Below, in pieces: positions 1-64,000 of a DNA stretch of 64,000 nucleotides; within the stretch, counting starts at the first letter, position 1; every line of letters starts with the position of its first letter. The position numbers and the translations under genes are program-made. The notes beneath the pieces are model-generated. The model was given only the letters and a program-made list of their open reading frames with translations. It ran no database searches and was not told the DNA's origin. This stretch comes from Actinomycetales bacterium (GTDB lineage: Bacteria > Actinomycetota > Actinomycetes > S36-B12), in the NCBI GenBank assembly GCA_016125355.1, contig WGLX01000004.1:1-64000 (forward strand), given 5' to 3'.

Positions 1-188
1 ACCGGACAGATCCCGGCAAGGGCACCCGACACGGGGCCAAGCGATTCACGAGTCACAGCGGAGAAGCAGACCAACACCCACCCTGCCAGCCAGCCCCAGG
101 CCAGCCACGCCCAGAATCACAGAAGCGGTTCAACTCGTGGGGGCGGGGCTCGTGGGGGCGGGCCCGGGCGGGCGGAGCGCCGAGAGGG
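1..188. other. non-coding stretch, no gene seen
   Basis: No reading frame with a credible start is visible here. Positions 130-180 are very G-rich on the plus strand and hold an imperfect direct repeat of a cgtgggggcgggg-type motif. It lies just downstream of the minus-strand gene that ends at 189, so it is the 3' flank of that operon. I see no clear hairpin or promoter. Confidence 0.5.
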
Positions 189-479
189 TCAGGCCTCGCC
201 GTGCTCGCGGAGGTAGGTCACGAAGCGCGCTCGCAGCAGCGACTCCGTCGTCGGATCGAGCGGGTTGTCTCCCACCATCTCGCGCCACGCGCGCACGCTC
301 TCGATGATGGTTCCGCCCACAGCACCGAGATCGCCGCCCTCACCCTCGATGGCCTGCATGCCGGGCATGTGCGAGAACAGGTCGGTGAAGAAGCCGACGT
401 CCAGATGGTGCTCCGCCCGCTTGAAGGCGCGCTCGCGCAACTCGTCGAACGGCAGATCCTCGAGGGCGACGTCACTCAT
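189..479 (-). CDS. small conserved hypothetical protein (96 aa)
   Basis: A 96-residue acidic, probably cytosolic protein with no membrane segment or signal peptide. It starts at an ATG and lies 9 nt downstream of the DUF3180 gene, so it is probably the last gene of the ftsH-folate operon. I do not recognise a domain. The only visible features are a Gly-rich stretch near residues 46-56 and a mixed-charge helical N-terminus. Position and codon usage support it being real; function is unknown. Confidence 0.65.
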   Translation of the reverse strand: MSDVALEDLPFDELRERAFKRAEHHLDVGFFTDLFSHMPGMQAIEGEGGDLGAVGGTIIESVRAWREMVGDNPLDPTTESLLRARFVTYLREHGEA

Positions 480-488
480 GCGAGCACC

Positions 489-974
489 CTATTGCCCCGA
501 CGTTCCCGGTGGCGGATCGCCCGGGTCCGCGGGCAGGCGGCAGATGTGCTCCAGCCACAGCGCGGCCGCCGCGAGCGCCAGCGCGCCGACGGAGGCCACC
601 ACGGAGGCCCAGAAGGTCCGCACGCCGGACGCGGTGGCCAGGTAGCCGATCATGGCGACGGCGATGCCGCCGTACAGCCCGAACACGAGCGCCCCGATCC
701 GGGATGCCGCCATCGCCAACGCCGCCGAGCGGGCCGCCACGATCGGGTCCATGGGCCGGGTGCCCGGCTGCCCGCTGAGGCGCGGCTTCGTCGACCAGGC
801 CCAGTACGCCACCGACCCCGCCACCAGCCAAAGCGAGCCTGCGGCCAGCCACGGCACGGCCACCAGTCGACCCGCCCAGGAGTCGACGATCTGGACCAGG
901 CCCCACCCGACCGCGGCGCTGATGACCGCGATCGCGACGAGCAGGCGGATGCGCGTGGGCTGCATGGCGTTCAT
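489..974 (-). CDS. DUF3180 family membrane protein
   Basis: A 161-residue membrane protein with four hydrophobic segments (roughly residues 8-26, 33-55, 80-105 and 115-140). Size and position directly after folK match the DUF3180 family, which in actinobacteria is the usual last member of the ftsH-folEPBK cluster. It has no known biochemical role. I chose the ATG at 974, which overlaps the folK stop by 4 nt; a second ATG lies three codons in, at 965. The link to folate synthesis is by position only. Confidence 0.8.
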   Translation of the reverse strand: MNAMQPTRIRLLVAIAVISAAVGWGLVQIVDSWAGRLVAVPWLAAGSLWLVAGSVAYWAWSTKPRLSGQPGTRPMDPIVAARSAALAMAASRIGALVFGLYGGIAVAMIGYLATASGVRTFWASVVASVGALALAAAALWLEHICRLPADPGDPPPGTSGQ

Positions 975-1486
975 GCGGACGTCCCCCGGGGCAGGGGCAG
1001 CGCCGAATCGGTCCGGCGGACACTGGATGAGTCCAGACCCGCGACGAGGTCCGCGATCGCTCCGCGGCCTAGGAGCACGGCCTCCGGATCGACCTCGAGC
1101 CACGGTACGAGGACGAAGGCACGCTCGTGCGCCCGCGGATGCGGAAGCTCCAGGGACACCGTTGTCAGCACATGGCCGTCCATGGTCACGATGTCGATGT
1201 CGAGGGTCCGCGGCCCCCAGCGCACCTCCCGAGTGCGATGCCAGGCCGCCTCGATCCGCTGCGTCTGAGCGAGCAGGTCCTGCGGCGCGAGGGTGCAGCG
1301 GGCCAGCACGACCGCATTGAGGTAGGCATCCTGCTCCGGCCCGCCCACCGGATCCGTCTCGTAGACCGACGAGACGGCGTACGGCTCCACGCCCGACACC
1401 CGCGCCAGGTCGACCAGCGCGCCGCGCAGGATCTCGAGCGAGTCGCCGAGATTGGAGCCGAGGGAGAGCACCACGTCGTCGGACAT
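971..1486 (-). CDS. folK: 6-hydroxymethyl-7,8-dihydropterin pyrophosphokinase
   Basis: Transfers pyrophosphate from ATP to 6-hydroxymethyl-dihydropterin, giving the substrate of FolP, in the cytosol. The 171-residue protein begins with the family's SLGSNLGD motif (about residues 7-14) and holds the RWGPRTLDIDI signature in the middle. The ATG at 1486 overlaps the folB stop by one base, so translation is probably coupled. Length is typical of the family. Confidence 0.95.
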   Translation of the reverse strand: MSDDVVLSLGSNLGDSLEILRGALVDLARVSGVEPYAVSSVYETDPVGGPEQDAYLNAVVLARCTLAPQDLLAQTQRIEAAWHRTREVRWGPRTLDIDIVTMDGHVLTTVSLELPHPRAHERAFVLVPWLEVDPEAVLLGRGAIADLVAGLDSSSVRRTDSALPLPRGTSA

Positions 1487-1848
1487 CACACGGCTCCACG
1501 CACGATCCGGACGGTCACATCGTCGAAGGGCACGGGGATCGGCGCGTTCGGCTTGTGGACTGTGACGGCCACGCATGCGACTGCCTCGAAGGCGAGGCAG
1601 GCGTCCGCGATCCGTTCCGCGAGGGTTTCGATCAGGTCAACCGGCTCCCCCTCGATCAAAGCGTGCACGGCGGTCGCGACGACGCCGTAGTCGACGGTGC
1701 GCGCGAGATCGTCGGTCTCCGCTGCCGCGGCCGTCGAGACATCGAGCGTCACATCGACAACGAACTCCTGGCCCTCGGCTCGCTCATGGTCGAACACCCC
1801 GTGGTGCCCGACACCGCGGATGCCGGTGATCGTGATCTGGTCAGCCAT
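1486..1848 (-). CDS. folB: dihydroneopterin aldolase
   Basis: Converts 7,8-dihydroneopterin to 6-hydroxymethyl-dihydropterin plus glycolaldehyde. The 120-residue protein has the family's GVHG-like start (GIRGVGHHGVFDHER) and a C-terminal KPNAPIP stretch that contains the catalytic-lysine region of the family. I use the ATG at 1848; the frame runs further upstream, but that extension lies inside folP. It overlaps folP by 8 nt and folK by 1 nt within the folate operon. Confidence 0.93.
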   Translation of the reverse strand: MADQITITGIRGVGHHGVFDHERAEGQEFVVDVTLDVSTAAAAETDDLARTVDYGVVATAVHALIEGEPVDLIETLAERIADACLAFEAVACVAVTVHKPNAPIPVPFDDVTVRIVRGAV

Positions 1849-2722
1849 CGGCCCGCCCCCGTCGCCAGGCAGCCGCGACCCGCACAGCATCGCCGCTGGC
1901 GGCCACGTCATGGACCCGGACGCCCCACACGCCCAGCCCGGCCGCGATGGCGGTCACCGCGTCCGTCGCGTCGTCCCTCTGGTCGACCGGTCGAGGCTGG
2001 CCGTCCCCACCGGGAAGGAGTGCGCCGAGGAATCTCTTGCGCGAGGCGCCGATCAGGACGGGCAGCCCGAGCGACAGCAGTTGCGGCAGTTCGTGCAGAA
2101 GCGCCCAGTTGTGATCGGCGTCCTTGGCGAAGCCCAGGCCAGGGTCGAGGACGATCCGCTCGGCGGGCAGTCCCGCATCCACCGCGGAGGAGACGCGAGC
2201 CTGCAACTCGGCGACCACGTCCCGCACGACGTCGTCGTACTGCGCGAGCGCCTCCATGCGATCGCTGTGCGCGCGCCAGTGCATGGCTACGTAGGGCACG
2301 CCCAGCTCCGCGACCGCGGCGTGCATGTCCGGGTCGGCCAGTCCCCCGCTCACGTCATTGACGAGGCAGGCCCCGGCGCCCACTGCTGCCGCGGCGGTCT
2401 CCGCACGCATCGTGTCGATGCTGACACGGACTCCGGCGTCGACCAGCTCGGTGATGACCGGCAGGACGCGTTCCCGCTCGAGGTCCGCTGCGATCCGCTG
2501 CGCCCCGGGCCGGGTGGACTCACCGCCGACGTCGATGAGGTCGGCGCCCTGGTCCCGCAGGCGGACGCCGTGCGCGACGGCGGCGGCCACGTCGAGGTAG
2601 CGACCGCCGTCGGAGAACGAGTCGGGGGTCACATTGAGCACGCCCATGATGAGCGTGCGGTCGAGGCGGGCGAGGTCGTCGGGCAACCCGGCCGGCCGGG
2701 CGAGATCAACCGGCCCGGGCAT
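1841..2722 (-). CDS. folP: dihydropteroate synthase
   Basis: Condenses hydroxymethyl-dihydropterin pyrophosphate with p-aminobenzoate to form dihydropteroate. The 293-residue TIM-barrel protein shows the two family signatures: GVLNVTPDSFSDGG near residues 27-40, and DVGGESTRPG. It also has DPGLGFAKD and GASRKRFLG, which bind the pyrophosphate and pterin. It starts at an ATG that overlaps the folE stop by one base. No features mark it as the catalytically defective FolP2 type. Confidence 0.95.
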   Translation of the reverse strand: MPGPVDLARPAGLPDDLARLDRTLIMGVLNVTPDSFSDGGRYLDVAAAVAHGVRLRDQGADLIDVGGESTRPGAQRIAADLERERVLPVITELVDAGVRVSIDTMRAETAAAAVGAGACLVNDVSGGLADPDMHAAVAELGVPYVAMHWRAHSDRMEALAQYDDVVRDVVAELQARVSSAVDAGLPAERIVLDPGLGFAKDADHNWALLHELPQLLSLGLPVLIGASRKRFLGALLPGGDGQPRPVDQRDDATDAVTAIAAGLGVWGVRVHDVAASGDAVRVAAAWRRGRADG

Positions 2723-3329
2723 CAGTGCCCCAGGATCAGAGCCATGGCCTCCGCGCGGGTGGCCGGGTCACGGAGGCTGCCACGCACCGCGCTGGTCACC
2801 GTCTTCGCCCCGGGCTTGCGCACCCCGCGCATCGACATGCACAGGTGCTCGGCCTCGAGGACGACGATGGCCCCCCGCGGCTGGAGGATCCGCACCAGCG
2901 AGTCGGCGATCTGCGTGGTGAGCCGCTCCTGCACCTGAGGGCGCTTCGCGAAGACGTCGACAAGCCGGGCCAGCTTGGAAAGCCCGGTGATCCGCCCGTT
3001 CTCGTTCGGGATGTAGCCGATGTGCGCCACCCCGTGGAAGGGCACCAGGTGGTGCTCGCAGGTGCTGTACAGCTCGATGTCCTTCACGAGGACCATCTCG
3101 TCGTGACCGAGGTCGAACGTGGTCGTGAGGACCTCGTCGGGCGACATCTGCAGGCCGCGGAACATCTCCGCGTACGCGCGCGCGACGCGGGCGGGCGTCT
3201 CCCGCAGGCCGTCCCGGTCCGGATCCTCGCCGATGGCCACGAGAAGGTCGCGGATCGCCTTCTCGGTCGCCTCCGCGTCGAACGGCCGGGCCGCGACCCC
3301 GCGGGGCAGCGTCACCGGGTCGACGCCGG

Positions 3330-3333
<4 letters not shown>
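2722..3333 (-). CDS. folE: GTP cyclohydrolase I
   Basis: Opens the folate pathway by converting GTP to 7,8-dihydroneopterin triphosphate. The 203-residue protein carries the zinc ligands of the type I enzyme: Cys92 and His95 in CEHH, and Cys165 in EHLC. The N-terminal half has the usual RDGLRETP helix. The ATG overlaps the ftsH stop by 4 nt, so ftsH and the four folate genes form one transcription unit. Confidence 0.96.
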
Positions 3334-5333
<2,000 letters not shown>

Positions 5334-5353
5334 CGCATCACGGTACTACGCGG

Positions 5354-5400
5354 CCAAGGGCGCCACGAATCCCGCAGTCGAGGGGGGATGACGCCCTTGG
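5354..5400 (-). terminator. nested hairpin, probable terminator of the rhodanese operon
   Basis: A 9-bp perfect inverted repeat (CCAAGGGCG at 5354-5362, CGCCCTTGG at 5392-5400) encloses a second, 5-bp one (ATCCC / GGGAT). It begins 16 nt past the stop of the MBL/rhodanese gene and precedes ftsH. It lacks a strong T tract, so it could instead be part of the ftsH leader. Confidence 0.45.
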
Positions 5401-5415
5401 CGAACACCCTTCGGG

Positions 5416-6900
5416 TCAGCCAGCGGTCTCGCGGACGCGTTCGCCAGCAGAGCGGACCACGGCCCGGGACGCGAGCCAGGTCCAGCCCGGCTCACGACTG
5501 GGCGCCTCCTCCGAGACGATGGCGAAGCCGGCCTTGGCTGCGTTGCCGAAGTCGTCGTCGACGTGGACCGCGTTCTCGAAGCCGTGGTGGTGCAGCATCG
5601 ACACGACCGCCGAGGCCCGGTAGCCGGAGCCGCAGTACACGTAGACGGGCTCGGTGCGCGGGAGCTCGCCCATGCGGTCGTGGACGTCGTAGAAGGGCAT
5701 GAACGTCGCCCCCGCCACGTGGCCGGCCTCCCACTCGAGGATCTGCCGGGTGTCGAGGACGACACCGGCGTGCTCGACGTCCCATTCGGCCTTGAGGCCG
5801 TCGAAGGTGACCCTCCGGATGGTCTTCGGCTGCTCGCCGTCCTCCATCCAGAACACCGGGCCGCCCACCGCCTGCGCGGCCGGTCGGTCGATGCCGACGC
5901 GGACCAGCTCCCGCTGGGCGGCCTCGATCTGCTCGGTCGTCGCGCCGAGCAGGGTGACGGGCGTGCCCCACGGGATCATCCACGCGAGGTAGTTGATGAA
6001 CGGGCCGTCGAGGTCGAAGTTCACGGACCCCGCGACGTGCCCCGCCGCGAACATCTCGCGGCTGCGCAGGTCGACGATCCACTCCCCGGCGTCGATGCGT
6101 CGGCGCAGCTCGGCCGGCTCGGCGAGCACGGGCAGCGACAGGTCCACGTCGGCCGGGCCGGCAGCGTTCGTCGGGCCCATGTGGGCGTAGTAGGCCGGGA
6201 AGACGTCGAGTCCGGCGAGCAGGACCTCGACGAAGTCCTCCTCGCGCTGTGTCAGCGCCGGGTTGATTCCCTTCTCCTGCCCGATGTTCGTCTGCACGCC
6301 CTCCGTCTGGATGGAGGAGCAGAAGGAGCCGAAGCCGTGGGTCGGGTAGATCGCGGTCTCCTCGTCGAGCCGCTCGACGAGGCGGTGCGCGGAGTGCCAC
6401 TGGTCGTGCGCCTGCTTCTCGGTCAGGTCCGGGGCGACCAGGTCGGGCCGGCCCACCGTTCCGTAGAGGAGGGACCCGCCGGTGAACACCGCACCGGGAT
6501 GCCCGTCACGGCTCACCGCGAACGAGACGTGGTGCGGGGTGTGGCCGGGCGTGTGGACGACGGCCACGTCGAACGAGCCCACGCGGAAGGTGTCGCCGTC
6601 GCGGACCGGAACGACCCCGTCCTGGCCGAGGTAGGCGAGGTCCACGTCACCGGGCACGACGTAGATGGCGCCATGGCGACGCGCGAGCTCGAGGCCGCCC
6701 GTGACGTAGTCGTTGTGGATGTGGGTCTCAGCAACATGCGACACGGTGAGGCCGTGCTCGGCCAGCAGCCGTTCGATCCGGTCGAAGTCGCGGGGCGGAT
6801 CGACGACGAGGGCATGGTCACCATCGTGCGCGATGTAGCTGCGGTCCCCGAGGCCCTTGGTCTCGAGGACGAGGATGTGCGGGGCGCTGGTGTAGGTCAT
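5416..6900 (-). CDS. MBL-fold/tandem rhodanese fusion (CstB-like)
   Basis: A 494-residue cytosolic protein. Residues 1-240 are a metallo-beta-lactamase-fold domain of the ETHE1/persulfide-dioxygenase type (H60, H62, D64 in THIHND; H120 in TPGHT). Residues about 262-350 form a rhodanese domain without a catalytic Cys, and residues 372-465 an active-looking rhodanese with Cys423 in YCGSGYR. This order matches CstB of Staphylococcus, which oxidises persulfide and releases thiosulfate. Two things differ from ETHE1: the last residue of the HxHxDH motif is Tyr65, and the Asp that binds iron in ETHE1 (TGD) is Gly142 (TGGSLLYG). Dioxygenase activity is therefore inferred, not shown. It follows the single-domain rhodanese gene by one base and shares its promoter. 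Confidence 0.85.
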   Translation of the reverse strand: MTYTSAPHILVLETKGLGDRSYIAHDGDHALVVDPPRDFDRIERLLAEHGLTVSHVAETHIHNDYVTGGLELARRHGAIYVVPGDVDLAYLGQDGVVPVRDGDTFRVGSFDVAVVHTPGHTPHHVSFAVSRDGHPGAVFTGGSLLYGTVGRPDLVAPDLTEKQAHDQWHSAHRLVERLDEETAIYPTHGFGSFCSSIQTEGVQTNIGQEKGINPALTQREEDFVEVLLAGLDVFPAYYAHMGPTNAAGPADVDLSLPVLAEPAELRRRIDAGEWIVDLRSREMFAAGHVAGSVNFDLDGPFINYLAWMIPWGTPVTLLGATTEQIEAAQRELVRVGIDRPAAQAVGGPVFWMEDGEQPKTIRRVTFDGLKAEWDVEHAGVVLDTRQILEWEAGHVAGATFMPFYDVHDRMGELPRTEPVYVYCGSGYRASAVVSMLHHHGFENAVHVDDDFGNAAKAGFAIVSEEAPSREPGWTWLASRAVVRSAGERVRETAG

Positions 6901-6901
6901 G

Positions 6902-7213
6902 TCAGGCTCCTGAGGTGACGGCGAATCCGGCCGAGCGCCAGGCGGACGTGCCGCCGTCCACGCTCACGGCGTGCACGCCGTGCCGATCCAGGTAGGACGC
7001 GGCCTGGTAGCTGCGGTTGCCGGTCTCGCAGACCAGCCAGATGGGCTGGGAGCCCTTGATCTCGTCCATGCGGAGGGGGACCAGGCTCAGCGGGATCCAC
7101 TCGGCATGGGGGATGTGCCCGGAGACGAACTCATGCCGCTCGCGGACGTCGATGACACGTTCGCCGCGCTGGTGCGCGGCCGCCAGTTCGGTGACATGTG
7201 CAGTGAAGACCAT
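6902..7213 (-). CDS. single-domain rhodanese (sulfurtransferase)
   Basis: A 103-residue cytosolic rhodanese with the catalytic Cys62 in VCETGNRS and the family's N-terminal IDVRERHEF motif. It likely carries persulfide sulfur to or from partner proteins, as CstA-type and PspE-type rhodaneses do. I chose the ATG at 7213 because a -10 hexamer lies exactly 7 nt before it and no Shine-Dalgarno is present, which suggests a leaderless mRNA. It is the first gene of a two-gene operon with the CstB-like fusion. Confidence 0.9.
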   Translation of the reverse strand: MVFTAHVTELAAAHQRGERVIDVRERHEFVSGHIPHAEWIPLSLVPLRMDEIKGSQPIWLVCETGNRSYQAASYLDRHGVHAVSVDGGTSAWRSAGFAVTSGA

Positions 7214-7220
7214 GCGGGAA

Positions 7221-7249
7221 ATAATACCCCCGGGGGTATTGGTCCGCAA
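7221..7249 (-). promoter_or_regulatory. leaderless promoter of the rhodanese operon
   Basis: Read on the minus strand, TTGCGG (7249-7244), a 17-nt spacer, then TATTAT (7226-7221), followed after 7 nt by the ATG at 7213. This spacing puts the transcription start at or next to the start codon. The operator at 7223-7240 fills most of the spacer and overlaps the -10 box, so a bound repressor would exclude RNA polymerase. Confidence 0.65.
7223..7240. promoter_or_regulatory. CsoR/CstR-type operator, perfect 18-bp palindrome
   Basis: AATACCCCCGGGGGTATT is a perfect palindrome. CsoR-family repressors (copper sensor CsoR, persulfide sensor CstR) bind sites of this ATACC-GC tract-GGTAT type. Because it controls rhodanese and CstB-like genes, a CstR-like persulfide sensor is the likelier ligand. 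No CsoR-family gene is present in the window, so the regulator must be encoded elsewhere. Confidence 0.7.
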
Positions 7250-7346
7250 GTCGGTGGATGACCGCAGGACGCGCCGCGACGTCGCACCGACGACCCGAGG
7301 TGACGTGGGACAGATGAGTCAAACACCAGCGATAGCAGGCGTTTTC

Positions 7347-7379
7347 GCTCGTTTCTCCCACTACGTGGGAGAAACGAGC
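7347..7379 (-). terminator. 15-bp perfect hairpin after hpt
   Basis: GCTCGTTTCTCCCAC (7347-7361), a TAC loop, then the exact complement at 7365-7379. It starts 10 nt beyond the hpt stop codon and separates the dacB-side genes from the rhodanese operon. The short loop and perfect stem fit an intrinsic terminator; the flanking T tract is weak. Confidence 0.6.
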
Positions 7380-7389
7380 CAACCGTGGG

Positions 7390-7944
7390 TCAGCCGCCGT
7401 AGACGTGCGGCGCGAGGGTGCCGACGCACCGGAGGTTGCGGTACTTCTCCGCGAAGTCCAGGCCGTACCCCACGACGAACTCGTTGGGGATGTCGAAGCC
7501 GATGTACCGCGGCGCGACGTTGACCTTCTGCGCGTCCGGCTTGCGCAGCAGGGTGAAGACCTCGATGGACGCGGGCCCCCGGGAGCCGAGGTTCTTCAGC
7601 AGCCAGGACAGGGTCAGGCCGGAGTCGAGGATGTCCTCAACGACGAGCACGTGCCGACCGCTCAGGTCGGTGTCGAGGTCCTTGAGGATGCGGACCACGC
7701 CGCTCGACGTCGTGCCAGAGCCGTACGACGACACCGCCATCCAGTCCATCTCGGCGGTCCGGTGCAGGCTGCGCGCGAGGTCGGCCATGACCATCACGGC
7801 ACCCTTGAGGACCCCGACGAGGAGGAGGTCCTTGCCCTCGTAGTCCCGGTCGATCTGGGCAGCGAGCTCACGCAGCCGCCCGGTGATCTGCTCCTCGGTG
7901 AGAAGGACGTGCTCAAGTTCCGTGGTCAGGTCCTCAGGCTCCAC
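7390..7944 (-). CDS. hpt: hypoxanthine phosphoribosyltransferase
   Basis: Salvages hypoxanthine (and guanine) to IMP/GMP using PRPP in the cytosol. The 184-residue protein has the PRPP-binding signature [13 protein letters not shown] and a C-terminal DFAEKYRNL. The frame is open far upstream, but I place the start at the GTG at 7944, preceded by an ACGGAG-like ribosome site; homologs begin at this point. It overlaps the end of tilS by 11 nt. hpt normally sits directly beside ftsH in actinobacteria; here the rhodanese operon lies between them. Confidence 0.93.
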
Positions 7945-8977
7945 CGGGCGCTCCGTTCTCGGGGGTGGGCGATCGCAGCCACAGCCTGCCACAGTCGCGC
8001 TCGGCGACGACCCCTCCTGGCAGACGTGCCTCTCCCTGGCCACGCCAGCGGTCGACGAAGTCGCGCAGCCGCTGCACGTGGTCGTAGTCGAGGTCCTCAC
8101 CCGGGGCACCTGCCGCCAGTGCCATCGCGCGGAGGACCCGGCCCCGGATCGCCCCCGGCAGCGCCGCCAGCTCACCGCAGTCCGCCGACCATGCACCTTC
8201 GCGGCGGACGGCCACCGCGTCGAACGCCTCCCGCGCCGCGGCATCCAGCGCGTCCGCATCCTCGCGGAGCAGGTCGGCGGTCCGGCTCAGGCCGCGCACG
8301 ACGCCCGGGCCGAGCGCCTCGCCCAGGTCGTCCAGCAGCCGACGGACCCGCACGCGGGCGAACGTCGGGTCCTCGTTGTGCGGGTCCGACCAGGCACCGC
8401 GGCCCAGGGGTGCGAGGGCCTCGCGCGCGGCGGCCCGCACGGTGGCTCGCTCGAGGTGGAGGAAGGGGCGGCGCCAGAGACCCGACGACGTGGCCATGCC
8501 GGCCAGGCTCCGGGCCCCCGACCCGCGGGTCAGCCGCAGGAGAACGGTCTCGGCCTGGTCCTCCCGGGTGTGCCCGAGCAGCACGGCGTCAGCGCCGGCG
8601 GCCACGGCCGCCTCCTCGAGGGCCGCGTAGCGGGCCGTACGAGCCGCCGCCTCGGGGCCTCCCGGACCGGACACCTGCACGCGGACCACCTCGGCGGGCA
8701 CGCCCAGGAGCCCGCACGCCTCGGCGGCGGCGTCCGCCACCTGGGCCGAGCCGACCTGCAGGCCATGGTCGATCACGAGGGCCGACGCGGCGAGTCCCCG
8801 TCGCTCGGCCACCCACCCGGTCGCGGCCACCAGTGCGATGGAGTCCGGGCCGCCGGAGCACGCCACCATGACCCGCCCCAGCACGCCCCGGTCCTCGCGC
8901 GTCGACAGATCGTCGACCGCCATCGACACCGCCGTGCGCGTGTCCACGGTCTCGGTTGACGCGGACCGAGCCGTCAC
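7934..8977 (-). CDS. tilS: tRNA(Ile)-lysidine synthetase
   Basis: Attaches lysine to C34 of the CAU-anticodon isoleucine tRNA, changing its decoding from AUG to AUA. The 347-residue protein has the ATP-pyrophosphatase P-loop SGGPDS at residues 41-46 and an IDHGLQ motif after it. Length is typical of actinobacterial TilS without the full C-terminal domain. It overlaps the preceding zincin gene by 4 nt and hpt by 11 nt. Confidence 0.94.
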
Positions 8978-10038
8978 GGCAGCGACTCGACCCGACGGAG
9001 CCAGCCATGTGGGTCATGCAGCTCCGCGCGGGTGGGCAGGTACTCCGGCGCCGTCCACACCCGGTTGAAGTCGGCCATCCCCACCGCGTCCACGGCGGTG
9101 CGGACGAATGCCGCACCGTCGCTGTACTGCCGGAGCTTGGCATCCATCCCCAGCGCCGTCCGTGCGAGGGCGTCCAGCGCCCCCGGCTGCTCGCGGCGAT
9201 GGGTGAAGCGCTCGCGGATCAGGCCCACCGACGGGATCACCTCCGGGCCCACCGCGTCCATGACGACGTCGGCGTGCCCCTCGAGCAGGGACATCAGGGC
9301 CGTGAGCTCGTCGAAGATGACCCGCTGCTCGGGTGTCTGGATCGCCTCGATGACACTCACGTCGCTCTCCGAGCGGAGGGAGCGCACCATGGCGTAGCCG
9401 AACGCCACCAGGCGCTGGAGCGCCTCGCGGGCGTTGAGGTCGGAGGCCTCGAGCAGTGCCGTGATGCGGTCGGTCAGGTGGTCGGCCAGCCACGGCACTG
9501 CTCCGAACTGCACGCGGTGGGTCTCCTCGTGAAGGCAGACCCAGTAGCGGAAGTCCCGGCTGGGGACCCCCAGCTGCTGCTCCACGTGCACGATCGTCGG
9601 GGCGACGAGCAGGAGCCGCTTCGGCGCACCAGGGTCGACGAAGGTCTCGAACTGGCCGAGCACCTTGCCGGACAGCCAGGCAAGCACCGCGCCCAACTGG
9701 AGGGCCGTGCCCCGCGAGCCGAGGCTGCGGACGACGGCGGGCGCCGCCTCCGCCTTGTCGGCGAACGCGCCCCAGGTGTTCAGCACCACCCGCATCCCGG
9801 AGACGTTCGACGCGATCCAGCCGGAGCGGTCCACGACGGCCGCTGTCGTCGTCGTGGGGGCGATGAGTCCGGTCACCTCCTGCACGGGGCCCACGGCGTC
9901 CTGCGCGAGCGCGCGCAGCATCACGACCGCGTCCCGGGCCTCCTCGGCCGGCAGGTCCGGTCCCTTCGGCGCGAGCCGGCGGGCGGTCGCGATGGCGAGG
10001 TCCCAGTCGACCGGCTCGACGGGCACGGCCTCGGTCAT
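8974..10038 (-). CDS. zinc-dependent metalloprotease-like protein (DUF2342 / F420-associated family)
   Basis: A 354-residue predicted zincin with HEETH at 170-174 and a downstream SLLEGHAD segment offering a third ligand. It belongs to the actinobacterial family annotated as coenzyme F420 biosynthesis-associated or DUF2342, which usually sits next to tilS. Substrate is unknown. The ATG at 10038 is chosen; the open frame above it lies over manA. No signal peptide is seen, so it is probably cytosolic. Confidence 0.85.
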   Translation of the reverse strand: MTEAVPVEPVDWDLAIATARRLAPKGPDLPAEEARDAVVMLRALAQDAVGPVQEVTGLIAPTTTTAAVVDRSGWIASNVSGMRVVLNTWGAFADKAEAAPAVVRSLGSRGTALQLGAVLAWLSGKVLGQFETFVDPGAPKRLLLVAPTIVHVEQQLGVPSRDFRYWVCLHEETHRVQFGAVPWLADHLTDRITALLEASDLNAREALQRLVAFGYAMVRSLRSESDVSVIEAIQTPEQRVIFDELTALMSLLEGHADVVMDAVGPEVIPSVGLIRERFTHRREQPGALDALARTALGMDAKLRQYSDGAAFVRTAVDAVGMADFNRVWTAPEYLPTRAELHDPHGWLRRVESLP

Positions 10039-10048
10039 CGGCAGCCCA

Positions 10049-11095
10049 CTAGCGCGCCCCGGTGGGAGCGTCCGGCGCGGGCGGACGGCACACGACCCCG
10101 ACGAGCGCGTCGCCGTGGCCATCGCCGTGGAGGGTGTACTCACCCGCGGCATAGGGCACGAGGACGACATCACCGCGGGAGACCTCGAGGGACCCGCCCG
10201 GGCTGGCGAGGACGCCCCGCCCGGCCAGGACAAGGACGATGGCGAAGCCGGCATCGACGCTTACCGGTCCGTCCGCGGCGTCGAAGCGGTGCGCCCGGAA
10301 GTACGCGTCGGCGGCGGCGGGCATGGTCGACGCGAGGCCGGCCCCTTCGATGGACTCCCGAGGGATGACGAGGCGATCGAGATCCGAGTCCGACACCGCG
10401 CCGAGCTCCACCGCCTGCAGGGCCGTGTCGAATCCGAGGTCCAGGTGCCCGTCACGCGCGCCGTCCACGGCGAAGCCCTGCCACTCGAGCAGGATCGAGA
10501 GGTCGGTCGGCTCCTGCAGTTCGAGGACGAAGACGCCCGCGGCGACGGTGTGCGGCAGGCCGGCCGGGACGAGCATCGCGTCCCCGGGTCGCACCACGCG
10601 GGTGCGCAGCGCGCCCAGCAGGGCGTCGCTGTCACGCGCCGCCACCCAGTCGGCCACCTGCGGAAGGGTCATCGCCTCCGCGAAGCCGACGCCGACCTCC
10701 GCCCCCTCGGGGGCATCGAGCACGTACCAGGCCTCGGTCTTGCCATGGGCCAGGCCGAGATGGGTCCGGGAGAACGCGCGATTGGGGTGGAGATGGACGG
10801 GCAGCCGCTGGTCGAGGTCGAGCAGCTTGACGAGGACCTCCGTGCTCGACCCGTAGCGCTGCACGTGATCGGGCCCGAGCCACGCCTCCGGATCGGCGTC
10901 GACCTCGTCGAGGAGGAGCCGTCCGTCCGGCAGCACGCTGAAGCCCTGAGGCGCCTGGCCGAAGCGCGCCGTCGTGGAGCCGATCCACTCCTCCGGGCGC
11001 TGCGGTCCGCCGGGCCCATGCCGCAGCTCGCCGATCCGGTTGCCACCCCGGTAGAAGTGGTCGAACTGGTTCACCGGCAGCAGCAGCGGCCTCAT
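10049..11095 (-). CDS. manA: mannose-6-phosphate isomerase, class I
   Basis: Interconverts fructose-6-phosphate and mannose-6-phosphate for cell-wall mannose supply. The 348-residue cupin-fold enzyme shows zinc ligands in VHLHPN (H101, H103), E121 in GKTEAWYVL, and a later His in PAGLPHTV. It starts at an ATG and lies 10 nt upstream of the zincin gene, so it may be co-transcribed with it and tilS-hpt. Its presence within the dacB-tilS block is less common than the block itself. Confidence 0.93.
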   Translation of the reverse strand: MRPLLLPVNQFDHFYRGGNRIGELRHGPGGPQRPEEWIGSTTARFGQAPQGFSVLPDGRLLLDEVDADPEAWLGPDHVQRYGSSTEVLVKLLDLDQRLPVHLHPNRAFSRTHLGLAHGKTEAWYVLDAPEGAEVGVGFAEAMTLPQVADWVAARDSDALLGALRTRVVRPGDAMLVPAGLPHTVAAGVFVLELQEPTDLSILLEWQGFAVDGARDGHLDLGFDTALQAVELGAVSDSDLDRLVIPRESIEGAGLASTMPAAADAYFRAHRFDAADGPVSVDAGFAIVLVLAGRGVLASPGGSLEVSRGDVVLVPYAAGEYTLHGDGHGDALVGVVCRPPAPDAPTGAR

Positions 11096-11138
11096 GGCGC
11101 ATCCCTTCGCAGGCTCGATGTCGATGGGGCCGCCCCGC

Positions 11139-12467
11139 TCACGACGCGCATCCGCACGTCGCCAGCCGACTGGCGACCTCGTCCATAGTCTCTCGCGTCC
11201 TCGGGATGGAGGACACGTCGTTGTCGATCATCGCGAACACCAGCAGGCGCCCGTCGGCGGCGAGCACCGTGCCGGCCATGCTGACCACGCCGGTGAGCGT
11301 CCCGGTCTTGGCGTGCACGAAGCCCCGCCCGGGCCGCGTGGCGGAACTGGTGAACCGGCTCGCGAGCGTCCCGGTGAGTCCGGCGACCGGGAGCCCGGGC
11401 GCGATGGCCGACAGATCGTCGTTCTGACCCTGCACGACATCGGTGAGGACGGCGGCGAGCACCGTCGCCGGGATGCGATTGCGCCGCGAGAGACCGCTCG
11501 CGTCGACCAGGGTCACTCCGCTGATGTCGATGCCCAGGGCCGCCAGTGAGGCGCGGGCGGCGGACGCACCCCCGGCGAACGTCGGCTCCCCCTGGCTCGC
11601 ACCCCCGGCGAGGTGAGCGAGTGCCTCGGCGTAGTTGTTCTCGGATTCGGTGAGCATGCGCTCGACGATGTCGGCAACCGGCGGGGATTCCACGCGAGCG
11701 AGCTCCGTGGCGCCCTCGCTTGCCTTGCCGGCAGATACCGACGAGACCGTCACGCCCTGACGCCTCAGAAGCTGCGCGAAGGTCGTGGCCGCCTGCTGGG
11801 CAGGATCGCTCACCCGGCTTCGTGACCTTGGGCTGGTCCGCCCGCCATCGACGACCAGCGCGGTCACGGGTGCCACCACGCCGGCCGACGGGAAGGACGA
11901 GGGCCAGCCCGGACCGAGGGTCCGGCCGCGGAACGCCGTGGCATCGTAGACCAGGTCGATGGGGCCGTCGAGCTGCGGAGCAGTGGCCTTTGCCAACTCC
12001 CTGAGGGAGGCGCTCCCTCCACGCAGGGGGTCACCGCCCTTGGCCCGAACGAGCGTGGGGTCGCCTCCGCCCACGAGGTACACGGTGCTGCCGTCCTGCG
12101 ACGCCACCGTCGGGATGCGGGTCTGCGGTCCGAGGATGTCGAGCGCGGCGACCGCCGTCGTGAGCTTGGTCGTCGAGGCCGGGATCACCGGCTGATCGGG
12201 GGCGCGGCTGAACAGCAGCTGCCCGGTGGCCGGGTCGGAGACGACCACCGCACTGGACCCGAGGCCCTTGCGGACGAGTCGGCCGATCTCCGCTGCCACC
12301 CCGGTGGCCGTCGCGGCGGGGCCGCTGCTGGGCGACAGGGGGGCGAGGACCGCGGGCGCCGGGGCCGGGGGCGGCGTGGAGTCCGCCCTCGCGGGGGCTC
12401 CGACGACGACCGACAGCAGCGTCGCCAGCACGAATGCGACGAACGCCTCACTGCGACGCGTGCCCAC
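11139..12467 (-). CDS. dacB: D-alanyl-D-alanine carboxypeptidase/endopeptidase (PBP4 type)
   Basis: Trims or cleaves peptidoglycan cross-links outside the membrane. It has an N-terminal signal/anchor segment (VAFVLATLLSVVVGAPARA) and the penicillin-binding motifs in order: STTK near residues 98-101, SENN, and KTGT near the C-terminus. An in-frame ATG lies at 12488, but I prefer the GTG at 12467, because AAGGAGG sits 4-5 nt before it. Divergent from ppa, as is usual in actinobacteria. Confidence 0.92.
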   Translation of the reverse strand: MGTRRSEAFVAFVLATLLSVVVGAPARADSTPPPAPAPAVLAPLSPSSGPAATATGVAAEIGRLVRKGLGSSAVVVSDPATGQLLFSRAPDQPVIPASTTKLTTAVAALDILGPQTRIPTVASQDGSTVYLVGGGDPTLVRAKGGDPLRGGSASLRELAKATAPQLDGPIDLVYDATAFRGRTLGPGWPSSFPSAGVVAPVTALVVDGGRTSPRSRSRVSDPAQQAATTFAQLLRRQGVTVSSVSAGKASEGATELARVESPPVADIVERMLTESENNYAEALAHLAGGASQGEPTFAGGASAARASLAALGIDISGVTLVDASGLSRRNRIPATVLAAVLTDVVQGQNDDLSAIAPGLPVAGLTGTLASRFTSSATRPGRGFVHAKTGTLTGVVSMAGTVLAADGRLLVFAMIDNDVSSIPRTRETMDEVASRLATCGCAS

Positions 12468-12564
12468 GATTCCTCCTTCGGCCCGCATCTAGGGAACACT
12501 AAGGCACGGCGGGAGAGCGCCCGCCGGTCCGGGCGCGACCCAGCGCCGCATGAGGAGGTCAATC

Positions 12565-13071
12565 GTGCAGCCGCTCGAGTTCGACGTCACCATCGAGATC
12601 CCCGCGGGCAGTCGCAACAAATACGAGATGGACCACGACAGCGGCCGCATCCGGCTCGACCGCATGCTCTTCACGTCCACGCGCTACCCCCATGACTACG
12701 GATTCATCGACAACACGCTCGGCCTCGACGGGGATCCGCTGGACGCTCTCGTGCTCATCGACGAGCCCACCTTCCCGGGCGTGGTGATCCGCTGCCGGGC
12801 CGTGGGCATGTTCCGCATGACGGACGAGGCGGGCGGCGACGACAAGGTCCTGTGCGTGCCGTCGAGCGACCCGCGCAAGGAGCACCTGCGGGACATCCAT
12901 CACGTCCCGGAGTTCGACCGCCTCGAGATCCAGCACTTCTTCGAGGTCTACAAGGACCTCGAGCCAGGGAAGAGCGTCGAAGGCGCCACCTGGGCCGGGC
13001 GCTCGGACGCCGAGAGGGAGATCCGCGAGTCGTACGCCCGCTTCGAGTCGACCGGAGGCCACGCGCACTGA
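12565..13071 (+). CDS. ppa: inorganic pyrophosphatase (family I)
   Basis: Hydrolyses pyrophosphate from biosynthetic reactions to two phosphates, Mg-dependent, in the cytosol. The 168-residue protein has [11 protein letters not shown] and the active-site signature GDPLDALVL. The in-frame ATG at 12550 is part of the ribosome site (GAGGAGG), so the GTG at 12565 is the likely start. It is divergent from dacB across about 97 nt. Confidence 0.95.
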
Positions 13072-13093
13072 ACTCCCCCACGGGCGTCGCCTA

Positions 13094-13111
13094 AGTGAAC
13101 GGAAGGTGAAC
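13094..13111 (+). promoter_or_regulatory. PHO-box-like direct repeat
   Basis: AGTGAAC (13094-13100) and GGTGAAC (13105-13111) are spaced by exactly 11 bp, the period of PhoP direct-repeat units in actinobacteria, where the unit read on the other strand is GTTCACC. It lies after ppa and 129 nt before the 71-residue protein, which it may control. Confidence 0.5.
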
Positions 13112-13239
13112 GGAAGTCGTCGGAAAAGTGGCCGCGACATGGCTGCCAGGTAACCTTCACGTGTTACGGTGCTCGCCGGATCGGGCGCACCGCGCGCCCA
13201 CGGGAGCCCCTCACCGGGCATGACTTCGTAGGAGGTGCC

Positions 13240-13455
13240 ATGAGATTCGGCATCCGCCGCGACCGGGCCGTCACTGACACCACCCCGCCGCTCCACCACG
13301 ACCACCTGATCTCCTCGCGCTTCGACACCGGCATCTGCCGGTTCGTCCTCGAGTGCTCCTGCGGCGACCACTTCGACACCCGCTACATCGACGAGGCCCT
13401 CGAGTACCGCGAGCTGCACGAGACGCTCGCACCCCTGGCCGACCAGCTCGGCTGA
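13240..13455 (+). CDS. small Cys/His protein, function unknown (71 aa)
   Basis: A 71-residue protein preceded by a strong ribosome site (AGGAGG, 5 nt before the ATG). It has a His-rich stretch HHDH at 19-22 and a possible metal site C33, C39, C41, H44 (C-x5-C-x-C-x2-H). The rest is acidic and helical. I do not recognise the family. The PHO-box-like repeat upstream suggests phosphate-starvation control, and it lies just before the SQR-like operon, which has its own promoter. Confidence 0.7.
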   Translation: MRFGIRRDRAVTDTTPPLHHDHLISSRFDTGICRFVLECSCGDHFDTRYIDEALEYRELHETLAPLADQLG

Positions 13456-13528
13456 GCGGTCCTCCCGGGCGCCGGAGGGACCACCCGGGTCGGGACCTTC
13501 GTCACCGCAACTCCCGCACTTTGGCAGG

Positions 13529-13556
13529 CTGACAGGATCCCCCGGAGGCATACCGT
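13529..13556 (+). promoter_or_regulatory. predicted leaderless promoter of the SQR-like operon
   Basis: CTGACA (13529-13534), 16 nt, then TACCGT (13551-13556), then exactly 7 nt to the ATG at 13564. The geometry mirrors the promoter of the rhodanese operon, which also ends 7 nt before its ATG. A GGAGG at 13544-13548 is too far from the ATG to act well as a ribosome site. Confidence 0.5.
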
Positions 13557-13565
13557 CGGGGGTAT
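13550..13565. promoter_or_regulatory. CsoR/CstR-type operator overlapping -10 and start codon
   Basis: ATACCGTCGGGGGTAT: the outer five bases on each side (ATACC, GGTAT) are a perfect inverted repeat around a G-rich centre. It shares these half-sites with the perfect palindrome at 7223-7240. It covers the predicted -10 and the first two bases of the start codon. Confidence 0.6.
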
Positions 13566-14811
13566 GAAGAAGTTGCTGATCCTCGGCGGGGGAACCGCCG
13601 GATCCATGGCCGCCAACAAACTGCGCCGGAAGCTCGCGACGAACGAGTGGGAGATCACCGTCGTCGACGCCGACGACAACCACCGGTACCAGCCCGGCTA
13701 CCTGTTCATCCCGTTCGGCACCTACAAGCCGACCCAGGTGACCAAGAGCCGGCGCAAGGCCCTCAACAAGGACGTCCCCCTCGTCTACGGCGAGATCGAC
13801 CAGGTCCTTCCGGAGGAGAACGCCGTCCTGCTCACCGATGGCCGTCGCTTCGACTACGACGTCCTCATCATCGCCTCGGGCGTCTCGCCCCGTCCCGACC
13901 AGACCGACGGGATGATGGGCGAGGAGTGGGGCAAGAGCGTCTTCGAGTTCTACACCTACGACGGCTCCGTCGCCCTGTCCAAGGCCCTGGAGAAGTTCGA
14001 TGGCGGCAAGCTCGTCATCAACATCGTCGAGATGCCGATCAAGTGCCCCGTGGCACCGCTCGAGTTCGCCTTCCTCGCCGACTCCTACTTCAAGGACCGG
14101 GGCATCCGCGACAAGGTCGAGATGACCTACGTGACGCCGCTCCCCGGCGCGTTCACCAAGCCGATCGCCGCCGAGGCCTTCGGCAACACGCTGGAAGAGA
14201 AGGGCATCGCCGTCGAGCCCGACTACATGCTGATGGAGGTCGACAACGAGAAGAAGGCCCTCGTCTCGTATGACGAGCGTGAGGTGCCCTTCGACCTGCT
14301 CGTGACGATCCCGCTCAACATGGGTGCCGAGTTCGTGGCCCGCTCGGGCCTCGGCAACGAGATCAACCTCGTCCCCGTCGACAAGTTCACCCAGCAGTCC
14401 AAGGCGTACGACAACATCTTCGCCCTGGGCGACGCCAACGACATCCCGGCTTCGAAGGCCGGCTCCGTGGCGCACTTCGAGATCGACATCTTCGTCGAGA
14501 ACTTCATGCAGTACATCGCCGGCAAGCCGTTGTCGCACCGGTTCGACGGTCACGCGAACTGCTTCATCGAGACCGGCGAGGGCAAGGCCATGCTCATCGA
14601 CTTCAACTACGACTACGAGCCGCTCCCGGGCAAGTACCCGGTGGCCGGTGTCGGGCCGATGAGCCTGCTGAAGCAGACCCGTATCAACCACATGGGCAAG
14701 CTGGCATTCCGCTGGATGTACTGGAACGTCCTCGTGCCGGGTCGCCCCATGCCCGTTCCCGCGCTGATGTCGACCTCCGGCAAGCGCACCGACCTCATCG
14801 AATCCAAGTAA
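13564..14811 (+). CDS. sulfide:quinone oxidoreductase-like FAD protein
   Basis: A 415-residue flavoprotein of the SQR/FCSD family. It has the FAD-binding GGGTAG at 8-13, a RYQPGYLF motif near 41-48 as in SQRs, a second dinucleotide-fold region, and GDAND at 289-293. Cys161 (KCPVAP) and Cys333 (ANCF) align with the redox cysteines that carry sulfane sulfur in SQR. It likely oxidises sulfide or a protein persulfide and passes electrons to quinone at the membrane face. It heads a three-gene operon with TusE/DsrC-like and DsrE-like proteins. A sulfur-unrelated NADH-dehydrogenase role is less likely given the neighbours. Confidence 0.85.
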   Translation: MKKLLILGGGTAGSMAANKLRRKLATNEWEITVVDADDNHRYQPGYLFIPFGTYKPTQVTKSRRKALNKDVPLVYGEIDQVLPEENAVLLTDGRRFDYDVLIIASGVSPRPDQTDGMMGEEWGKSVFEFYTYDGSVALSKALEKFDGGKLVINIVEMPIKCPVAPLEFAFLADSYFKDRGIRDKVEMTYVTPLPGAFTKPIAAEAFGNTLEEKGIAVEPDYMLMEVDNEKKALVSYDEREVPFDLLVTIPLNMGAEFVARSGLGNEINLVPVDKFTQQSKAYDNIFALGDANDIPASKAGSVAHFEIDIFVENFMQYIAGKPLSHRFDGHANCFIETGEGKAMLIDFNYDYEPLPGKYPVAGVGPMSLLKQTRINHMGKLAFRWMYWNVLVPGRPMPVPALMSTSGKRTDLIESK

Positions 14812-14823
14812 GGAGAGCACGAC

Positions 14824-15138
14824 ATGCCAACGACGACCATCAACGGGCGCGACGTCACGGTCGACGACGAGGGCTTCATGACCGTCTACGACGAGTGGGA
14901 CGAGGAGATCGGCAAGTCCCTCGCCGCCGCCATCGGCGTCGACATGACCGACGAGCACTGGAAGGTCATCCGGTTCCTGCGCGAGGACTTCAAGGCCCAG
15001 GGCGCGACGCCCACCATCCGTCGCGTCTCGACTGCGGGCGGCGTGGACACCAAGAAGCTGTTCACACTGTTCCCGAAGAAGCCTGCCAAGAAGATGGCCT
15101 ACATCGCCGGGCTGCCCAAGCCGGCCGGCTGCGTCTGA
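14824..15138 (+). CDS. TusE/DsrC-family sulfur carrier
   Basis: A 104-residue protein of the DsrC/TusE/DsvC family. It ends in the hallmark PKPAGCV, with Cys103 penultimate, the residue that carries persulfide. The second Cys that DsrC proteins of sulfite reducers have 11 residues earlier is Ala here, as in TusE-type carriers. The first half has the family's DEGF and YDEWDEEI motif. A ribosome site (AAGGAGAG) precedes the ATG. No dsrAB or tusBCD is present, so the likely role is moving sulfur between the SQR-like, DsrE-like and rhodanese proteins. Confidence 0.88.
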   Translation: MPTTTINGRDVTVDDEGFMTVYDEWDEEIGKSLAAAIGVDMTDEHWKVIRFLREDFKAQGATPTIRRVSTAGGVDTKKLFTLFPKKPAKKMAYIAGLPKPAGCV

Positions 15139-15152
15139 GGAGACCCGAAGAA

Positions 15153-15662
15153 ATGACCGCTGTTGAGTCCATGATCGTCCCGTCGTTCGACGACGAGGTC
15201 GAGACCGATCGCACCCTGGCGATCATCTGCTCCAAGGGCAGCCTCGACATGGCCTACCCGGGCCTGATCCTCGGCAACGCCGCCTTGGGTGAGGGTGTCA
15301 ACGTGCACCTGTTCTTCACCTTCTGGGGCTTCGACATGATCACCAAGGGCCGCATGGAGCACCTGGTGTTCTCGCCGGTCGGCAACCCGGCCACCCACAT
15401 CCCCGCCGCCCTCGCCCCGCTGCCCGGCCTGGCCAAGATGGCCACGCACCAGATGCAGAAGGCCATGGACGAGCTGGAGATCCCGCCCGTACCGGAGTTC
15501 CTCGACCTCATCAAGGCGTCCGGCGCCCACATCTGGGCCTGCCGGCTCAGCGCCGACATGAACCACCTCAGTGAGGACGATCTGTGGGAGGGTGTCGACG
15601 GCATCATCAATGCCAGCGACTTCATCGAGATGACGGACGGCGCGCAGCTGCTGTTCATCTAG
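15153..15662 (+). CDS. DsrE/DsrF-like sulfur relay protein (DsrE2 type)
   Basis: A 169-residue protein of the DsrE/F/H-like superfamily. It has Cys26 in the first strand-loop (IICSKGSLD) and Cys130 in IWACRLSAD, positions expected to carry sulfur in DsrE2 proteins; a hydrophobic stretch near 52-60 may mediate membrane contact. The frame is open upstream, but the ATG at 15153 is preceded by a GAGGAGA site and follows the tusE-like stop by 14 nt. It is the last gene before a strong terminator. Confidence 0.88.
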   Translation: MTAVESMIVPSFDDEVETDRTLAIICSKGSLDMAYPGLILGNAALGEGVNVHLFFTFWGFDMITKGRMEHLVFSPVGNPATHIPAALAPLPGLAKMATHQMQKAMDELEIPPVPEFLDLIKASGAHIWACRLSADMNHLSEDDLWEGVDGIINASDFIEMTDGAQLLFI

Positions 15663-15683
15663 CGGCCGACCCGGCCCGAGCAC

Positions 15684-15720
15684 GCGAAGGGGCGCCACCG
15701 ATCCGGTGGCGCCCCTTCGC
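15684..15720. terminator. 17-bp perfect hairpin between convergent genes
   Basis: Stem 15684-15700 pairs perfectly with 15704-15720 across an ATC loop. It lies 22 nt after the DsrE-like stop and 9 nt before the stop of the converging substrate-binding protein gene, so it can serve both strands. Confidence 0.85.
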
Positions 15721-15729
15721 ACGTGTCGT

Positions 15730-16959
15730 CTACGAGGCCTCAGGGGCTGGGCTGGCGGCGCCCGAGTCCACCCCGGTGCCGGCCCCGGTCCCCGGGAGGG
15801 TGGAATCGGAGGGGAGCGGGGCGTTGGGGTCGAAGCTCTCGAGCACCTTCAGCGGCGTGAAGGTCTGCTTGCGGACCGGCTCCGGCAGCGGGATGACGCC
15901 GAAGGTCTCCAAGCCGCCCTGGCCGGCGAGCCGGACGAGGTACTGGGCCGTCGAGAGCGGGAGCGGGTCCTTCGGGTCGTTGCACACCATCATGTGCGCG
16001 ATGCCCTCGACCGGCCAGCCGACGAGATCCTGCCCCTCCGCGAGCACCACCTTGGACGCGGCGAGGTCGAAGTTCTCCGGAACCGGCACGCCGCCCACCG
16101 CCGGGGTCGCGGTGATGTTGCCGGATGCGTCCGTGGTCAAGGTCATGGCCCCGGCGCCGACCTTGGCGAGCCCAGTGTCCGTGGGATCGATGAAGGTGTC
16201 CTTGACCGGCAGGCTGCCGATCGGGACCGCATTGTTGACGGCAAGGAACGTGGGGAGCACGGCCACCGGGCCGTCCGACAGGGTCAGCTCGGAGAGCAGG
16301 TCCATCGATGTGGGGAAGGTGGTCGTCGCATTGGCCAGCGTGCTGCTCGGGCCGCTGGTCCAGTCATTCGGGGCCGCCTTGGCCAGCCACGTCGTCATCG
16401 CCTCGACCGATCCGCTCGGCTGCTCGAGGCCGAGGACGGTGATGTCCGGCAGTCCCGTGAGATCGACGCCGGGGTTGGCTGCCACGATGGCGGGATCCTC
16501 CCAGCTGGTGATGGTGCCGTTGAGGATGCCGGCCACCACCTCGGGCGGGAAGACCATGCCCTCGAGGCCGATGATGCTGTAGGCGAGGGAGACGGGATAC
16601 GCGAAGACGGGCACGATGATGGGGGCCGTCGGGCAGTTCTGCTGGAAGGTCGCCACATCCTCAGCGGTCGGTGCGTGATCGACGATCTGCACCTTGGCCG
16701 GATCGCCGGGCGCGGCCTCGGAGATCGTCTGTTCCGGGCACACGCCTTGAAGGTTGCTGCTCACGCCGAGCATGAGCCCGGCGAAGTCCTCCGGCACGGC
16801 GACGGGCTGGTCGCCCACCTGGCAGGTGATGGAGTTCTCCGCGCGTGCAGCGAGAACATCGGGTGGCAGTGGTGGGGTGCACGCCGCCATCGCGGCGGCC
16901 GTCGTGCCCACGAACGCGGTGAGGACGATGCCTCGGACCCATGGAGAAAGCCGAGACAT
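15730..16959 (-). CDS. PstS-like substrate-binding lipoprotein
   Basis: A 409-residue secreted binding protein of the PBP-like/PstS superfamily. It has a lipoprotein signal peptide ending near AAMAAC-TPP, then two-lobed domain segments, including the EQPSGSVEAMT loop that in PstS contacts the oxyanion. The C-terminal 30 residues are Pro/Ser/Gly/Ala-rich and low in complexity. It follows pstS by 64 nt on the same strand. I use the ATG at 16959; a GTG at 16974 is in frame. A role in phosphate (or another anion) uptake is inferred from neighbours; it may be a surface-attached accessory binder. Confidence 0.75.
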   Translation of the reverse strand: MSRLSPWVRGIVLTAFVGTTAAAMAACTPPLPPDVLAARAENSITCQVGDQPVAVPEDFAGLMLGVSSNLQGVCPEQTISEAAPGDPAKVQIVDHAPTAEDVATFQQNCPTAPIIVPVFAYPVSLAYSIIGLEGMVFPPEVVAGILNGTITSWEDPAIVAANPGVDLTGLPDITVLGLEQPSGSVEAMTTWLAKAAPNDWTSGPSSTLANATTTFPTSMDLLSELTLSDGPVAVLPTFLAVNNAVPIGSLPVKDTFIDPTDTGLAKVGAGAMTLTTDASGNITATPAVGGVPVPENFDLAASKVVLAEGQDLVGWPVEGIAHMMVCNDPKDPLPLSTAQYLVRLAGQGGLETFGVIPLPEPVRKQTFTPLKVLESFDPNAPLPSDSTLPGTGAGTGVDSGAASPAPEAS

Positions 16960-17023
16960 CGTCCTCACCCTCACTGCTCAGATGTTCTGATGAAGCGTAT
17001 TCGGTTGTGGTCGTACCGTCGTG

Positions 17024-18079
17024 CTACTTGATGCTCTGGATCAGGGTCTTGGCCTTGGCCAGCACCTTGCCGCCGACCGGCACGTAGCCGAGCGAGGACG
17101 CCTTGGTCGGCCCGCACTTCTGCAGCACGTAGTCGAACCACTGGCGCACGCCGAGGCCGTCCGAACCCTTGCCGTCGGTCCGGGCAAGGCCGTAGGTGAA
17201 GATGGCGGCCGGGTAGGCGCCGTTCGCCTTGAGGTTGTAGTTGAGCTGGATCAGACCCTGGGAGTTGAAGTTGGTCTGGTTGGCAAGGTTCTTGGCCGCG
17301 GAGGCCGAGGACGGCGCCACGAACTGACCCATGGCGTTCTGGATGCGCGCGGAGGGGTAGCCCTTGGCGTCGCCGTAGTCGACGTAGCCGATGGTGCCCT
17401 CCTTGGCCGCGACCTGCGCGAGCACGGCGGCGTTGTCCTTGCCGGTCACGGAGTTCGACGGCGGGTTGCCACCCGGGAACGCGGTGCCGAAGTCGTCCTG
17501 CACCTTGGTCCAGATGGTGGGCGCCCAGGCGTTCAGGTACTGGAGCGTGTTGTTCGAGGTGCCCGAGTTGCCGGAACGGTAGGCGATGGTGACCGGCAGG
17601 TTCGGGATCGCCTTGGCGATACGCGGGTTGTCCTTGAGGATCTCCGGTGCCCGCCACGTCTTCAGGTTGCCCGAGAGCAGCTTGGCCAGCGTGGTGCGCT
17701 TGAGCTGGATGGACGAGCCGAGCGAACGACCGGTGGCCTTGTTCTTCAGGTTGATCGGGAACGCGAGGGCGCCACCGACGTCGGGGATGTAGGTCCAGCC
17801 GAAGGTCGGCTCGCCGCCCGAGTACTTGGAGTCGGTCTGGGCGAAGGTGAACACACCCTTGGTGAAGTTCGACTTGCCGGTGCCCGATCCGGTCGAGGTG
17901 TACTGGATCGTGAAGTTGTTCTGCGAGGCGTTGAAGTCAGCCGCGCAGGCCTGCAGGAACGGGTACGGGAAGGACGCGCCTCCACCGCTGATGTTCTCGG
18001 CCGCGTTGGCCGGTGCGGCGAGGGCGACGGTCGACAGGCCGACCGCAGCACTGGCCAGAATCGCGAGAGTGCGACGCAC
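17024..18079 (-). CDS. pstS: phosphate-binding protein PstS
   Basis: Captures phosphate for the PstCAB transporter. The 351-residue protein has phosphate-binding motifs GGGASFP near 32-38, STGSGTG, and SGNSGTSN. It starts at a GTG (18079), preceded by AGGAG. The signal peptide ends at APANA-AEN, and there is no lipobox Cys; the first Cys is inside the mature domain. Gram-positive PstS is normally lipid-anchored, so this one may be released or held by partners. It lies downstream of pstB with its own PHO-box-like region. Confidence 0.93.
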   Translation of the reverse strand: MRRTLAILASAAVGLSTVALAAPANAAENISGGGASFPYPFLQACAADFNASQNNFTIQYTSTGSGTGKSNFTKGVFTFAQTDSKYSGGEPTFGWTYIPDVGGALAFPINLKNKATGRSLGSSIQLKRTTLAKLLSGNLKTWRAPEILKDNPRIAKAIPNLPVTIAYRSGNSGTSNNTLQYLNAWAPTIWTKVQDDFGTAFPGGNPPSNSVTGKDNAAVLAQVAAKEGTIGYVDYGDAKGYPSARIQNAMGQFVAPSSASAAKNLANQTNFNSQGLIQLNYNLKANGAYPAAIFTYGLARTDGKGSDGLGVRQWFDYVLQKCGPTKASSLGYVPVGGKVLAKAKTLIQSIK

Positions 18080-18174
18080 GGGGATCTCCTAAGGGTTGAT
18101 TGCTCTAGCAGGAGGAACCTAGGAAGCGCAGGTGACCCTGCAGTGGTGGGTCCTTGACCGGTTCCCTACATCAA

Positions 18175-18211
18175 GGTGAACAGTCCGTGTACGGGTGAAC
18201 GAGCGGTTAAC
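18175..18211 (-). promoter_or_regulatory. PHO-box-like repeats upstream of pstS
   Basis: GGTGAAC at 18175 and the weaker CGTGTAC at 18186 are 11 bp apart; GGTGAAC at 18194 and GGTTAAC at 18205 are also 11 bp apart. The last repeat overlaps the pstB stop. On the coding (minus) strand these read GTTCACC, the PhoP unit. They start 96 nt upstream of the pstS start. Confidence 0.65.
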
Positions 18212-19061
18212 CGAACCGGCCGTTCACGTAGTCGAGGGTCCGCTGGTCCTGCGGGTTGCCGAAGATCTCGGTCGTCGGGCCTTGCTCGATGACCCGTCCG
18301 GGATTGCCGTCAAGGGACAGGAAGAACGCGGTGTTGTCCGCGATACGCACGGCCTGCTGCATGTTGTGGGTCACGATGATGATCGTGATGTCCTTGCGCA
18401 GCTCGCGGATCGTCTCCTCGATCTTCAGGGTGGAGCCGGGGTCGAGTGCCGAGGCCGGCTCGTCCATCAGGAGCACATGCGGATTGACCGCCAGCGAGCG
18501 GGCGATCACGAGTCGCTGCTGCTGACCGCCGGAGAGGTCCCCGGCCGGGGCGTTCAGGCGGTCCTTGACCTCGTTCCACAGGCCCGCTGCCGTGAGGGTC
18601 TCCTCGACGATCTGGTCGTGGTTCGGTCGCTTCATGCCCGAGAGCTTCATGCCCGAGAGCACATTGCCCCGAATGGTCATGCTGGGGAACGGGTTCGGCT
18701 TCTGGAACACCATGCCGATGTTCAGGCGGATGTGCACCGGGTCGACCTCGGGGGCGTAGATGTCCTTGCCCTCGTACATGACGGATCCGGCCAGCTTCGC
18801 GCCGGGGATCAGCTCGTGCAGCCGGTTGAGGGTGCGGATGAACGTGGACTTGCCGCAGCCGGACGGGCCGATGAGGGCCGTCACCGTGTTCTTCGGGAAC
18901 CTGATGTTGACGCCCTCGAGCACCTTGCGGGCGCCGAACCAGACGCTGAGGTCGCGCGCCTCCATCTCGACCGTGCCCGGCGTCACCGGCTCGGCGGCCA
19001 GGCTCGTCTCCAGCTCGTCCATCGACTCCACACTCATCTCGTCGAACTCTGCTGCGGACAT
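18207..19061 (-). CDS. pstB: phosphate ABC transporter ATP-binding protein PstB
   Basis: ATPase that drives phosphate import through PstC/PstA. The 284-residue protein has Walker A GPSGCGKS at 65-72, Q-loop FQKPNPFP, signature LSGGQQQR, and Walker B LLMDEP. It has an N-terminal extension of about 30 acidic residues. The ATG at 19061 follows the pstA stop by 17 nt with a purine-rich site before it; an ATG at 19037 is an alternative. Confidence 0.96.
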   Translation of the reverse strand: MSAAEFDEMSVESMDELETSLAAEPVTPGTVEMEARDLSVWFGARKVLEGVNIRFPKNTVTALIGPSGCGKSTFIRTLNRLHELIPGAKLAGSVMYEGKDIYAPEVDPVHIRLNIGMVFQKPNPFPSMTIRGNVLSGMKLSGMKRPNHDQIVEETLTAAGLWNEVKDRLNAPAGDLSGGQQQRLVIARSLAVNPHVLLMDEPASALDPGSTLKIEETIRELRKDITIIIVTHNMQQAVRIADNTAFFLSLDGNPGRVIEQGPTTEIFGNPQDQRTLDYVNGRFG

Positions 19062-19078
19062 TCTTCCCAATCTCCCTC

Positions 19079-20167
19079 TTACCGCGGACCCCGGGCGGAG
19101 AGCGTCCGCGTCAGGATGAACAGGATGGCCACGATGATCATCAGCACCAGGGCCGCGCCCCAAGCGCGGACGACGGCGTCGGGGTACGGCTGCGCCACGT
19201 TGTCGAAGATGTAGGTCGGCAACGCGGTGATCGGGTCCTTGAAGGGGTTGAGCACCGTGCGGTCGTTCTTCAGCGAGGTGAGCAGCAGCGGCGCTGTCTC
19301 GCCCACGACTCGGGCCACGCCCAGGATGGCGGCGGTGATGATGCCGGTCTTGGCGGCGGGGATGACCACCCGGAGGACGACGCGCGCACGTGTCGAACCG
19401 AGTGCGAGGGCTCCGGTGCGGAGGTCCTCCGGCACGAGGCGGAGCACCTCCTCGGCCGTCCGGGCCACCGTGGGCAGCATGAGGATCGAGTAGGCCAGGG
19501 CTCCGGCGAACGCGCTCTGGCTCAGGACCCCGCTGAGGATCAGCACCGTGAAGATGAACAGGCCGGCGACGACCGAGGGCACGCCCGACATCGCCTGGAC
19601 GAAGAAGCGCACGTACGGTACGGCACGTCCACGCACCTCGGTGACATACACGGCAGTCATGACGCCGAGTGGCACGGCGATGAGCGCCGAGATTGCCACG
19701 ATCAGCACGGTGCCCACGACCGCGTGGCCGACGCCCCCCCAGCCAAGCGGGGTGGACGGCGAGATGTACTCGTTGTTCTGGAACAGGAAGGCCGTGCTCA
19801 TGGCCTCCCAGCCCTTCGAGAAGATCGACCACAGCAGGGATACCAGGACGACGATGCTGAAGATGGTCGCCCCGATGGCAAGCACGATGATGATCGCGTC
19901 TGCCGCAGACTTCGTCCCCCGCACCGCGATGGCCGCGCCGACGGCGGCGAGCAGCTGCAGGGGCAGGTAGACGGCCACCATGAGAACCGGCTTGGGCAGG
20001 TCGCTGTAGAACCACAGGCCGACGATGATGGCCGCCGGGATGAGGACGCCCGGGATGACGGCGGCGCGGAACGTCGACGTGCGACGGCCCCAGGGCGCCT
20101 GCGGCTCCTGCTGGGCGAGCTCCTCGAGGCGGGAGTCGTCGAAGGTGATCGTCTGGGTAGCGCTCAC
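19079..20167 (-). CDS. pstA: phosphate ABC transporter permease PstA
   Basis: One of the two membrane subunits of the Pst importer. The 362-residue protein has an extra N-terminal pair of spans (about 35-95) before the six-span core, and the inner-membrane component EAA-like loop (GALALGSTRARVV). The GTG at 20167 overlaps the pstC stop by 4 nt (GTGA), which fixes the start. A longer open frame above it is the shadow of pstC. Confidence 0.93.
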   Translation of the reverse strand: MSATQTITFDDSRLEELAQQEPQAPWGRRTSTFRAAVIPGVLIPAAIIVGLWFYSDLPKPVLMVAVYLPLQLLAAVGAAIAVRGTKSAADAIIIVLAIGATIFSIVVLVSLLWSIFSKGWEAMSTAFLFQNNEYISPSTPLGWGGVGHAVVGTVLIVAISALIAVPLGVMTAVYVTEVRGRAVPYVRFFVQAMSGVPSVVAGLFIFTVLILSGVLSQSAFAGALAYSILMLPTVARTAEEVLRLVPEDLRTGALALGSTRARVVLRVVIPAAKTGIITAAILGVARVVGETAPLLLTSLKNDRTVLNPFKDPITALPTYIFDNVAQPYPDAVVRAWGAALVLMIIVAILFILTRTLSARGPR

Positions 20168-21126
20168 TTCTGCAGCCGTCCCGTCCGGTTGACGATGAGG
20201 TTCGCGATGACGTTGACGAGGAGGGTCATCATGAAGAGGAAGAAGCCGGCAGCGAGCAGCAGCTTGACCTCGTACGGGCCTGCGGCCTCGCCGAACTTGG
20301 AGACGATGAGGGTCGCGATGGACCCGCCCCCGGACTCGATGATGTCGTAGTAGTTCACCGGCTCGAACACGATCTTCAGTACGAAGAACACCGCGATGGT
20401 CTCGCCGAGGGCGCGGCCCAGGCCGAGCATGACACCACCGACCAGGCCGCCCCGCCCGTATGGCAGGGCGACGTAGCGCAGCATCGTCCAGAGGGAGCAG
20501 CCCAAGGCCTCCGCCGCGTTGATCAGCTCCGGCGGCGTCCTGCCCAGCACCTCGCGCGTCACCGAGGTGACGATCGGGATCATCATCACCGCGAGGACGA
20601 AACCCGCAGTGAACGGCGTCCCCGAGAAGTTGCCGCTGGTGTTCTTGAAGATCGGGATCCAGCCCAGGTACTGGTTGAGCAGCTGCTGCCACTCCTGCGA
20701 GACGGGATCGAGGATGTAGAACGCCCAGAGGCCGATGATGACGGACGGAATCGCCGCCATGAGGTCCACGAGATTCGTGAGCACCTTCGACACGCCCTTG
20801 GGGGCGAGGAAGACCATGAACACGGACAGCAGGAGGGAGACCGGCACCGCGATCACCAGTGCGATGACCGCCAGCAGCACCGAGCCGTAGAGCATGCCCC
20901 AGATGCCGTAGTCGGGGGCCACCCAGATCGACGTCGTCAGGAAGGACAGGCCCTGCGTCTGCAGGACCGGGATGGTCTGCAGGCCGAGGAAGACCGTGAT
21001 GCCCGCGAGCACGATGAGGGCGGTGAACGCCGCGAGCGTGATGGTCCGGTTGAAGATCCGGTCGCCCCGATGGGAGGTCGCTGCGGACTGAAGGTCGCGG
21101 AAGGACTCCGTGTCGGTCGACGACAT
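20164..21126 (-). CDS. pstC: phosphate ABC transporter permease PstC
   Basis: Partner permease of PstA. The 320-residue protein has six spans and the EAA-like cytoplasmic loop (AAEALGCSLWTMLRYVALPYGR). It starts at an ATG 66 nt downstream of a run of three 11-bp-spaced PHO-box repeats. It is the first gene of the pstC-pstA-pstB unit. This order, with pstS last, differs from the usual pstS-C-A-B. Confidence 0.95.
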   Translation of the reverse strand: MSSTDTESFRDLQSAATSHRGDRIFNRTITLAAFTALIVLAGITVFLGLQTIPVLQTQGLSFLTTSIWVAPDYGIWGMLYGSVLLAVIALVIAVPVSLLLSVFMVFLAPKGVSKVLTNLVDLMAAIPSVIIGLWAFYILDPVSQEWQQLLNQYLGWIPIFKNTSGNFSGTPFTAGFVLAVMMIPIVTSVTREVLGRTPPELINAAEALGCSLWTMLRYVALPYGRGGLVGGVMLGLGRALGETIAVFFVLKIVFEPVNYYDIIESGGGSIATLIVSKFGEAAGPYEVKLLLAAGFFLFMMTLLVNVIANLIVNRTGRLQK

Positions 21127-21191
21127 GGACGAACAGTCGTGGACGAAGGTTGCGCCAAGCCGCCGCCGTACCCAACAGCCCTCGACCGCAG

Positions 21192-21220
21192 GGTGAACAC
21201 CGGGTGAACGGCGGGTCAGG
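21192..21220 (-). promoter_or_regulatory. PHO box upstream of pstC
   Basis: GGTGAAC at 21192-21198, GGTGAAC at 21203-21209, and a third, weaker unit GGTCAGG at 21214-21220, each spaced by exactly 11 bp. This is the clearest PhoP-type direct repeat in the window. It lies in the short gap between pit and pstC. Confidence 0.8.
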
Positions 21221-21223
21221 GTC

Positions 21224-22405
21224 CTACTCGACCGGTGGATGCCCCGACATGTGCGGGTGACCCGGCACGTGCTCCTCGAGCCTGGTCTCCGGCGGGATCT
21301 CCGCCTCGACGTCCTTCGCGTGGATCGTGTTCAGCATGGCCCATCCGGCCCAGATCGCGAAGAGGACGAGGACAGCCCCCACGGCGATCCAGGCGGCCAC
21401 GGTCGGCAACTGGGTGAGCTTGAACATGATGAACGCGACGACGGCGGCGCTGGGGATGGTGATCACCCAGGCGATCACCATCTCGCCCACGACCCGCCAG
21501 TTCGCGCCCTTGCCCGAGCCCACGCCCGCACCGATGATCGACGACGCGGCCGCGTGCGTGGTGGAGATCGGCACGCCCACCGCGGTGGCCCCGAAGATCG
21601 CTGTCGTCGCGCCGATGTTGGCCGCCGTGCCCGAGTTGGCATGCAGCGTCGTCAGGCGCAGGCCCATCGTCTCGATGATCTTCCAGCCGCCCCACAGGGT
21701 GCCGATCGCGATGGCGGTGTACGCGGACAGGGCGGCCCACTCCGGGACGACCACGGTCTCCCCGTCCGGAGCGAGCTCCGTGTAGCCGGCACCCAGAAGC
21801 AGCGCGGCGATCACGCCCATCGTCTTCTGCGCATCGTTGGCGCCGTGCCCGAACGACACTGCGGCGGCGGACACCAGCTGGGCCCCCTTGAAGACCGGGT
21901 GGTTGTCATGCCACTTCGTCGCTCTCTGGATGCCCAGCACGAGGTACATGGCCGCGAACGCGATCGCGAAGGCGACCGCGGGAGAGATGACGATCCCGAT
22001 GGCCGCCTTGTCGACGCTGGCCCAACTGATCGCATCGAGGCCGCCGGCCGCGAGGCCGGCACCCACGAGACCACCGATAATCGCGTGGCTGGAAGACGAC
22101 GGCATGCCGAACCGCCAGGTCGCGTAGTTCCACGCGATGGCCGCGAACAGCGCCGCGAAGATGAGGGCGACGCCCCCGTACTCGCTCTTGACTGTCTTGG
22201 CGATGGTGTTGGCCACGGCGGTCCCGACGATGAAGTAGGCCGCGAAGTTGAAGAATGCCGAGAACGCGGGCGCCCACCGGGCAGGAAGGGCCCGCGTCGC
22301 GACGACCGTCGCGACGGAGTTGGCCGCGTCGTGGAAGCCGTTCGTGAAGTCGAAGACGAGCGCGAGCGCGACGATCGCGATGACGGTGACAAGCAGAAGG
22401 TCCAC
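21224..22405 (-). CDS. pit: PiT-family inorganic phosphate transporter
   Basis: Low-affinity symporter for phosphate (as metal-phosphate) with about ten membrane spans. The 393-residue protein shows both PiT signatures: FTNGFHDAANSV near the N-terminus and GHGANDAQKTMG in the middle. The tail is His-rich (GHPHMSGHP). The open frame extends upstream, but the GTG at 22405 is preceded by AAGGAGG and begins the first span, so it is the likely start. PHO-box repeats lie 163 nt upstream. Confidence 0.93.
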   Translation of the reverse strand: MDLLLVTVIAIVALALVFDFTNGFHDAANSVATVVATRALPARWAPAFSAFFNFAAYFIVGTAVANTIAKTVKSEYGGVALIFAALFAAIAWNYATWRFGMPSSSSHAIIGGLVGAGLAAGGLDAISWASVDKAAIGIVISPAVAFAIAFAAMYLVLGIQRATKWHDNHPVFKGAQLVSAAAVSFGHGANDAQKTMGVIAALLLGAGYTELAPDGETVVVPEWAALSAYTAIAIGTLWGGWKIIETMGLRLTTLHANSGTAANIGATTAIFGATAVGVPISTTHAAASSIIGAGVGSGKGANWRVVGEMVIAWVITIPSAAVVAFIMFKLTQLPTVAAWIAVGAVLVLFAIWAGWAMLNTIHAKDVEAEIPPETRLEEHVPGHPHMSGHPPVE

Positions 22406-22567
22406 GACCCTCGCCCTCCTTGTTGATCCCCGCCAAACGGTAGCCATCGGCGGACCTTGAAGTGACGTCAAGGTGAATGGATTCCGACCTCAGGGGGCGG
22501 TGAGGCGCAGTGTGGAGGCGATTGGTGTCACATCGGGGTCACGCTGATGGACTCCTGGAGGCCGACG

Positions 22568-22585
22568 GGTGAACGCGAGGTGAAC
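22568..22585 (-). promoter_or_regulatory. PHO box upstream of pit
   Basis: Two GGTGAAC units at 22568-22574 and 22579-22585, 11 bp apart. They lie just past the stop of the phosphoesterase-like gene and upstream of pit, which is transcribed the same way. Confidence 0.7.
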
Positions 22586-22589
22586 GCGA

Positions 22590-23261
22590 CTACTGCCGCG
22601 CCAGCTCGGCGAGCCGTTCCCCGCTGACCTCGGGAAGGGGATCCTTCAGCTCCCAATTCGGCGCGGCCTCGCCTGACAGGACGCCACGCATGACCACCAC
22701 GCGATGCAGGTGGCGCTGTTCCGCGGACACCGCGAGCCCGCCGGCGAGCGGAGCTCCGTAGCCGATGGTCGCCCCCGGTATCTCCCAGAATCCGTGCGCC
22801 ACGTCGCCGTGGCGGCGTCCCGATCGCTCGTGAATGGTGTTGGAGATCCAGCCGATGACATGCGCCCGGGCCAGCAGCACCGAGATCACCTCGTCCGCGC
22901 AGACTCGAGGCGGCTTGCCTGTCGCGTTGGCGGTGCTCGTGAGGGTGCGAGAGCCGTCATGGGACGCGACGACGACGTAGCGGTCCCGGGCTCGCTCGAC
23001 CTCCTGCACGAGCCAGGCCAGCTGCTCGGTGTCGAAGGAGCCCCCGACTCCCCCGTGCGGGTTGGCCGAGTCGAGGGCGAGGATGCGAACAGGGCCGACG
23101 TCGTAGGTGCACTGCCGAGCTCCAGTGAGGCGGGCGCCCGGGCGCTCGGGAGGCGCGACGATCCGGATCCGGAAGCGGGCCAGGTCCACGGTGGCGGGCG
23201 CCTGCACGGGCAGGTGCGAGCGCATCGGCAGCGGCATCACCCGGAGGATCCACTCGTTCAT
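22590..23261 (-). CDS. truncated, degenerate calcineurin-like phosphoesterase
   Basis: The 223-residue product resembles only the C-terminal half of large actinobacterial metallophosphoesterases (the PPA1498-like family): LALDSANPHGGVGGS, then VVVASHD, then DEVISVLL and a FWEIP end. The metal-binding motifs have decayed: the ASHH-type site reads ASHDGS and the NGHTH-type site reads SNTIHE. The N-terminal half with the first metal motifs is absent and not visible upstream. Even so, the gene has its own ATG and a good AAGGAG site, so it is translated as it stands or decayed recently. Its location in the phosphate cluster fits a former phosphatase. Confidence 0.6.
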   Translation of the reverse strand: MNEWILRVMPLPMRSHLPVQAPATVDLARFRIRIVAPPERPGARLTGARQCTYDVGPVRILALDSANPHGGVGGSFDTEQLAWLVQEVERARDRYVVVASHDGSRTLTSTANATGKPPRVCADEVISVLLARAHVIGWISNTIHERSGRRHGDVAHGFWEIPGATIGYGAPLAGGLAVSAEQRHLHRVVVMRGVLSGEAAPNWELKDPLPEVSGERLAELARQ

Positions 23262-23464
23262 GCCCGCTCCTTGTCGTCTCCTGTGACGGTAGGTGCGGTT
23301 GGTGCAGAACGCCCTGCCAGCACATCAACGCGAGGTGAACGCTCCACGAAGGATGGTGTCAACGTCGCCTGCGCTCGGTTCGCAGTGTTCGGGTTTGGCA
23401 AAGTCCGGCGGGAATCGGCTGGTTGAACTTTGAATCAGCGGTCCGTGACTGGTTTCATGCGGCC

Positions 23465-24580
23465 GTGACGATCCCGGCAGCCGCCCCTTCCTCAGCCCTG
23501 TTCGACACCTTCGCCGGTCTCCCGCTGCACCCGCTCATCGTGCATGTCGCGGTCGTCATCCTGCCGCTGTCCGCGTTGGCCCTCATCGTGCTGATCGTCG
23601 TGCCCCGCTGGCGCAAGAACTTCGGCTGGCTGACCATGGCGGGCTTGTTCGTGGGGCTGGTCGGCGCGGTGGCCGCCAAGGAGTCCGGCGAAGCCCTGGC
23701 CCGGCGCATCGGGCTGCCCCCCGATCACGCCCGCCTCGGAGACATCCTGCCCCTGTTCGCCTTCGCGCTGTTCACCCTCGGCCTCGCCTGGTTCGTCCTC
23801 GACCGCCGAGCGCGCGCGAGAGGCGAGAGCCCGGCCTGGGTCACCATCCTCGGCGTCGTGGCCGCCATCGTGGCCGTGGTCACGATCGTCATGACCGTCC
23901 TCGTGGGCCATTCCGGGGCCAAGGCAGCCTGGGCCTGGCGCATCACGTCCAGCTCGGCGCCCGCAGCGACGCCCACCCCCTCGTCATCCGCGTCCGCGTC
24001 GGTCTCCGGGACTGCAGCAGCAGCGCCCCTGTCCCTGGCAGACGTGCAGGCCCACGGCTCCCCCGACGATTGCTGGGCTGCGGTCAACGGCAACGTCTAC
24101 GACCTGACGGACTGGATCAGCCGGCACCCAGGCGGCTCCGGCGTGATCGAGGCCATGTGTGGAACGGACGGCACGGACGCGTTCGTCACCCAGCACGGGG
24201 GGCAGGGTCGTCCGGAGTCCGAGCTCGAGCAGTTCCTCGTCGGCCCGCTCAAGTCCGCATCGGCGGCCGGTGGCTCGGCCACTGTGACGCTGGCCTCCTA
24301 CGTCAGCGAGGCGCGGGCGGCGGCCCCAGCCGTGGCGCCGGCCGGCAAGCGGATCACGCGCAAGCAGGTGCGCACCCACAACTCGGAGGCCAGCTGCTGG
24401 TCGATCATCAACCGCAAGGTCTACGACCTCACGGACTGGATCAACCGCCATCCGGGTGGCTCCTCCCGGATCCTGGCCATCTGCGGGAAGGACGGGTCCG
24501 CCGCCTACAACGCCCAGCACGGTGGCCAGAGCACGCCGGCGTCGTACCTGCGCGGATTCAAGATCGGTCGACTGAAGTAG
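23465..24580 (+). CDS. DUF2231 membrane domain fused to two cytochrome b5 domains
   Basis: A membrane protein of about 371 residues. The N-terminal part has four spans and the DUF2231 motif LPLHPLIVH, whose two His residues may bind haem. A Ser/Ala/Pro/Thr linker follows, then two cytochrome b5 domains, each with the HPGG haem ligand and a partner His in QHGGQ (about H221/H244 and H329/H352). A likely redox protein passing electrons across or along the membrane; the partner is unknown. Start is uncertain: I use the GTG at 23465, but the TTG at 23423 is in frame and neither has a clear ribosome site. It ends 4 nt from the convergent small gene. Confidence 0.85.
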   Translation: MTIPAAAPSSALFDTFAGLPLHPLIVHVAVVILPLSALALIVLIVVPRWRKNFGWLTMAGLFVGLVGAVAAKESGEALARRIGLPPDHARLGDILPLFAFALFTLGLAWFVLDRRARARGESPAWVTILGVVAAIVAVVTIVMTVLVGHSGAKAAWAWRITSSSAPAATPTPSSSASASVSGTAAAAPLSLADVQAHGSPDDCWAAVNGNVYDLTDWISRHPGGSGVIEAMCGTDGTDAFVTQHGGQGRPESELEQFLVGPLKSASAAGGSATVTLASYVSEARAAAPAVAPAGKRITRKQVRTHNSEASCWSIINRKVYDLTDWINRHPGGSSRILAICGKDGSAAYNAQHGGQSTPASYLRGFKIGRLK

Positions 24581-24584
24581 CCGC

Positions 24585-24788
24585 CTAGTCGTTGACGCCC
24601 TCAGTGGCCTTGAAGAAGCGATCCCGCCAGCGATCCGCCTTGGCGCGCAGCTCCGCGAGCTCCACCATCTGGTCCTTGCTCACCGGTGGTGCCTCGTGAT
24701 CCGAGACGAACGGGGCCACGCGCTCCGCGTACTTGAGCTCGAAGTGACGCCACCGCTCGAGGGGATCGGCATCTTTGCTCTTGGCCAC
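24585..24788 (-). CDS. small hypothetical protein (67 aa)
   Basis: A 67-residue, highly charged, helical cytosolic protein with a Lys/Arg/Glu/Trp pattern and no Cys. It starts at a GTG without an obvious ribosome site, so it may be leaderless. It sits upstream of nothing on its strand and converges on the cytochrome b5 gene. I do not recognise the family; composition resembles the window's other genes. Confidence 0.6.
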   Translation of the reverse strand: MAKSKDADPLERWRHFELKYAERVAPFVSDHEAPPVSKDQMVELAELRAKADRWRDRFFKATEGVND

Positions 24789-24832
24789 GGCCGGGAGACT
24801 AGCGCCTCAAAGTTACGGACGCCGATCGAGGT

Positions 24833-26044
24833 TCACTCGTCGCGCAGGTCGATGACGGTCACGTTATCCCCGGCGTTCACCGTCGTGGTGTCCTCGGGCA
24901 CGACGATGAGCGCATCCGACACGGCCAGGCCGCCGAGCACGTGGGACCCCTGCCCCGCCCCGACGGGGGACACTCCGCCTCCCGGCAGGAATCGTCCCCG
25001 CGCGAACTGGCGCTTGCCGGCCGGCGAACTGAGGGTCACGGTGCAGGTCTCAGCGCGTACGGGCCGGTGCAGCTGCGAGAGCCCACGCATCCGACGGATC
25101 GCCGGTCGGACGAAGTTCTCGAACGACACGTAGCTGCTGACCGGATTGCCGGGCAGGGTGATGATCGGCACCTCCTCCTCACCCACGTAGCCGTGCCCCT
25201 GGGGCATGCCCGGCTGCATCGCCACCTTCGTGAACTCGACGGAGCCGAGCTGGCTGAGGACCGCCTTGACCGTGTCATACGCGCCCATGCTCACCCCGCC
25301 GCTGGTGAGGATCAGGTCGCAGCGGTGCAGCTGGTCCTCGACCGCCGCCAGGAACTGCCGGTCGTCGTCGACGATCGGCCCCACCCGGTACGCGTCCGCG
25401 CCGGCCTCCTTGCAGGCGGCCACGAGCAGGTAGCTGTTGCTATCGCTGATGAGACCGTGCCGCAGGGGCAGGCCGGGTTCGACGAGCTCGGAGCCCGTGG
25501 AGATGACAGCCACTCGCGGACGGGGGTGGACGTAGACGAGGCCGCAGCCGACCGCCGCCAGGATCGCCACCTGGCGAGCGCCGATCAGCGTGCCCGCCGA
25601 GAGGACGATGTCGCCGGAGGCGACGTCCTCGGCAGCCCGTCGGATGTAGGCACCCGCATCCACCGACGCGGTGATCGAGACCGTGTCCGTCCCGCCATCG
25701 GTGCGCTCCACGGGAACGACGGCGTCGGCGCCGTCGGGCATGGGCGCCCCGGTCATGATCCGGACGGCGGTGCCCTCACGTACCGCTTCCGTCGCCCGGT
25801 AGCCGGCAGGGACGTCGTCGATGACCGTCAATGTCACCGGTGACTCGTCGGTGGCGGAGGCGACATCCGCCGCTCGCACCGCGTAGCCGTCCATCGATGA
25901 GTTGTCGAAGGACGGCAGGGGCCAAGGGGCAGCGACATCCTTGGCCAGAACGCATCCATGCGCGGAGGACAGGGGCAGCTCGAGGGGGTCGAGGACGTGG
26001 ATCCCGGACAGGATGCGATCCCGATAGTCGTCGACGGTCTCCAT
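24833..26044 (-). CDS. moeA: molybdopterin molybdenumtransferase
   Basis: Inserts molybdenum into adenylylated molybdopterin, the last step of molybdenum cofactor synthesis. The 403-residue protein has the MoeA motifs DNSSMDGYA near 48-56, VISTGSEL, TSGGVSMG, and LPGNPVSS, in family order. I use the ATG at 26044, since the frame above it is unsupported. No other moa/mob gene lies in the window. It is 22 nt downstream of the cupin lipoprotein gene on the same strand. Confidence 0.94.
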   Translation of the reverse strand: METVDDYRDRILSGIHVLDPLELPLSSAHGCVLAKDVAAPWPLPSFDNSSMDGYAVRAADVASATDESPVTLTVIDDVPAGYRATEAVREGTAVRIMTGAPMPDGADAVVPVERTDGGTDTVSITASVDAGAYIRRAAEDVASGDIVLSAGTLIGARQVAILAAVGCGLVYVHPRPRVAVISTGSELVEPGLPLRHGLISDSNSYLLVAACKEAGADAYRVGPIVDDDRQFLAAVEDQLHRCDLILTSGGVSMGAYDTVKAVLSQLGSVEFTKVAMQPGMPQGHGYVGEEEVPIITLPGNPVSSYVSFENFVRPAIRRMRGLSQLHRPVRAETCTVTLSSPAGKRQFARGRFLPGGGVSPVGAGQGSHVLGGLAVSDALIVVPEDTTTVNAGDNVTVIDLRDE

Positions 26045-26066
26045 CCCCCGAACTCTAGACGTGCGT

Positions 26067-26564
26067 TCAAGGGGTCCGGTTGACGGTGTTCTTCTTGCCC
26101 TGCGCACCCATGAAGACGGTGAGCATCGTCACCGTGCCGTCGCCCTTGTTGGTGCCGTTGTGCCACACGTCCTCAGCGTCGAGGAACGCCGAGCCTGCGG
26201 GGAACTCCTTGATGACACCCGCGTCGTACTCCACGGTGAGCGTGCCCTCGAGGACGTAGATGAACGCCGGCACGCGATGGCGCAGCCAGCCCGTCTCCTG
26301 GCCCGGCTCGAGCGTGGTGAGAGTGCTGCTCACCTGGGCGGGTTTCTTCTTCGGGTAGGCGACCGACTGATCGAGGACGTCCAACTGCTGGGCGTCGAGC
26401 AGGGTGGTCTGGCCCGTGGCCACGTCTGCGGCGGCACTGGAGGAGGCGTCGGCCTGGGCTGATTCGTCGCCGCCTCCGCAGGCGGTCAGCAGGCCGGCCG
26501 CCAGCATCGTCGCGGCGAGGAGGGCTGTCACGCGGCGTACGCGGATTGTCGCTTCCGTCACCAT
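26067..26564 (-). CDS. cupin-domain lipoprotein
   Basis: A 165-residue exported protein with a lipoprotein signal (LLTAC, then GGG) and a C-terminal cupin barrel: ETGWLRHRVPAFIYVLEG, then GTLTVEYD and DAEDVWHNG. The usual second cupin His is present in VWHN. Cupins of this size bind a metal or small molecule; the ligand is unknown. It is divergent from the YczE-like gene with only 33 nt between starts, and may be co-transcribed with moeA. Confidence 0.8.
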   Translation of the reverse strand: MVTEATIRVRRVTALLAATMLAAGLLTACGGGDESAQADASSSAAADVATGQTTLLDAQQLDVLDQSVAYPKKKPAQVSSTLTTLEPGQETGWLRHRVPAFIYVLEGTLTVEYDAGVIKEFPAGSAFLDAEDVWHNGTNKGDGTVTMLTVFMGAQGKKNTVNRTP

Positions 26565-26597
26565 TTCCCCACTGTAGGCGCGGTCGGGCTCGCAGCG

Positions 26598-27320
26598 ATG
26601 GACCAGACTGCGCGTGTGCGCGAACAGTTGAGACGCCTGAAGCCGTCGCATTCCGTGCCCGTCACTCCCTGGCGGTCGACGTCGCGCTGGCGCACGAACC
26701 CCGGCACGTTCGTCATCCTCATCGTCGGGCTGTGGCTGTTCGGTACGGGCGAGGCGATGCTTGTGGACTCGACGCTGGGCACCTCACCGTGGACGGTCCT
26801 CGCCCAGGGCCTCAGCACCCGACTGCCGCTCTCGATCGGCGCCGCGACCCTGTTCACCAGCCTCGTGGTCCTGCTGCTGTGGATTCCGCTGCGCGAGCGT
26901 CCGGGGCTCGGCACCATCGCGAATGCCGTCGTCATCGCCCTGTCCCTCCAGGTCAGCATCACGTTCCTCCCGGAGCCGACGGCGGTCGGCTGGCGACTGC
27001 TGATGGTCTTCGGCGGCATCGCGCTGATCGGGTTCGGCAGCGGCCTGTACCTGACGACCAACCTCGGCCCCGGACCGCGCGACGGGTGGATGACCGGCAT
27101 CCACGTGCGGACCGGGTGGCCGATCAGCGCGGTCCGCCTCGGGATCGAGGTGACCGTCGTGGTGATCGGCTGGCTGCTGGGCGGCACCGTGGGCATCGGC
27201 ACCGTGCTGTTCGCGCTGCTGATCGGGCCGTCGGTGGGGTACGGACTGAAGCTGGTGGGCGTGGTCGGCGGCTCTTCGCGTTCCGTCGAGGACGAGTCCA
27301 GCCCGGAGACCGAGGCCTAG
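26598..27320 (+). CDS. YczE/YyaS/YitT-type membrane protein
   Basis: A 240-residue integral membrane protein with about five to six spans beginning near residue 38. It has the family's conserved GTSPWTVLAQGL near residues 61-72 and NLGPGPRDGWMTG in the second half. YczE proteins in bacilli influence lipopeptide production, but no general function is established. It ends 9 nt before the histidine phosphatase gene, so the two are likely co-transcribed. Confidence 0.82.
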   Translation: MDQTARVREQLRRLKPSHSVPVTPWRSTSRWRTNPGTFVILIVGLWLFGTGEAMLVDSTLGTSPWTVLAQGLSTRLPLSIGAATLFTSLVVLLLWIPLRERPGLGTIANAVVIALSLQVSITFLPEPTAVGWRLLMVFGGIALIGFGSGLYLTTNLGPGPRDGWMTGIHVRTGWPISAVRLGIEVTVVVIGWLLGGTVGIGTVLFALLIGPSVGYGLKLVGVVGGSSRSVEDESSPETEA

Positions 27321-27329
27321 GCTCGAGCG

Positions 27330-27920
27330 ATGGATGCCGCGATCTGGCTGGTCCGCCACGGGCAGACCGAGTGGAGCCGCGACGGTCGGCACACCGGTCA
27401 CACTGACGTGCCCCTGACGCCGGAGGGCGAGAAGCAGGCCGACGCGGTGCGGGCGGAACTGGCCGACGTGCGGCCCGCCCTCGTGCTGTGCAGCCCCCTG
27501 ACCCGGGCCCGCGAGACGGCTCGGCGTGCCGGCCTGGTCCCGGACGAGATCACTGACGACCTGCGCGAGTGGGACTACGGCGCGTGGGAGGGGCGCACGA
27601 CCGCGGACATCCGCGCCAGCCTGGCCGACCCGTCGTGGCTGATCTGGGACCACCCCATCCCGCCCGGGGACACCCCCGGCGAGCAGCTGGACCAGGTGGC
27701 CGTGCGCGTCGAGCGGATCCTCGCGCGCTGCCTTCCGGTCGTCGAGGCCGGAGGTGACTGCGTCCTCGTCGCGCACGGCCACGTGCTGCGCATCCTGACC
27801 GCGCGGTGGCTGGACCTGCCGCCCGTCGACGGGCGCCTGTTCGCCCTCGACCCGGCCCGGGTCTCCGCCCTCGGCTTCGAGCACGAGCAGCACGTCATCC
27901 GGCGGTGGAACTCCGACTGA
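27330..27920 (+). CDS. histidine phosphatase family protein
   Basis: A 196-residue enzyme of the phosphoglycerate-mutase-like superfamily. The catalytic RHG motif is at residues 9-11 (VRHGQTEWS), with the second His in VAHGHVLR near 147-152 and an acidic residue in the DLREWDYG segment. Most actinobacterial members of this size are broad phosphatases rather than mutases. Starts at an ATG 9 nt after the YczE-like gene. Confidence 0.88.
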   Translation: MDAAIWLVRHGQTEWSRDGRHTGHTDVPLTPEGEKQADAVRAELADVRPALVLCSPLTRARETARRAGLVPDEITDDLREWDYGAWEGRTTADIRASLADPSWLIWDHPIPPGDTPGEQLDQVAVRVERILARCLPVVEAGGDCVLVAHGHVLRILTARWLDLPPVDGRLFALDPARVSALGFEHEQHVIRRWNSD

Positions 27921-27951
27921 TCCGGTCGTCTCCCTATGCCAGCATGGGGCC

Positions 27952-28149
27952 GTGCTCGATGACGCCACCCGACGCGCGCTGCGCTTCTCGCTCTTCCTGC
28001 AGGTCTTCGCCGCCGTCATGATGTCGGTCGCCCTCATCGTCCGGGCGGCCACCACCGGCTGGGACGGGATCACCGGCATCCTCGCCCTGGCGGTGGCGGT
28101 CATCCTCTCCGCGGTCGTCTGGACGTCGCGTCGACTCAGAGCGGGATGA
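27952..28149 (+). CDS. small two-span membrane protein (65 aa)
   Basis: A 65-residue protein starting at a GTG, with two hydrophobic segments (about 14-32 and 40-57) joined by a short polar loop and a basic C-terminus. No family recognised. It lies 31 nt after the histidine phosphatase gene on the same strand. Confidence 0.6.
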   Translation: MLDDATRRALRFSLFLQVFAAVMMSVALIVRAATTGWDGITGILALAVAVILSAVVWTSRRLRAG

Positions 28150-28168
28150 TGTCCGGAAATATTGAACT

Positions 28169-28198
28169 TTGACCGGATGAATTGCGGCTTGCTAGCCT
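28169..28198 (+). promoter_or_regulatory. predicted promoter of the DUF6421 operon
   Basis: TTGACC (28169-28174), an 18-nt spacer, and TAGCCT (28193-28198), 41 nt before the ATG of the DUF6421 gene, which has a GGAG site. The local sequence is less GC-rich than its surroundings. Confidence 0.5.
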
Positions 28199-28239
28199 CG
28201 GCGGCGAAGAAGTTCCCCCGACCGTCCTCCGGAGTCCCC

Positions 28240-30336
28240 ATGCGCCCGCTCGCCCGCGTCCTCATCGACGAGTCCCACCGCCAGGCCTGGACCACCCGCC
28301 CTGAGGTGGCGGCGCTCATGAACCCGGTCAACCCCGCCGACGCCTCCTATGCCGTTGCAGCGGACGCCGCCCGCGCCGCCGGGCTCGATGTCCAGGTGCA
28401 CGCCCGCGGACCCCTCGATGACGACGCCCTCGCGGGCTTCGACGTGCTGGTCCTGCCGCACGCGGCCGACGACGCGTGGGAGCACACGACCGGCGAAGGC
28501 TCCCCTCGCCTGGCCATCGACGAGCTCGACGCGATCGAGCGCTTCGTCCACAGCGGCGGCGGGCTGCTGATCCTCGCGGAGACCGAGCAGGCCAAGTACG
28601 GCAACAACCTCGGCGACCTCGCCCTGCAGTTCGGCATCGCCATCGACAACGTGACGGTGCAGGATCCCGGTCACTGCTTCAACGACGTGCCGACGTGGGT
28701 CCTCGCCGACCTGCAGTCCGGTCCGCGCCACGACCTCGTGGCGCGGGTGGGCGATGCCTGCTTCTACCGGGCGGGCGCCCTGCGCGCGGCCGCGGCCGAC
28801 GGCGCCCTCGGCCTCGAGACGGTGGCGAGGACGTCCGCGTCCGCGGATCCCGCAGGAGCAGGACTCATCCTCACCTCCACGCTCAGCAGCGGTCGGGTGG
28901 TCGTCGCCGCCGACTCCGACCTCTTCGGCGACGACTCCATCGGCGACCTCGACAACCGGCAGCTCTGGCTGAACCTCGTCACCTGGGCCGCGGGCAGCCG
29001 CACCGCGACCAGCCAGGACTCCTCGCTCCCCGCGCACTGGACCGCCACCGATCCTTCGTGGACGAGCCTCGTGGCCGCCGTCGAGGCACTGCGCCCGCTC
29101 CAGGAGAAGGACGGCGCGATCGACCCCACCGAGGCGGACAGCGCAGCGCCGCTCGTCGACAAGGTGTGCGAGGCGGTCGAGGCGCTCGCGCCGAGGTTCC
29201 CGCACCAGGCTGACCACCTCGCCGCCACGGTTCGCGACCTGCGCGCGTGGGCGGCGGGCGGCTTCACGGTGCCCGACTTCGTCGAGTCGCTCGAGCTGTT
29301 CCGTCCCGACCAGCACCGCCACGACGGAGTCGAGAACCTCGTCGTGTTCCCCATGTACACGCAGAACGGGAACCCCAACCGCAACCTCGAGGCCGTGGTC
29401 ACCCGCACCTTCTGGCCCGACTGGCTGGCCGAGCAGGAGCGGACGTACGACAACGCCGCCTTCGTGCCGATCGAGTTCGTCGGCTTCACCAGCGGCTACG
29501 ACACGCACTCCGCGGTGCTCTTCCCTGAGACCGTCGCCACCAGCCGTGTCATCGACTTCCACTGGGGCGGCATCTTCTGCGACCGCGAGGCGGCCCGCTT
29601 CCGCAAGGTCGCCCGTGCGGCCAGTGACACCCTCCGGCTGAGCCTGCCGCCGGACGTCGACCTGCTCTTGGGCAGCCAGCAGCTCGCCCAGGAGACATTC
29701 GTCCTGTGGGACCTCATCCACGACCGCACGCACAGTCGGGGCGACCTGCCGTTCGACCCGTTCATGATCAAGCAGCGGATGCCCTACTGGATGTACGCCC
29801 TCGAGGAGCTGCGCTGCGACCTGTCGACGTACCGCGAGACGCTCGCCCTTGATGCGTCCGGCGTCTACCTCGGTCGCTTCATCCGCCATGCCATCGTCTT
29901 CGACCGGCTCTTCCGCTTCCCGATCACCGGCGCCCGGGTGCGCAACTACGACGGCCTCGGCGGACAGATCATGTTCGCGTGGCTCCACCGGCGGGGCGTT
30001 CTTCGCTGGACCGACAACACCCTCAGCGTCGACTGGGCCTCCCTCGACGGCGCGATGCTCGAGCTCACCGAGGCCGTCGAGGAGCTCTACCACGGGGGCA
30101 TCGACCGTTCCAGGATCGCCCAGTGGATGGCCGCGCACGCATTCGTCAGCGGCCTCGTCGAGCCCCACCCGGCGTCGGTCTGGGCCAAGGGGGCTGACGC
30201 GCTGCCCCTCGACGGTGATATCAAGGTGGCTGTGGATGCCGTGCTGCCGGATGAGTTCCCCCTCAACGTGTTCTACGAGGCGCTGAAGCGCAAGCTCACG
30301 CCGACGATCGACGCCACCGCGGGGATCGCCGCATGA
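28240..30336 (+). CDS. DUF6421 family protein
   Basis: A 698-residue cytosolic protein. Residues 1-250 look like a Rossmann-like glutamine-amidotransferase/DUF4350-type domain (VLVLPHAADD, then HSGGGLLILAETE). Residues from about 290 on match the DUF6421 family, which I know only as conserved in actinomycetes. The C-terminal domain has an HDRTH pair (H494, H498) followed by EELRCD (E522, E523, D527), an arrangement that could bind a metal. I use the ATG at 28240, with GGAG before it, not the longer frame. It overlaps the SDR gene by 4 nt and is transcribed with it and a threonine aldolase. Confidence 0.75.
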   Translation: MRPLARVLIDESHRQAWTTRPEVAALMNPVNPADASYAVAADAARAAGLDVQVHARGPLDDDALAGFDVLVLPHAADDAWEHTTGEGSPRLAIDELDAIERFVHSGGGLLILAETEQAKYGNNLGDLALQFGIAIDNVTVQDPGHCFNDVPTWVLADLQSGPRHDLVARVGDACFYRAGALRAAAADGALGLETVARTSASADPAGAGLILTSTLSSGRVVVAADSDLFGDDSIGDLDNRQLWLNLVTWAAGSRTATSQDSSLPAHWTATDPSWTSLVAAVEALRPLQEKDGAIDPTEADSAAPLVDKVCEAVEALAPRFPHQADHLAATVRDLRAWAAGGFTVPDFVESLELFRPDQHRHDGVENLVVFPMYTQNGNPNRNLEAVVTRTFWPDWLAEQERTYDNAAFVPIEFVGFTSGYDTHSAVLFPETVATSRVIDFHWGGIFCDREAARFRKVARAASDTLRLSLPPDVDLLLGSQQLAQETFVLWDLIHDRTHSRGDLPFDPFMIKQRMPYWMYALEELRCDLSTYRETLALDASGVYLGRFIRHAIVFDRLFRFPITGARVRNYDGLGGQIMFAWLHRRGVLRWTDNTLSVDWASLDGAMLELTEAVEELYHGGIDRSRIAQWMAAHAFVSGLVEPHPASVWAKGADALPLDGDIKVAVDAVLPDEFPLNVFYEALKRKLTPTIDATAGIAA

Positions 30337-31040
30337 CGCCGGTCGCGATCGTCGCCGGTGCCGGCGGGGGAGGCCGTGCCACGTCCGTCGCCCTGGCGCG
30401 ACGGGGCTACTACGTCGTGATCCTCGACGCGCACCCCGAGCCGGCGGAGGACGCGCTCCTGGACGTCGTCGACGCGGGCGGTGCCGGCGAGGGCCACGCC
30501 GTGGACCTCCTCGACCTCGAGGCGACGTCGGCACTGCGGGCCGACCTCGCCACGAGGCTCGGTCGCGTCGACGTGATCGTCCACCTCGTCGGCGGCTGGC
30601 GCGGCAGCGCCGGCGTCGACGCGGATGCGGTCCAGAACTGGCGCGCCCTGCACCCGCCCATCGTGGACACGCTGGCGATCCTCACCGCCGTGTTCAACGA
30701 CGACCTGCAGAAGGCGCCCGCCGGGCGCGCCTTCATGGTCACGAGCACGGCGGCGTCCCGGCCGACCGCCGGCAACGTCGCCTACGCCTCCGCCAAGGCC
30801 GCCGCCGAGGCATGGATGGCCGGCCTGGCCCACGCCTGGCGGGACACCTCGGCGGCCTCCGTCGTCGTCGCCGTCAAGGCGCTCCTGACCGATGCCATGC
30901 AGGATGCCGAACCGGAGAAGGACTTCACCGGCTACACCCACGTGACCGTGCTGGGCGAGGCGATCGCCGAGGCGGCGGCCGGCCCCGTGGAGAACGGGTC
31001 GCGACTCGATCTGACGGCTGCGGGATACTCCCCGGCATGA
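30333..31040 (+). CDS. SDR family oxidoreductase
   Basis: A 235-residue short-chain dehydrogenase/reductase. The cofactor loop is AGAGGGGRA near residues 8-16 and the active-site pair is in YASAK (Y and K four apart), preceded by the catalytic Ser in STAAS. Substrate unknown. It overlaps DUF6421 and the aldolase by 4 nt each, so the three are translationally coupled. One can infer a pathway on a beta-hydroxy amino acid or a derivative, but not the compound. Confidence 0.85.
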   Translation: MTPVAIVAGAGGGGRATSVALARRGYYVVILDAHPEPAEDALLDVVDAGGAGEGHAVDLLDLEATSALRADLATRLGRVDVIVHLVGGWRGSAGVDADAVQNWRALHPPIVDTLAILTAVFNDDLQKAPAGRAFMVTSTAASRPTAGNVAYASAKAAAEAWMAGLAHAWRDTSAASVVVAVKALLTDAMQDAEPEKDFTGYTHVTVLGEAIAEAAAGPVENGSRLDLTAAGYSPA

Positions 31041-32095
31041 CGACGTCGACCCAGCAGGCCACGTGGCGCGGATTCGCCAGCGACAACTACGCGGGCGTCC
31101 ACCCCGAGATCCTCGACGCCATCGTGCGCGCGAATGCCGGGCACCAGGTGGCGTACGGCGACGATGACATCACGTCGGCCCTGAACGATGCGATCAAGGA
31201 CCACTTCGGGCCGGTCGCGGAGGTGTTCCCGGTCTTCAACGGCACGGGTGCCAACGTGGTCGCGCTGCAGGCCATGACCCGTCGGTGGGAGGCCGTCGTC
31301 TGCGCCGCCACCGCGCACGTCAACGTGGACGAGGGGGGTGCGCCCGAGCACGGGGCGGGGCTGAAGCTCTGGACCATCCCCACGCCGGACGGCAAGCTCA
31401 CCCCCGAGCTCATCGACACCCAGGCGTGGGGCTTCGGCGACGTGCACCGCGCCCAGCCCGGTGCCGTCACCATCACCCAGTCCACCGAGCTCGGCACGGT
31501 CTACACCGTCGACGAGATTCGCGCGATCACCGACCACGCGCACCGGCTCGGCATGCGGGTGCACCTCGACGGGGCCCGACTCGCCAATGCCGCCGTCGCA
31601 CTCGGCACCGACCTGCGCACCTTCACCACCGACGCCGGCGTCGACGCCATCTCCTTCGGGGGCACCAAGAACGGCGCCATGCTCAGCGAGGCCGTCGTGA
31701 TCCTCGACCCCGTGGCCGCTCCCGGCGTCGACTACCTGCGCAAGTCCTCCATGCAGCTGGCGAGCAAGATGCGCTTCATCTCGGCCCAGCTGCTCGCGCT
31801 GCTGACCGACGACCTGTGGCGGCGCAATGCCACGCACGCGAATGCGATGGCCCACGAGCTCGCATCCCGCGTGGCGGCCATCCCGGGCGTCACCATCGCC
31901 CGGCCGTCCCAGGCGAATGCCGTCTTCGCCATCCTCCCCGCCGATGTCACCGCTCGGCTGCAGGAGCGGTTCCGCTTCTACACGTGGGACCAGACGACCG
32001 GCGAGGTGCGCTGGATGTGCTCGTGGGACACCACCACGGAGGACGTGGATGCCTTCGCCGCGGCCATCGCCGAGGAGATGTCCGCCACCCACTGA
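31037..32095 (+). CDS. ltaE: low-specificity L-threonine aldolase
   Basis: PLP enzyme that cleaves threonine or other beta-hydroxy-alpha-amino acids to glycine and an aldehyde. The 352-residue protein starts with the family's FASDNYAGVHPE and has the cofactor lysine in SFGGTKNG, preceded by HLDGARLANA. The ATG at 31037 overlaps the SDR stop by 4 nt. It ends the operon; a 55-bp palindrome begins 4 nt after its stop. Confidence 0.92.
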   Translation: MTTSTQQATWRGFASDNYAGVHPEILDAIVRANAGHQVAYGDDDITSALNDAIKDHFGPVAEVFPVFNGTGANVVALQAMTRRWEAVVCAATAHVNVDEGGAPEHGAGLKLWTIPTPDGKLTPELIDTQAWGFGDVHRAQPGAVTITQSTELGTVYTVDEIRAITDHAHRLGMRVHLDGARLANAAVALGTDLRTFTTDAGVDAISFGGTKNGAMLSEAVVILDPVAAPGVDYLRKSSMQLASKMRFISAQLLALLTDDLWRRNATHANAMAHELASRVAAIPGVTIARPSQANAVFAILPADVTARLQERFRFYTWDQTTGEVRWMCSWDTTTEDVDAFAAAIAEEMSATH

Positions 32096-32098
32096 GCC

Positions 32099-32153
32099 AA
32101 TCCCACGCGCAGCGTCATATCAGCGTCCCTGATGTGACGCGGGGGGTGGGATT
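32099..32153. repeat. 55-bp palindromic element, copy A
   Basis: Architecture AATCCCAC-N5-GCGTCA-N17-TGACGC-N5-GTGGGATT, with an inner ATCAG/CTGAT pair. It fills the gap between the convergent ltaE and PH-domain genes almost exactly. A second copy with the same arms and identical spacing is at 47773-47827. It probably acts as a bidirectional terminator and may be a dispersed REP-like family. Confidence 0.75.
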
Positions 32154-32154
32154 C

Positions 32155-33546
32155 CTAGGAGTCTGCGGCCCAGCGGGTTCCGTGGTCGCCCCGCCGACCT
32201 TCGGCCGCGCGCAGCACCTCGTCGTCGGCCACCTGCCGCGCCTGGCCCGCATCGAGGTGCAGTCCGACGATGTGCACCGGGCCGGGAGTCGAGTCGACGT
32301 GCACACTCGCCAGCTGCAGTGCCCGCTCCCACGGGCCCTGGGTCAGCCGGACCGACTGCGCCCGCACGTGCGGGATCACCGTGAGCCGTCGGGTGACCCG
32401 TCCGCGCCGGGCCGCGAAGACCCGGTCGTCCCACGCCACCGCGAGCCGCCCGCCCTGGATCGGGGAACGCCGCCACACCCGGGCGGGTGCGGGCTGCCAG
32501 TCCAGCCGGTCGAGGTCGAGGCCGGGCAGCACCCGTCCGATCACCTCGAGGGCGACCGACCGCTCGGCTACGGGGAGCAGCAGCGTCTCCTCCTTGTTGC
32601 CTCCGGAGTCCCCACCGCCTACGCCGGCGATGTTCACCTTGACCCGCACCCACCGGTAGCGCCGCCACAGCAGCGGCTCGACGATCTCGATCGCCTGCAC
32701 CCGCCCCGGCGGGACCGTGCGGGTCTCGCGTTTGGCGAGCCCGAAGTGCAGTCGCAGTCCGTCCGGGGACTCGCTGACCGTGAAGTCGAAGTACTTCATG
32801 AACTCAGCGACCACGAGCACGATCGGGAGACCACCGGTCACCAGGGCGAGGCCCACTGCGCCCCAGCCTCCGCTGAGGAACGAGGTCAGGACGATGAGGA
32901 CGGTCAGCAGGAGCAGCACCGCGGTCGTGGTCCGCAGGAACAGGGAGACCGCCAGCTCCTTCGCGGGCACCTTCACGATGGGCGCCTCCGGCGCCTCCAC
33001 CGTGTCGTGGCGAAGTCCCGCCGCCCGCGCCAGCACCTCATTGCGCAGGGCCCGACCCTCAGCAAGGGTGAGGAAGCGGAGCCTGACCCGCGAGTCGTGC
33101 GTGCCGGCAACCTCGATGGACACCTCGGCCATCGAGAAGATGCGAGCGGCGAGCGGCTGCGTGACGTCGACCGTCTGCAGGCGGCTGAGCTGAAGCCGGC
33201 GCTGCCGCTTCGTCAGGACCCCCGAGTCGACGCGGAAGTCGCCATCGTCATCGAACCAGTACCAGGTGTTGCGCCACACGAGGTACTGCCAGGCGGCGAC
33301 GAGGATGGCGACAACGAGGCCGCCGAGGATCGCCACCGCGATGGAGACGGCGCCGAAACGGATGAGGCCGCCGCCGCCGAACGCCAGCAGCAGGATGATG
33401 CCGATCGGCAGCGCCGAGGCACCGTGCACGAGCGGCGAGATCGGGTGGAGGCGACGTCGGCCACGCTCATCCTCGGTCCCACGGCCCGGCAGGCGCAGCC
33501 CCAGGCCGAGGTCGTCACCGATGTTGGACGGGTCGGGCGTCGTCAC
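32155..33546 (-). CDS. bacterial PH-domain (YdbT-like) membrane protein
   Basis: A 463-residue membrane protein with two pairs of spans (about 42-88 and 205-258), each followed by a bacterial PH domain of the bPH_2 type (segment RLQLSRLQTVDVTQPL after the first, and RVQAIEIVEPLLWRR after the second), plus a third PH-like region near the C-terminus. Such proteins are membrane scaffolds of unknown role. The GTG start at 33546 overlaps the stop of the smaller PH protein by 4 nt, so they probably form a complex. Confidence 0.82.
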   Translation of the reverse strand: MTTPDPSNIGDDLGLGLRLPGRGTEDERGRRRLHPISPLVHGASALPIGIILLLAFGGGGLIRFGAVSIAVAILGGLVVAILVAAWQYLVWRNTWYWFDDDGDFRVDSGVLTKRQRRLQLSRLQTVDVTQPLAARIFSMAEVSIEVAGTHDSRVRLRFLTLAEGRALRNEVLARAAGLRHDTVEAPEAPIVKVPAKELAVSLFLRTTTAVLLLLTVLIVLTSFLSGGWGAVGLALVTGGLPIVLVVAEFMKYFDFTVSESPDGLRLHFGLAKRETRTVPPGRVQAIEIVEPLLWRRYRWVRVKVNIAGVGGGDSGGNKEETLLLPVAERSVALEVIGRVLPGLDLDRLDWQPAPARVWRRSPIQGGRLAVAWDDRVFAARRGRVTRRLTVIPHVRAQSVRLTQGPWERALQLASVHVDSTPGPVHIVGLHLDAGQARQVADDEVLRAAEGRRGDHGTRWAADS

Positions 33547-34043
33547 AGCCCGGCGCTCCGTTCCTCACCCCGCCGTGCGAGTCGGTCCCGGAGATCGGCG
33601 GCCACGTCGGGCTCCAGGCCCGGGATGCTGGCATCGGTCGTCGCCGCCGCCGTGTGCAGCTGCACCGTCGTGACTCCGAGCCACCGATCGATGGGTCCGG
33701 CCTTGACGTCGACAAGCTGCATCCGGCCGTAGGGGACGATGACGAGTCGACGGAACAGGATCCCGCTGGTCACAAGGAGGTCGTCACCGCGCTCCGCGTA
33801 CCCGAAGGACCTCACGCGCCGGCCGATCAGCCACCAGAGCCAGATGAAGACCACCACGGCCGCCGCCAGCGCGGCGACCGGGATCCACTGCGGTATTCCC
33901 GGCAGGACGAACAGCACGATCACCCCGGCAACGACGAGCAGGTACACCAGCGCAAGCGTGATACGGCGCGCCGTGATGAGCCTCGACGAGACCGGATGCC
34001 AACCCTCGCTCCAGCTGAATGCCTGTTCGGTGCGATCGGCCAT
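33543..34043 (-). CDS. bacterial PH-domain membrane protein (YdbS-like)
   Basis: A 166-residue protein with two spans (about 30-75) and one bPH_2 domain after them, with the typical VPYGRMQLVDVKAGPIDRWLG segment. It pairs with the larger PH protein just downstream, the same small-large arrangement as YdbS-YdbT of bacilli. Starts at an ATG. Confidence 0.85.
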   Translation of the reverse strand: MADRTEQAFSWSEGWHPVSSRLITARRITLALVYLLVVAGVIVLFVLPGIPQWIPVAALAAAVVVFIWLWWLIGRRVRSFGYAERGDDLLVTSGILFRRLVIVPYGRMQLVDVKAGPIDRWLGVTTVQLHTAAATTDASIPGLEPDVAADLRDRLARRGEERSAGL

Positions 34044-34071
34044 GACAGCAGGCTAGCCAGTCGGCGCGCCG

Positions 34072-34515
34072 TCAGGGGATCAGCGGCGGGCGGTTCTCGA
34101 ACGCGGTGGAGAGCACGATGGTGCTGCGCGTGGAGACGTTCGCCGCTGCCCGGATCCGGGCCAGCAGGTCCTCGAGGTCGGCGGGCTCGGCGACGCGGAC
34201 CTTCAGGACATAGGCATAGGAGCCGGCCACCGACCAGCACGACTCCACCTCCGGGATGCCCGCCAGCCGCTCGGGTACGTCATCGGGCGCCGCGGGATCG
34301 ATGGGTGTCAACGACACGAAGGCGGTCAGGGGCAGGCCGACGCTCCGGTAGTCGATCTCCGCCCGGTAGCCATGGATGATGCCGCGCTGCTCGAGCCTCT
34401 TGACCCGCTGATGCAGTGCGGAGGTGGACAGTCCGGTCTCGCGGGCCACATCGGCGAAGGACATCCGACCGTCGCGGCAGAGCAGGTCGATGATGCGTCG
34501 GTCGAGTTCCTCCAC
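34072..34515 (-). CDS. Lrp/AsnC family transcriptional regulator
   Basis: A 147-residue regulator with an N-terminal winged helix-turn-helix (DRRIIDLLCRDGR, then SFADVARETGLS) and a C-terminal RAM ligand-binding domain (AFVSLTPID to the end). Such proteins respond to amino acids. It starts at a GTG and is divergent from the thiamine operon. Its target is not evident; the threonine aldolase or the PH genes are within 3 kb. Confidence 0.92.
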   Translation of the reverse strand: MEELDRRIIDLLCRDGRMSFADVARETGLSTSALHQRVKRLEQRGIIHGYRAEIDYRSVGLPLTAFVSLTPIDPAAPDDVPERLAGIPEVESCWSVAGSYAYVLKVRVAEPADLEDLLARIRAAANVSTRSTIVLSTAFENRPPLIP

Positions 34516-34588
34516 GGGGCCAGCCTGTCAGAGCGCGGGACGAGACGCCCGGCAAGTCCGCGTTCCGCCTCCGATATCCTCGTCCCGA

Positions 34589-34674
34589 AAGGGGAGCTCG
34601 CGAGATCGGCGGGCTGAGAGGGTGGCCGCTCCCACCGACCCACAACCTGATCTGGGTAATGCCAGCGGAGGGAG
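34589..34674 (+). ncRNA. TPP riboswitch (THI element)
   Basis: The conserved cores of the thiamine pyrophosphate aptamer are both present: GGGCTGAGAGGGTGG at about 34610-34624 and ACCTGATCTGGGTAATGCCA at 34645-34664, followed by GCGGAGGGAG. The aptamer's 3' strand contains the GGAGGGAG ribosome site 3-10 nt before the thiB ATG, so TPP binding likely hides the ribosome site and blocks translation of the transporter. Confidence 0.95.
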
Positions 34675-34678
34675 ACCC

Positions 34679-35803
34679 ATGAAATTCCGTGCTTTCACCA
34701 CCATCCTCGTCGGCGGCCTGCTGCTGACCGCCTGTGCGTCCGGCAACAGCGCCGGATCCGCGGCCGGATCCGCGGCCGGATCCGCGGCCGGATCCGCGGC
34801 CGGATCGGCGCCGTCGACCGCGCCCAGCGCACCGGCGGCCACCACGGTCCGACTGCTGACCCACGACTCGTTCGCGGTCAGCCAGGACCTCATCGACGAC
34901 TTCACCAAGCGCACCGGCATCACCATCGAGGTGGTCACCGGCGGAGACGCCGGGACCATGGTGGCGGGTGCCGTGCTCGCGGCGGGAGCGCCGACCGCGG
35001 ATGTGCTCTACGGCGTCGACAACACCCTGCTCGCCCGCGCCACGTCGGCCGGCGTCTTCACTCCGTACACGTCGCCGGAACTCGACTCGGTGACACCGCC
35101 ACTGCGCGCCGACACGGCGGGAGGACTCGTCACGCCGATCGACTACGGCGACGTCTGCGTCAACATCGACGACGTGTCGCTCGCCGACAAGGGGATCGCG
35201 GCGCCCACGAGTCTCGACGACCTGACAAAGCCCGCCTACAAGGACATGCTCGTGGTCGAGGACCCCGCCACGTCCTCGCCCGGACTCGCCTTCCTCCTGG
35301 CCACCATCGCCCGCTACGGCGATGCGTGGCCGGACTACTGGACGCGCCTGCGCGACAACGGGGTCCTGGTGTCCGGGTCCTGGACGGACGCCTACGAGGG
35401 CCAGTTCAGCGGTGGCGGCACAGGTGACCGACCGCTCGTCGTCTCCTACGCCACCAGCCCGCCCGCGGAGATCGTCTACGCCGAGGACCCCAAGCCCACC
35501 AAGCCATCGACGTCCGTCCTGACCGACGGCTGCTACCGCCAGGTCGAGTACGCCGGAGTGCTCGCCGGCACGTCGAACGAGGCGGCCGCGCAGCAGGTGG
35601 TCGACTGGCTGCTCTCCGAGCCCGTGCAGGCCGACGTGCCGCTGTCGATGTTCGTGTTCCCGGCCCGCGAGGGCACGGCCCTGCCCCAGGTCTTCACGGA
35701 CTTCGCCGCCACGGTCGACAATCCGCTGCAGCTGCCGCCGCAGGACGTCGCGGACAACCTGTCCGACTGGCTCGCGCAGTGGGGATCGGTCATGGGCCGG
35801 TGA
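34679..35803 (+). CDS. thiB: thiamine ABC transporter substrate-binding lipoprotein
   Basis: Captures thiamine or its phosphates for ThiPQ. The 374-residue protein has a lipoprotein signal (LLLTAC at about 15-20), a low-complexity spacer of repeated Ala-Gly-Ser-Ala, and a binding domain beginning near residue 56 (VRLLTHDSFAVS, typical of ThiB), with VDNTLLARA and TPIDYGDVCVN. The ATG follows the TPP riboswitch directly. The spacer is built from 12-bp DNA repeats and so may vary in length between strains. Confidence 0.93.
   Translation: MKFRAFTTILVGGLLLTACASGNSAGSAAGSAAGSAAGSAAGSAPSTAPSAPAATTVRLLTHDSFAVSQDLIDDFTKRTGITIEVVTGGDAGTMVAGAVLAAGAPTADVLYGVDNTLLARATSAGVFTPYTSPELDSVTPPLRADTAGGLVTPIDYGDVCVNIDDVSLADKGIAAPTSLDDLTKPAYKDMLVVEDPATSSPGLAFLLATIARYGDAWPDYWTRLRDNGVLVSGSWTDAYEGQFSGGGTGDRPLVVSYATSPPAEIVYAEDPKPTKPSTSVLTDGCYRQVEYAGVLAGTSNEAAAQQVVDWLLSEPVQADVPLSMFVFPAREGTALPQVFTDFAATVDNPLQLPPQDVADNLSDWLAQWGSVMGR
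34751..34810 (+). repeat. 12-bp tandem repeat (five units) inside thiB
   Basis: Unit GCCGGATCCGCG, four perfect copies and a fifth with one change (GCCGGATCGGCG). Being a multiple of three, copy-number change keeps the frame and alters only the length of the linker between the lipid anchor and the binding domain. Confidence 0.9.
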
Positions 35804-37389
35804 TCACGCCGAGGTGGCTGCCCTGGGTGTGGCTGCTGCCGGCCGGCTTCCTGGCCGCGTTCCTCGTCTACCCCCTGGTCAACCTGACGACGACGATCGC
35901 CGGTGGCTCCGGGGCGGCGGCGCTGGGCCGACTGATGTCGACAGGACTCTGGCAGGTCACCGCGCTCGCTGCCCTTCAGGCGACCATCAGCACGGTCCTG
36001 GCCCTGGTCGTGGGACTGCCCATCGCCAACGTGGTCACGCGGTACCGGTTCCGTGGCCGCGCGGTGGCACAGGCGCTCGTCACCGTCCCGTTCGTCCTGC
36101 CGACCGTCGTCGTCGCACTGGCCTTCCGCACGCTTCTCGGATCGGCCCTCCCATTGGGCTTCGCGCTCGTGGTGATCGCGCACGCCTACGTGAACCTCGC
36201 CGTGGTCGTTCGGATCGTCGGCGCGCAGTGGTCGCAACTCGATCCGGACCTCGAGAACGTCGCCCGGACGCTGGGAGCCACGCGGTGGCGCGCGTTCGCC
36301 GACATCACGCTGCCGAGCCTGCGCCCGGCCGTCGCCTCGAGCGCGGCCGTGGTGTTCGTGTTCTCGTTCACCTCCCTCGGCATCGTCCTCATCCTCGGAG
36401 ATGCCCTCACTCGGACGCTGGAGTCGCAGATCCTCCGCCAGACCGCCGTGCTGCTCGACTTCCCGGGCGCCGCGGCCAGCGCCCTTGTCCAGCTGCTTCT
36501 CGTCACCGGCGTCCTGCTTCTCGGCGCGGCGGCCGGGCGCCGCAATCCGGCCCGTCGCATGCGTCCGCCGGCCCGGCGCCCGGTCTCCCGGGATCCGTGG
36601 GCACGCCTCGGCGTCTACGGAACGGTCACCATCGCCTACGCGATCGTGCTGGCCCCGGTGCTCGCGCTCGTGGCCGCCTCGCTCCGCTCGTCCTCGGGAT
36701 GGACCCTCGCGTGGTGGTCCTCCATCGGGAGCGTTGATGCAGGGACAACCCGTCTCGGTTCACCGGTCGCCGCACTCGGCACGTCCCTCGGCTTCGCCCT
36801 CGTCACGGCAACGGTCGCCGGGATCGTCGGCGGCCTCGCGGCCGTGGCGGTACTCGCGCCGGGCCGCGTCCGGCTGGTCAGCGTGCTCGCCATGGTGCCG
36901 CTCGGCGTCTCCGCAGCGACCATGGGCCTCGGCCTGCTGCTCGCCTTCGGCCGCCCGCCGACCGACCTGCGGGGCACCAACCTGCTCGTCCCGATCGCGC
37001 ATGCACTGGTGGCGGTTCCCCTGGTGGTCGCGGTCGTCATGCCTGCCCTCCGCAGTGCGGACGGCCGACTCGCCCTCCTCGCCTCGACGCTGGGGGCGCG
37101 GCCCACGCGCGCCTTCCTCACCGCCTACGGGCCGGTCCTGCGGGTGGTCGTGGTGGCTTCGGCCGCCTTGGCCGGCGCCGTCTCGCTCGGTGAGTTCGGA
37201 GCGGCCTCGTTCCTCACCCGGGCCGGGGCGCCGACGGTGCCCGTGCAGATCGTGCGCCTGCTCGGACGCCCGGGGGAGCAGTCGGTGGGCGTGGCCGCGG
37301 CGCTCTCCGTGATCCTCGTCGCGCTCACGTTGGCCCTTGTCCTGCTGGTCGATCGCATGGGCCAGTCGAGGGCCCGGGTGCCGGCATGA
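35800..37389 (+). CDS. thiP: thiamine ABC transporter permease
   Basis: A 529-residue permease made of two fused BPD-type domains (about 5-260 and 275-529), each with six spans and an EAA-type loop (ARTLGATRWRAF and ASTLGARPTRAF). This double-length form is typical of ThiP and iron-type permeases. The GTG at 35800 overlaps the thiB stop by 4 nt and defines the start. The TPP riboswitch and ThiB neighbour support the substrate. Confidence 0.9.
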   Translation: MITPRWLPWVWLLPAGFLAAFLVYPLVNLTTTIAGGSGAAALGRLMSTGLWQVTALAALQATISTVLALVVGLPIANVVTRYRFRGRAVAQALVTVPFVLPTVVVALAFRTLLGSALPLGFALVVIAHAYVNLAVVVRIVGAQWSQLDPDLENVARTLGATRWRAFADITLPSLRPAVASSAAVVFVFSFTSLGIVLILGDALTRTLESQILRQTAVLLDFPGAAASALVQLLLVTGVLLLGAAAGRRNPARRMRPPARRPVSRDPWARLGVYGTVTIAYAIVLAPVLALVAASLRSSSGWTLAWWSSIGSVDAGTTRLGSPVAALGTSLGFALVTATVAGIVGGLAAVAVLAPGRVRLVSVLAMVPLGVSAATMGLGLLLAFGRPPTDLRGTNLLVPIAHALVAVPLVVAVVMPALRSADGRLALLASTLGARPTRAFLTAYGPVLRVVVVASAALAGAVSLGEFGAASFLTRAGAPTVPVQIVRLLGRPGEQSVGVAAALSVILVALTLALVLLVDRMGQSRARVPA

Positions 37390-38027
37390 CGCCGCGGCTG
37401 GAGACCATCGGCCTCTCGCTCGGCTATGAGGGTGAGGTGTTCGCCCGCGGCATCGACCTGACGCTGGACCCCGCGGAGATCGTCGCCGTGCTCGGTCCCA
37501 GCGGCTCCGGCAAGTCCACGCTGCTCAACACCATCGCCGGGGTGGTCCCCGCCATGGATGGGCGGGTGCTCGTCGACGGCCGCGACGTCACCCGCACGCC
37601 GATCCACCGACGCGGAGTCGGCCTGATCTTCCAGCAGCCCCTGCTGTTCCCCCACCTCAATGTCCGGGACAACGTCGCGTACGGACTGCGCCGCCAGGGA
37701 CTCGGCCGGGACGCTGCCCGCCGACAGGCCGACGAGCTGCTGAGCTGGGTGGACCTCGCCGGCTACGGCGACCGCCGGTTCCATGAGCTGAGCGGCGGCC
37801 AGGCCCAACGGGTCGCCTTGGCGAGGGCCCTCGCGCCGCGTCCATCGGTGCTGCTGCTGGACGAGCCGTTCAGCGCTCTCGACCTCGACCTGAGGCAGCG
37901 GCTGGCAGCGGACGTCGCGGACACGCTACGCCAGCACGGGGTGGCCGCGCTGCATGTGACCCACGACCCCGGCGAGGCCGCCGCGGTGGCCGACCGGGTG
38001 GTCGCGCTGGAAGACCTCTTCCGCTAG
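37386..38027 (+). CDS. thiQ: thiamine ABC transporter ATP-binding protein
   Basis: A 213-residue ABC ATPase: Walker A GPSGSGKS near 37-44, Q-loop IFQQPLLFPH, signature LSGGQAQR, Walker B VLLLDEPFSALD, and a His switch in HVTHD. It is short, lacking the regulatory C-terminal domain of iron-type homologs, as in ThiQ. The ATG overlaps the thiP stop by 4 nt. Confidence 0.92.
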   Translation: MTPRLETIGLSLGYEGEVFARGIDLTLDPAEIVAVLGPSGSGKSTLLNTIAGVVPAMDGRVLVDGRDVTRTPIHRRGVGLIFQQPLLFPHLNVRDNVAYGLRRQGLGRDAARRQADELLSWVDLAGYGDRRFHELSGGQAQRVALARALAPRPSVLLLDEPFSALDLDLRQRLAADVADTLRQHGVAALHVTHDPGEAAAVADRVVALEDLFR

Positions 38028-38096
38028 CCCTCGCCTCCCATTGACCTACTCGCTAGGGTCGGGAGCGCCGGGGGGCGCCTGAGAGAAAGGGCTGCC

Positions 38097-39530
38097 ATGT
38101 CCCGTCGAACCCGTCGCACCGCCGCCCTCGTGGCGGCCGCCACCGGTCTCGCCGTCGTCGCGTCATCGGCTCCTGCGTTCGCAGCGTCCGGCTGGACGCA
38201 GCTGTCCCAGACGTCGTCGGCCACCACCTACCCGAGGATCGGCAACATCGCCCAGCCGACGGCCGCCTGGTTCGGCGACACCCTGCAGGTGGTGTGGGAG
38301 CAGCAGGACAGCGCCAGCGCCGACTCGTACGTCACGGCGGTGGTCAATGGCGCCGGGGACATCGTGACCGGGGCCACGCCCATGTGGACCTGGCAGACCC
38401 TCACCGAGAATCCGTCGCTGGTCTCGGTCGGCGGTCAGCACTTCCTCGGCTTCAGCGGCCTCAACCCGGGCCGCAGTGGCGCCCAGTACTTCGCCACCGC
38501 ACCGGACGCCACGTCCTGGACGGTCTCGAACGGCTCGATGTCCGAGACCCAGTCGGCCTACGCCGCCTACGGATCCGATGTGATCGACAACGCCGGAACC
38601 CCCGTCTGGGTCGGGAACGCCGGATCGACGACGGGCATCCGTTGGCACGTCGGCACGTCGGACGCGAATCCCGCGCCTGCGGGCAGCGACCAGTCCTACA
38701 ACCTCAGCGGATGCTGCGCCTACGACGCGGCGGCCGCACGCGATGAGGCGACCGGCGTCGTCTACGCCGCCTTCTACAGCAACGCGAGCGCCACGACCGA
38801 GAACGGCATCCAGGTCGGCCAGATCCTGCCCGCGTCCGCCGGCTGGCACCAGGCCCCCGGATCGGTGGACATCACCGACGGCCGGGCGGCCTCTCTCGAC
38901 CCCAGCCAGCGGATCGCCATGGTCGGACGCCCCGGCGGCGGCGTCTACATCGCCTACGTGATGGGGTACCCGACGGCCAAGATGATCCGCATCCTCAACG
39001 TCGGCACCGGAGCCACCCTCGACGTCCCCGGCTCGAAGGATGCACAGCACGTCGCCCTCTCCGCCGAGCCCGATGGCCGGCTGTGGGTGACGTGGCACGT
39101 CGGGACCCGGGCCTTCGCCGTCCATACCAACGCCGCCGTGACCAGGCTCGGCTCAATCGGATCATGGGGAGCACCCGCAGGATCCGAGTACCTCTGGAAG
39201 TCCGAGATTGCCGGGACCTCAGGGGGCGCCTCGCTCGTCTACACGGCGACGACCCAGAACGCGATCAACGTGTGGCACCGGCTGGTGCATCGCACCCTCA
39301 CGGTCAAGGCCGCCCCGGCGACCGTCCGCCGCAATGCCCCGGTCAAGGTCCTCGTCACCGATGCCGGCGATCCCGTCGCCGGCGCCAAGGTCAAGATCGG
39401 CGGCCGGATGGGCACGACGAACGCCAGCGGCAAGGTCACGCTCAACGCACCGTCGTCGCGCGGCTCGGCCAAGGTCGTGGCCAGCAAGGCGGCCTACAAC
39501 CCGGGCGTCACGCGCATCCGGGTGAGGTGA
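38097..39530 (+). CDS. secreted protein, probable beta-propeller plus Ig-like domain
   Basis: A 477-residue exported protein with a Sec signal peptide ending at APAFA-ASG. The middle has repeated beta-rich blocks with Trp/Gly patterns (for example GRLWVTWHVG and GVYIAYVMG) that resemble a sialidase-like propeller. The last 80 residues look like a carboxypeptidase-regulatory or Ig-like domain (VLVTDAGDPVAGAKVKIGG). No catalytic motif seen. Preceded by an AGAGAAAGGG site. It is likely a surface or secreted binding protein; substrate unknown. Confidence 0.7.
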   Translation: MSRRTRRTAALVAAATGLAVVASSAPAFAASGWTQLSQTSSATTYPRIGNIAQPTAAWFGDTLQVVWEQQDSASADSYVTAVVNGAGDIVTGATPMWTWQTLTENPSLVSVGGQHFLGFSGLNPGRSGAQYFATAPDATSWTVSNGSMSETQSAYAAYGSDVIDNAGTPVWVGNAGSTTGIRWHVGTSDANPAPAGSDQSYNLSGCCAYDAAAARDEATGVVYAAFYSNASATTENGIQVGQILPASAGWHQAPGSVDITDGRAASLDPSQRIAMVGRPGGGVYIAYVMGYPTAKMIRILNVGTGATLDVPGSKDAQHVALSAEPDGRLWVTWHVGTRAFAVHTNAAVTRLGSIGSWGAPAGSEYLWKSEIAGTSGGASLVYTATTQNAINVWHRLVHRTLTVKAAPATVRRNAPVKVLVTDAGDPVAGAKVKIGGRMGTTNASGKVTLNAPSSRGSAKVVASKAAYNPGVTRIRVR

Positions 39531-39539
39531 TGCCCGGCG

Positions 39540-39944
39540 ATGGATGAATCGACGTACTCCGACCTGATGCTCAAGACCGCTCAGGCCTTCGAGGTGGTAG
39601 CCGCGGTCGTCCTGGTGGTCGGACTCGTGTTCTCGTTCGGACTGGCCCTCCGCGCCTACCTGGCCAGCCGCGACGGGACGCACACCTACCGCGTCCTGAG
39701 GCGGGCATTCGGCGGCGTCATCCTGCTCGGCCTGGAGATCCTCGTCGCCGGAGACCTGATCCGCACGGTCGCGGTGTCCCCGACGATCGAGAACGTCGCC
39801 GCACTCGGGCTCATCGTCCTGATCCGGACCTTCCTGAGCTTCAGCCTCGAGATCGAGATCGAGGGCGTTCCCCCGTGGCGCCGCGCGCTGACGAGCGGTG
39901 CGAGTGTGATCAAGCGGGCCGCCACGGCAACGCCCGGCGCGTAG
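39540..39944 (+). CDS. DUF1622 family membrane protein
   Basis: A 134-residue membrane protein with three spans (about 15-40, 55-75 and 80-105) and the DUF1622-type pattern of FGGVILLGLEILVAGDLIRT followed by LGLIVLIRTFLSFSLEIEIEG. No function known. It begins 9 nt after the secreted protein gene and ends 9 nt before the dioxygenase gene. Confidence 0.82.
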   Translation: MDESTYSDLMLKTAQAFEVVAAVVLVVGLVFSFGLALRAYLASRDGTHTYRVLRRAFGGVILLGLEILVAGDLIRTVAVSPTIENVAALGLIVLIRTFLSFSLEIEIEGVPPWRRALTSGASVIKRAATATPGA

Positions 39945-39953
39945 CCTGAGGCC

Positions 39954-40808
39954 GTGGTCGACGACGACAACACCCGGTCGCTCGAGCAGGGCGTGCGTCG
40001 GGACTTCCGGCAGGCGATGTCCTACGGCGACTATCTGCGCCTGGACCTCCTGCTGTCCGCACAGCAGCCCATCAGCGAGCCACCCCGGCACGATGAGCTG
40101 CTGTTCATCATCCAGCACCAGACATCGGAGCTGTGGCTGAAGCTGATGCTGCATGAGCTGCTCACGGTGCGCGACCAACTGCACCGCGATGCGTTGAACC
40201 CGGCGCTCAAGGGCCTGGCGCGCGTCAAGCACATCCAGCACACGCTCATCGAGCAGTGGGGGGTGCTCACCACGCTGACGCCGAGCGAGTACGTGGAGTT
40301 CCGCTCGTTCCTGCAGAGCTCGTCGGGCTTCCAGTCATGGCAGTACCGGGCCGTCGAGTTCATCCTCGGCAACAAGAACCCGGACATGCTGCAGGTCTTC
40401 GACCATCAGCCCGAGATCCACGGCCTGCTCATGGACCTGTATGACGGGCGCACCATCTACGACGAGTTCCTCGGCTTCCTCGCCCGCAGGGGTCATGACG
40501 TGCCCCGCGACATCCTCGATCGGGACGTCCACGAGCCCTGGCGTCTCCACGAGGAGCTCGTCCCCGTGCTGTCCGGCATCTACCAGGACCCCCTGCACCA
40601 CTGGCAGGAGTACGAGGGCTGCGAGGCGCTCGTCGATGTCGAGGACAACTTCCAGCTCTGGCGGTTCCGCCACTTGAAGACCGTCGAGCGGATCATCGGG
40701 TCGAAGCCCGGCACCGGGGGATCCAGCGGGGTCCCGTTCCTCCGCCGAGCCCTCGACCTCACCTTCTTCCCCGAGTTGTACGCCGTGCGGAGTGCGCTCG
40801 GGGACTGA
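39954..40808 (+). CDS. kynA: tryptophan 2,3-dioxygenase
   Basis: Haem enzyme that opens the indole ring of tryptophan to N-formylkynurenine. The 284-residue protein has the family's SYGDYLRLDLLLSAQ near 22-37, HQTSELWLKLM (substrate His), the haem ligand in WRFRHLKTVERI, and the GTGGSSGVPFL loop that closes on the substrate. Starts at a GTG. No kynureninase or formamidase lies next to it. Confidence 0.95.
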   Translation: MVDDDNTRSLEQGVRRDFRQAMSYGDYLRLDLLLSAQQPISEPPRHDELLFIIQHQTSELWLKLMLHELLTVRDQLHRDALNPALKGLARVKHIQHTLIEQWGVLTTLTPSEYVEFRSFLQSSSGFQSWQYRAVEFILGNKNPDMLQVFDHQPEIHGLLMDLYDGRTIYDEFLGFLARRGHDVPRDILDRDVHEPWRLHEELVPVLSGIYQDPLHHWQEYEGCEALVDVEDNFQLWRFRHLKTVERIIGSKPGTGGSSGVPFLRRALDLTFFPELYAVRSALGD

Positions 40809-40942
40809 CGAAGCGGTCCGCGGCGACCGAAAACCCGCTCACGGCACGCCACCCGAGGTTCGCCCGTAGGGGGCTCGGCGCTTGTAGCCTGTCCGAGTCG
40901 GGGCTTCCGACACGGGGGCTGACGCAGCGAGGAGGGCTGCCG

Positions 40943-43252
40943 ATGGCGGCGTGGCGCCTCGGTTCGCTTCGTGATGGCGATACCGTCGTGCGCCTGCTCA
41001 CCTGGGCCGGCTGGGCCGTCGTCGTCGTCTCGGGCCTCGCTGGCTTCGCCGCCAACCCGGCGGCGCAGGGCGAGGCGGACGAGTCCATCCTCGTGATCAG
41101 CCTGGCAGTGTTCTTCATCGTCCTCGTTGCACGGCTGCTGCTCTTCGCCTTCCTCCACCGGAACCGGCGCACCGCGCTGGTTCCGCTGATTATCGGGGTG
41201 GTCCTCTACGCCACGGGTTCGGCCGTGCTGAATGGCGCCGTCCCGGCGTCGGCGACGACGTTCCCCGCTCCCGGCGAGTGGCTGTTCATCTCGGCCTATG
41301 TCGCGTTCGCGGCGTTCCTGGTACTCGATGCCAATCAGCGCAACAGCACCACCCTCACCGCGTGGCTCGACGCGGTGATCCTCATCGGCGCCGTCGCCGC
41401 TGCCGCCGGCGGTCTGCTCCTGACCCCGTTCGTCAACAGCTTCCCCGAGGGCGGGGTTCCGCTGCTGGTGGCGATTCTCTATCCGATGATCGCGCTGGCC
41501 TTCGCCATCGTCGTGATCGGACAGTCGGCCCTGTCCGCGCGCAGCTGGGGCCGGTCCACCACTGCCCTTGTCCTCGGCTTCCTGGCGCTGGCACTCGCGG
41601 AGTCGAGCCTGGTGCTCACCCTCGGCCTCGGCACCTACGCGTTTACCACGATCCTGTCGATCCTCTACGGGCTTGCGTTCCTCCTCCTGGCGGACGGCGC
41701 CACGGCCCCCCGCGCGCCCATCGCGAGCATCTCGCGGCGGCTGCCCCCCGCCTTCCTCATCGCCTCCTTCCTCGTGGCGATCACGATGCTCCTGCTGCGG
41801 CCCACGGGCCTGCTCGGCTGGGCCATCTCCATTCCGGCGGCCCTCACCCTGGTCGCCACCGGCGCCCGACTGGCCATCGCGCTGCAGGAGTCACGGCGTG
41901 CGACCGAGGCCTTCCAACTCGCCCAGACCGACGACCTCACCGGTCTGCCCAACCGGCGCGCGGTTCTCAAGGCGCTGGACGACGGCATCGCCGAGCAGCG
42001 GGAGATGGGCCTGATGCTGCTCGACCTCGACGGCTTCAAGGAGGTCAACGACACCCTCGGCCACAGCGCGGGCGATGCGCTCCTCGAGCTCGTTGCCCTG
42101 CGCATGCGTGATGCTCTCCCCCACGACATGCTCCTGTGCCGGCTCGGGGGTGACGAGTTCGCGATCGTCACCCGGCACGCCGACGAGCTGCGACTCCTCG
42201 AGGAGGCCCGGTCCATCCGGGAGACCCTGCTCGCGCCGGCGAAGGTGGACGGCATGGACCTCGCCATGCACGCCTCGGTGGGCATCGCCGTCCGCCAGCC
42301 CGAGGACGCGCGGGCGGCCGACCTGCTACGACGGGCCGACGTCGCGATGTACGAGGCGAAGGTCACCCGTTCGGGAGCCCAGCTGTACGACGCCGGGCGA
42401 GACGAGTTCTCCCGCCAGCGGCTGAAGATGGGCGAGGACCTGCGCCGGGGGCTCGCCAAGGGCGATGTCATCACCTGGTACCAGCCCAAGGTCGACACTC
42501 TCACCAGCCAGGTGATCGGCGTCGAGGCGCTGGTCCGCTGGGATCACCCGGAGCGGGGCATGATCCCCCCGATGGCCTTCCTCTCGGTGGCCCGTCGATC
42601 CGGCCTCATGCAGTCGCTCTCGGAGACCGTCATCGCCCTGGCCCTCGCCGATGCCGCGAAGTGGCGGGCCGCCGGCCTCGACCTCAACGTCGCGATCAAC
42701 ATCGCCCCCAGCGAACTCCTCAGCGGTGCCCTGCTGCCACTGCTGTACGAGACGGTGGAGACGTCCGGGGTCCCGAGCCATGCCATCACCATCGAGGTCA
42801 CCGAGGACACCTTCCTCGCCGACCCCGAGCGCGCCCGCGAGATCATCATGGAGATGCGACGTCACGGCCTGAAGACGTCCATCGACGACTACGGCACCGG
42901 CTTCTCCTCCCTCGCGTACCTGCGTGACCTGCCCATCACGGAGCTGAAGCTGGACCGGTCGTTCGTCTCCACGGTGACGACCGATGAGCGCAGCCGCCTC
43001 ATCGTCGAGTCCACGGTGAGCATGGCGCACGCACTCGACCTGAGGGTGGTCGCGGAGGGAGTCGAGAACGCCGACACCCATATGGAGGTGGTCCGCATGG
43101 GAATCGACCTCCTCCAGGGCTACTACATGTCGCCGCCGATGCCCTCGGATCAGGTCCTTGCCTGGGTCCAGGAGTGGAACTCCAAGTCCCTGACCGGTGG
43201 GGCGAACCGCCTGCGCCAGCACTTCCCCTTCCAGGACGCCTCCGGCTCCTGA
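40943..43252 (+). CDS. membrane GGDEF-EAL protein (c-di-GMP turnover)
   Basis: A 769-residue protein with about nine N-terminal spans (to residue 310), then a GGDEF domain with an intact GGDEF motif near 401, and a C-terminal EAL domain (EAL motif near 527, DDYGTGFSSL, and LKLDRSFV). Both catalytic signatures look complete, so it could make and break cyclic di-GMP. The membrane part resembles MHYT/7TM-like sensor regions but I cannot name it. Preceded by a GGAGGG site. Confidence 0.9.
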   Translation: MAAWRLGSLRDGDTVVRLLTWAGWAVVVVSGLAGFAANPAAQGEADESILVISLAVFFIVLVARLLLFAFLHRNRRTALVPLIIGVVLYATGSAVLNGAVPASATTFPAPGEWLFISAYVAFAAFLVLDANQRNSTTLTAWLDAVILIGAVAAAAGGLLLTPFVNSFPEGGVPLLVAILYPMIALAFAIVVIGQSALSARSWGRSTTALVLGFLALALAESSLVLTLGLGTYAFTTILSILYGLAFLLLADGATAPRAPIASISRRLPPAFLIASFLVAITMLLLRPTGLLGWAISIPAALTLVATGARLAIALQESRRATEAFQLAQTDDLTGLPNRRAVLKALDDGIAEQREMGLMLLDLDGFKEVNDTLGHSAGDALLELVALRMRDALPHDMLLCRLGGDEFAIVTRHADELRLLEEARSIRETLLAPAKVDGMDLAMHASVGIAVRQPEDARAADLLRRADVAMYEAKVTRSGAQLYDAGRDEFSRQRLKMGEDLRRGLAKGDVITWYQPKVDTLTSQVIGVEALVRWDHPERGMIPPMAFLSVARRSGLMQSLSETVIALALADAAKWRAAGLDLNVAINIAPSELLSGALLPLLYETVETSGVPSHAITIEVTEDTFLADPERAREIIMEMRRHGLKTSIDDYGTGFSSLAYLRDLPITELKLDRSFVSTVTTDERSRLIVESTVSMAHALDLRVVAEGVENADTHMEVVRMGIDLLQGYYMSPPMPSDQVLAWVQEWNSKSLTGGANRLRQHFPFQDASGS

Positions 43253-43283
43253 TGCCGTCGCCGCGCGATCCCGCGCCGAGGCG

Positions 43284-44012
43284 CTAGGCGGCCGCGACCG
43301 GCGAGAGCGTCTTGCGGGTGGGCGGCTCGATGTTCTGCGGGCGCAGTTCGAACGCCCCATCGTCGGGGATCGAGATGCCGTCGAGGCCCACGCCCAGGGT
43401 GATCAGCCGGTACAGGTCGGGGAACATCCGGCGCTGGGCGTCGGCCAGTCCCGACCAGTGCCCGTAGACCGGGACACTCGCCTCGGACCCGAGGTACGGT
43501 GCGGCCGCGGTGCCGGGGAGCGACGAGAACAGGTAGCCGGCGTCCGCGAGCACCCGGAAGGCGTGGGTGTCCATGATCGCCGTCGCCGTGCGGACCTCGT
43601 TGATCCGCGTCGACTTCATGATCGCGTGGTAGATCGCGATGGCCACCATCAGCTTCGCCCCCCGGAAGTCACGACGGACGCCCAGCGTGGCGATGTCCCA
43701 CGTCCTCGCGACGTCGATGTCGGCCGCGGCGGCCGCCCTCAACCCGTCGATGCCCCAGGGCTCGCGAGCCACGTCGTTGAGCGTCTTCAGGCCCGCGGGG
43801 CCCGGCGTGATCAGTCGAGCGGCTCCGACGACGTGGCCGGAATCGTCCGCGACCGCCACAAACAGTGACTGGTCATTGTATGGTCCGTACTCTTCTTCGA
43901 GCTGATTTCGGGTGTTCCCGAAGGCCTCCAGGAAGACCGCCTCCTCGCAGTCGAGAGCGGCTTCTCGCAGTGCACCATGGACATTGAAGTGAAGCGTCAG
44001 CAGGTCGTTCAC
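43284..44012 (-). CDS. GNAT-fold acyltransferase, autoinducer-synthase-like
   Basis: A 242-residue protein. The region from 20 to 200 looks like a GNAT fold of the LuxI/FeeM type: YNDQSLFVAVADDSGHVVGAARLI, then WDIATLGVRRDFRG and a helix MVAIAIYHAI. It starts at a GTG preceded by GAGGAGG. It lies 170 nt downstream of the SpeD-like gene on the same strand. Possible roles are N-acylation of an amine or amino acid; I cannot name the substrate. Confidence 0.6.
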   Translation of the reverse strand: MNDLLTLHFNVHGALREAALDCEEAVFLEAFGNTRNQLEEEYGPYNDQSLFVAVADDSGHVVGAARLITPGPAGLKTLNDVAREPWGIDGLRAAAAADIDVARTWDIATLGVRRDFRGAKLMVAIAIYHAIMKSTRINEVRTATAIMDTHAFRVLADAGYLFSSLPGTAAAPYLGSEASVPVYGHWSGLADAQRRMFPDLYRLITLGVGLDGISIPDDGAFELRPQNIEPPTRKTLSPVAAA

Positions 44013-44108
44013 GTCTGTTCCTCCTCGTGTGCTAGCCGTGTGCGGAACGGCTGATCCGGACCATAGGGACGGATCGAGGAGGAGGAAATGCGAGAACGGG
44101 CGACCGAT

Positions 44109-44129
44109 GAACGATCAAAATAGCTGTTC
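44109..44129. promoter_or_regulatory. possible operator, GAAC-N13-GTTC dyad
   Basis: GAAC (44109-44112) and GTTC (44126-44129) flank an AT-rich centre in the gap upstream of the GNAT-like gene. The second arm also forms TTCGAA. The region is clearly less GC-rich than the surrounding genes. No known factor matches. Confidence 0.3.
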
Positions 44130-44182
44130 GAAAATCACAGGATTGTAAGTAATGGGTGAGGCAGAACGAGTCTTGTGGGACC

Positions 44183-44560
44183 TCAGAAGTCGCGGTACGA
44201 CACTTCCGTCGCAGAGAAGAAGTCCCCGGTGAAGGACACGGCGCGGTCGCTCGAGAACGGCTTGCAGGTGTAGATGTCCACGCTGAAGAACAGCCGCGGC
44301 TGGTCCCACGCGTAGAAGTGCGCACCCGACGTCTCCCAGTGGATCCAGCCCGCCCAGCCGTAGGTGTCAGACATGTGCGTGACCGGCTCGAGCAGCGTCG
44401 TCATGTCCAGCACCTCGGACAGCTCGGCGAGGTAGGTCTCGATCTGGGCGGCGGTGATGGGCTGCGTGACCAGGCCCTCGATGACCAGGCGCTGACGGTA
44501 GATCTCCGGGGCCAAGTCGACCATGCCGGAGGCGTGCAGGATGGGGGCGTCGGCGGTCAC
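44183..44560 (-). CDS. S-adenosylmethionine decarboxylase-like (SpeD-family) protein
   Basis: A 125-residue protein resembling prokaryotic AdoMet decarboxylase: IHWETSGAHFYAWDQP, then FFSVDIYTC. Ser78 aligns with the Ser that self-cleaves to the pyruvoyl cofactor, and Cys99 with the catalytic Cys. The usual catalytic His position is Tyr83 in the simplest alignment, with a His at 81. SpeD homologs that diverge in this way may use other substrates. It starts at a GTG with GAGGAG before it. No spermidine synthase gene is nearby; its neighbour is a GNAT-like enzyme. Confidence 0.7.
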   Translation of the reverse strand: MTADAPILHASGMVDLAPEIYRQRLVIEGLVTQPITAAQIETYLAELSEVLDMTTLLEPVTHMSDTYGWAGWIHWETSGAHFYAWDQPRLFFSVDIYTCKPFSSDRAVSFTGDFFSATEVSYRDF

Positions 44561-44709
44561 GCGATCTCCTCAAGGCATCAGGCGGTGGGAACACCGCAGG
44601 GGGAAGCTGCCTTCATAGGCACCATAGGGGCACGTGAGGTAAATGTGCCTCAAGTTGGCAGCGTGTCGCATGTCAACAGCGTGACGTTTGTGTCACATTC
44701 CCCCGCCGG

Positions 44710-45189
44710 TCAACGCCGGGTCATCCGCACGTCGGGCTCCCGTTCCTCATTGCCGGCCCCATCGGTGCGCTCGGCCACCTCGAAACCGTGCCCCCGGTAG
44801 AAGGCGATCGCGGGGGTGTTGCGGGCGAACGCCCACAGCTGCAGACCGTCCGCGGCCTCGGCGATCACCCGCTCCAGCAGGGCGGAGCCGATGCCGCGCC
44901 GCTGGTGCCGCGGGTCCACGTACAGGTGCCGCAGCCAGTCGTCATGCCGGATGGCGAAGCCGACGAGGGCGCCATGGACGACCGCTCCCCAGCTGCTGCC
45001 CTCGCCCAGCTGCGCACCGAAGAAGGCGAGATCCTCGGTGCCGTCGTGCAGCACTGGGAGCCAGGGCATCGCGGCCGCCCTGCTGCGCTGGAAGACCGCC
45101 GTCACCTCCGCGGCGTCCCCCGCGGCCAGCCGCCGCAGCAGATGCGCATCCGACGACCGGTCGGTCCGGCCCTCGGCTGATTCGCTCAT
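44710..45189 (-). CDS. GNAT family N-acetyltransferase
   Basis: A 159-residue acetyltransferase with the acetyl-CoA loop in RHQRRGIGSALLERV and the C-terminal AIAFYRGHGF motif. Substrate unknown. The open frame extends upstream, but the ATG at 45189 starts the conserved domain region. Divergent from a secreted protein gene, separate from the SpeD-like operon by about 150 nt. Confidence 0.88.
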   Translation of the reverse strand: MSESAEGRTDRSSDAHLLRRLAAGDAAEVTAVFQRSRAAAMPWLPVLHDGTEDLAFFGAQLGEGSSWGAVVHGALVGFAIRHDDWLRHLYVDPRHQRRGIGSALLERVIAEAADGLQLWAFARNTPAIAFYRGHGFEVAERTDGAGNEEREPDVRMTRR

Positions 45190-45262
45190 CTTCGAAAGGC
45201 TAGCGCGCTGCCTTCGGTAGATTTCGGACCGCGACCTGCCGCCCGAGCGCTGAGGAGTTCCC

Positions 45263-45688
45263 ATGATCCGCCGACTGGCCATCACGACGGCGTTCGCCGG
45301 AGGCCTCGCCCTCTCCGGGTTGGCGGTGGCGCCCGCCGCGCACGCGGCCGGCTCACCCGTCGTCGTGGACTGCCTCGGCAAGGGCGTCACCAAGCCCAAG
45401 CAGATCGTCATCGCGTGTGCCGACGCCGGGATCCTCATCAACCGCATCCGCTGGACGTCGTGGGGCGCCGACAAGGCCACCGGTGTCGGACGACTCGCCT
45501 GGAACACCTGCCTCCCGACGGACTGCGCCTCGGGCGTCGTCCAGACCTACCGGGTCCGCATCACCTTGGGCGGTCTGGCCTCCGGGCCCGGGGCCGACGT
45601 GTTCTCGCAGGCGTCCCTCCGATTCCCGGCCGGCGGCCCGGCCGGGCTTGAGACGGGCAGCTACACGCTCGACAACGAGCTGGGCTAG
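45263..45688 (+). CDS. small secreted hypothetical protein
   Basis: A 141-residue exported protein with a Sec signal peptide ending at AAHA-AGS. The mature part has four Cys (near 37, 52, 83 and 88), allowing two disulfides, and a beta-rich pattern with conserved-looking WTSWG. I do not recognise a named domain. A GAGGAG site precedes the ATG. Confidence 0.65.
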   Translation: MIRRLAITTAFAGGLALSGLAVAPAAHAAGSPVVVDCLGKGVTKPKQIVIACADAGILINRIRWTSWGADKATGVGRLAWNTCLPTDCASGVVQTYRVRITLGGLASGPGADVFSQASLRFPAGGPAGLETGSYTLDNELG

Positions 45689-45709
45689 ACCGATCCCGGG
45701 ACGACCCTG

Positions 45710-47758
45710 ATGCGGTTCCACGTGCCCCGCGCCGCCTGGTTGAGTCGGTGGGCCACCGACTCGGCGGTGCAGGCGGGCATCGCCGGAGCCTCGTGGTCGA
45801 TCGCGGGAAGCTATGCCCGCGGCCTGCTGCCGCGCAGCCCGCTGCAGCAGGCGATCGCCACCGGCGTGGTGGCGGCCACCCACTTCCAGCTCTCGGCGAC
45901 GGCCTGGGCGACGCTGCAGGCCATCGGATCGCGTCCCGGCACCCGACCCGGCCCCCGCGCGAACCTCGCCCTCGCCACCGCCGGCGTCGTGGGCGGGCTG
46001 TCCATGTCGGCCCTCGGGCAGCGGGACGCCGAACGGTCGCTCGTCGCCGCGGGGGTGGGCACCGCGGGGCGCATCATCTCGTTCGCGTCCCTCGCCGGCG
46101 GGGCCTCGGCCCTGTGGGACGCCTACCTGCAGAAGCGCCTGCGGATGGGGCCGGGGCTCGACACGACGCTCGTCCCGGCCATCGCGACGGCCAGCGGGGT
46201 CGTCGCGGTGAGCATGCTGCAGAAGCACCGCCGGGCTGCCGAGTACGGGATGGTCGCCCCCGAGCGGCATGCCGTGTCGGGACATGCGCGCGAGGGGCAG
46301 GCGCTGGCGGTGGGCGCCGCTGCCGGGATCGCGCTCCTGGTTGCGACGGCCGGCGAGCAGGCGGCCGCGCGGCTGATCGAACGCGGCCTCGGCCGACTCG
46401 TCGGCGGAGACCCCGGCGCCCTGGGCGGGCTGCTCGCCCACGGGGTCGTGCTCGGTGCCGTCACCGCCGGTGGGATCACAGCGCTCAACGTGATGACCGC
46501 CCGCGTCCAGAAGAAGGACGACATCATCGAGCCGGCCTACCCCGATCCGCCCACGTCACCGCACGTGTCCGCCGGGCCTGCCAGCAGCATGCCCTTCGAC
46601 TCGCTCGGCAAGGAGGGCCGCCGGTTCGTCCTCATGGCGCTCAGCGCGGAGGACATCACGGCCGTCATGGGCGAACCCGCCGTGGACCCGGTTCGCGTCG
46701 TCGGGGGGTACGAGTCCGCGTCGGATATCGAGGAACGCGCGCGGCTGACAGTCGAGGACATGACGGCCTGCGGTGCCTTCGATCGCGCACTCATCTGCGT
46801 CGGCTCCCCGACCGGCGTCGGCTACTTCAACTACTCGATCGCGGAGGCGCTGGAGTACCTCACCCGCGGCGACTGCGCGATCGTGGTGCCGCAGTATGCG
46901 CTCGTCCCGTCCGCCCTGGCCCTGCCGCGCACCCGGCAGGCGGAGGACCTGACGAGGCGGGTCCTGGAGCTCATCCGCGACCACCTCGCCACGATGCCGG
47001 AGGAGAAGCGGCCCGCGGTCGTGCTCATCGGCGAGAGCCTCGGCGCCAACGTCGCCCTCGACCTGTGCAGCGACGCGGACGGCGCCGACCTCACCCGGCT
47101 CGACAGCCTCGGCGTGCACGGCGGCCTCTACCTCGGCGTGCCGTTCCGCACGCGCACGTGGATCGCGTGGCGGGAGGACGCCGAGGCGGTCGATGGCACC
47201 GGCCGCCTGGTCCTCGTCAGCCAGCCGGACGAGATCGACCCACCCGACTCGGGCATGCGCCACCTCATGGTCGTCCACCACGACGACCCCGTGAACAAGT
47301 ACGGGTACCGGATGCTCGTGCAGCCCCCGTGGTGGATGGGGGCTCCGGCCACCCGGCCGCCGCTGGTCCCCCGCGAGACCAAGTTCCGCCCGATCACGAC
47401 CTTCGTCCTCGCGACCATCGACCTGCTCAACGGCATGCAGTCGAAGCCGGGCACCTTCGTGCGGCGCGGGCACGACTACCGCATCGACATCCGGACGGGG
47501 CTGCAGGCGGCGCTCGGCATGGCATGCACCTCCGAGCAGGCGGCCGCCATCGAGACCGCGCTGCGCACCCGTGAGCAGGACTGGGCGACGCGACGCATGG
47601 TGGCGCGCAAGCTGGACAAGGCGCGACGGGCCATCGAGAAGCAGCTCGCGGAGTGGGGCACGCCGAACCTCGAGCTCGCGGACCTCGACCCCACCCTCGC
47701 CTCGCTGGAGGGCGGCCGCACGCGGATCGGGATGATCAGCGGACCGCCCGGCATGTGA
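45710..47758 (+). CDS. Abhydrolase_9 family membrane alpha/beta hydrolase
   Basis: A 682-residue protein with an N-terminal membrane domain of several spans (to about 265) and a C-terminal alpha/beta-hydrolase domain with the nucleophile elbow GESLG (Ser443). This matches the actinobacterial Abhydrolase_9_N/Abhydrolase_9 pair. Substrate unknown; a membrane-linked lipid or cell-envelope ester is a reasonable guess. It begins 21 nt after the small secreted gene, and the second copy of the 55-bp palindrome lies 14 nt after its stop. Confidence 0.85.
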   Translation: MRFHVPRAAWLSRWATDSAVQAGIAGASWSIAGSYARGLLPRSPLQQAIATGVVAATHFQLSATAWATLQAIGSRPGTRPGPRANLALATAGVVGGLSMSALGQRDAERSLVAAGVGTAGRIISFASLAGGASALWDAYLQKRLRMGPGLDTTLVPAIATASGVVAVSMLQKHRRAAEYGMVAPERHAVSGHAREGQALAVGAAAGIALLVATAGEQAAARLIERGLGRLVGGDPGALGGLLAHGVVLGAVTAGGITALNVMTARVQKKDDIIEPAYPDPPTSPHVSAGPASSMPFDSLGKEGRRFVLMALSAEDITAVMGEPAVDPVRVVGGYESASDIEERARLTVEDMTACGAFDRALICVGSPTGVGYFNYSIAEALEYLTRGDCAIVVPQYALVPSALALPRTRQAEDLTRRVLELIRDHLATMPEEKRPAVVLIGESLGANVALDLCSDADGADLTRLDSLGVHGGLYLGVPFRTRTWIAWREDAEAVDGTGRLVLVSQPDEIDPPDSGMRHLMVVHHDDPVNKYGYRMLVQPPWWMGAPATRPPLVPRETKFRPITTFVLATIDLLNGMQSKPGTFVRRGHDYRIDIRTGLQAALGMACTSEQAAAIETALRTREQDWATRRMVARKLDKARRAIEKQLAEWGTPNLELADLDPTLASLEGGRTRIGMISGPPGM

Positions 47759-47772
47759 GCACGTCCGCCGGC

Positions 47773-47827
47773 AATCCCACGCCCGGCGTCACATGGACCC
47801 GGGTTTTGTGACGCTGAAGGTGGGATT
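47773..47827. repeat. 55-bp palindromic element, copy B
   Basis: AATCCCAC-N5-GCGTCA-N17-TGACGC-N5-GTGGGATT, the same length and arm positions as copy A at 32099-32153; the inner 17 nt holds ACCCGGGT. It again lies between two convergent genes. The arms are conserved, the spacers differ. Confidence 0.75.
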
Positions 47828-47841
47828 CGCGGGCGGGGAGG

Positions 47842-50292
47842 TCAGCTCCGGATGCGCTCGTTGCCGGGGTCGTACAGGGGTCGCAGCGACGTCACCGCGG
47901 GGTGGCGCTGCCCGGCGACGTCCACCTCCCACTCCCCCGCCGCGAGCCAGTCCGCGGTGAGCGGCTCCCCCGCGTCGAGCATCGCCAGGCCGACCGCCCC
48001 ACCGAGGGTGTGGCCGTACGACGCCGCGCGTACGTAGCCGACCTCGTGGCCGTCCCGAAGGACGATCTCGGCGTGGTGCAGGAGGGGATCCGGGTCGAGC
48101 AGCCGCACCTGGACCAGTCGACGGTGCGGAGGCCCCGCGTCCCGCTGCCGCAGTGCCGCATCCCTGCCGATGAACCCGGCCGGCTTGTCGAAGTCGACCG
48201 CGAAGCCGAGTCCCGCCTCGAAGACCGTGTCGGTGTTGTCGATGTCGTGACCGAAGTCCCGATAGCCCTTCTCCATGCGCAGGCTCGCCAGGGCCTTCAA
48301 GCCCGTATGGCGAAGGCCCATGGGTTCGCCAGCTCCGAGCAGCTCCTCGTAGACGTGCACCGCCATGTCCGTGGGCACGTACAGCTCGTACCCCAGCTCG
48401 CCGAGGTAGGTGATGCGCACGCATAGCACCCGCGCGAACCCGAGGTCGATCTCGCGGGCCGTGCGGAACGGAAAGGCCTCGTTGGAGAGGTCGACCGAGG
48501 TGAGCGACTGGAGCAGGGACCTCGAGCCCGGTCCCTGCACGTTGATCTGCGCCAGACCTGACGTGACGTCAGTGACCGCGGCGCGCGACTCCCCCAGGTG
48601 GCGTCGCAGCCACGACGAGACATGGCCGTGCGCCGTGTCCGAGGCCACCACGAGGAACCGGTCGTCGATGAGCTTCGTGACCGTGAGGTCGGCCTCGAGG
48701 GTGCCCTGCTCGTTGAGCCACTGCGTGTAGGTGATGACGCCGGGCTCGCCGTCGACGCGATTGGCGGACACGCGATCGAGCGCGCGCCCCGCGTCACGGC
48801 CCTGCACCAGGAACTTCGCCATGAACGACATGTCCATGAGGCCGACGCCCTCGCGGATGGCGCGGTGCTCCTCCGCCCACTGGGGGAACCAGCTCTGCCG
48901 CCCCCACGAGAGGTCGACAGTCTCGGGCGCGGTTCCCGACGGGTCGTACCAGTCAGCGCCCTCCCACCCGCTCACGTCGCGGAAGTAGGCCCCGCGCGCC
49001 GCCAGCCGATCGTGGAGGGGTGACCTCTTGAGGCCTCGCGCCGTGCGCATGGACCGCCCCGGGTAGTGGGTCTGGTACACCATGCCGAGGGTCTCCACCG
49101 TGCGCTCGGCGCGATAGCGCGGATTGAGCTGGAAGCGCTGCATCCGGTCCACGTTGAACCCGGTGACGTCGACGTCCGGGTGGCCGTCGACGATCCATTG
49201 GGCGACGATCCGGCCCATGCCCCCGCCGGTCAGGATGCCGACGGAGTTCATGCCCGCTGCGACGAAGTAGTTGTCGATGTCCGGTGCCTCGCCGACGATG
49301 GGCGCGAGGTCGGGCGTGAACGACTCGGGGCCGCAGAAGAAGGTCCGGATGCCCGACTCGAGCGTGATCGGCACCCGGCTCATCGCCCGCTCGAGGTACG
49401 GGCCCATGCGCTCCCAGTCGGGGGTCAGCTGCCCGAAGGAGAAGTCGGCCGGGATCCCCTCGACGCTCCACGGGGCGCAGACCGGCTCGAAGAGCCCGAT
49501 CATCAGTCCACTGCCCTCCTCGCGGTAGTAGCCATGTCGCGAGGGGTCCTCGAGGACCGGCCAGTCGGGATCCACGCCGTCGATCGGCTCCGTGATCAGG
49601 TAGTAGTGCTCCGCCGCCTGCAACGGGATGGCCACGCCGTTGCGCTCGCCCAGCTGCCGGGCCCACATGCCCGCGCAGTTGACGATGTACTCGCACTCGA
49701 TGTCGCCGGCGGATGTCATCACCCCGACGACCCGCGAGTCCCGCGTGAGCACCTGGTCGACGCTGACCCCCTCGATGATGCGCACGCCCTTCATGCGCGC
49801 CCCCTTGGCCAGGGCCATGGTGGCGTCCACCGGATTGACCCGGCCGTCGTCGGGGACGTAGAACCCACCGAGCAGGTCGGACACGTCGGCGAAGGGGAAC
49901 AGCTCGACGATCTCCCGCGGACCGATCTCCTCCACGTTCAGCCCGACATGACGGTTGAACGCGGCCACCCGGCGGAACTCCTCCAGGCGACCCGGATCGG
50001 CGGCGGCCTCGATGAAGCCCACCGGCTTGAACCCCGTGGACTGCCCCGTTTCGGCCTCCAGCCGCGAGTACAGGCCTCGGGTGTACTGGCGCATCGACAT
50101 CGAGGTCTCGCTGAGGGAGCCGAAGCAGGTCATCAGGCCCGCGGCGTGCCAGGTCGTCCCGGAGGTGATGCGGTCCCGTTCCAGGAGCACCACGTCGTTC
50201 CATCCGAGGTGCCCGAGGTGGTAGGCGATCGAGGTGCCGATCACGCCGCCGCCGATGATCACGACCCGCGCTCGCGCGGGGATATCCGTCAT
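47842..50292 (-). CDS. FAD-dependent sarcosine/dimethylglycine dehydrogenase-type fusion
   Basis: An 816-residue cytosolic protein. Residues 1-400 are a DAO-type FAD oxidoreductase (GGGVIGTS near 13-20, and GIRTFFCGPESFTPD). The rest is a GcvT-like aminomethyl-transfer domain that binds tetrahydrofolate (GLMDMSFMAKF, then ITYLGELGYELYVP, with KGYRDFGHD). Such proteins demethylate sarcosine, dimethylglycine or related amines and pass the methyl carbon to folate. Which amine cannot be read from sequence. The ATG at 50292 is used; there are 64 nt to the divergent channel gene. Confidence 0.9.
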   Translation of the reverse strand: MTDIPARARVVIIGGGVIGTSIAYHLGHLGWNDVVLLERDRITSGTTWHAAGLMTCFGSLSETSMSMRQYTRGLYSRLEAETGQSTGFKPVGFIEAAADPGRLEEFRRVAAFNRHVGLNVEEIGPREIVELFPFADVSDLLGGFYVPDDGRVNPVDATMALAKGARMKGVRIIEGVSVDQVLTRDSRVVGVMTSAGDIECEYIVNCAGMWARQLGERNGVAIPLQAAEHYYLITEPIDGVDPDWPVLEDPSRHGYYREEGSGLMIGLFEPVCAPWSVEGIPADFSFGQLTPDWERMGPYLERAMSRVPITLESGIRTFFCGPESFTPDLAPIVGEAPDIDNYFVAAGMNSVGILTGGGMGRIVAQWIVDGHPDVDVTGFNVDRMQRFQLNPRYRAERTVETLGMVYQTHYPGRSMRTARGLKRSPLHDRLAARGAYFRDVSGWEGADWYDPSGTAPETVDLSWGRQSWFPQWAEEHRAIREGVGLMDMSFMAKFLVQGRDAGRALDRVSANRVDGEPGVITYTQWLNEQGTLEADLTVTKLIDDRFLVVASDTAHGHVSSWLRRHLGESRAAVTDVTSGLAQINVQGPGSRSLLQSLTSVDLSNEAFPFRTAREIDLGFARVLCVRITYLGELGYELYVPTDMAVHVYEELLGAGEPMGLRHTGLKALASLRMEKGYRDFGHDIDNTDTVFEAGLGFAVDFDKPAGFIGRDAALRQRDAGPPHRRLVQVRLLDPDPLLHHAEIVLRDGHEVGYVRAASYGHTLGGAVGLAMLDAGEPLTADWLAAGEWEVDVAGQRHPAVTSLRPLYDPGNERIRS

Positions 50293-50356
50293 GCAGATGA
50301 GCGTAGTGAGCGTGCCCTCCCCGCCCTCGCGCTCGGCTCGGTCCATGATGGTCGGC

Positions 50357-51157
50357 ATGGCTGACGAGCAGGACATCGACGCCGCAGAGGAGGCCGCGGG
50401 CCTTCGCAACCCCAGCTACGAGATCTTCATGGCGGCGCTGTCCATCCTGTCGATCATCAACCTGGTGCTGGCCTGGTTCATCGCCGACGAGTCGATGAGC
50501 TACATCATCCAGGGCATCAACTTCCTGCTCACGCTGTGCTTCGCGGGCGACTTCATCTATCGGCTGTACACCGCGAAGAGCCGCTCGCACTACTTCTTCC
50601 GTGACTTCGGCTGGGCCGACATGCTGGCCAGCATCCCGTTCGCCCAGACGAACGCCCTCCGGGTCTTCCGGCTCATCAAGGTCTACCGCCTGCTGCGCGA
50701 CTACGGCGCCCGGAACATCATCCGGAGCATCATCAAGGATCGCGCCGACAGCGCCCTGCTCTCGCTGTTCTTCGTCGGCATCATCATGCTGGAGTTCGGC
50801 AGTCTGCAGATGCTGCGCCTCGAGGTCAATGCGCCCGGGGCCAACATCACGAACGCCTCGGATGCCCTCTGGTACGTCATCGTCACGATGTCGACCGTCG
50901 GCTACGGCGACACCTACCCCGTCACCAACCCCGGCCGCGTTATGGGCATCATCATCATCGTCGTAGGCGTGGGCATCTTCGGCACGCTGACCGGCTTCCT
51001 CGCCAACGCCTTCCTCTCCCCGAAGAAGGAGAGGAAGCAGGAGAAGCAGCCGCCGACCGATGTCCATGCGCAGCTCGAGGCGCTCAAGGAGCTCTCCAGC
51101 CAGCAGCAGGCCGCGATCGCCCGTCTGGAGTCGCTGCTCGGCAAGTCGTCCGGCTAG
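50357..51157 (+). CDS. voltage-gated-type potassium channel protein
   Basis: A 266-residue channel with about six spans, an S4-like segment of regularly spaced basic residues (RVFRLIKVYRLLRDYGAR near 102-119), and the K+ filter TVGYGD at 180-185. It ends in a charged C-terminal coiled-coil-like tail (PTDVHAQLEALKELSS). ATGs at 50345 and 50348 are also in frame; I use 50357. Confidence 0.88.
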   Translation: MADEQDIDAAEEAAGLRNPSYEIFMAALSILSIINLVLAWFIADESMSYIIQGINFLLTLCFAGDFIYRLYTAKSRSHYFFRDFGWADMLASIPFAQTNALRVFRLIKVYRLLRDYGARNIIRSIIKDRADSALLSLFFVGIIMLEFGSLQMLRLEVNAPGANITNASDALWYVIVTMSTVGYGDTYPVTNPGRVMGIIIIVVGVGIFGTLTGFLANAFLSPKKERKQEKQPPTDVHAQLEALKELSSQQQAAIARLESLLGKSSG

Positions 51158-51163
51158 CGCGGG

Positions 51164-53629
51164 CTACACGTACTCGTGGCGGCGGAGCCAGCGCATGGCG
51201 ACGGACCCCCACAGCGGCGGCAGGTAGAAGGTGACGAGGCGGTAGGCGATCGCTGTGCCCATGGCGACGGGTGCGGGGATCCCCACCGCCTGCAGGCCGG
51301 CGGTGTAGCCCGCCTCGGCCACGCCCATCCCACCGGGAACGGGCATCAGCCCGTTGAACAGGCTGACCGCCGTGTTGATGAGGATGAGCTGCGACAGGGC
51401 GGCGCTCTCCCCGAAGGCGGCGAGGGTGATGCCGAGGATCACCGCCTGGATGACCTGCGCGCCGAGGTTGCCCAGGATCATCATGGCCACCTTGCGCGGC
51501 TGCCGGACGACGGACAGGGCGTCGCCTGCTTTGGCCCGCTGCTCCGCCACCTTGGTACGGATCCGCGGCACGTTGCCCAGCAGGCGCTGGCGCAGCCGCG
51601 GCACGAGCAGGGTGACGACGAGAGCCACCACGGCGAAGGCGATCACGATGGCGATCGTCGAGCGCCCCGAGTCCGTCGTGGTGGACGTCGATGTGGTGGT
51701 TGAGCCGAACACCTGCGTGGTGAATCCCGGCAGGCTGGACACGAGGATGAGCACGATCAGCGAGATCTGCACGAGGAAGCCACTGAAGCTGTCGATCATG
51801 CCCATCGTGACCGCGGGAGTCGGTGCGATGCCGAACCGTTGGAAGAACCGGACCTCCAGTGCCAGCCGCGCGGCCGTGGACGGCAGGACGAGCGCGATGA
51901 ACTGGATCCCGTACTGGAGCATCAACACCGGGAAGTAGGTGAGCCGGGCAGTCGTCGAGCCCAGGGTCGAGAAGGCGAGGGCCATCTGGATCGTGGGTGA
52001 CAGCACCAGGGCCACGACGAGGATCGCGACGTTGGCCGAGGACAGCGCATCGAGGACGCTGGCCATGTCCACGCCGGCAAACATCCCGACGAGCACGTAG
52101 GCCATGACGGCGATCAACGCGACGAGGGCCACCGACTTGACCGTGACGCGGCGCAGCTGCTGAAGAGCGGGCGCCGGGACGTCAAGTCGTTCGATCGCCG
52201 CGGCCTGGAGGTCCTTCAGGGTCCAGTCGGCCGCACGCACCCGATCCCGGGTGACACGACCGAGGGCGGCGGGCTGCAGGTAGGGCAGGAGGGCGAGCAG
52301 CCCGTCGCGACCGATCACCCGGTCCACGGCGTCGAGCGCCCGGTCGATTCCCACAAGGCCGGCAGTGGCCACCAGCAGCTGCACATCCTCGATGAGCAGG
52401 TCCCGGTCATCCGCGGTGAGATCCGCGTCGGCGAAGTCCATGAGCACCGGTTCGCCGTTCGGGTCGAGCACCAGGTGCCGGTCGTCGATGCGACCGTGCG
52501 TCATGCCTGCATCGTGCAAGGCAGCCGCGCTGCGCCAGAGCGTGTCGAGCTGCTCATCGCTGACCGCATCGAGCGAGGCGAGAGTCGGCCCAGGGGCAGT
52601 CGTCACGACAAGGGCATCGCGTTGCTGCGAGGCGCCCACGGCGACGAGGTCGAGGGTTCGGCAGCCGGCACGTTGCGCCAGCAGGATGGCCAGCGCCTCG
52701 TGCTCGACGCGGGACCGTCGGCTGCTGCCCAGACGGGGCATCTCGCCACGCCGGGTCAAGGCTGTCCAGAGCGAGCCCACCGCCTGGGTGTCCCAGGCGT
52801 CCCGGCCGTAGACCTTGACGAGCACATCGGGTGGGCCGGCCCGGTGGGCGCGCCACAGGACCTCGCCCGACACCTCGTCCCGAACGTCGGAGGCCCCGTC
52901 GACGTCGATCCCGAGATCGGCTAGGGCGATCTCCACCTGCTCCTCGGTGAGCAGGCCCTGGGGCGAGCCGAGGATCAGGTGCGCGAGGGCAGCCGCCCCC
53001 ACGCCGAGCACGGCGCCCGCGAAGGCGCCCACCGGCAGGGCGAGCCCGAGCCCCGCCACGGACGTCGCTGCCAGCACGATCAGGACCCGCCCCCAGTAGC
53101 GCAGGGGACGGGTGACGTGCGGGCTCGCCACCACGATGATGGCCGTGCCGACCGCCAGGCGAGCGGCCACGTAGATGGGCTGGTCGGGGGTGGAGACGAT
53201 CGCCTGCAGGGTGTCTCCCGGCGACGTGCCGGCGGCCGCCCCCGCGGCCAGGCTGCCCAGGACCGCGATTCCCGCCGCGAGCAGCATGTCCAGTGTCAGC
53301 CGGCGGCGTCCCCGGAACACCAGTGGGAGGACGAGCAGCGCGACGCCCCAGATCGTGAAGACGGCGTAGGTGGCCCCCCAGAGAACGTCCGTCACCGAGG
53401 GCAGCGCGTTGAGCAGGCTGACGATGGCCGTGTCCACGGTGCCCGGACCGGGAGCCACCAGCCCGAGGACGACCAGTGTCCCGACAGAGCCGATGAGCAG
53501 CAGCACGTCCGTGGGCCGCCGCATCCGTCGATCGGAGACACCTGACGACCAGATGCGGACGAGGTCGTGCCAGCCGAAACGAGCGGAGCCGCGCGTGGCG
53601 ACCCCGCTCGATGACTGGTTACCGGCCAC
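51164..53629 (-). CDS. LPG-synthase-like flippase domain fused to a kinase-like domain
   Basis: An 821-residue protein. Residues 1-215 contain six to seven spans; about 215-470 resemble a kinase-like fold, with GRIDDRHLVLD and PVLMDFADAD in the places of the catalytic and metal-binding loops; about 490-821 is an MprF/UPF0104-type flippase-like membrane domain (PVPGGMGVAEAG signature). Actinobacterial proteins of this type may link a kinase or its pseudo form to lipid transport. The catalytic HRD is HGR here, so activity is uncertain. Convergent with the channel gene. Confidence 0.8.
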   Translation of the reverse strand: MAGNQSSSGVATRGSARFGWHDLVRIWSSGVSDRRMRRPTDVLLLIGSVGTLVVLGLVAPGPGTVDTAIVSLLNALPSVTDVLWGATYAVFTIWGVALLVLPLVFRGRRRLTLDMLLAAGIAVLGSLAAGAAAGTSPGDTLQAIVSTPDQPIYVAARLAVGTAIIVVASPHVTRPLRYWGRVLIVLAATSVAGLGLALPVGAFAGAVLGVGAAALAHLILGSPQGLLTEEQVEIALADLGIDVDGASDVRDEVSGEVLWRAHRAGPPDVLVKVYGRDAWDTQAVGSLWTALTRRGEMPRLGSSRRSRVEHEALAILLAQRAGCRTLDLVAVGASQQRDALVVTTAPGPTLASLDAVSDEQLDTLWRSAAALHDAGMTHGRIDDRHLVLDPNGEPVLMDFADADLTADDRDLLIEDVQLLVATAGLVGIDRALDAVDRVIGRDGLLALLPYLQPAALGRVTRDRVRAADWTLKDLQAAAIERLDVPAPALQQLRRVTVKSVALVALIAVMAYVLVGMFAGVDMASVLDALSSANVAILVVALVLSPTIQMALAFSTLGSTTARLTYFPVLMLQYGIQFIALVLPSTAARLALEVRFFQRFGIAPTPAVTMGMIDSFSGFLVQISLIVLILVSSLPGFTTQVFGSTTTSTSTTTDSGRSTIAIVIAFAVVALVVTLLVPRLRQRLLGNVPRIRTKVAEQRAKAGDALSVVRQPRKVAMMILGNLGAQVIQAVILGITLAAFGESAALSQLILINTAVSLFNGLMPVPGGMGVAEAGYTAGLQAVGIPAPVAMGTAIAYRLVTFYLPPLWGSVAMRWLRRHEYV

Positions 53630-53658
53630 TCGACCTCCGCATCGGTGCTCGGGCGACC

Positions 53659-54525
53659 CTAGTACGGCTCGGCGATGCGATACCCCGTCAAGTCCATGGG
53701 AGGCGTCCTGCCAGTCGTCCGCCGCCGAGGCAGCCGCACGTCCCTCTCCGCCGCAGGCGTGTACGGGATGCGCTGCAGCAGGTCGGTGATCGTGTTCAGG
53801 CGCCCCCGCTTCTTGTCATCCGTGTGGACGACGTGCCACGGCGCCCATGTCGTACTGGTGCGGGCGATCATGGCGTCGCGCGCCTGCGTGTACTCGACCC
53901 ACTTCGTGTACGACTTGAGGTCCATGTCGGTGAGCTTCCAGGTCTTGCGGGGATCGTGGATCCTGCTCGTGAGCCGTCTCTTCTGCTCCTCGGGGCTTAC
54001 CTCGAGCCAGTACTTCAGGAGGTGGATGCCCGAGGTGACCATGGCCTCCTCGACGTAGGGCGCCTGCTCGAGGAACCGCTCGGTCTGCTCCGGCGTGCAG
54101 AAGCCCATCACCCTCTCCACCCCGGCGCGGTTGTACCAGCTGCGATCGAAGATCACGACCTCACCCGCCGACGGGAAGTGCTTGATGTAGCGCTGGATGT
54201 ACATCTGGGACTTCTCCGCGTCAGTGGGGGCGGGCAGGGCGACGACCCGGAACACCCGCGGGCTCACGCGTTCGGTGATCGCCTTGATGGTGCCGCCCTT
54301 GCCGGCGGTGTCCCGCCCCTCGAAGACGATGACGATCTTCGCCCCCGTGTCCTTGACCCAGTCCTGCATCGCCACCAGCTCGCCGTGCAGGGGACGCAGC
54401 AGCGCCTGGTACTCCTTCTCCTTCATCCGCGCACGCGGCTCCACGGCCGCGGGGGCGGCGCCATGAACGGCCGGGAGCTCCTCCGATCGCGACTTCTTGC
54501 CTTTCTTCGCGTTCTTCTTGGCCAT
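53659..54525 (-). CDS. ppk2: polyphosphate kinase 2
   Basis: Uses polyphosphate to phosphorylate GDP or ADP (or the reverse). The 288-residue protein has Walker A in EGRDTAGKGG near 69-78, Walker B and lid in FDRSWYNRAGVERVM, and the usual KYWLEVS segment. A Lys-rich N-terminus precedes the core. The ATG at 54525 has GGAGGAG before it, so the longer open frame is not used. It fits with the pst, pit and phosphatase genes as phosphate storage, but no PHO box lies before it. Confidence 0.93.
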   Translation of the reverse strand: MAKKNAKKGKKSRSEELPAVHGAAPAAVEPRARMKEKEYQALLRPLHGELVAMQDWVKDTGAKIVIVFEGRDTAGKGGTIKAITERVSPRVFRVVALPAPTDAEKSQMYIQRYIKHFPSAGEVVIFDRSWYNRAGVERVMGFCTPEQTERFLEQAPYVEEAMVTSGIHLLKYWLEVSPEEQKRRLTSRIHDPRKTWKLTDMDLKSYTKWVEYTQARDAMIARTSTTWAPWHVVHTDDKKRGRLNTITDLLQRIPYTPAAERDVRLPRRRTTGRTPPMDLTGYRIAEPY

Positions 54526-54623
54526 GACCGCTCCTCCGTCGCCGCCCCAAGGATTCAAGTCTGCCGCTAACACCGCCGGGATTGCCTGCTTCGCTCGAAC
54601 ACGGCGGCGTACCGTGTGCTCCC

Positions 54624-55391
54624 ATGACGACCCCCTCCTCCTCGTCCTCTGCTCCCCTCGAGACCCCGTCATACGGTCGCGCGCTGCTCGCCCTCAATGC
54701 CCTCGTGGCCTGGACCGCTGTCGTGGTCTCGTTCACGCTCAACATCAGCGGGTACTACGCGGGGACGTACGACCTCGCCAACCCGACCATCCTGGAGAAC
54801 GTCCCTGGCGGTGACGACACCGTCTTTGAGCGCTTCTTCGACTGGACGACGTACTTCACGATCCTCAGCAACATCACGGTCGCCGTGGTCCTGACCGTCC
54901 TCGTCATGCGGCCCGGACTGTTCACCCGCCGGGATGGGGTCGGCACGCTCTGGCGTACCCTCCGGCTGGACAGCGTGCTCATGATCACCATCACCGGCGT
55001 GGTCTACAACCTGCTCCTCGCGGAGGGTGGCCTCAGCGGATGGGGGCTGATCAGCAACACCCTCCTGCACTGGATCACCCCGCTGGTCACACCCATCGTC
55101 TGGATCATCGCCGGCCCCCGGGGCCTGATCCAAGGCCGCATCATCCCGCTGTCCCTCGTCCTGCCCCTGATCTGGGCGACCTACGCGCTCATCCGCGGAC
55201 AAGTCATCGGTGCCTACCCGTATCCGTTCCTCGACGTGGCCACGAAGGGGCTGGCCTACGTCCTCGTCTTCATCGCCGTCATCATGGTCGTCGCCATGAT
55301 CCTCGCGCTGATCCTGTGGGCCGTCGACACGGGACTGAGATGGACGCTCCGCGGTCGAACCGCGGCCGAGCCCGTGGGAGAGGAGGCATGA
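54624..55391 (+). CDS. Pr6Pr family membrane protein
   Basis: A 255-residue membrane protein with six spans, matching the Pr6Pr family (FAR-17a/AIG1-like): FDWTTYFTILSNI near 73-85 and GLISNTLLHWITPL in the middle. No function established. The ATG lies 99 nt from the divergent ppk2. It overlaps the next gene by 4 nt. Confidence 0.85.
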   Translation: MTTPSSSSSAPLETPSYGRALLALNALVAWTAVVVSFTLNISGYYAGTYDLANPTILENVPGGDDTVFERFFDWTTYFTILSNITVAVVLTVLVMRPGLFTRRDGVGTLWRTLRLDSVLMITITGVVYNLLLAEGGLSGWGLISNTLLHWITPLVTPIVWIIAGPRGLIQGRIIPLSLVLPLIWATYALIRGQVIGAYPYPFLDVATKGLAYVLVFIAVIMVVAMILALILWAVDTGLRWTLRGRTAAEPVGEEA

Positions 55392-56143
55392 CGGCGCCGC
55401 GCATCGCCGTCGTCACGGGTGCTGCCCGCGGCATCGGCGCCGCCACGGCCCGTCGCCTCGCGCGGACGGGTCTCCATGTGGCCCTCGTCGACCGCGAGCC
55501 GGACGCCTGCCAGGAGGTGGCCCACGAGATCCGGGCGGCCGGTGGCCAGGCCATCGACGTGGCCGCCGATGTGGTGGATGAGGGGGCCGTCACCGCTGCG
55601 GTCGAGTCAGTCGTCGAACGGCTCGGTCCGCCGACCATCCTCGTCAACAACGCCGGCATCCTCCGCGACAACCTGCTGTTCAAGATGTCGGTCGACGACT
55701 GGGACGACGTCATGCGGGTGCACCTGCGCGGGGCCTTCCTCATGACGCGGGCCGTGCAGTCGCACATGGTGGCGGCGAAGTGGGGCCGGGTCATCAGCCT
55801 GTCCAGCACCTCATCCCTGGGCAATCGCGGCCAGGTCAACTACGCCGCGGCGAAGGCCGGCCTGCAGGGGTTCACCAAGACGGTGGCCCTCGAGCTCGGT
55901 CCGTTCGGGGTGACCGCCAATGCCGTCGCTCCCGGGTTCATCGCCACCGACATGACCGCGGCGACGGCTGAGCGGATGGGCGTGCCCTTCGAGGAGTTCC
56001 AGGAGACGGTCGCCGCGCAGACGGCGGTGCGCCGCGTCGGCCGGCCCGAGGATGTGGCCAACGTGATCTCCTTCCTCGCGTCCGACGAGGCGTCGTTCGT
56101 CTCCGGCCAGGTCATCTACGTCGCGGGAGGGCCGACCATCTAG
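55388..56143 (+). CDS. SDR family 3-oxoacyl-ACP reductase-like protein
   Basis: A 251-residue SDR with the cofactor motif TGAARGIG at 10-17, NNAG, catalytic Ser in SLSSTSS and YAAAK, and the C-terminal ASFVSGQVIYVAGG typical of FabG-type enzymes. Whether the substrate is an acyl-ACP, an acyl-CoA or another ketone is unknown. An AGGAGG site lies just before the ATG. The stop overlaps the stop of the convergent thioesterase by 4 nt. Confidence 0.9.
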   Translation: MTAPRIAVVTGAARGIGAATARRLARTGLHVALVDREPDACQEVAHEIRAAGGQAIDVAADVVDEGAVTAAVESVVERLGPPTILVNNAGILRDNLLFKMSVDDWDDVMRVHLRGAFLMTRAVQSHMVAAKWGRVISLSSTSSLGNRGQVNYAAAKAGLQGFTKTVALELGPFGVTANAVAPGFIATDMTAATAERMGVPFEEFQETVAAQTAVRRVGRPEDVANVISFLASDEASFVSGQVIYVAGGPTI

Positions 56144-56616
56144 GTCGCCGGCCGAGGCCGAGGGCGCCACCTCTTCCACAGGGCGGATGCCTCGGCTCGG
56201 GGCTTGCCGTCGTAGTGGAGCGTCACGTCGACGATGGCAGCGGCATCGTCGATGGAGCTGACCACGGCCCTCAGCTCCACCGGGGCGTCGAGCGGAGCAG
56301 GCCGCAGGTAGCGCAGGTCGAGGCCGGCGGTGACGAAGGGGTAGGGCATGTCGTCCGCCGGCTGCATGCCGAGCGCATCCGCTGCGTGGAACACGGCGGC
56401 GCCGCTGTGGCAGTCGAGGAGCGTCGCGATGATGCCGCCGTTGAGGAAGCCGATCCCGTTGTCGTGCTCCGGCCAAGGCAGGAAGGTGGCGACGGTCTCG
56501 TCGCCGGCCGGGAAGCTCCGCAGGTGCAGGCCCTTGGGGTTCGCGTGCCCGCATCCGAAGCAGGTCGCCCACGGGTACAGCCGCTCCTGGATGCTCACCT
56601 CGGCATCGTGATCCAT
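56140..56616 (-). CDS. PaaI-type hotdog thioesterase
   Basis: A 158-residue acyl-CoA thioesterase of the hotdog fold, with the PaaI-type core GIGFLNGGIIATLLDCHSGAAV near residues 53-75 and an N-terminal CFGCG motif (two Cys). Likely hydrolyses a short or aryl acyl-CoA. It starts at an ATG only 18 nt from the divergent hotdog gene, so both mRNAs are probably leaderless or nearly so. Confidence 0.85.
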   Translation of the reverse strand: MDHDAEVSIQERLYPWATCFGCGHANPKGLHLRSFPAGDETVATFLPWPEHDNGIGFLNGGIIATLLDCHSGAAVFHAADALGMQPADDMPYPFVTAGLDLRYLRPAPLDAPVELRAVVSSIDDAAAIVDVTLHYDGKPRAEASALWKRWRPRPRPAT

Positions 56617-56634
56617 GCATGGCAAGGTACCCCC

Positions 56635-57060
56635 ATGCCACGGCTTCTGGACGACAGTGCCCGCACCCGGCTCCTGGGTGCTGTCGGCACGGCCCGCCTG
56701 ACCGTGGCGCGTGCCGACACCGCCGACGCCCTCGGCAGCGGGGACCTCCCGGTCCTCGCCACGCCGAGGATGGTCGCCCTCATGGAGGAGGCCGCCTGCT
56801 CCGCGGTCGCCGACCTGCTGCCCCCGGGGGTGACCACCGTCGGCACGCACATCGACACCCGGCACACCGCACCCAGCCCGGTGGGCGCGGAGATCGAGGC
56901 GACGGCCAGGCTCATCGCGACCGAGGGCGACCGTCTGGGCTTCGAGGTCGAGGCGGTGCAGCGCGGTGGTCCCGCACCCGTGCGCATCGGGTCGGGCTCG
57001 CACACCCGCGTGGCCGTCGACCGCTCGGGATTCCTCGCTCGCCTAGATCCCGAGCGTTGA
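56635..57060 (+). CDS. FlK-like hotdog thioesterase
   Basis: A 141-residue hotdog protein of the fluoroacetyl-CoA thioesterase-like group: VLATPRMVALMEEAA near 42-56, then TTVGTHIDTRHTAPSPVG. The Glu and His that act in FlK have equivalents in MEEAA and TRHTA. Actual substrate is unknown. Its last 18 nt overlap the converging acetolactate-synthase-like gene. Confidence 0.82.
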   Translation: MPRLLDDSARTRLLGAVGTARLTVARADTADALGSGDLPVLATPRMVALMEEAACSAVADLLPPGVTTVGTHIDTRHTAPSPVGAEIEATARLIATEGDRLGFEVEAVQRGGPAPVRIGSGSHTRVAVDRSGFLARLDPER

Positions 57061-58704
57061 GCGCGGGTAGGCGGCCTCCGGGTCGGTGAGCACGTTCACC
57101 AGGTACGGCATCCCCGCAGCCATCGCGCGATCGAGCGCTGGCCCGATCTGGCCGGGGTCAGTCACCGTCTCGCCTCCCCCGCCGAGGCTGATGACGATCT
57201 CGTCGTAGCGGGTCGCGGGTAGGTCCGTGATCACGTCGTACCCGTAGAGCATGCGCATCGGATGCTTCTCCAGGGCCCAGCCCGCGTTGTTGCCCACCAC
57301 GATGACCGCCGGGATGCGGTGGCGGACGAGGGTGTCGACATCCATGAGGGAGAATCCAGCAGCGCCATCGCCCATGAGCAGGAAGAGCGGTGACTGGGGA
57401 TGCGCGATCCCGGCGGCGAGGGTGAAGCCGGGCCCCGTGCCGAGGCAGCCGTACGGCCCCGGGTCCAGCCACCGGCCGGGCTGCTCGGGCTCGATGTAGC
57501 GCCCGGCGAACGAGACGAAGTCGCCGCCGTCACCGATGACGATCGCATCGGAGGTGAGGCGCGGCAGCAGTTCGCCGTAGATCCGGGCGGGATGGATGGG
57601 GTCGGCCTCACTGGCCAGGTCTGCCGCGTCTGCTGCGATGGCCGCGAGCGCCCGCTCGCGCAGGGCGCCGACCCAGGACGCGTCGGCCGGCCGACCCTGG
57701 CTCAGGGCAGCCATGCTCGTCGAGAGGTCGCCGACCACCGTCGCGGCGACGGTCTCCGATGGTGACCCCTGGCTCGCGTCGTCGACAAGGTGGACGACCT
57801 TGGCCGGTACCTTGCCGAACCATCCGTAGCCGAGACGGAAGTCGAGCGGGGTGCCGACGACCACGACCAGGTCGGACTCCTGGAAGGCCGCGGACCGGGC
57901 CCGCGTGACCAGATGCGGGTCGCCGGGTGGAATGACCCCACGGCCCATGCCGTTCGTGATCACCGGCAGGTTGCGCTCAAGGACGAGACTGCGTGCCGCC
58001 TCCACGGCATCGGACATCCACACGCCGCTGCCGAGGATGAGAAGCGGATGCGTCGCCCCGTCGAGGAGGATGCGCGCCTGATCGAGCAGATCCGGGTCGG
58101 CTTCCGCTGCCCCCGTCACGGTGGGGGGCGGCGAGGCGGCTTCGTCGGCCTTGTCGAAGATGACGTCGATGGGGATGTCCCAGAACACCGGGCCCATGCG
58201 CGTCGAGGCGGCGAGACTGAAGGCCCGATCGGCGTCGGCGCGGACATCGGAGATGGCGTGCGTCGTCCAGGCCGCCTTCGTGATCGGGGCGAGGATCGGC
58301 GGCTGGTCGAGCTCCTGGAGCGCCCCCTGGCCCCAGCGCGAGTCGGGCGAACGGCCCCCCAGCACGACCATGGGCGTGCCGTTGAAGTGCGCCGTGGCGA
58401 TGCCGCTGACGGCATTGGTGACACCGGGCCCCGCAGTCACGGCGGCGAAGCCCGGGCGCCGCGTCAGCCGGCCGGTCGCCTCGGCGGCGAAGACGGCCGT
58501 CTGCTCATGGCGGGTGTCGACCAGCCGGAGCGGCCCGCCGTGCTCGGCAGCGCGCAGGTCGTCGGCGGCGGACACGGCGTCCTTGCCCCCGACCGCCGCG
58601 TCATAGACTGGGAAGATGTGCGCGCCCGAGAGCGAGAAGACGGTGTCGACACCCGCCTGACGTGCCGAGTCGATGATGTGCTGACCGCCGTGGCGTGGCT
58701 CCAT
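57043..58704 (-). CDS. acetolactate-synthase-like thiamine pyrophosphate enzyme
   Basis: A 553-residue ThDP enzyme of the AHAS/POX superfamily. The cofactor-activating Glu is in DTRHEQTA (near 67), and the ThDP/Mg motif is GDGAAG...VVGNN near 450-480. A central domain with GSGVW and VVVGTPLDFRLG is present. It may make acetolactate or act on another 2-oxo acid; it is not next to ilvN/ilvC, so I do not call it IlvB. ATG start. Confidence 0.85.
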   Translation of the reverse strand: MEPRHGGQHIIDSARQAGVDTVFSLSGAHIFPVYDAAVGGKDAVSAADDLRAAEHGGPLRLVDTRHEQTAVFAAEATGRLTRRPGFAAVTAGPGVTNAVSGIATAHFNGTPMVVLGGRSPDSRWGQGALQELDQPPILAPITKAAWTTHAISDVRADADRAFSLAASTRMGPVFWDIPIDVIFDKADEAASPPPTVTGAAEADPDLLDQARILLDGATHPLLILGSGVWMSDAVEAARSLVLERNLPVITNGMGRGVIPPGDPHLVTRARSAAFQESDLVVVVGTPLDFRLGYGWFGKVPAKVVHLVDDASQGSPSETVAATVVGDLSTSMAALSQGRPADASWVGALRERALAAIAADAADLASEADPIHPARIYGELLPRLTSDAIVIGDGGDFVSFAGRYIEPEQPGRWLDPGPYGCLGTGPGFTLAAGIAHPQSPLFLLMGDGAAGFSLMDVDTLVRHRIPAVIVVGNNAGWALEKHPMRMLYGYDVITDLPATRYDEIVISLGGGGETVTDPGQIGPALDRAMAAGMPYLVNVLTDPEAAYPRSTLGI

Positions 58705-58747
58705 GCCGCCACGCTAGCGAGGTGGCGCGCGAGGTTCTGGGGAAACA

Positions 58748-58783
58748 GGAAGGGCGCCCCGGCCGAGGCCGGAGCGCCCTTCC
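58748..58783 (-). terminator. hairpin terminator of the PhoX-like gene
   Basis: Left arm 58748-58757 (GGAAGGGCGC) and CCGGCC at 58759-58764 pair with GGCCGG and GCGCCCTTCC across a GA loop; one mismatch in the 17-pair stem. It lies 8 nt past the stop of the minus-strand gene at 58791. Confidence 0.75.
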
Positions 58784-58790
58784 CCCGTCG

Positions 58791-60371
58791 CTAGCGGTCG
58801 GACGTGCCGTGATCGGACGTGCTGCGGTCCGACATCACCTCGTAGGTGATGTTGTCGCCATGCTGCTGCGTCCAGAAGACCCGCCAGCCGCTCGAGAACG
58901 GGTTCGGGGTCTTCGTGCCGAGGATGCCGCCGGTCGACGGATCTCCGTCCGAGACGTGGATGCCGGTGATCTCGTTGTCGCCGTCGTTGCGACCGAAGCC
59001 ACCGTTCGCGTTGTCCAAGGTCGCGGAGGCGTCACGGCCCTCGGCCAGCCACCGCGACACCTGGGGAGCGCGGCCCCCCTCGTTGATCCGAACCGAGTAG
59101 CCGGAGTCAAGCGCATTGCGCTGCGCGTGCAGCGTGTCCCCGGCGTCCTCGACGACGAGGAGCGCATCCCGTCCGGCGAAGGCGATATTGTCGAAACCCG
59201 TGTGGGCCACGTCGCCGAGCCAGACCGGGCGGATCGTGCCGGTCGCCGCGCTGCCGCCCTTCTGCGCGATCTTGAACACGCCGCCGAAGGCCCCGGGCAG
59301 CTTCGAGTCGGTGCTCGTGTCCCCGGTCTCGGTGAAGTAGAACTCACCGAAGTTCGTGCCCGGGCGGAACACGCCGTTCTCCGGACGCTTGAACGGCGTC
59401 GCGTCGCTCGCCTTGGCCGCCGACGTGGCGTCGAAGACGTCGGTGCCATCCACCGCGGTGTCGTGCACCGTGACCCAGGCAGTCGCGAACGAGGCGCCGT
59501 AGGTGTGCAGGTCGGAGATGAACGCGTCCGTGCCGTTGCTGAGCTGGGCGTAGGTCACCGGCTGGCCGCCCTTGCCCTGCACCTGGAGGGCCTGGAGCTT
59601 GCCACCCTGGCTGAGGTCGGCCTTGTCGACCGGCACGAAGCGGTACACGAACGAGTTGGGGACCTTGCCACCCTGGGCAGACGCCCCACCGACGTCCTCC
59701 ACGAGCCAGACATTGCCGTCGGCGTCGTTCTGGACGCCCTCGTAGCCGCCCGAGCCGAGGGCCGGGAGGACGGTGGCCCTGCCGTCGACCGCATCGCCGT
59801 TCGCGTCCAGCGTCACGGCCCACACGCCGCCCTTGGGGTACTTCGACTCGGCCGTCAGCAGGAGCTGGTTCGAGAACGGATCCCACGTGATGCCATCGAA
59901 GGTCGGCAGGGCCTGCTGCCCGTTGGCGTCGAGGTCCGCGATCAGCGTGACGCGCTTGGACAGGTCCGACTCATCGAGGTTGATCCGCGTGACGTAGCCG
60001 ATCCCGCCCGTCTCGTGACCCTGGTAGAGGTAGTGCCGGCCCCCGAAGACGAGGTACACGTTCTTGTCGGGCTCGGTCTTGAACGTCTCATCGGCGTTCT
60101 GGGTGAAGACACTCGAGTGGGAGGTGTTGTACCCGTAGTACGCGACGGGTCCGTTCGGATTCGCCAGAGGCAGGGTGCCCCAGGCGACGGGAGCCTCGCG
60201 GAGTCCCGACGCGAGTACGTTGTTGGGCGAGCCGAACGCCGCATTGGCGTACGAGACGTTGCCCGAGAAGTTCTTGTCGTCGGCCATGGCCGCGCTGGCG
60301 GTGCCCAGGATCAGGGCTCCCGTGCAGGCGATGGCCAGGCCGGCAGCGCCGGCCTTGTGAGCAGCAGTCAT
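58791..60371 (-). CDS. PhoX/DUF839-like secreted phosphatase-like protein
   Basis: A 526-residue exported protein with a signal peptide ending near ASAAMA-DDK. The mature domain has propeller-like blocks and the DUF839-type run GGYEGVQNDADGN followed by WLVEDVGG, as in PhoX-related proteins. If active it would release phosphate outside the cell. A PHO-box-like repeat lies about 93 nt before the ATG (AGGAGG at 60376-60381). I cannot confirm the metal-ligand set, so catalysis is unproven. Confidence 0.7.
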   Translation of the reverse strand: MTAAHKAGAAGLAIACTGALILGTASAAMADDKNFSGNVSYANAAFGSPNNVLASGLREAPVAWGTLPLANPNGPVAYYGYNTSHSSVFTQNADETFKTEPDKNVYLVFGGRHYLYQGHETGGIGYVTRINLDESDLSKRVTLIADLDANGQQALPTFDGITWDPFSNQLLLTAESKYPKGGVWAVTLDANGDAVDGRATVLPALGSGGYEGVQNDADGNVWLVEDVGGASAQGGKVPNSFVYRFVPVDKADLSQGGKLQALQVQGKGGQPVTYAQLSNGTDAFISDLHTYGASFATAWVTVHDTAVDGTDVFDATSAAKASDATPFKRPENGVFRPGTNFGEFYFTETGDTSTDSKLPGAFGGVFKIAQKGGSAATGTIRPVWLGDVAHTGFDNIAFAGRDALLVVEDAGDTLHAQRNALDSGYSVRINEGGRAPQVSRWLAEGRDASATLDNANGGFGRNDGDNEITGIHVSDGDPSTGGILGTKTPNPFSSGWRVFWTQQHGDNITYEVMSDRSTSDHGTSDR

Positions 60372-60463
60372 TCGTGTCCTCCTGAGGGGCCGGGGCCGAT
60401 TGCCCCGTGGGGAAGACCCAAACGCCCCAAGGTCACATGCAGCCGCCTGCACTGCGGACGTCC

Positions 60464-60481
60464 GGTGAACGTCTGCCGAAC
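60464..60481 (-). promoter_or_regulatory. PHO-box-like repeat upstream of the PhoX-like gene
   Basis: GGTGAAC at 60464-60470 and GCCGAAC at 60475-60481, spaced by 11 bp. The first unit is exact, the second shares the GAAC half. Confidence 0.5.
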
Positions 60482-60512
60482 GTCACACGCGCCGCCGCAC
60501 CAACTCGTTGAG

Positions 60513-60561
60513 TGGCCCGGTGGCGACCTTCTCGGACGGAGAAGGCGCCGCCACCGGGCCA
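60513..60561. other. large two-tier hairpin
   Basis: TGGCCCGGTGGCG (60513-60525) pairs perfectly with 60549-60561, and CCTTCTC (60527-60533) pairs with GAGAAGG (60539-60545) inside it. It lies upstream of the PhoX-like gene. It might be a terminator, a transcript structure, or a protein-binding site; no gene ends near it on the plus strand. Confidence 0.6.
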
Positions 60562-61060
60562 GTCAACGGGATTGTGCGTGTGCATCAGGCGACAGGGCGG
60601 TCGAAACCCTGGGCCCAATGCCGCGGCGCCGGCTGGCCGTGCCGGCGATCCCGCGGGTCAGTCGAGCGACGTCGACCACGACGCTCGCGCACCGGCGGCG
60701 GCACGTTGGCGCGCATGGACCAGCGGTTCCATGCACGGCGCACCGAACTGTGCGTATCCATTCCAGACTCCCTTCCGGCATGCGGGATCGCCGCAGCCGA
60801 ACAGTGTTTCCATGAGAGGCAACGACAACGGATCCGGTTCGGACCGGTGGCGTTGGGAGCAGTCGCTACTGCGTGATCAGGAGCAACGTGACGGGTCGAC
60901 ATCGTCGACCGGGGGGCGCAATCCTCGTCGGTATGCGCGCGGCAGGGGGCCTAGAGGAGGCAATTCTCCTTGGCATTGAACATGATTTCCCCTATCTGCC
61001 GAATCCGCTCGTTGTGAGCGACTGGTGGAGACTAGCGGGCTTTGGCGCAGAGAGCAACCC

Positions 61061-61831
61061 TCACACGGCCGTGGCGACGAAGCGGAGACGGCAGTAGTCG
61101 GCGATCCATCCATCATCCGTGCGCAGGCCCGCTGCCCTGTGGTCGATGGCGGCGGAGAGTTCGGCCCACCGGTCCGCAGGGACCTCGGCCCAGGTGGACG
61201 CCCGGAACAGTCGGGTCCAGTCCGCCGCCGTGCTCCCGTCCTCCAGCGGGGTCGGTCGGCGGAACCACGACGTGAGCTCGACCCGAAAGCCGCACTGCTC
61301 GAGAAGCGTCGCCTGCTGGCCCACGGTCGGGAAGTAGTTGCGCACGACCCGGATCCCGTGCAGGCCGAGGTCCTGGAGAGCGCCGCGCAGGGCGGCGTCG
61401 AGCGCCGCGATGTTGCCCTCCCCGCCCATCTCCGCCACGAAGTGCGCACCCTCGCGCAGGACCGAGCGGACGTTCCTGATGACCTCCTCCTGGTCGGTCA
61501 TCCAGTGGAGGGCGGCGTTGCTGAAGCAGGCATCGAGCGCGGTCGGCGAGCCGAGAGCGGCAAGGCTCAGGTCAGCCGCATCGAGATGAACGAAGCGCAC
61601 GGCCGGATGATCGGCATGCGCCTTGGCGAGCATCGCAGGGTCGGCATCGATGCCGATGACCTCGGCGCCGCGCGTCGCCAGCTCCCCGGCGTGGTGGCCG
61701 GTCCCGCAGCCGAGATCGAGGATCCGCAGACCCGACACCGGACCCAGCAGGTCCAGCAGCTCACCTCCGTAGCGCGACACGTAGCCGAAGCGGCTGTCGT
61801 AGTCATCGGCGTTCCAGGCATTCCCGGGCAT
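61061..61831 (-). CDS. SAM-dependent methyltransferase, trans-aconitate methyltransferase-like
   Basis: A 256-residue class I methyltransferase with the SAM motif LDLGCGTGHH near 38-47, IGIDAD, and the family's SNAALHWMTD, typical of trans-aconitate 2-methyltransferase-like enzymes. Substrate is not certain. It starts at an ATG, 2 nt after the PemK-like gene, so they are likely co-transcribed. Confidence 0.85.
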   Translation of the reverse strand: MPGNAWNADDYDSRFGYVSRYGGELLDLLGPVSGLRILDLGCGTGHHAGELATRGAEVIGIDADPAMLAKAHADHPAVRFVHLDAADLSLAALGSPTALDACFSNAALHWMTDQEEVIRNVRSVLREGAHFVAEMGGEGNIAALDAALRGALQDLGLHGIRVVRNYFPTVGQQATLLEQCGFRVELTSWFRRPTPLEDGSTAADWTRLFRASTWAEVPADRWAELSAAIDHRAAGLRTDDGWIADYCRLRFVATAV

Positions 61832-61833
61832 GG

Positions 61834-62334
61834 TCAGGACCGCCCGAAGAGCCGACGCAGTCGGGCGAACCGCCGAGGCGGGCCCGACCTCGTCAGGGAG
61901 GGGCTGAGCGAGCCGCTCGCCGATGCGCCCATCGCCACGACCACGCGCTCGTACACCGCCGGTGTCATCACCGCGCCCTCCCTCCGAACCGCGTCGGCCT
62001 GCACCGCCAGCACCCGATCGGTGCGCAGCCAGCTCTCACGCCCCTCACGGTCCCACGGTCCTGCGCCGATGGATACCCAACGACGGTCTCCGTCATGGTC
62101 ACGGCTCGACATCATGAGGGCGGCGAAGCGTCCATCGGGCGTTCGTCCGATGATGGCGATCGGCCGGTCCTTGCCCTGGGAGGCGTCCTCCTCGAAGGCG
62201 ACCCACGACCACACGATCTCCCCCGGGTCGGGCTCCCGATCGAGCTCAGGCGTGTACTGGAAGGTCACCTGCCCGCCGTACGTGTAGGCACCGCCCCGCT
62301 CAGGAGCGGGCTCACCGGAGGACGCGGCCGTCAT
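61834..62334 (-). CDS. PemK/MazF-like protein without an antitoxin
   Basis: A 166-residue protein with the PemK/MazF-type core: GEIVWSWVAFEEDASQGKDR, then MMSSRDHD and WLRTDRVLAV. Length and the GKDRP motif match the actinobacterial group often labelled type II toxin. No small antitoxin-like gene precedes it, and it is joined to a methyltransferase, so a toxin-antitoxin role is doubtful. I use the ATG at 62334; no ribosome site is clear. Confidence 0.7.
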   Translation of the reverse strand: MTAASSGEPAPERGGAYTYGGQVTFQYTPELDREPDPGEIVWSWVAFEEDASQGKDRPIAIIGRTPDGRFAALMMSSRDHDGDRRWVSIGAGPWDREGRESWLRTDRVLAVQADAVRREGAVMTPAVYERVVVAMGASASGSLSPSLTRSGPPRRFARLRRLFGRS

Positions 62335-62457
62335 GGCCGGAACGTACCAAGGCGCCCTTGTCGGCCGTCGACCAAGCGCGCCTTGCCGCGGGTCGGTCGT
62401 TGTCATTGGCCGCCAGCCTTCGTACCGTGGCTTCGACCGCGGAGGTGACCGCTACCC

Positions 62458-63198
62458 ATGCTCGGACTGCCTGATGCCGTGACGACCTGCCTGTTCGATC
62501 TCGACGGCGTGCTCACGGACACGGCGTCCGTGCACGAAGCGGCGTGGCAGGAGATGTTCGACGCCTTCCTCGAGCAGCGATCGGGCCAGCCCGGTGAGGA
62601 CCTGAGGCCGTTCACGGCCGCGGACTACCAGTCGTATGTCGACGGCAAGCCGCGGCTCGACGGCGTCCGTGACTTCCTGTCGAGCCGCTCCATCGAGCTC
62701 CCAGAGGGCAGCCCCGACGACGGACCCGATCAGGACACGGTGGCGGGGCTCGGCCGACGGAAGAACGATGTCGTCCTGCGCCGCATCCGCGAGGACGGGG
62801 TCACCGTGTTCGAGGGCTCCCGTCGCTACCTCGAGGCAGCGCAGGCGGCCGGGCTGAGACGCGCGGTCGTGTCGGCGTCCGCCAATGCCGCGGAGGTCCT
62901 CGATGCTGCAGGGCTGACCCCCCTGCTGGAGGTGCGCGTCGACGGCATCACCATCCGCGAACGCGGACTGCCCGGCAAGCCCGCGCCCGACACGTACCTG
63001 GCCGCGGCGGCCGAGCTCGATGCCCCTCCCGGGCAGTGCGCCGTGTTCGAGGACGCTCTGTCCGGTGTGGAGGCGGGCCGGGCCGGGCGGTTCGGCTTCG
63101 TCGTGGGCGTCGACCGAGTGGGTCACGCGGATGCGCTCAGGGAGCACGGCGCCGACACTGTGGTGGACGACCTCGGTGACCTGCTGGAGGATCGATGA
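62458..63198 (+). CDS. pgmB: beta-phosphoglucomutase-like HAD hydrolase
   Basis: Converts beta-glucose-1-phosphate to glucose-6-phosphate. The 246-residue HAD enzyme has [10 protein letters not shown] near 13-22, the VSASANA motif, GKPAPDTYL and the [11 protein letters not shown] acidic motif. The following GH65 phosphorylase yields beta-glucose-1-phosphate, which supports the assignment. The two overlap by 4 nt. Confidence 0.88.
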
Positions 63199-64000
63199 TC
63201 GCTCAACGGCCGTACCCGGTCGAACCCTGGGTGGTCCGCGAGACCGCGCTCGACCTCGACCTGCTCCCCCAGTCCGAATCCCTCTTCAGCCTGTCCAACG
63301 GCCACATCGGACTGCGCGGCAACCTGGACGAGGGGGAGCCGTACGGGATCCCCGGCACCTACCTCAACAGCTTCTACGAGAAGCGGCCGCTCCCCTACGC
63401 GGAAGCCGGGTACGGATATCCCGAGGACGACCAGACCATCATCAACGTCACCGACGGCAAGATCATGCGACTGCTCGTCGACGACGAGTCCTTCGACATC
63501 CGGTACGGCGACCTTCACGAGCATCACCGCCGCCTCGACCTCCGCAGCGGCCTTCTCGAGCGCTCCGTCGACTGGACGTCGCCCGGGCAGACGCGCGTCC
63601 GCATCCGGACGCGTCGGCTCGTGTCCCTCTCCCAGCGCTCCGTCGCGGCCATCGAGTACATCGTGGAGGCCGTCGACACGGAGACCCGGATCATCCTGCA
63701 GTCCGAGCTCGTCGCCAACGGCGAGCAGCCGCCCGCGTCCAAGGACCCGCGGGTCGCGGCCACCCTGGAGAAGCCCCTGGTGGCCGCCGGCCAGGACCAC
63801 GACGGCCAGGCCACGGTGCTGCTGCACCGCACCAAGGCCAGCGGCCTGCTCATGGGGGCGGGGATGAGCCACGTCGTCGAGGCCCCGGGACGCGAGCAGA
63901 TCAGCTCCGCCGTCCGCGAGGACTGGGCGCGCTACACGATCGCCTGCACGCTCGAGCCCGGGGAGCGGCTGCGCGTCGTCAAGTTCCTCGCCTACGCATG
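63195..64000 (+). CDS. glycoside hydrolase family 65 phosphorylase, N-terminal part
   Basis: The first 268 residues of a GH65 protein, cut by the window end. The N-terminal beta-sandwich is recognisable from [21 protein letters not shown] and [20 protein letters not shown]. Family members phosphorolyse maltose, trehalose, kojibiose or related disaccharides to beta-glucose-1-phosphate, which PgmB processes. The catalytic domain is outside the window, so the sugar is not known. The ATG at 63195 overlaps the pgmB stop by 4 nt. Confidence 0.9.

Follow-up and report, generated by a model that had tools for sequence, protein, structure and literature searches.

The two sulfur operons of the window (the whole 64,000-nt stretch of Actinomycetales DNA analysed here) probably belong to a dispersed persulfide/thiol regulon governed by a CstR-type repressor that lacks the copper-ligand histidine (His-less) and is kin to ScCsoR of Streptomyces coelicolor; we put the probability of this reading at roughly 0.8. 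The regulon is a variation on the published ScCsoR regulon.

Two sulfur operons behind the same operator

The relevant features of the window are the following:

5416-6900, minus strand: CstB-like fusion of an MBL and two rhodanese domains (PF00753, and PF00581 in two stretches)
6902-7213, minus strand: single-domain rhodanese (PF00581; lone cysteine, Cys62)
7224-7239, no strand assigned: operator 1, ATACCCCCGGGGGTAT, ATACC-N6-GGTAT, upstream of the rhodanese-dioxygenase operon
13550-13565, no strand assigned: operator 2, ATACCGTCGGGGGTAT, overlapping the SQR start codon by its final two bases, A and T
13564-14811, plus strand: type III sulfide:quinone oxidoreductase, SQR-III (NCBIfam NF049943, 633.8 bits, cut-off 525)
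14824-15138, plus strand: TusE/DsrC-family sulfur carrier (PF04358; alignment to 1sau)
15153-15662, plus strand: DsrE2-like sulfurtransferase (PF13686; Cys26, Cys130)

The initial annotation had proposed a rhodanese operon with a CstB-like MBL/rhodanese fusion and an operon of SQR-like, TusE/DsrC-like and DsrE-like genes, and the family matches listed above bear out both. The fusion protein matches 3tp9 (2.8e-52) and 3r2u (5.3e-48) over nearly its full length. Its domain order, MBL followed by two rhodanese domains of which the middle one is cysteine-free, is that of a CstB-like protein. The fusion has just two cysteines, Cys194 and Cys423, and is a putative persulfide dioxygenase/sulfurtransferase. 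In the second operon, the sole two cysteines of the SQR (161 and 333) align with cysteines of 8dhk, an SQR of known structure. The carrier scores above the cut-off for the TusE/DsrC subfamily TIGR03342 (87.2 vs 53.5 bits) but below that of the TusE equivalog NF008562 (68.8 vs 191 bits), and so does not qualify as a tRNA-thiolation TusE. Its only cysteine is the penultimate Cys103. DsrC proper, the partner of dissimilatory sulfite reductase, was rejected as its identity because the second C-terminal DsrC cysteine is absent, which leaves a TusE-like arrangement. The DsrE2-like protein lies under the NF047629 cut-off (88.5 vs 210 bits). Between the operons, ppa (12550-13071, PF00719) was identified by HMM and the other housekeeping genes from ORF translations.

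The inverted repeat ATACC...GGTAT that had been noted at the start of both operons proved perfect in both cases, with a spacer of 6 nt (N6). ATACCCCCGGGGGTAT and ATACCGTCGGGGGTAT are the only perfect copies of this motif in the window, and none occurred in 100 dinucleotide shuffles of it; copies with up to two mismatches number 4 against a chance mean of 4.48, that is, no excess. A −10 hexamer exactly 7 nt ahead of the ATG, also claimed earlier, was confirmed on the coding strands as TATTAT-N7-ATG (rhodanese) and TACCGT-N7-ATG (SQR). The latter is a weak −10 motif, and the SQR ATG starts within the operator. Scanning 7150-7350 for promoter consensus sequences returned no sigma-70-type promoter. 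The predicted promoters overlapping the two operators are plausible.

Operators elsewhere in the genome

Nine perfect ATACC-N6-GGTAT sites are present in the genome (3.34 Mb, 96.4% complete) versus none for a reversed control pattern; together with the shuffles of the window, these counts led us to reject chance palindromes. A scan for the operator at other genes, as the initial annotation had suggested, thus yielded seven further sites, which precede genes for an SQR-like flavoprotein, a SLAC1/TDT channel, a lipoprotein rhodanese (itself downstream of CopC and CopD/CtaG genes), a small rhodanese, TrxB-TrxA (trxB-trxA), a CcdA-like protein and a microprotein. Operators with one mismatch lie upstream of a thioredoxin gene and of csoR-copZ-copA. 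The notion of a persulfide regulon built on one operator therefore holds as regards the operator at both operons, but not as regards size, which is about 11 sites rather than two.

The sites recur in related genomes. Among eight relatives, 43 of 52 perfect sites lie upstream of homologues of regulon proteins of the present genome; five of the other nine precede genes for PDO (2), a peroxiredoxin-like protein (1) and DCC-motif proteins (2), and four are without explanation. The labels peroxiredoxin-like, DCC-motif and AhpD-like, and the family name Micromonosporaceae used below, are tentative, some of them being read from motifs. The link to SQR-III is less general: the operator was found in 12 of 42 SQR-III loci covering the gene start, namely in 5 of the 12 from close relatives and 7 of the 9 from Micromonosporaceae, while none of the 21 other loci has one within 60 nt, and the three genes are still together in the seven close relatives that are missing it. 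A universal operator-SQR-III association was thus rejected, and control of the SQR-III operon appears to be lineage-specific.

The microprotein encoded behind a perfect N6 operator has 38 residues with six cysteines and a histidine (Cys6-His), and scans against Pfam and NCBIfam assigned it to no family. Its homologues are widespread, span about 38-55 residues, share six invariant cysteines along with a histidine, and in 24 of 33 cases lie behind a perfect N6 operator. No description of a small Cys-rich protein in such a context was found in the open-access literature searched, and this operator-linked family, as delineated from sequence, looks new.

A probable His-less repressor at the head of a copper operon

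The sole CsoR-family gene found in the genome (PF02583, 78.2 bits against a cut-off of 22.8) lies on contig C31 and codes for 86 residues; it encodes Cys35, Gly60 and Cys64 at the Cys-His-Cys positions of Mycobacterium tuberculosis CsoR. Since glycine stands where a copper CsoR has histidine, the anticipated CsoR-family gene without the copper ligand does exist, with both sensor cysteines kept. In a tree built on few alignment columns, the protein clusters with the His-less class (support 91/91). This single His-less gene, the recurrence of the operator at sulfur/thiol genes and the published ScCsoR motif together uphold the proposal of a common operator and a CstR-type regulon.

The gene order is csoR-copZ-copA, with the repressor first, as is typical of a copper CsoR; its own promoter carries the one-mismatch site, with N6 spacing (C31:44927). 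No perfect operator with a 7-nt spacer (N7), the type used by the copper CsoR of Streptomyces lividans, occurs in the genome. Eight clade genomes (the present one, G002, G003, G004, G009, G031, G039 and G041) each have one CsoR-family gene, His-less and upstream of copZ-copA. In a further genome, G001, which may be incomplete, eight sites and no CsoR-family gene were found.

Spacer length and repressor class

Many of the actinobacteria surveyed carry both copper-type and His-less CsoR paralogues, whose operator DNA is near-identical; spacer length tends to go with the class. N6 sites, 41 in all, occur in 32 of 36 His-less loci versus none in 24 His-type loci of similar size, all of these 24 being from SQR-III-carrying genomes and 7 of them from outside Actinomycetota or of unstated phylum; on the His-less side, loci of the own and near genomes recur across the locus sets, and the loci in the set that includes Pseudosporangium (L113) are longer than the His-type loci compared, those of two other sets being of similar size. 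In L113 the His-less gene sits between PDO and SQR-III-DsrC-DsrE2, with operators in between, and in other families too the class adjoins PDO, rhodanese and SQR genes. Among the matches listed, 24 of 30 N7 loci (one locus per genome) are labelled copper-type. For 7 of them the label comes solely from CopA matches at 28-36% identity, which may reflect other metal ATPases, and for 2 solely from a CsoR match. One of the 24, L271, also has a CcdA homologue; the CcdA family sits behind an N6 site in the present genome, and our sulfur label omitted CcdA. His-type loci L085-L091 have no N7 site.

Across 296 genomes, N6 motifs average 2.87 per genome with the His-less type versus 0.62 without it (control, 0.24 and 0.28), and at least two perfect motifs occur in 83 of 144 genomes having the type versus 18 of 152 lacking it, kinship being ignored in both counts and His-less meaning any match at E <= 1e-12. 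A residue check of 30 such loci gave 28 Gly, 1 Glu, 1 Ala and no His. The remaining 61 of the 144 genomes have fewer than two perfect motifs. The split, with N6 at His-less repressors and sulfur/thiol genes and N7 at copper CsoR and copZA, looks new; no statement of a spacer difference between CsoR paralogues was found in the open-access literature searched. Also apparently new is the placing of copZA behind a His-less repressor and an N6-type operator, as seen here, sister lineages having copper CsoR and N7.

Alternative explanations

Since the sole candidate repressor heads csoR-copZ-copA, copper has to be reckoned with as an input. The whole set could be a copper regulon, in which the repressor binds Cu(I) by two cysteines, copper export, a metallothionein-like peptide and thiol repair are induced, and the sulfur genes form part of a copper stress response. 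The CopC and CopD/CtaG genes preceding the lipoprotein rhodanese gene would fit, as would the invariant cysteines of the 38-mer family and its histidine, which a metal-binding peptide could have; in M. tuberculosis a metallothionein is under RicR control. Nevertheless we consider this unlikely as the sole reading. The copper histidine is missing here and throughout a class that is defined by its absence, the neighbours of that class in other families are sulfur genes, copper CsoR/copZA loci are mostly of the N7 type that this genome lacks, and ScCsoR, which has the same class of operator, responds to sulfane sulfur (PMC7533328).

It is considerably less probable that another regulator, such as the product of a CsoR-family gene that the 96.4% complete assembly lacks, occupies the dispersed sites while the copper-operon gene regulates only itself. 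The one-mismatch site at the repressor's own promoter would suit such autoregulation, and some related genomes have more than one CsoR-family gene; however, that promoter bears the same operator class as the rest, and with one CsoR-family gene in each of eight clade genomes the same gap would be needed every time. Some palindromes overlap a presumed −10 and start codon, but that they serve leaderless genes as common promoter or structural elements, not as repressor sites, is scarcely credible, given their rarity, their recurrence at homologous sulfur/thiol genes across genomes, their varied distance to the gene start (−2 to about 90 nt) and the binding of the identical motif by ScCsoR (PMC7533328).

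Comparison with known systems

The persulfide/thiol regulon that we favour can be set against several systems. ScCsoR (SCO0620) binds ATACCn6GGTAT, is released by polysulfide/sulfane sulfur and represses persulfide-dioxygenase (PDO), rhodanese and sulfite-transporter genes (PMC7533328). It shares with the present case the 16-bp operator, two cysteines 29 residues apart, the kinds of target and the phylum Actinomycetota; in contrast, it governs a four-gene circuit set apart by its authors from SQR-containing ones, whereas here there are about 11 dispersed sites, SQRs, TusE/DsrE2 carriers, thioredoxin genes, the microprotein and copZA. Sulfur carriers within a CstR-type regulon are already known: Bacillus licheniformis YrkD, a CstR-like repressor, controls dsrE- and tusA-like genes along with sqr and pdo (PMC9918477), but in a single 11-gene cluster with TusA instead of TusE/DsrC and with NreBC in addition. 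In Methylacidiphilum fumariolicum a type III SQR gene is likewise followed by those for a sulfur carrier and DsrE2, and this operon is up about 1.7-fold with H2S; its carrier is TusA-like, and the accessible text mentions no CsoR-type operator (PMC10205796). The copper CsoR of S. lividans, of the same protein family, recognizes a TAC/GTA inverted repeat with G-tracts and has copZA targets, but its three operators have a 7-nt TACC-GGTA spacer, against 6 nt and no copper histidine here (PMC3902906). Thermus thermophilus TTHA1953 is a CsoR-family regulator that controls sulfur genes at dispersed loci and shares no sites with the copper CsoR; it differs in its operator, TACNNTACNNNNGTANNGTA, and its sulfur-oxidation (Sox) targets (PMC10318464).

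Staphylococcus aureus CstR, as described in papers that cite the original work, is also a persulfide-sensing CsoR-family repressor with rhodanese, CstB and SQR targets. Its regulon genes are clustered, whereas here they are dispersed, TusE/DsrE2 carriers are present and the repressor is linked to copZA.

Proposed mechanism and implications

The His-less repressor probably sits on the ATACC-N6-GGTAT operators, which would overlap short-leader or leaderless promoters and at times the start codon. By analogy with ScCsoR, a rise in sulfane sulfur would modify both repressor cysteines and free the DNA. SQRs would then be made and oxidise sulfide, DsrE2 and TusE-like carriers and rhodaneses would move sulfane sulfur, the CstB-like dioxygenase would convert persulfide to sulfite, which the SLAC1/TDT channel may export, and thioredoxin and thioredoxin reductase would also be produced. 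The presumed common control of the two operons is the basis for the candidate relay, in which sulfur would pass from SQR through DsrE2 and the TusE-like carrier to the rhodanese/MBL protein. As first gene of the copZ-copA operon, the repressor probably ties copper export to the same signal.

More tentatively, at odds somewhat short of even, we propose that in Actinomycetes the N6/N7 base divides persulfide- from copper-CsoR regulons, that the lineage of the window lost its copper CsoR and N7 operators while copZA crossed over, and that the Cys6-His microprotein is a core N6 member carrying or buffering sulfane sulfur. If true, the spacer rule would let anyone assign the targets of CsoR paralogues from sequence. 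The microprotein would be a concrete gene of obscure role with a strong regulatory clue, and the move of the copper operon into the sulfur regulon would be a natural case of regulator replacement, raising the question of why copper should be exported as persulfide rises.

Two sulfur operons behind a common operator

The positions of genes and operators proposed for the window in the initial annotation proved correct:

5416-6900, minus strand, metallo-beta-lactamase + two-rhodanese fusion
6902-7213, minus strand, rhodanese
7224-7239, operator ATACC-N6-GGTAT
13550-13565, operator ATACC-N6-GGTAT

This motif (N6 site) is absent from all 100 shuffles of the window. As also annotated, seven bases separate a hexamer from the ATG in both operons (TATTAT, rhodanese; TACCGT, SQR), and the operator probably overlaps the promoter. 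With two mismatches allowed, the motif is no more frequent than expected by chance; thus, weight was given to perfect and near-perfect copies only.

The fusion protein aligns across almost its entire length with 3tp9 and with 3r2u, which we take to be S. aureus CstB. Its only cysteines are Cys194 and Cys423, the middle rhodanese domain having none. The sulfide:quinone oxidoreductase (SQR, 13564-14811) has exactly two cysteines, each aligned to a cysteine of another SQR, 8dhk, that presumably plays a redox role there. Its top model was the selenoprotein subtype of type III SQR (SQR-III); the copy here has cysteines and no in-frame stop. The TusE/DsrC protein retains the penultimate cysteine but has no counterpart of the second one in 1sau (DsvC). 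It is thus a carrier with a single cysteine, not a dissimilatory sulfite reductase partner.

A CsoR-family repressor without the copper-ligand histidine

A search of the window's own genome for a CsoR-family gene without the copper His was successful. In the only family member found, Cys35, Gly60 and Cys64 correspond to the Cys, His and Cys of M. tuberculosis CsoR. Its best PDB match, 7mq1, was named copper CsoR by its depositors, yet also lacks the His; we take it to be pneumococcal CstR. In a tree of 82 columns, a single branch (support 91/91, with few columns and long branches) parts the His-less proteins (28 locus rows, the query and 7mq1) from those keeping the His (24 locus rows and two copper CsoR chains). 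An AhpD/carboxymuconolactone-decarboxylase-like gene, named by motif (L011:6544-6919, minus strand), diverges from csoR-copZ-copA across a common promoter region, as in relatives (loci L098, L109, L110).

Other sites in the genome

A scan of the 3.34 Mb assembly, which is 96.4% complete in 45 contigs, found nine perfect N6 sites versus none for the reversed control. Two lie in the window and seven elsewhere, upstream of:

L012, SQR-like flavoprotein
L013, SLAC1/TDT channel
L014, lipoprotein rhodanese, gene preceded by CopC and CopD/CtaG genes
L015, trxB-trxA
L016, 38-residue Cys-rich protein
L017, CcdA-like membrane protein
L018, small rhodanese

One-mismatch sites numbered 15 more (control, 6). 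One is upstream of csoR-copZ-copA, another is flanked by a thioredoxin gene and one of DUF3039 type (label from an HMM match of a homologue), and one, C36:40921, is intragenic. At L014:3430-6095, where CopC and CopD/CtaG genes adjoin the operator and lipoprotein rhodanese, copper and sulfur genes meet a second time. A 165-residue membrane-like protein without a Pfam match (L013:6224-6721, plus strand) is encoded divergently from the SLAC1 gene, the operator lying between; proteins of similar appearance hold this position in several relatives (L130, L137, L158, L167).

Operator and repressor in relatives

Eight related genomes contain 52 perfect N6 sites, 43 of them upstream of genes homologous to regulon members of the window's genome (rhodaneses, SQR-III, SLAC1, TrxB, thioredoxin, the 38-mer, the repressor). 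By recognised motifs, two others precede the persulfide dioxygenase (PDO), one a peroxiredoxin-like gene (L140) and two a DCC-motif gene, encoding a small protein (FDADCGVCQNG; L147, L160); four have no explanation.

An SQR search gave 43 loci, by record title including Actinomycetota, Anaerolineae/Chloroflexi, Flavobacteriaceae, Aminicenantes, Armatimonadetes and Myxococcales. A DsrC homologue lies downstream in 43/43 and a DsrE2 homologue in 42/43, the one locus without it, L058, coming from a record that stops shortly after. Of the 42 loci containing the SQR start, only 12 have the operator no more than 60 nt from it: 5/12 close relatives (≥75% identity), 7/9 of what we take to be Micromonosporaceae, and 0/21 others. 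Therefore, the trio is widespread but its control by the operator is not. In the presumed Micromonosporaceae, the His-less gene often has PDO, rhodanese, thioredoxin or SQR-III genes for neighbours, along with operators (L111-L117, L119, L120).

All 29 His-less loci have a perfect or one-mismatch site versus 1/24 His-type loci, the latter being shorter; in a set of His-less loci similar in size to the His-type ones, the figure is 28/30. Of 296 Actinomycetes genomes, 144 have a His-less match (E ≤1e-12; residue checked in 30 fetched loci) and 152 do not. Perfect motifs average 2.87 per genome in the former (control 0.24) versus 0.62 in the latter (control 0.28), uncorrected for kinship. The association is not strict: 61/144 have fewer than two motifs, and 18/152 of the others have at least two.

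Spacer length and the copper operon

Seven bases separate TACC and GGTA in all three Table 1 operators of the S. lividans copper CsoR (PMC3902906); the ScCsoR spacer is six bases (PMC7533328). Correspondingly spaced sites divide the loci. The 24 His-type loci (73,790 bases) hold 16 seven-base (N7) sites, spread over 12 loci, and no N6 site; the 36 His-less loci (112,934 bases) hold 41 N6 sites, over 32 loci, and one N7. Thirty loci, each from a different genome, were fetched around a perfect N7 site. Of these, 24 match copZ, copA or His-type csoR (seven by a distant CopA match alone; one, L271, also contains a CcdA homologue) and six match none. None of the 30 matches PDO, rhodanese, SQR, SLAC1, the 38-mer or the His-less repressor. 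Perfect N7 sites are absent from the window's genome. The portions of the literature examined contain no statement of such a spacer rule.

In sister genomes G005, G006, G007 and G008, a His-type csoR with an N7 site precedes copZ and copA (68-69% identity). In G002, G003, G004, G009, G031, G039 and G041, as in the window's genome, copZ-copA comes after the His-less gene and the site is N6, perfect or with one mismatch. This arrangement also occurs in G199 and, with no copZ detected, in G306, which has two perfect N7 sites elsewhere. A search for a second close CopA in the window's genome found none, the next match being only 34% identical. These sequences are most simply explained by replacement of the copper repressor and its operator in the window's lineage.

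A 38-residue microprotein

L016:6768-6884 (contig C33), plus strand, Cys6-His microprotein, 38 residues, behind a perfect N6 operator

Family members were matched in 118/296 Actinomycetes genomes and co-occur with the His-less repressor above expectation (both, 87 genomes; repressor only, 57; 38-mer only, 31; neither, 121). All 32 aligned rows conserve six cysteines and one His. The 30 best-match loci contain 33 genes; a perfect N6 operator is present in the 150 nt upstream of 24 of them, and allowing one mismatch raises this to 26. Pfam and NCBIfam scans of two members matched no model. Relatives also carry a longer paralogue. The 38-mer could be a zinc or copper peptide, or a sulfane-sulfur carrier.

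Relation to known regulons

ScCsoR represses through ATACC-N6-GGTAT and is released by sulfane sulfur, both cysteines being required (PMC7533328). Gene content, operators, their recurrence and repressor class are direct observations here; by analogy, the repressor probably senses sulfane sulfur likewise. Sulfur would pass from sulfide through SQR and the carriers to rhodanese/dioxygenase, followed by sulfite export. A CstR-like repressor with carriers next to sqr is already known from B. licheniformis (PMC9918477); in M. fumariolicum, an SQR-III/TusA/DsrE2 operon is up with H2S (PMC10205796). The shared operator that led the initial annotation to propose a candidate persulfide regulon is real, and that interpretation was right for the most part: the regulon belongs to the known ScCsoR/CstR type. 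What is new relative to that type is the N6/N7 split of the operators, the swap at the copper operon and the microprotein.
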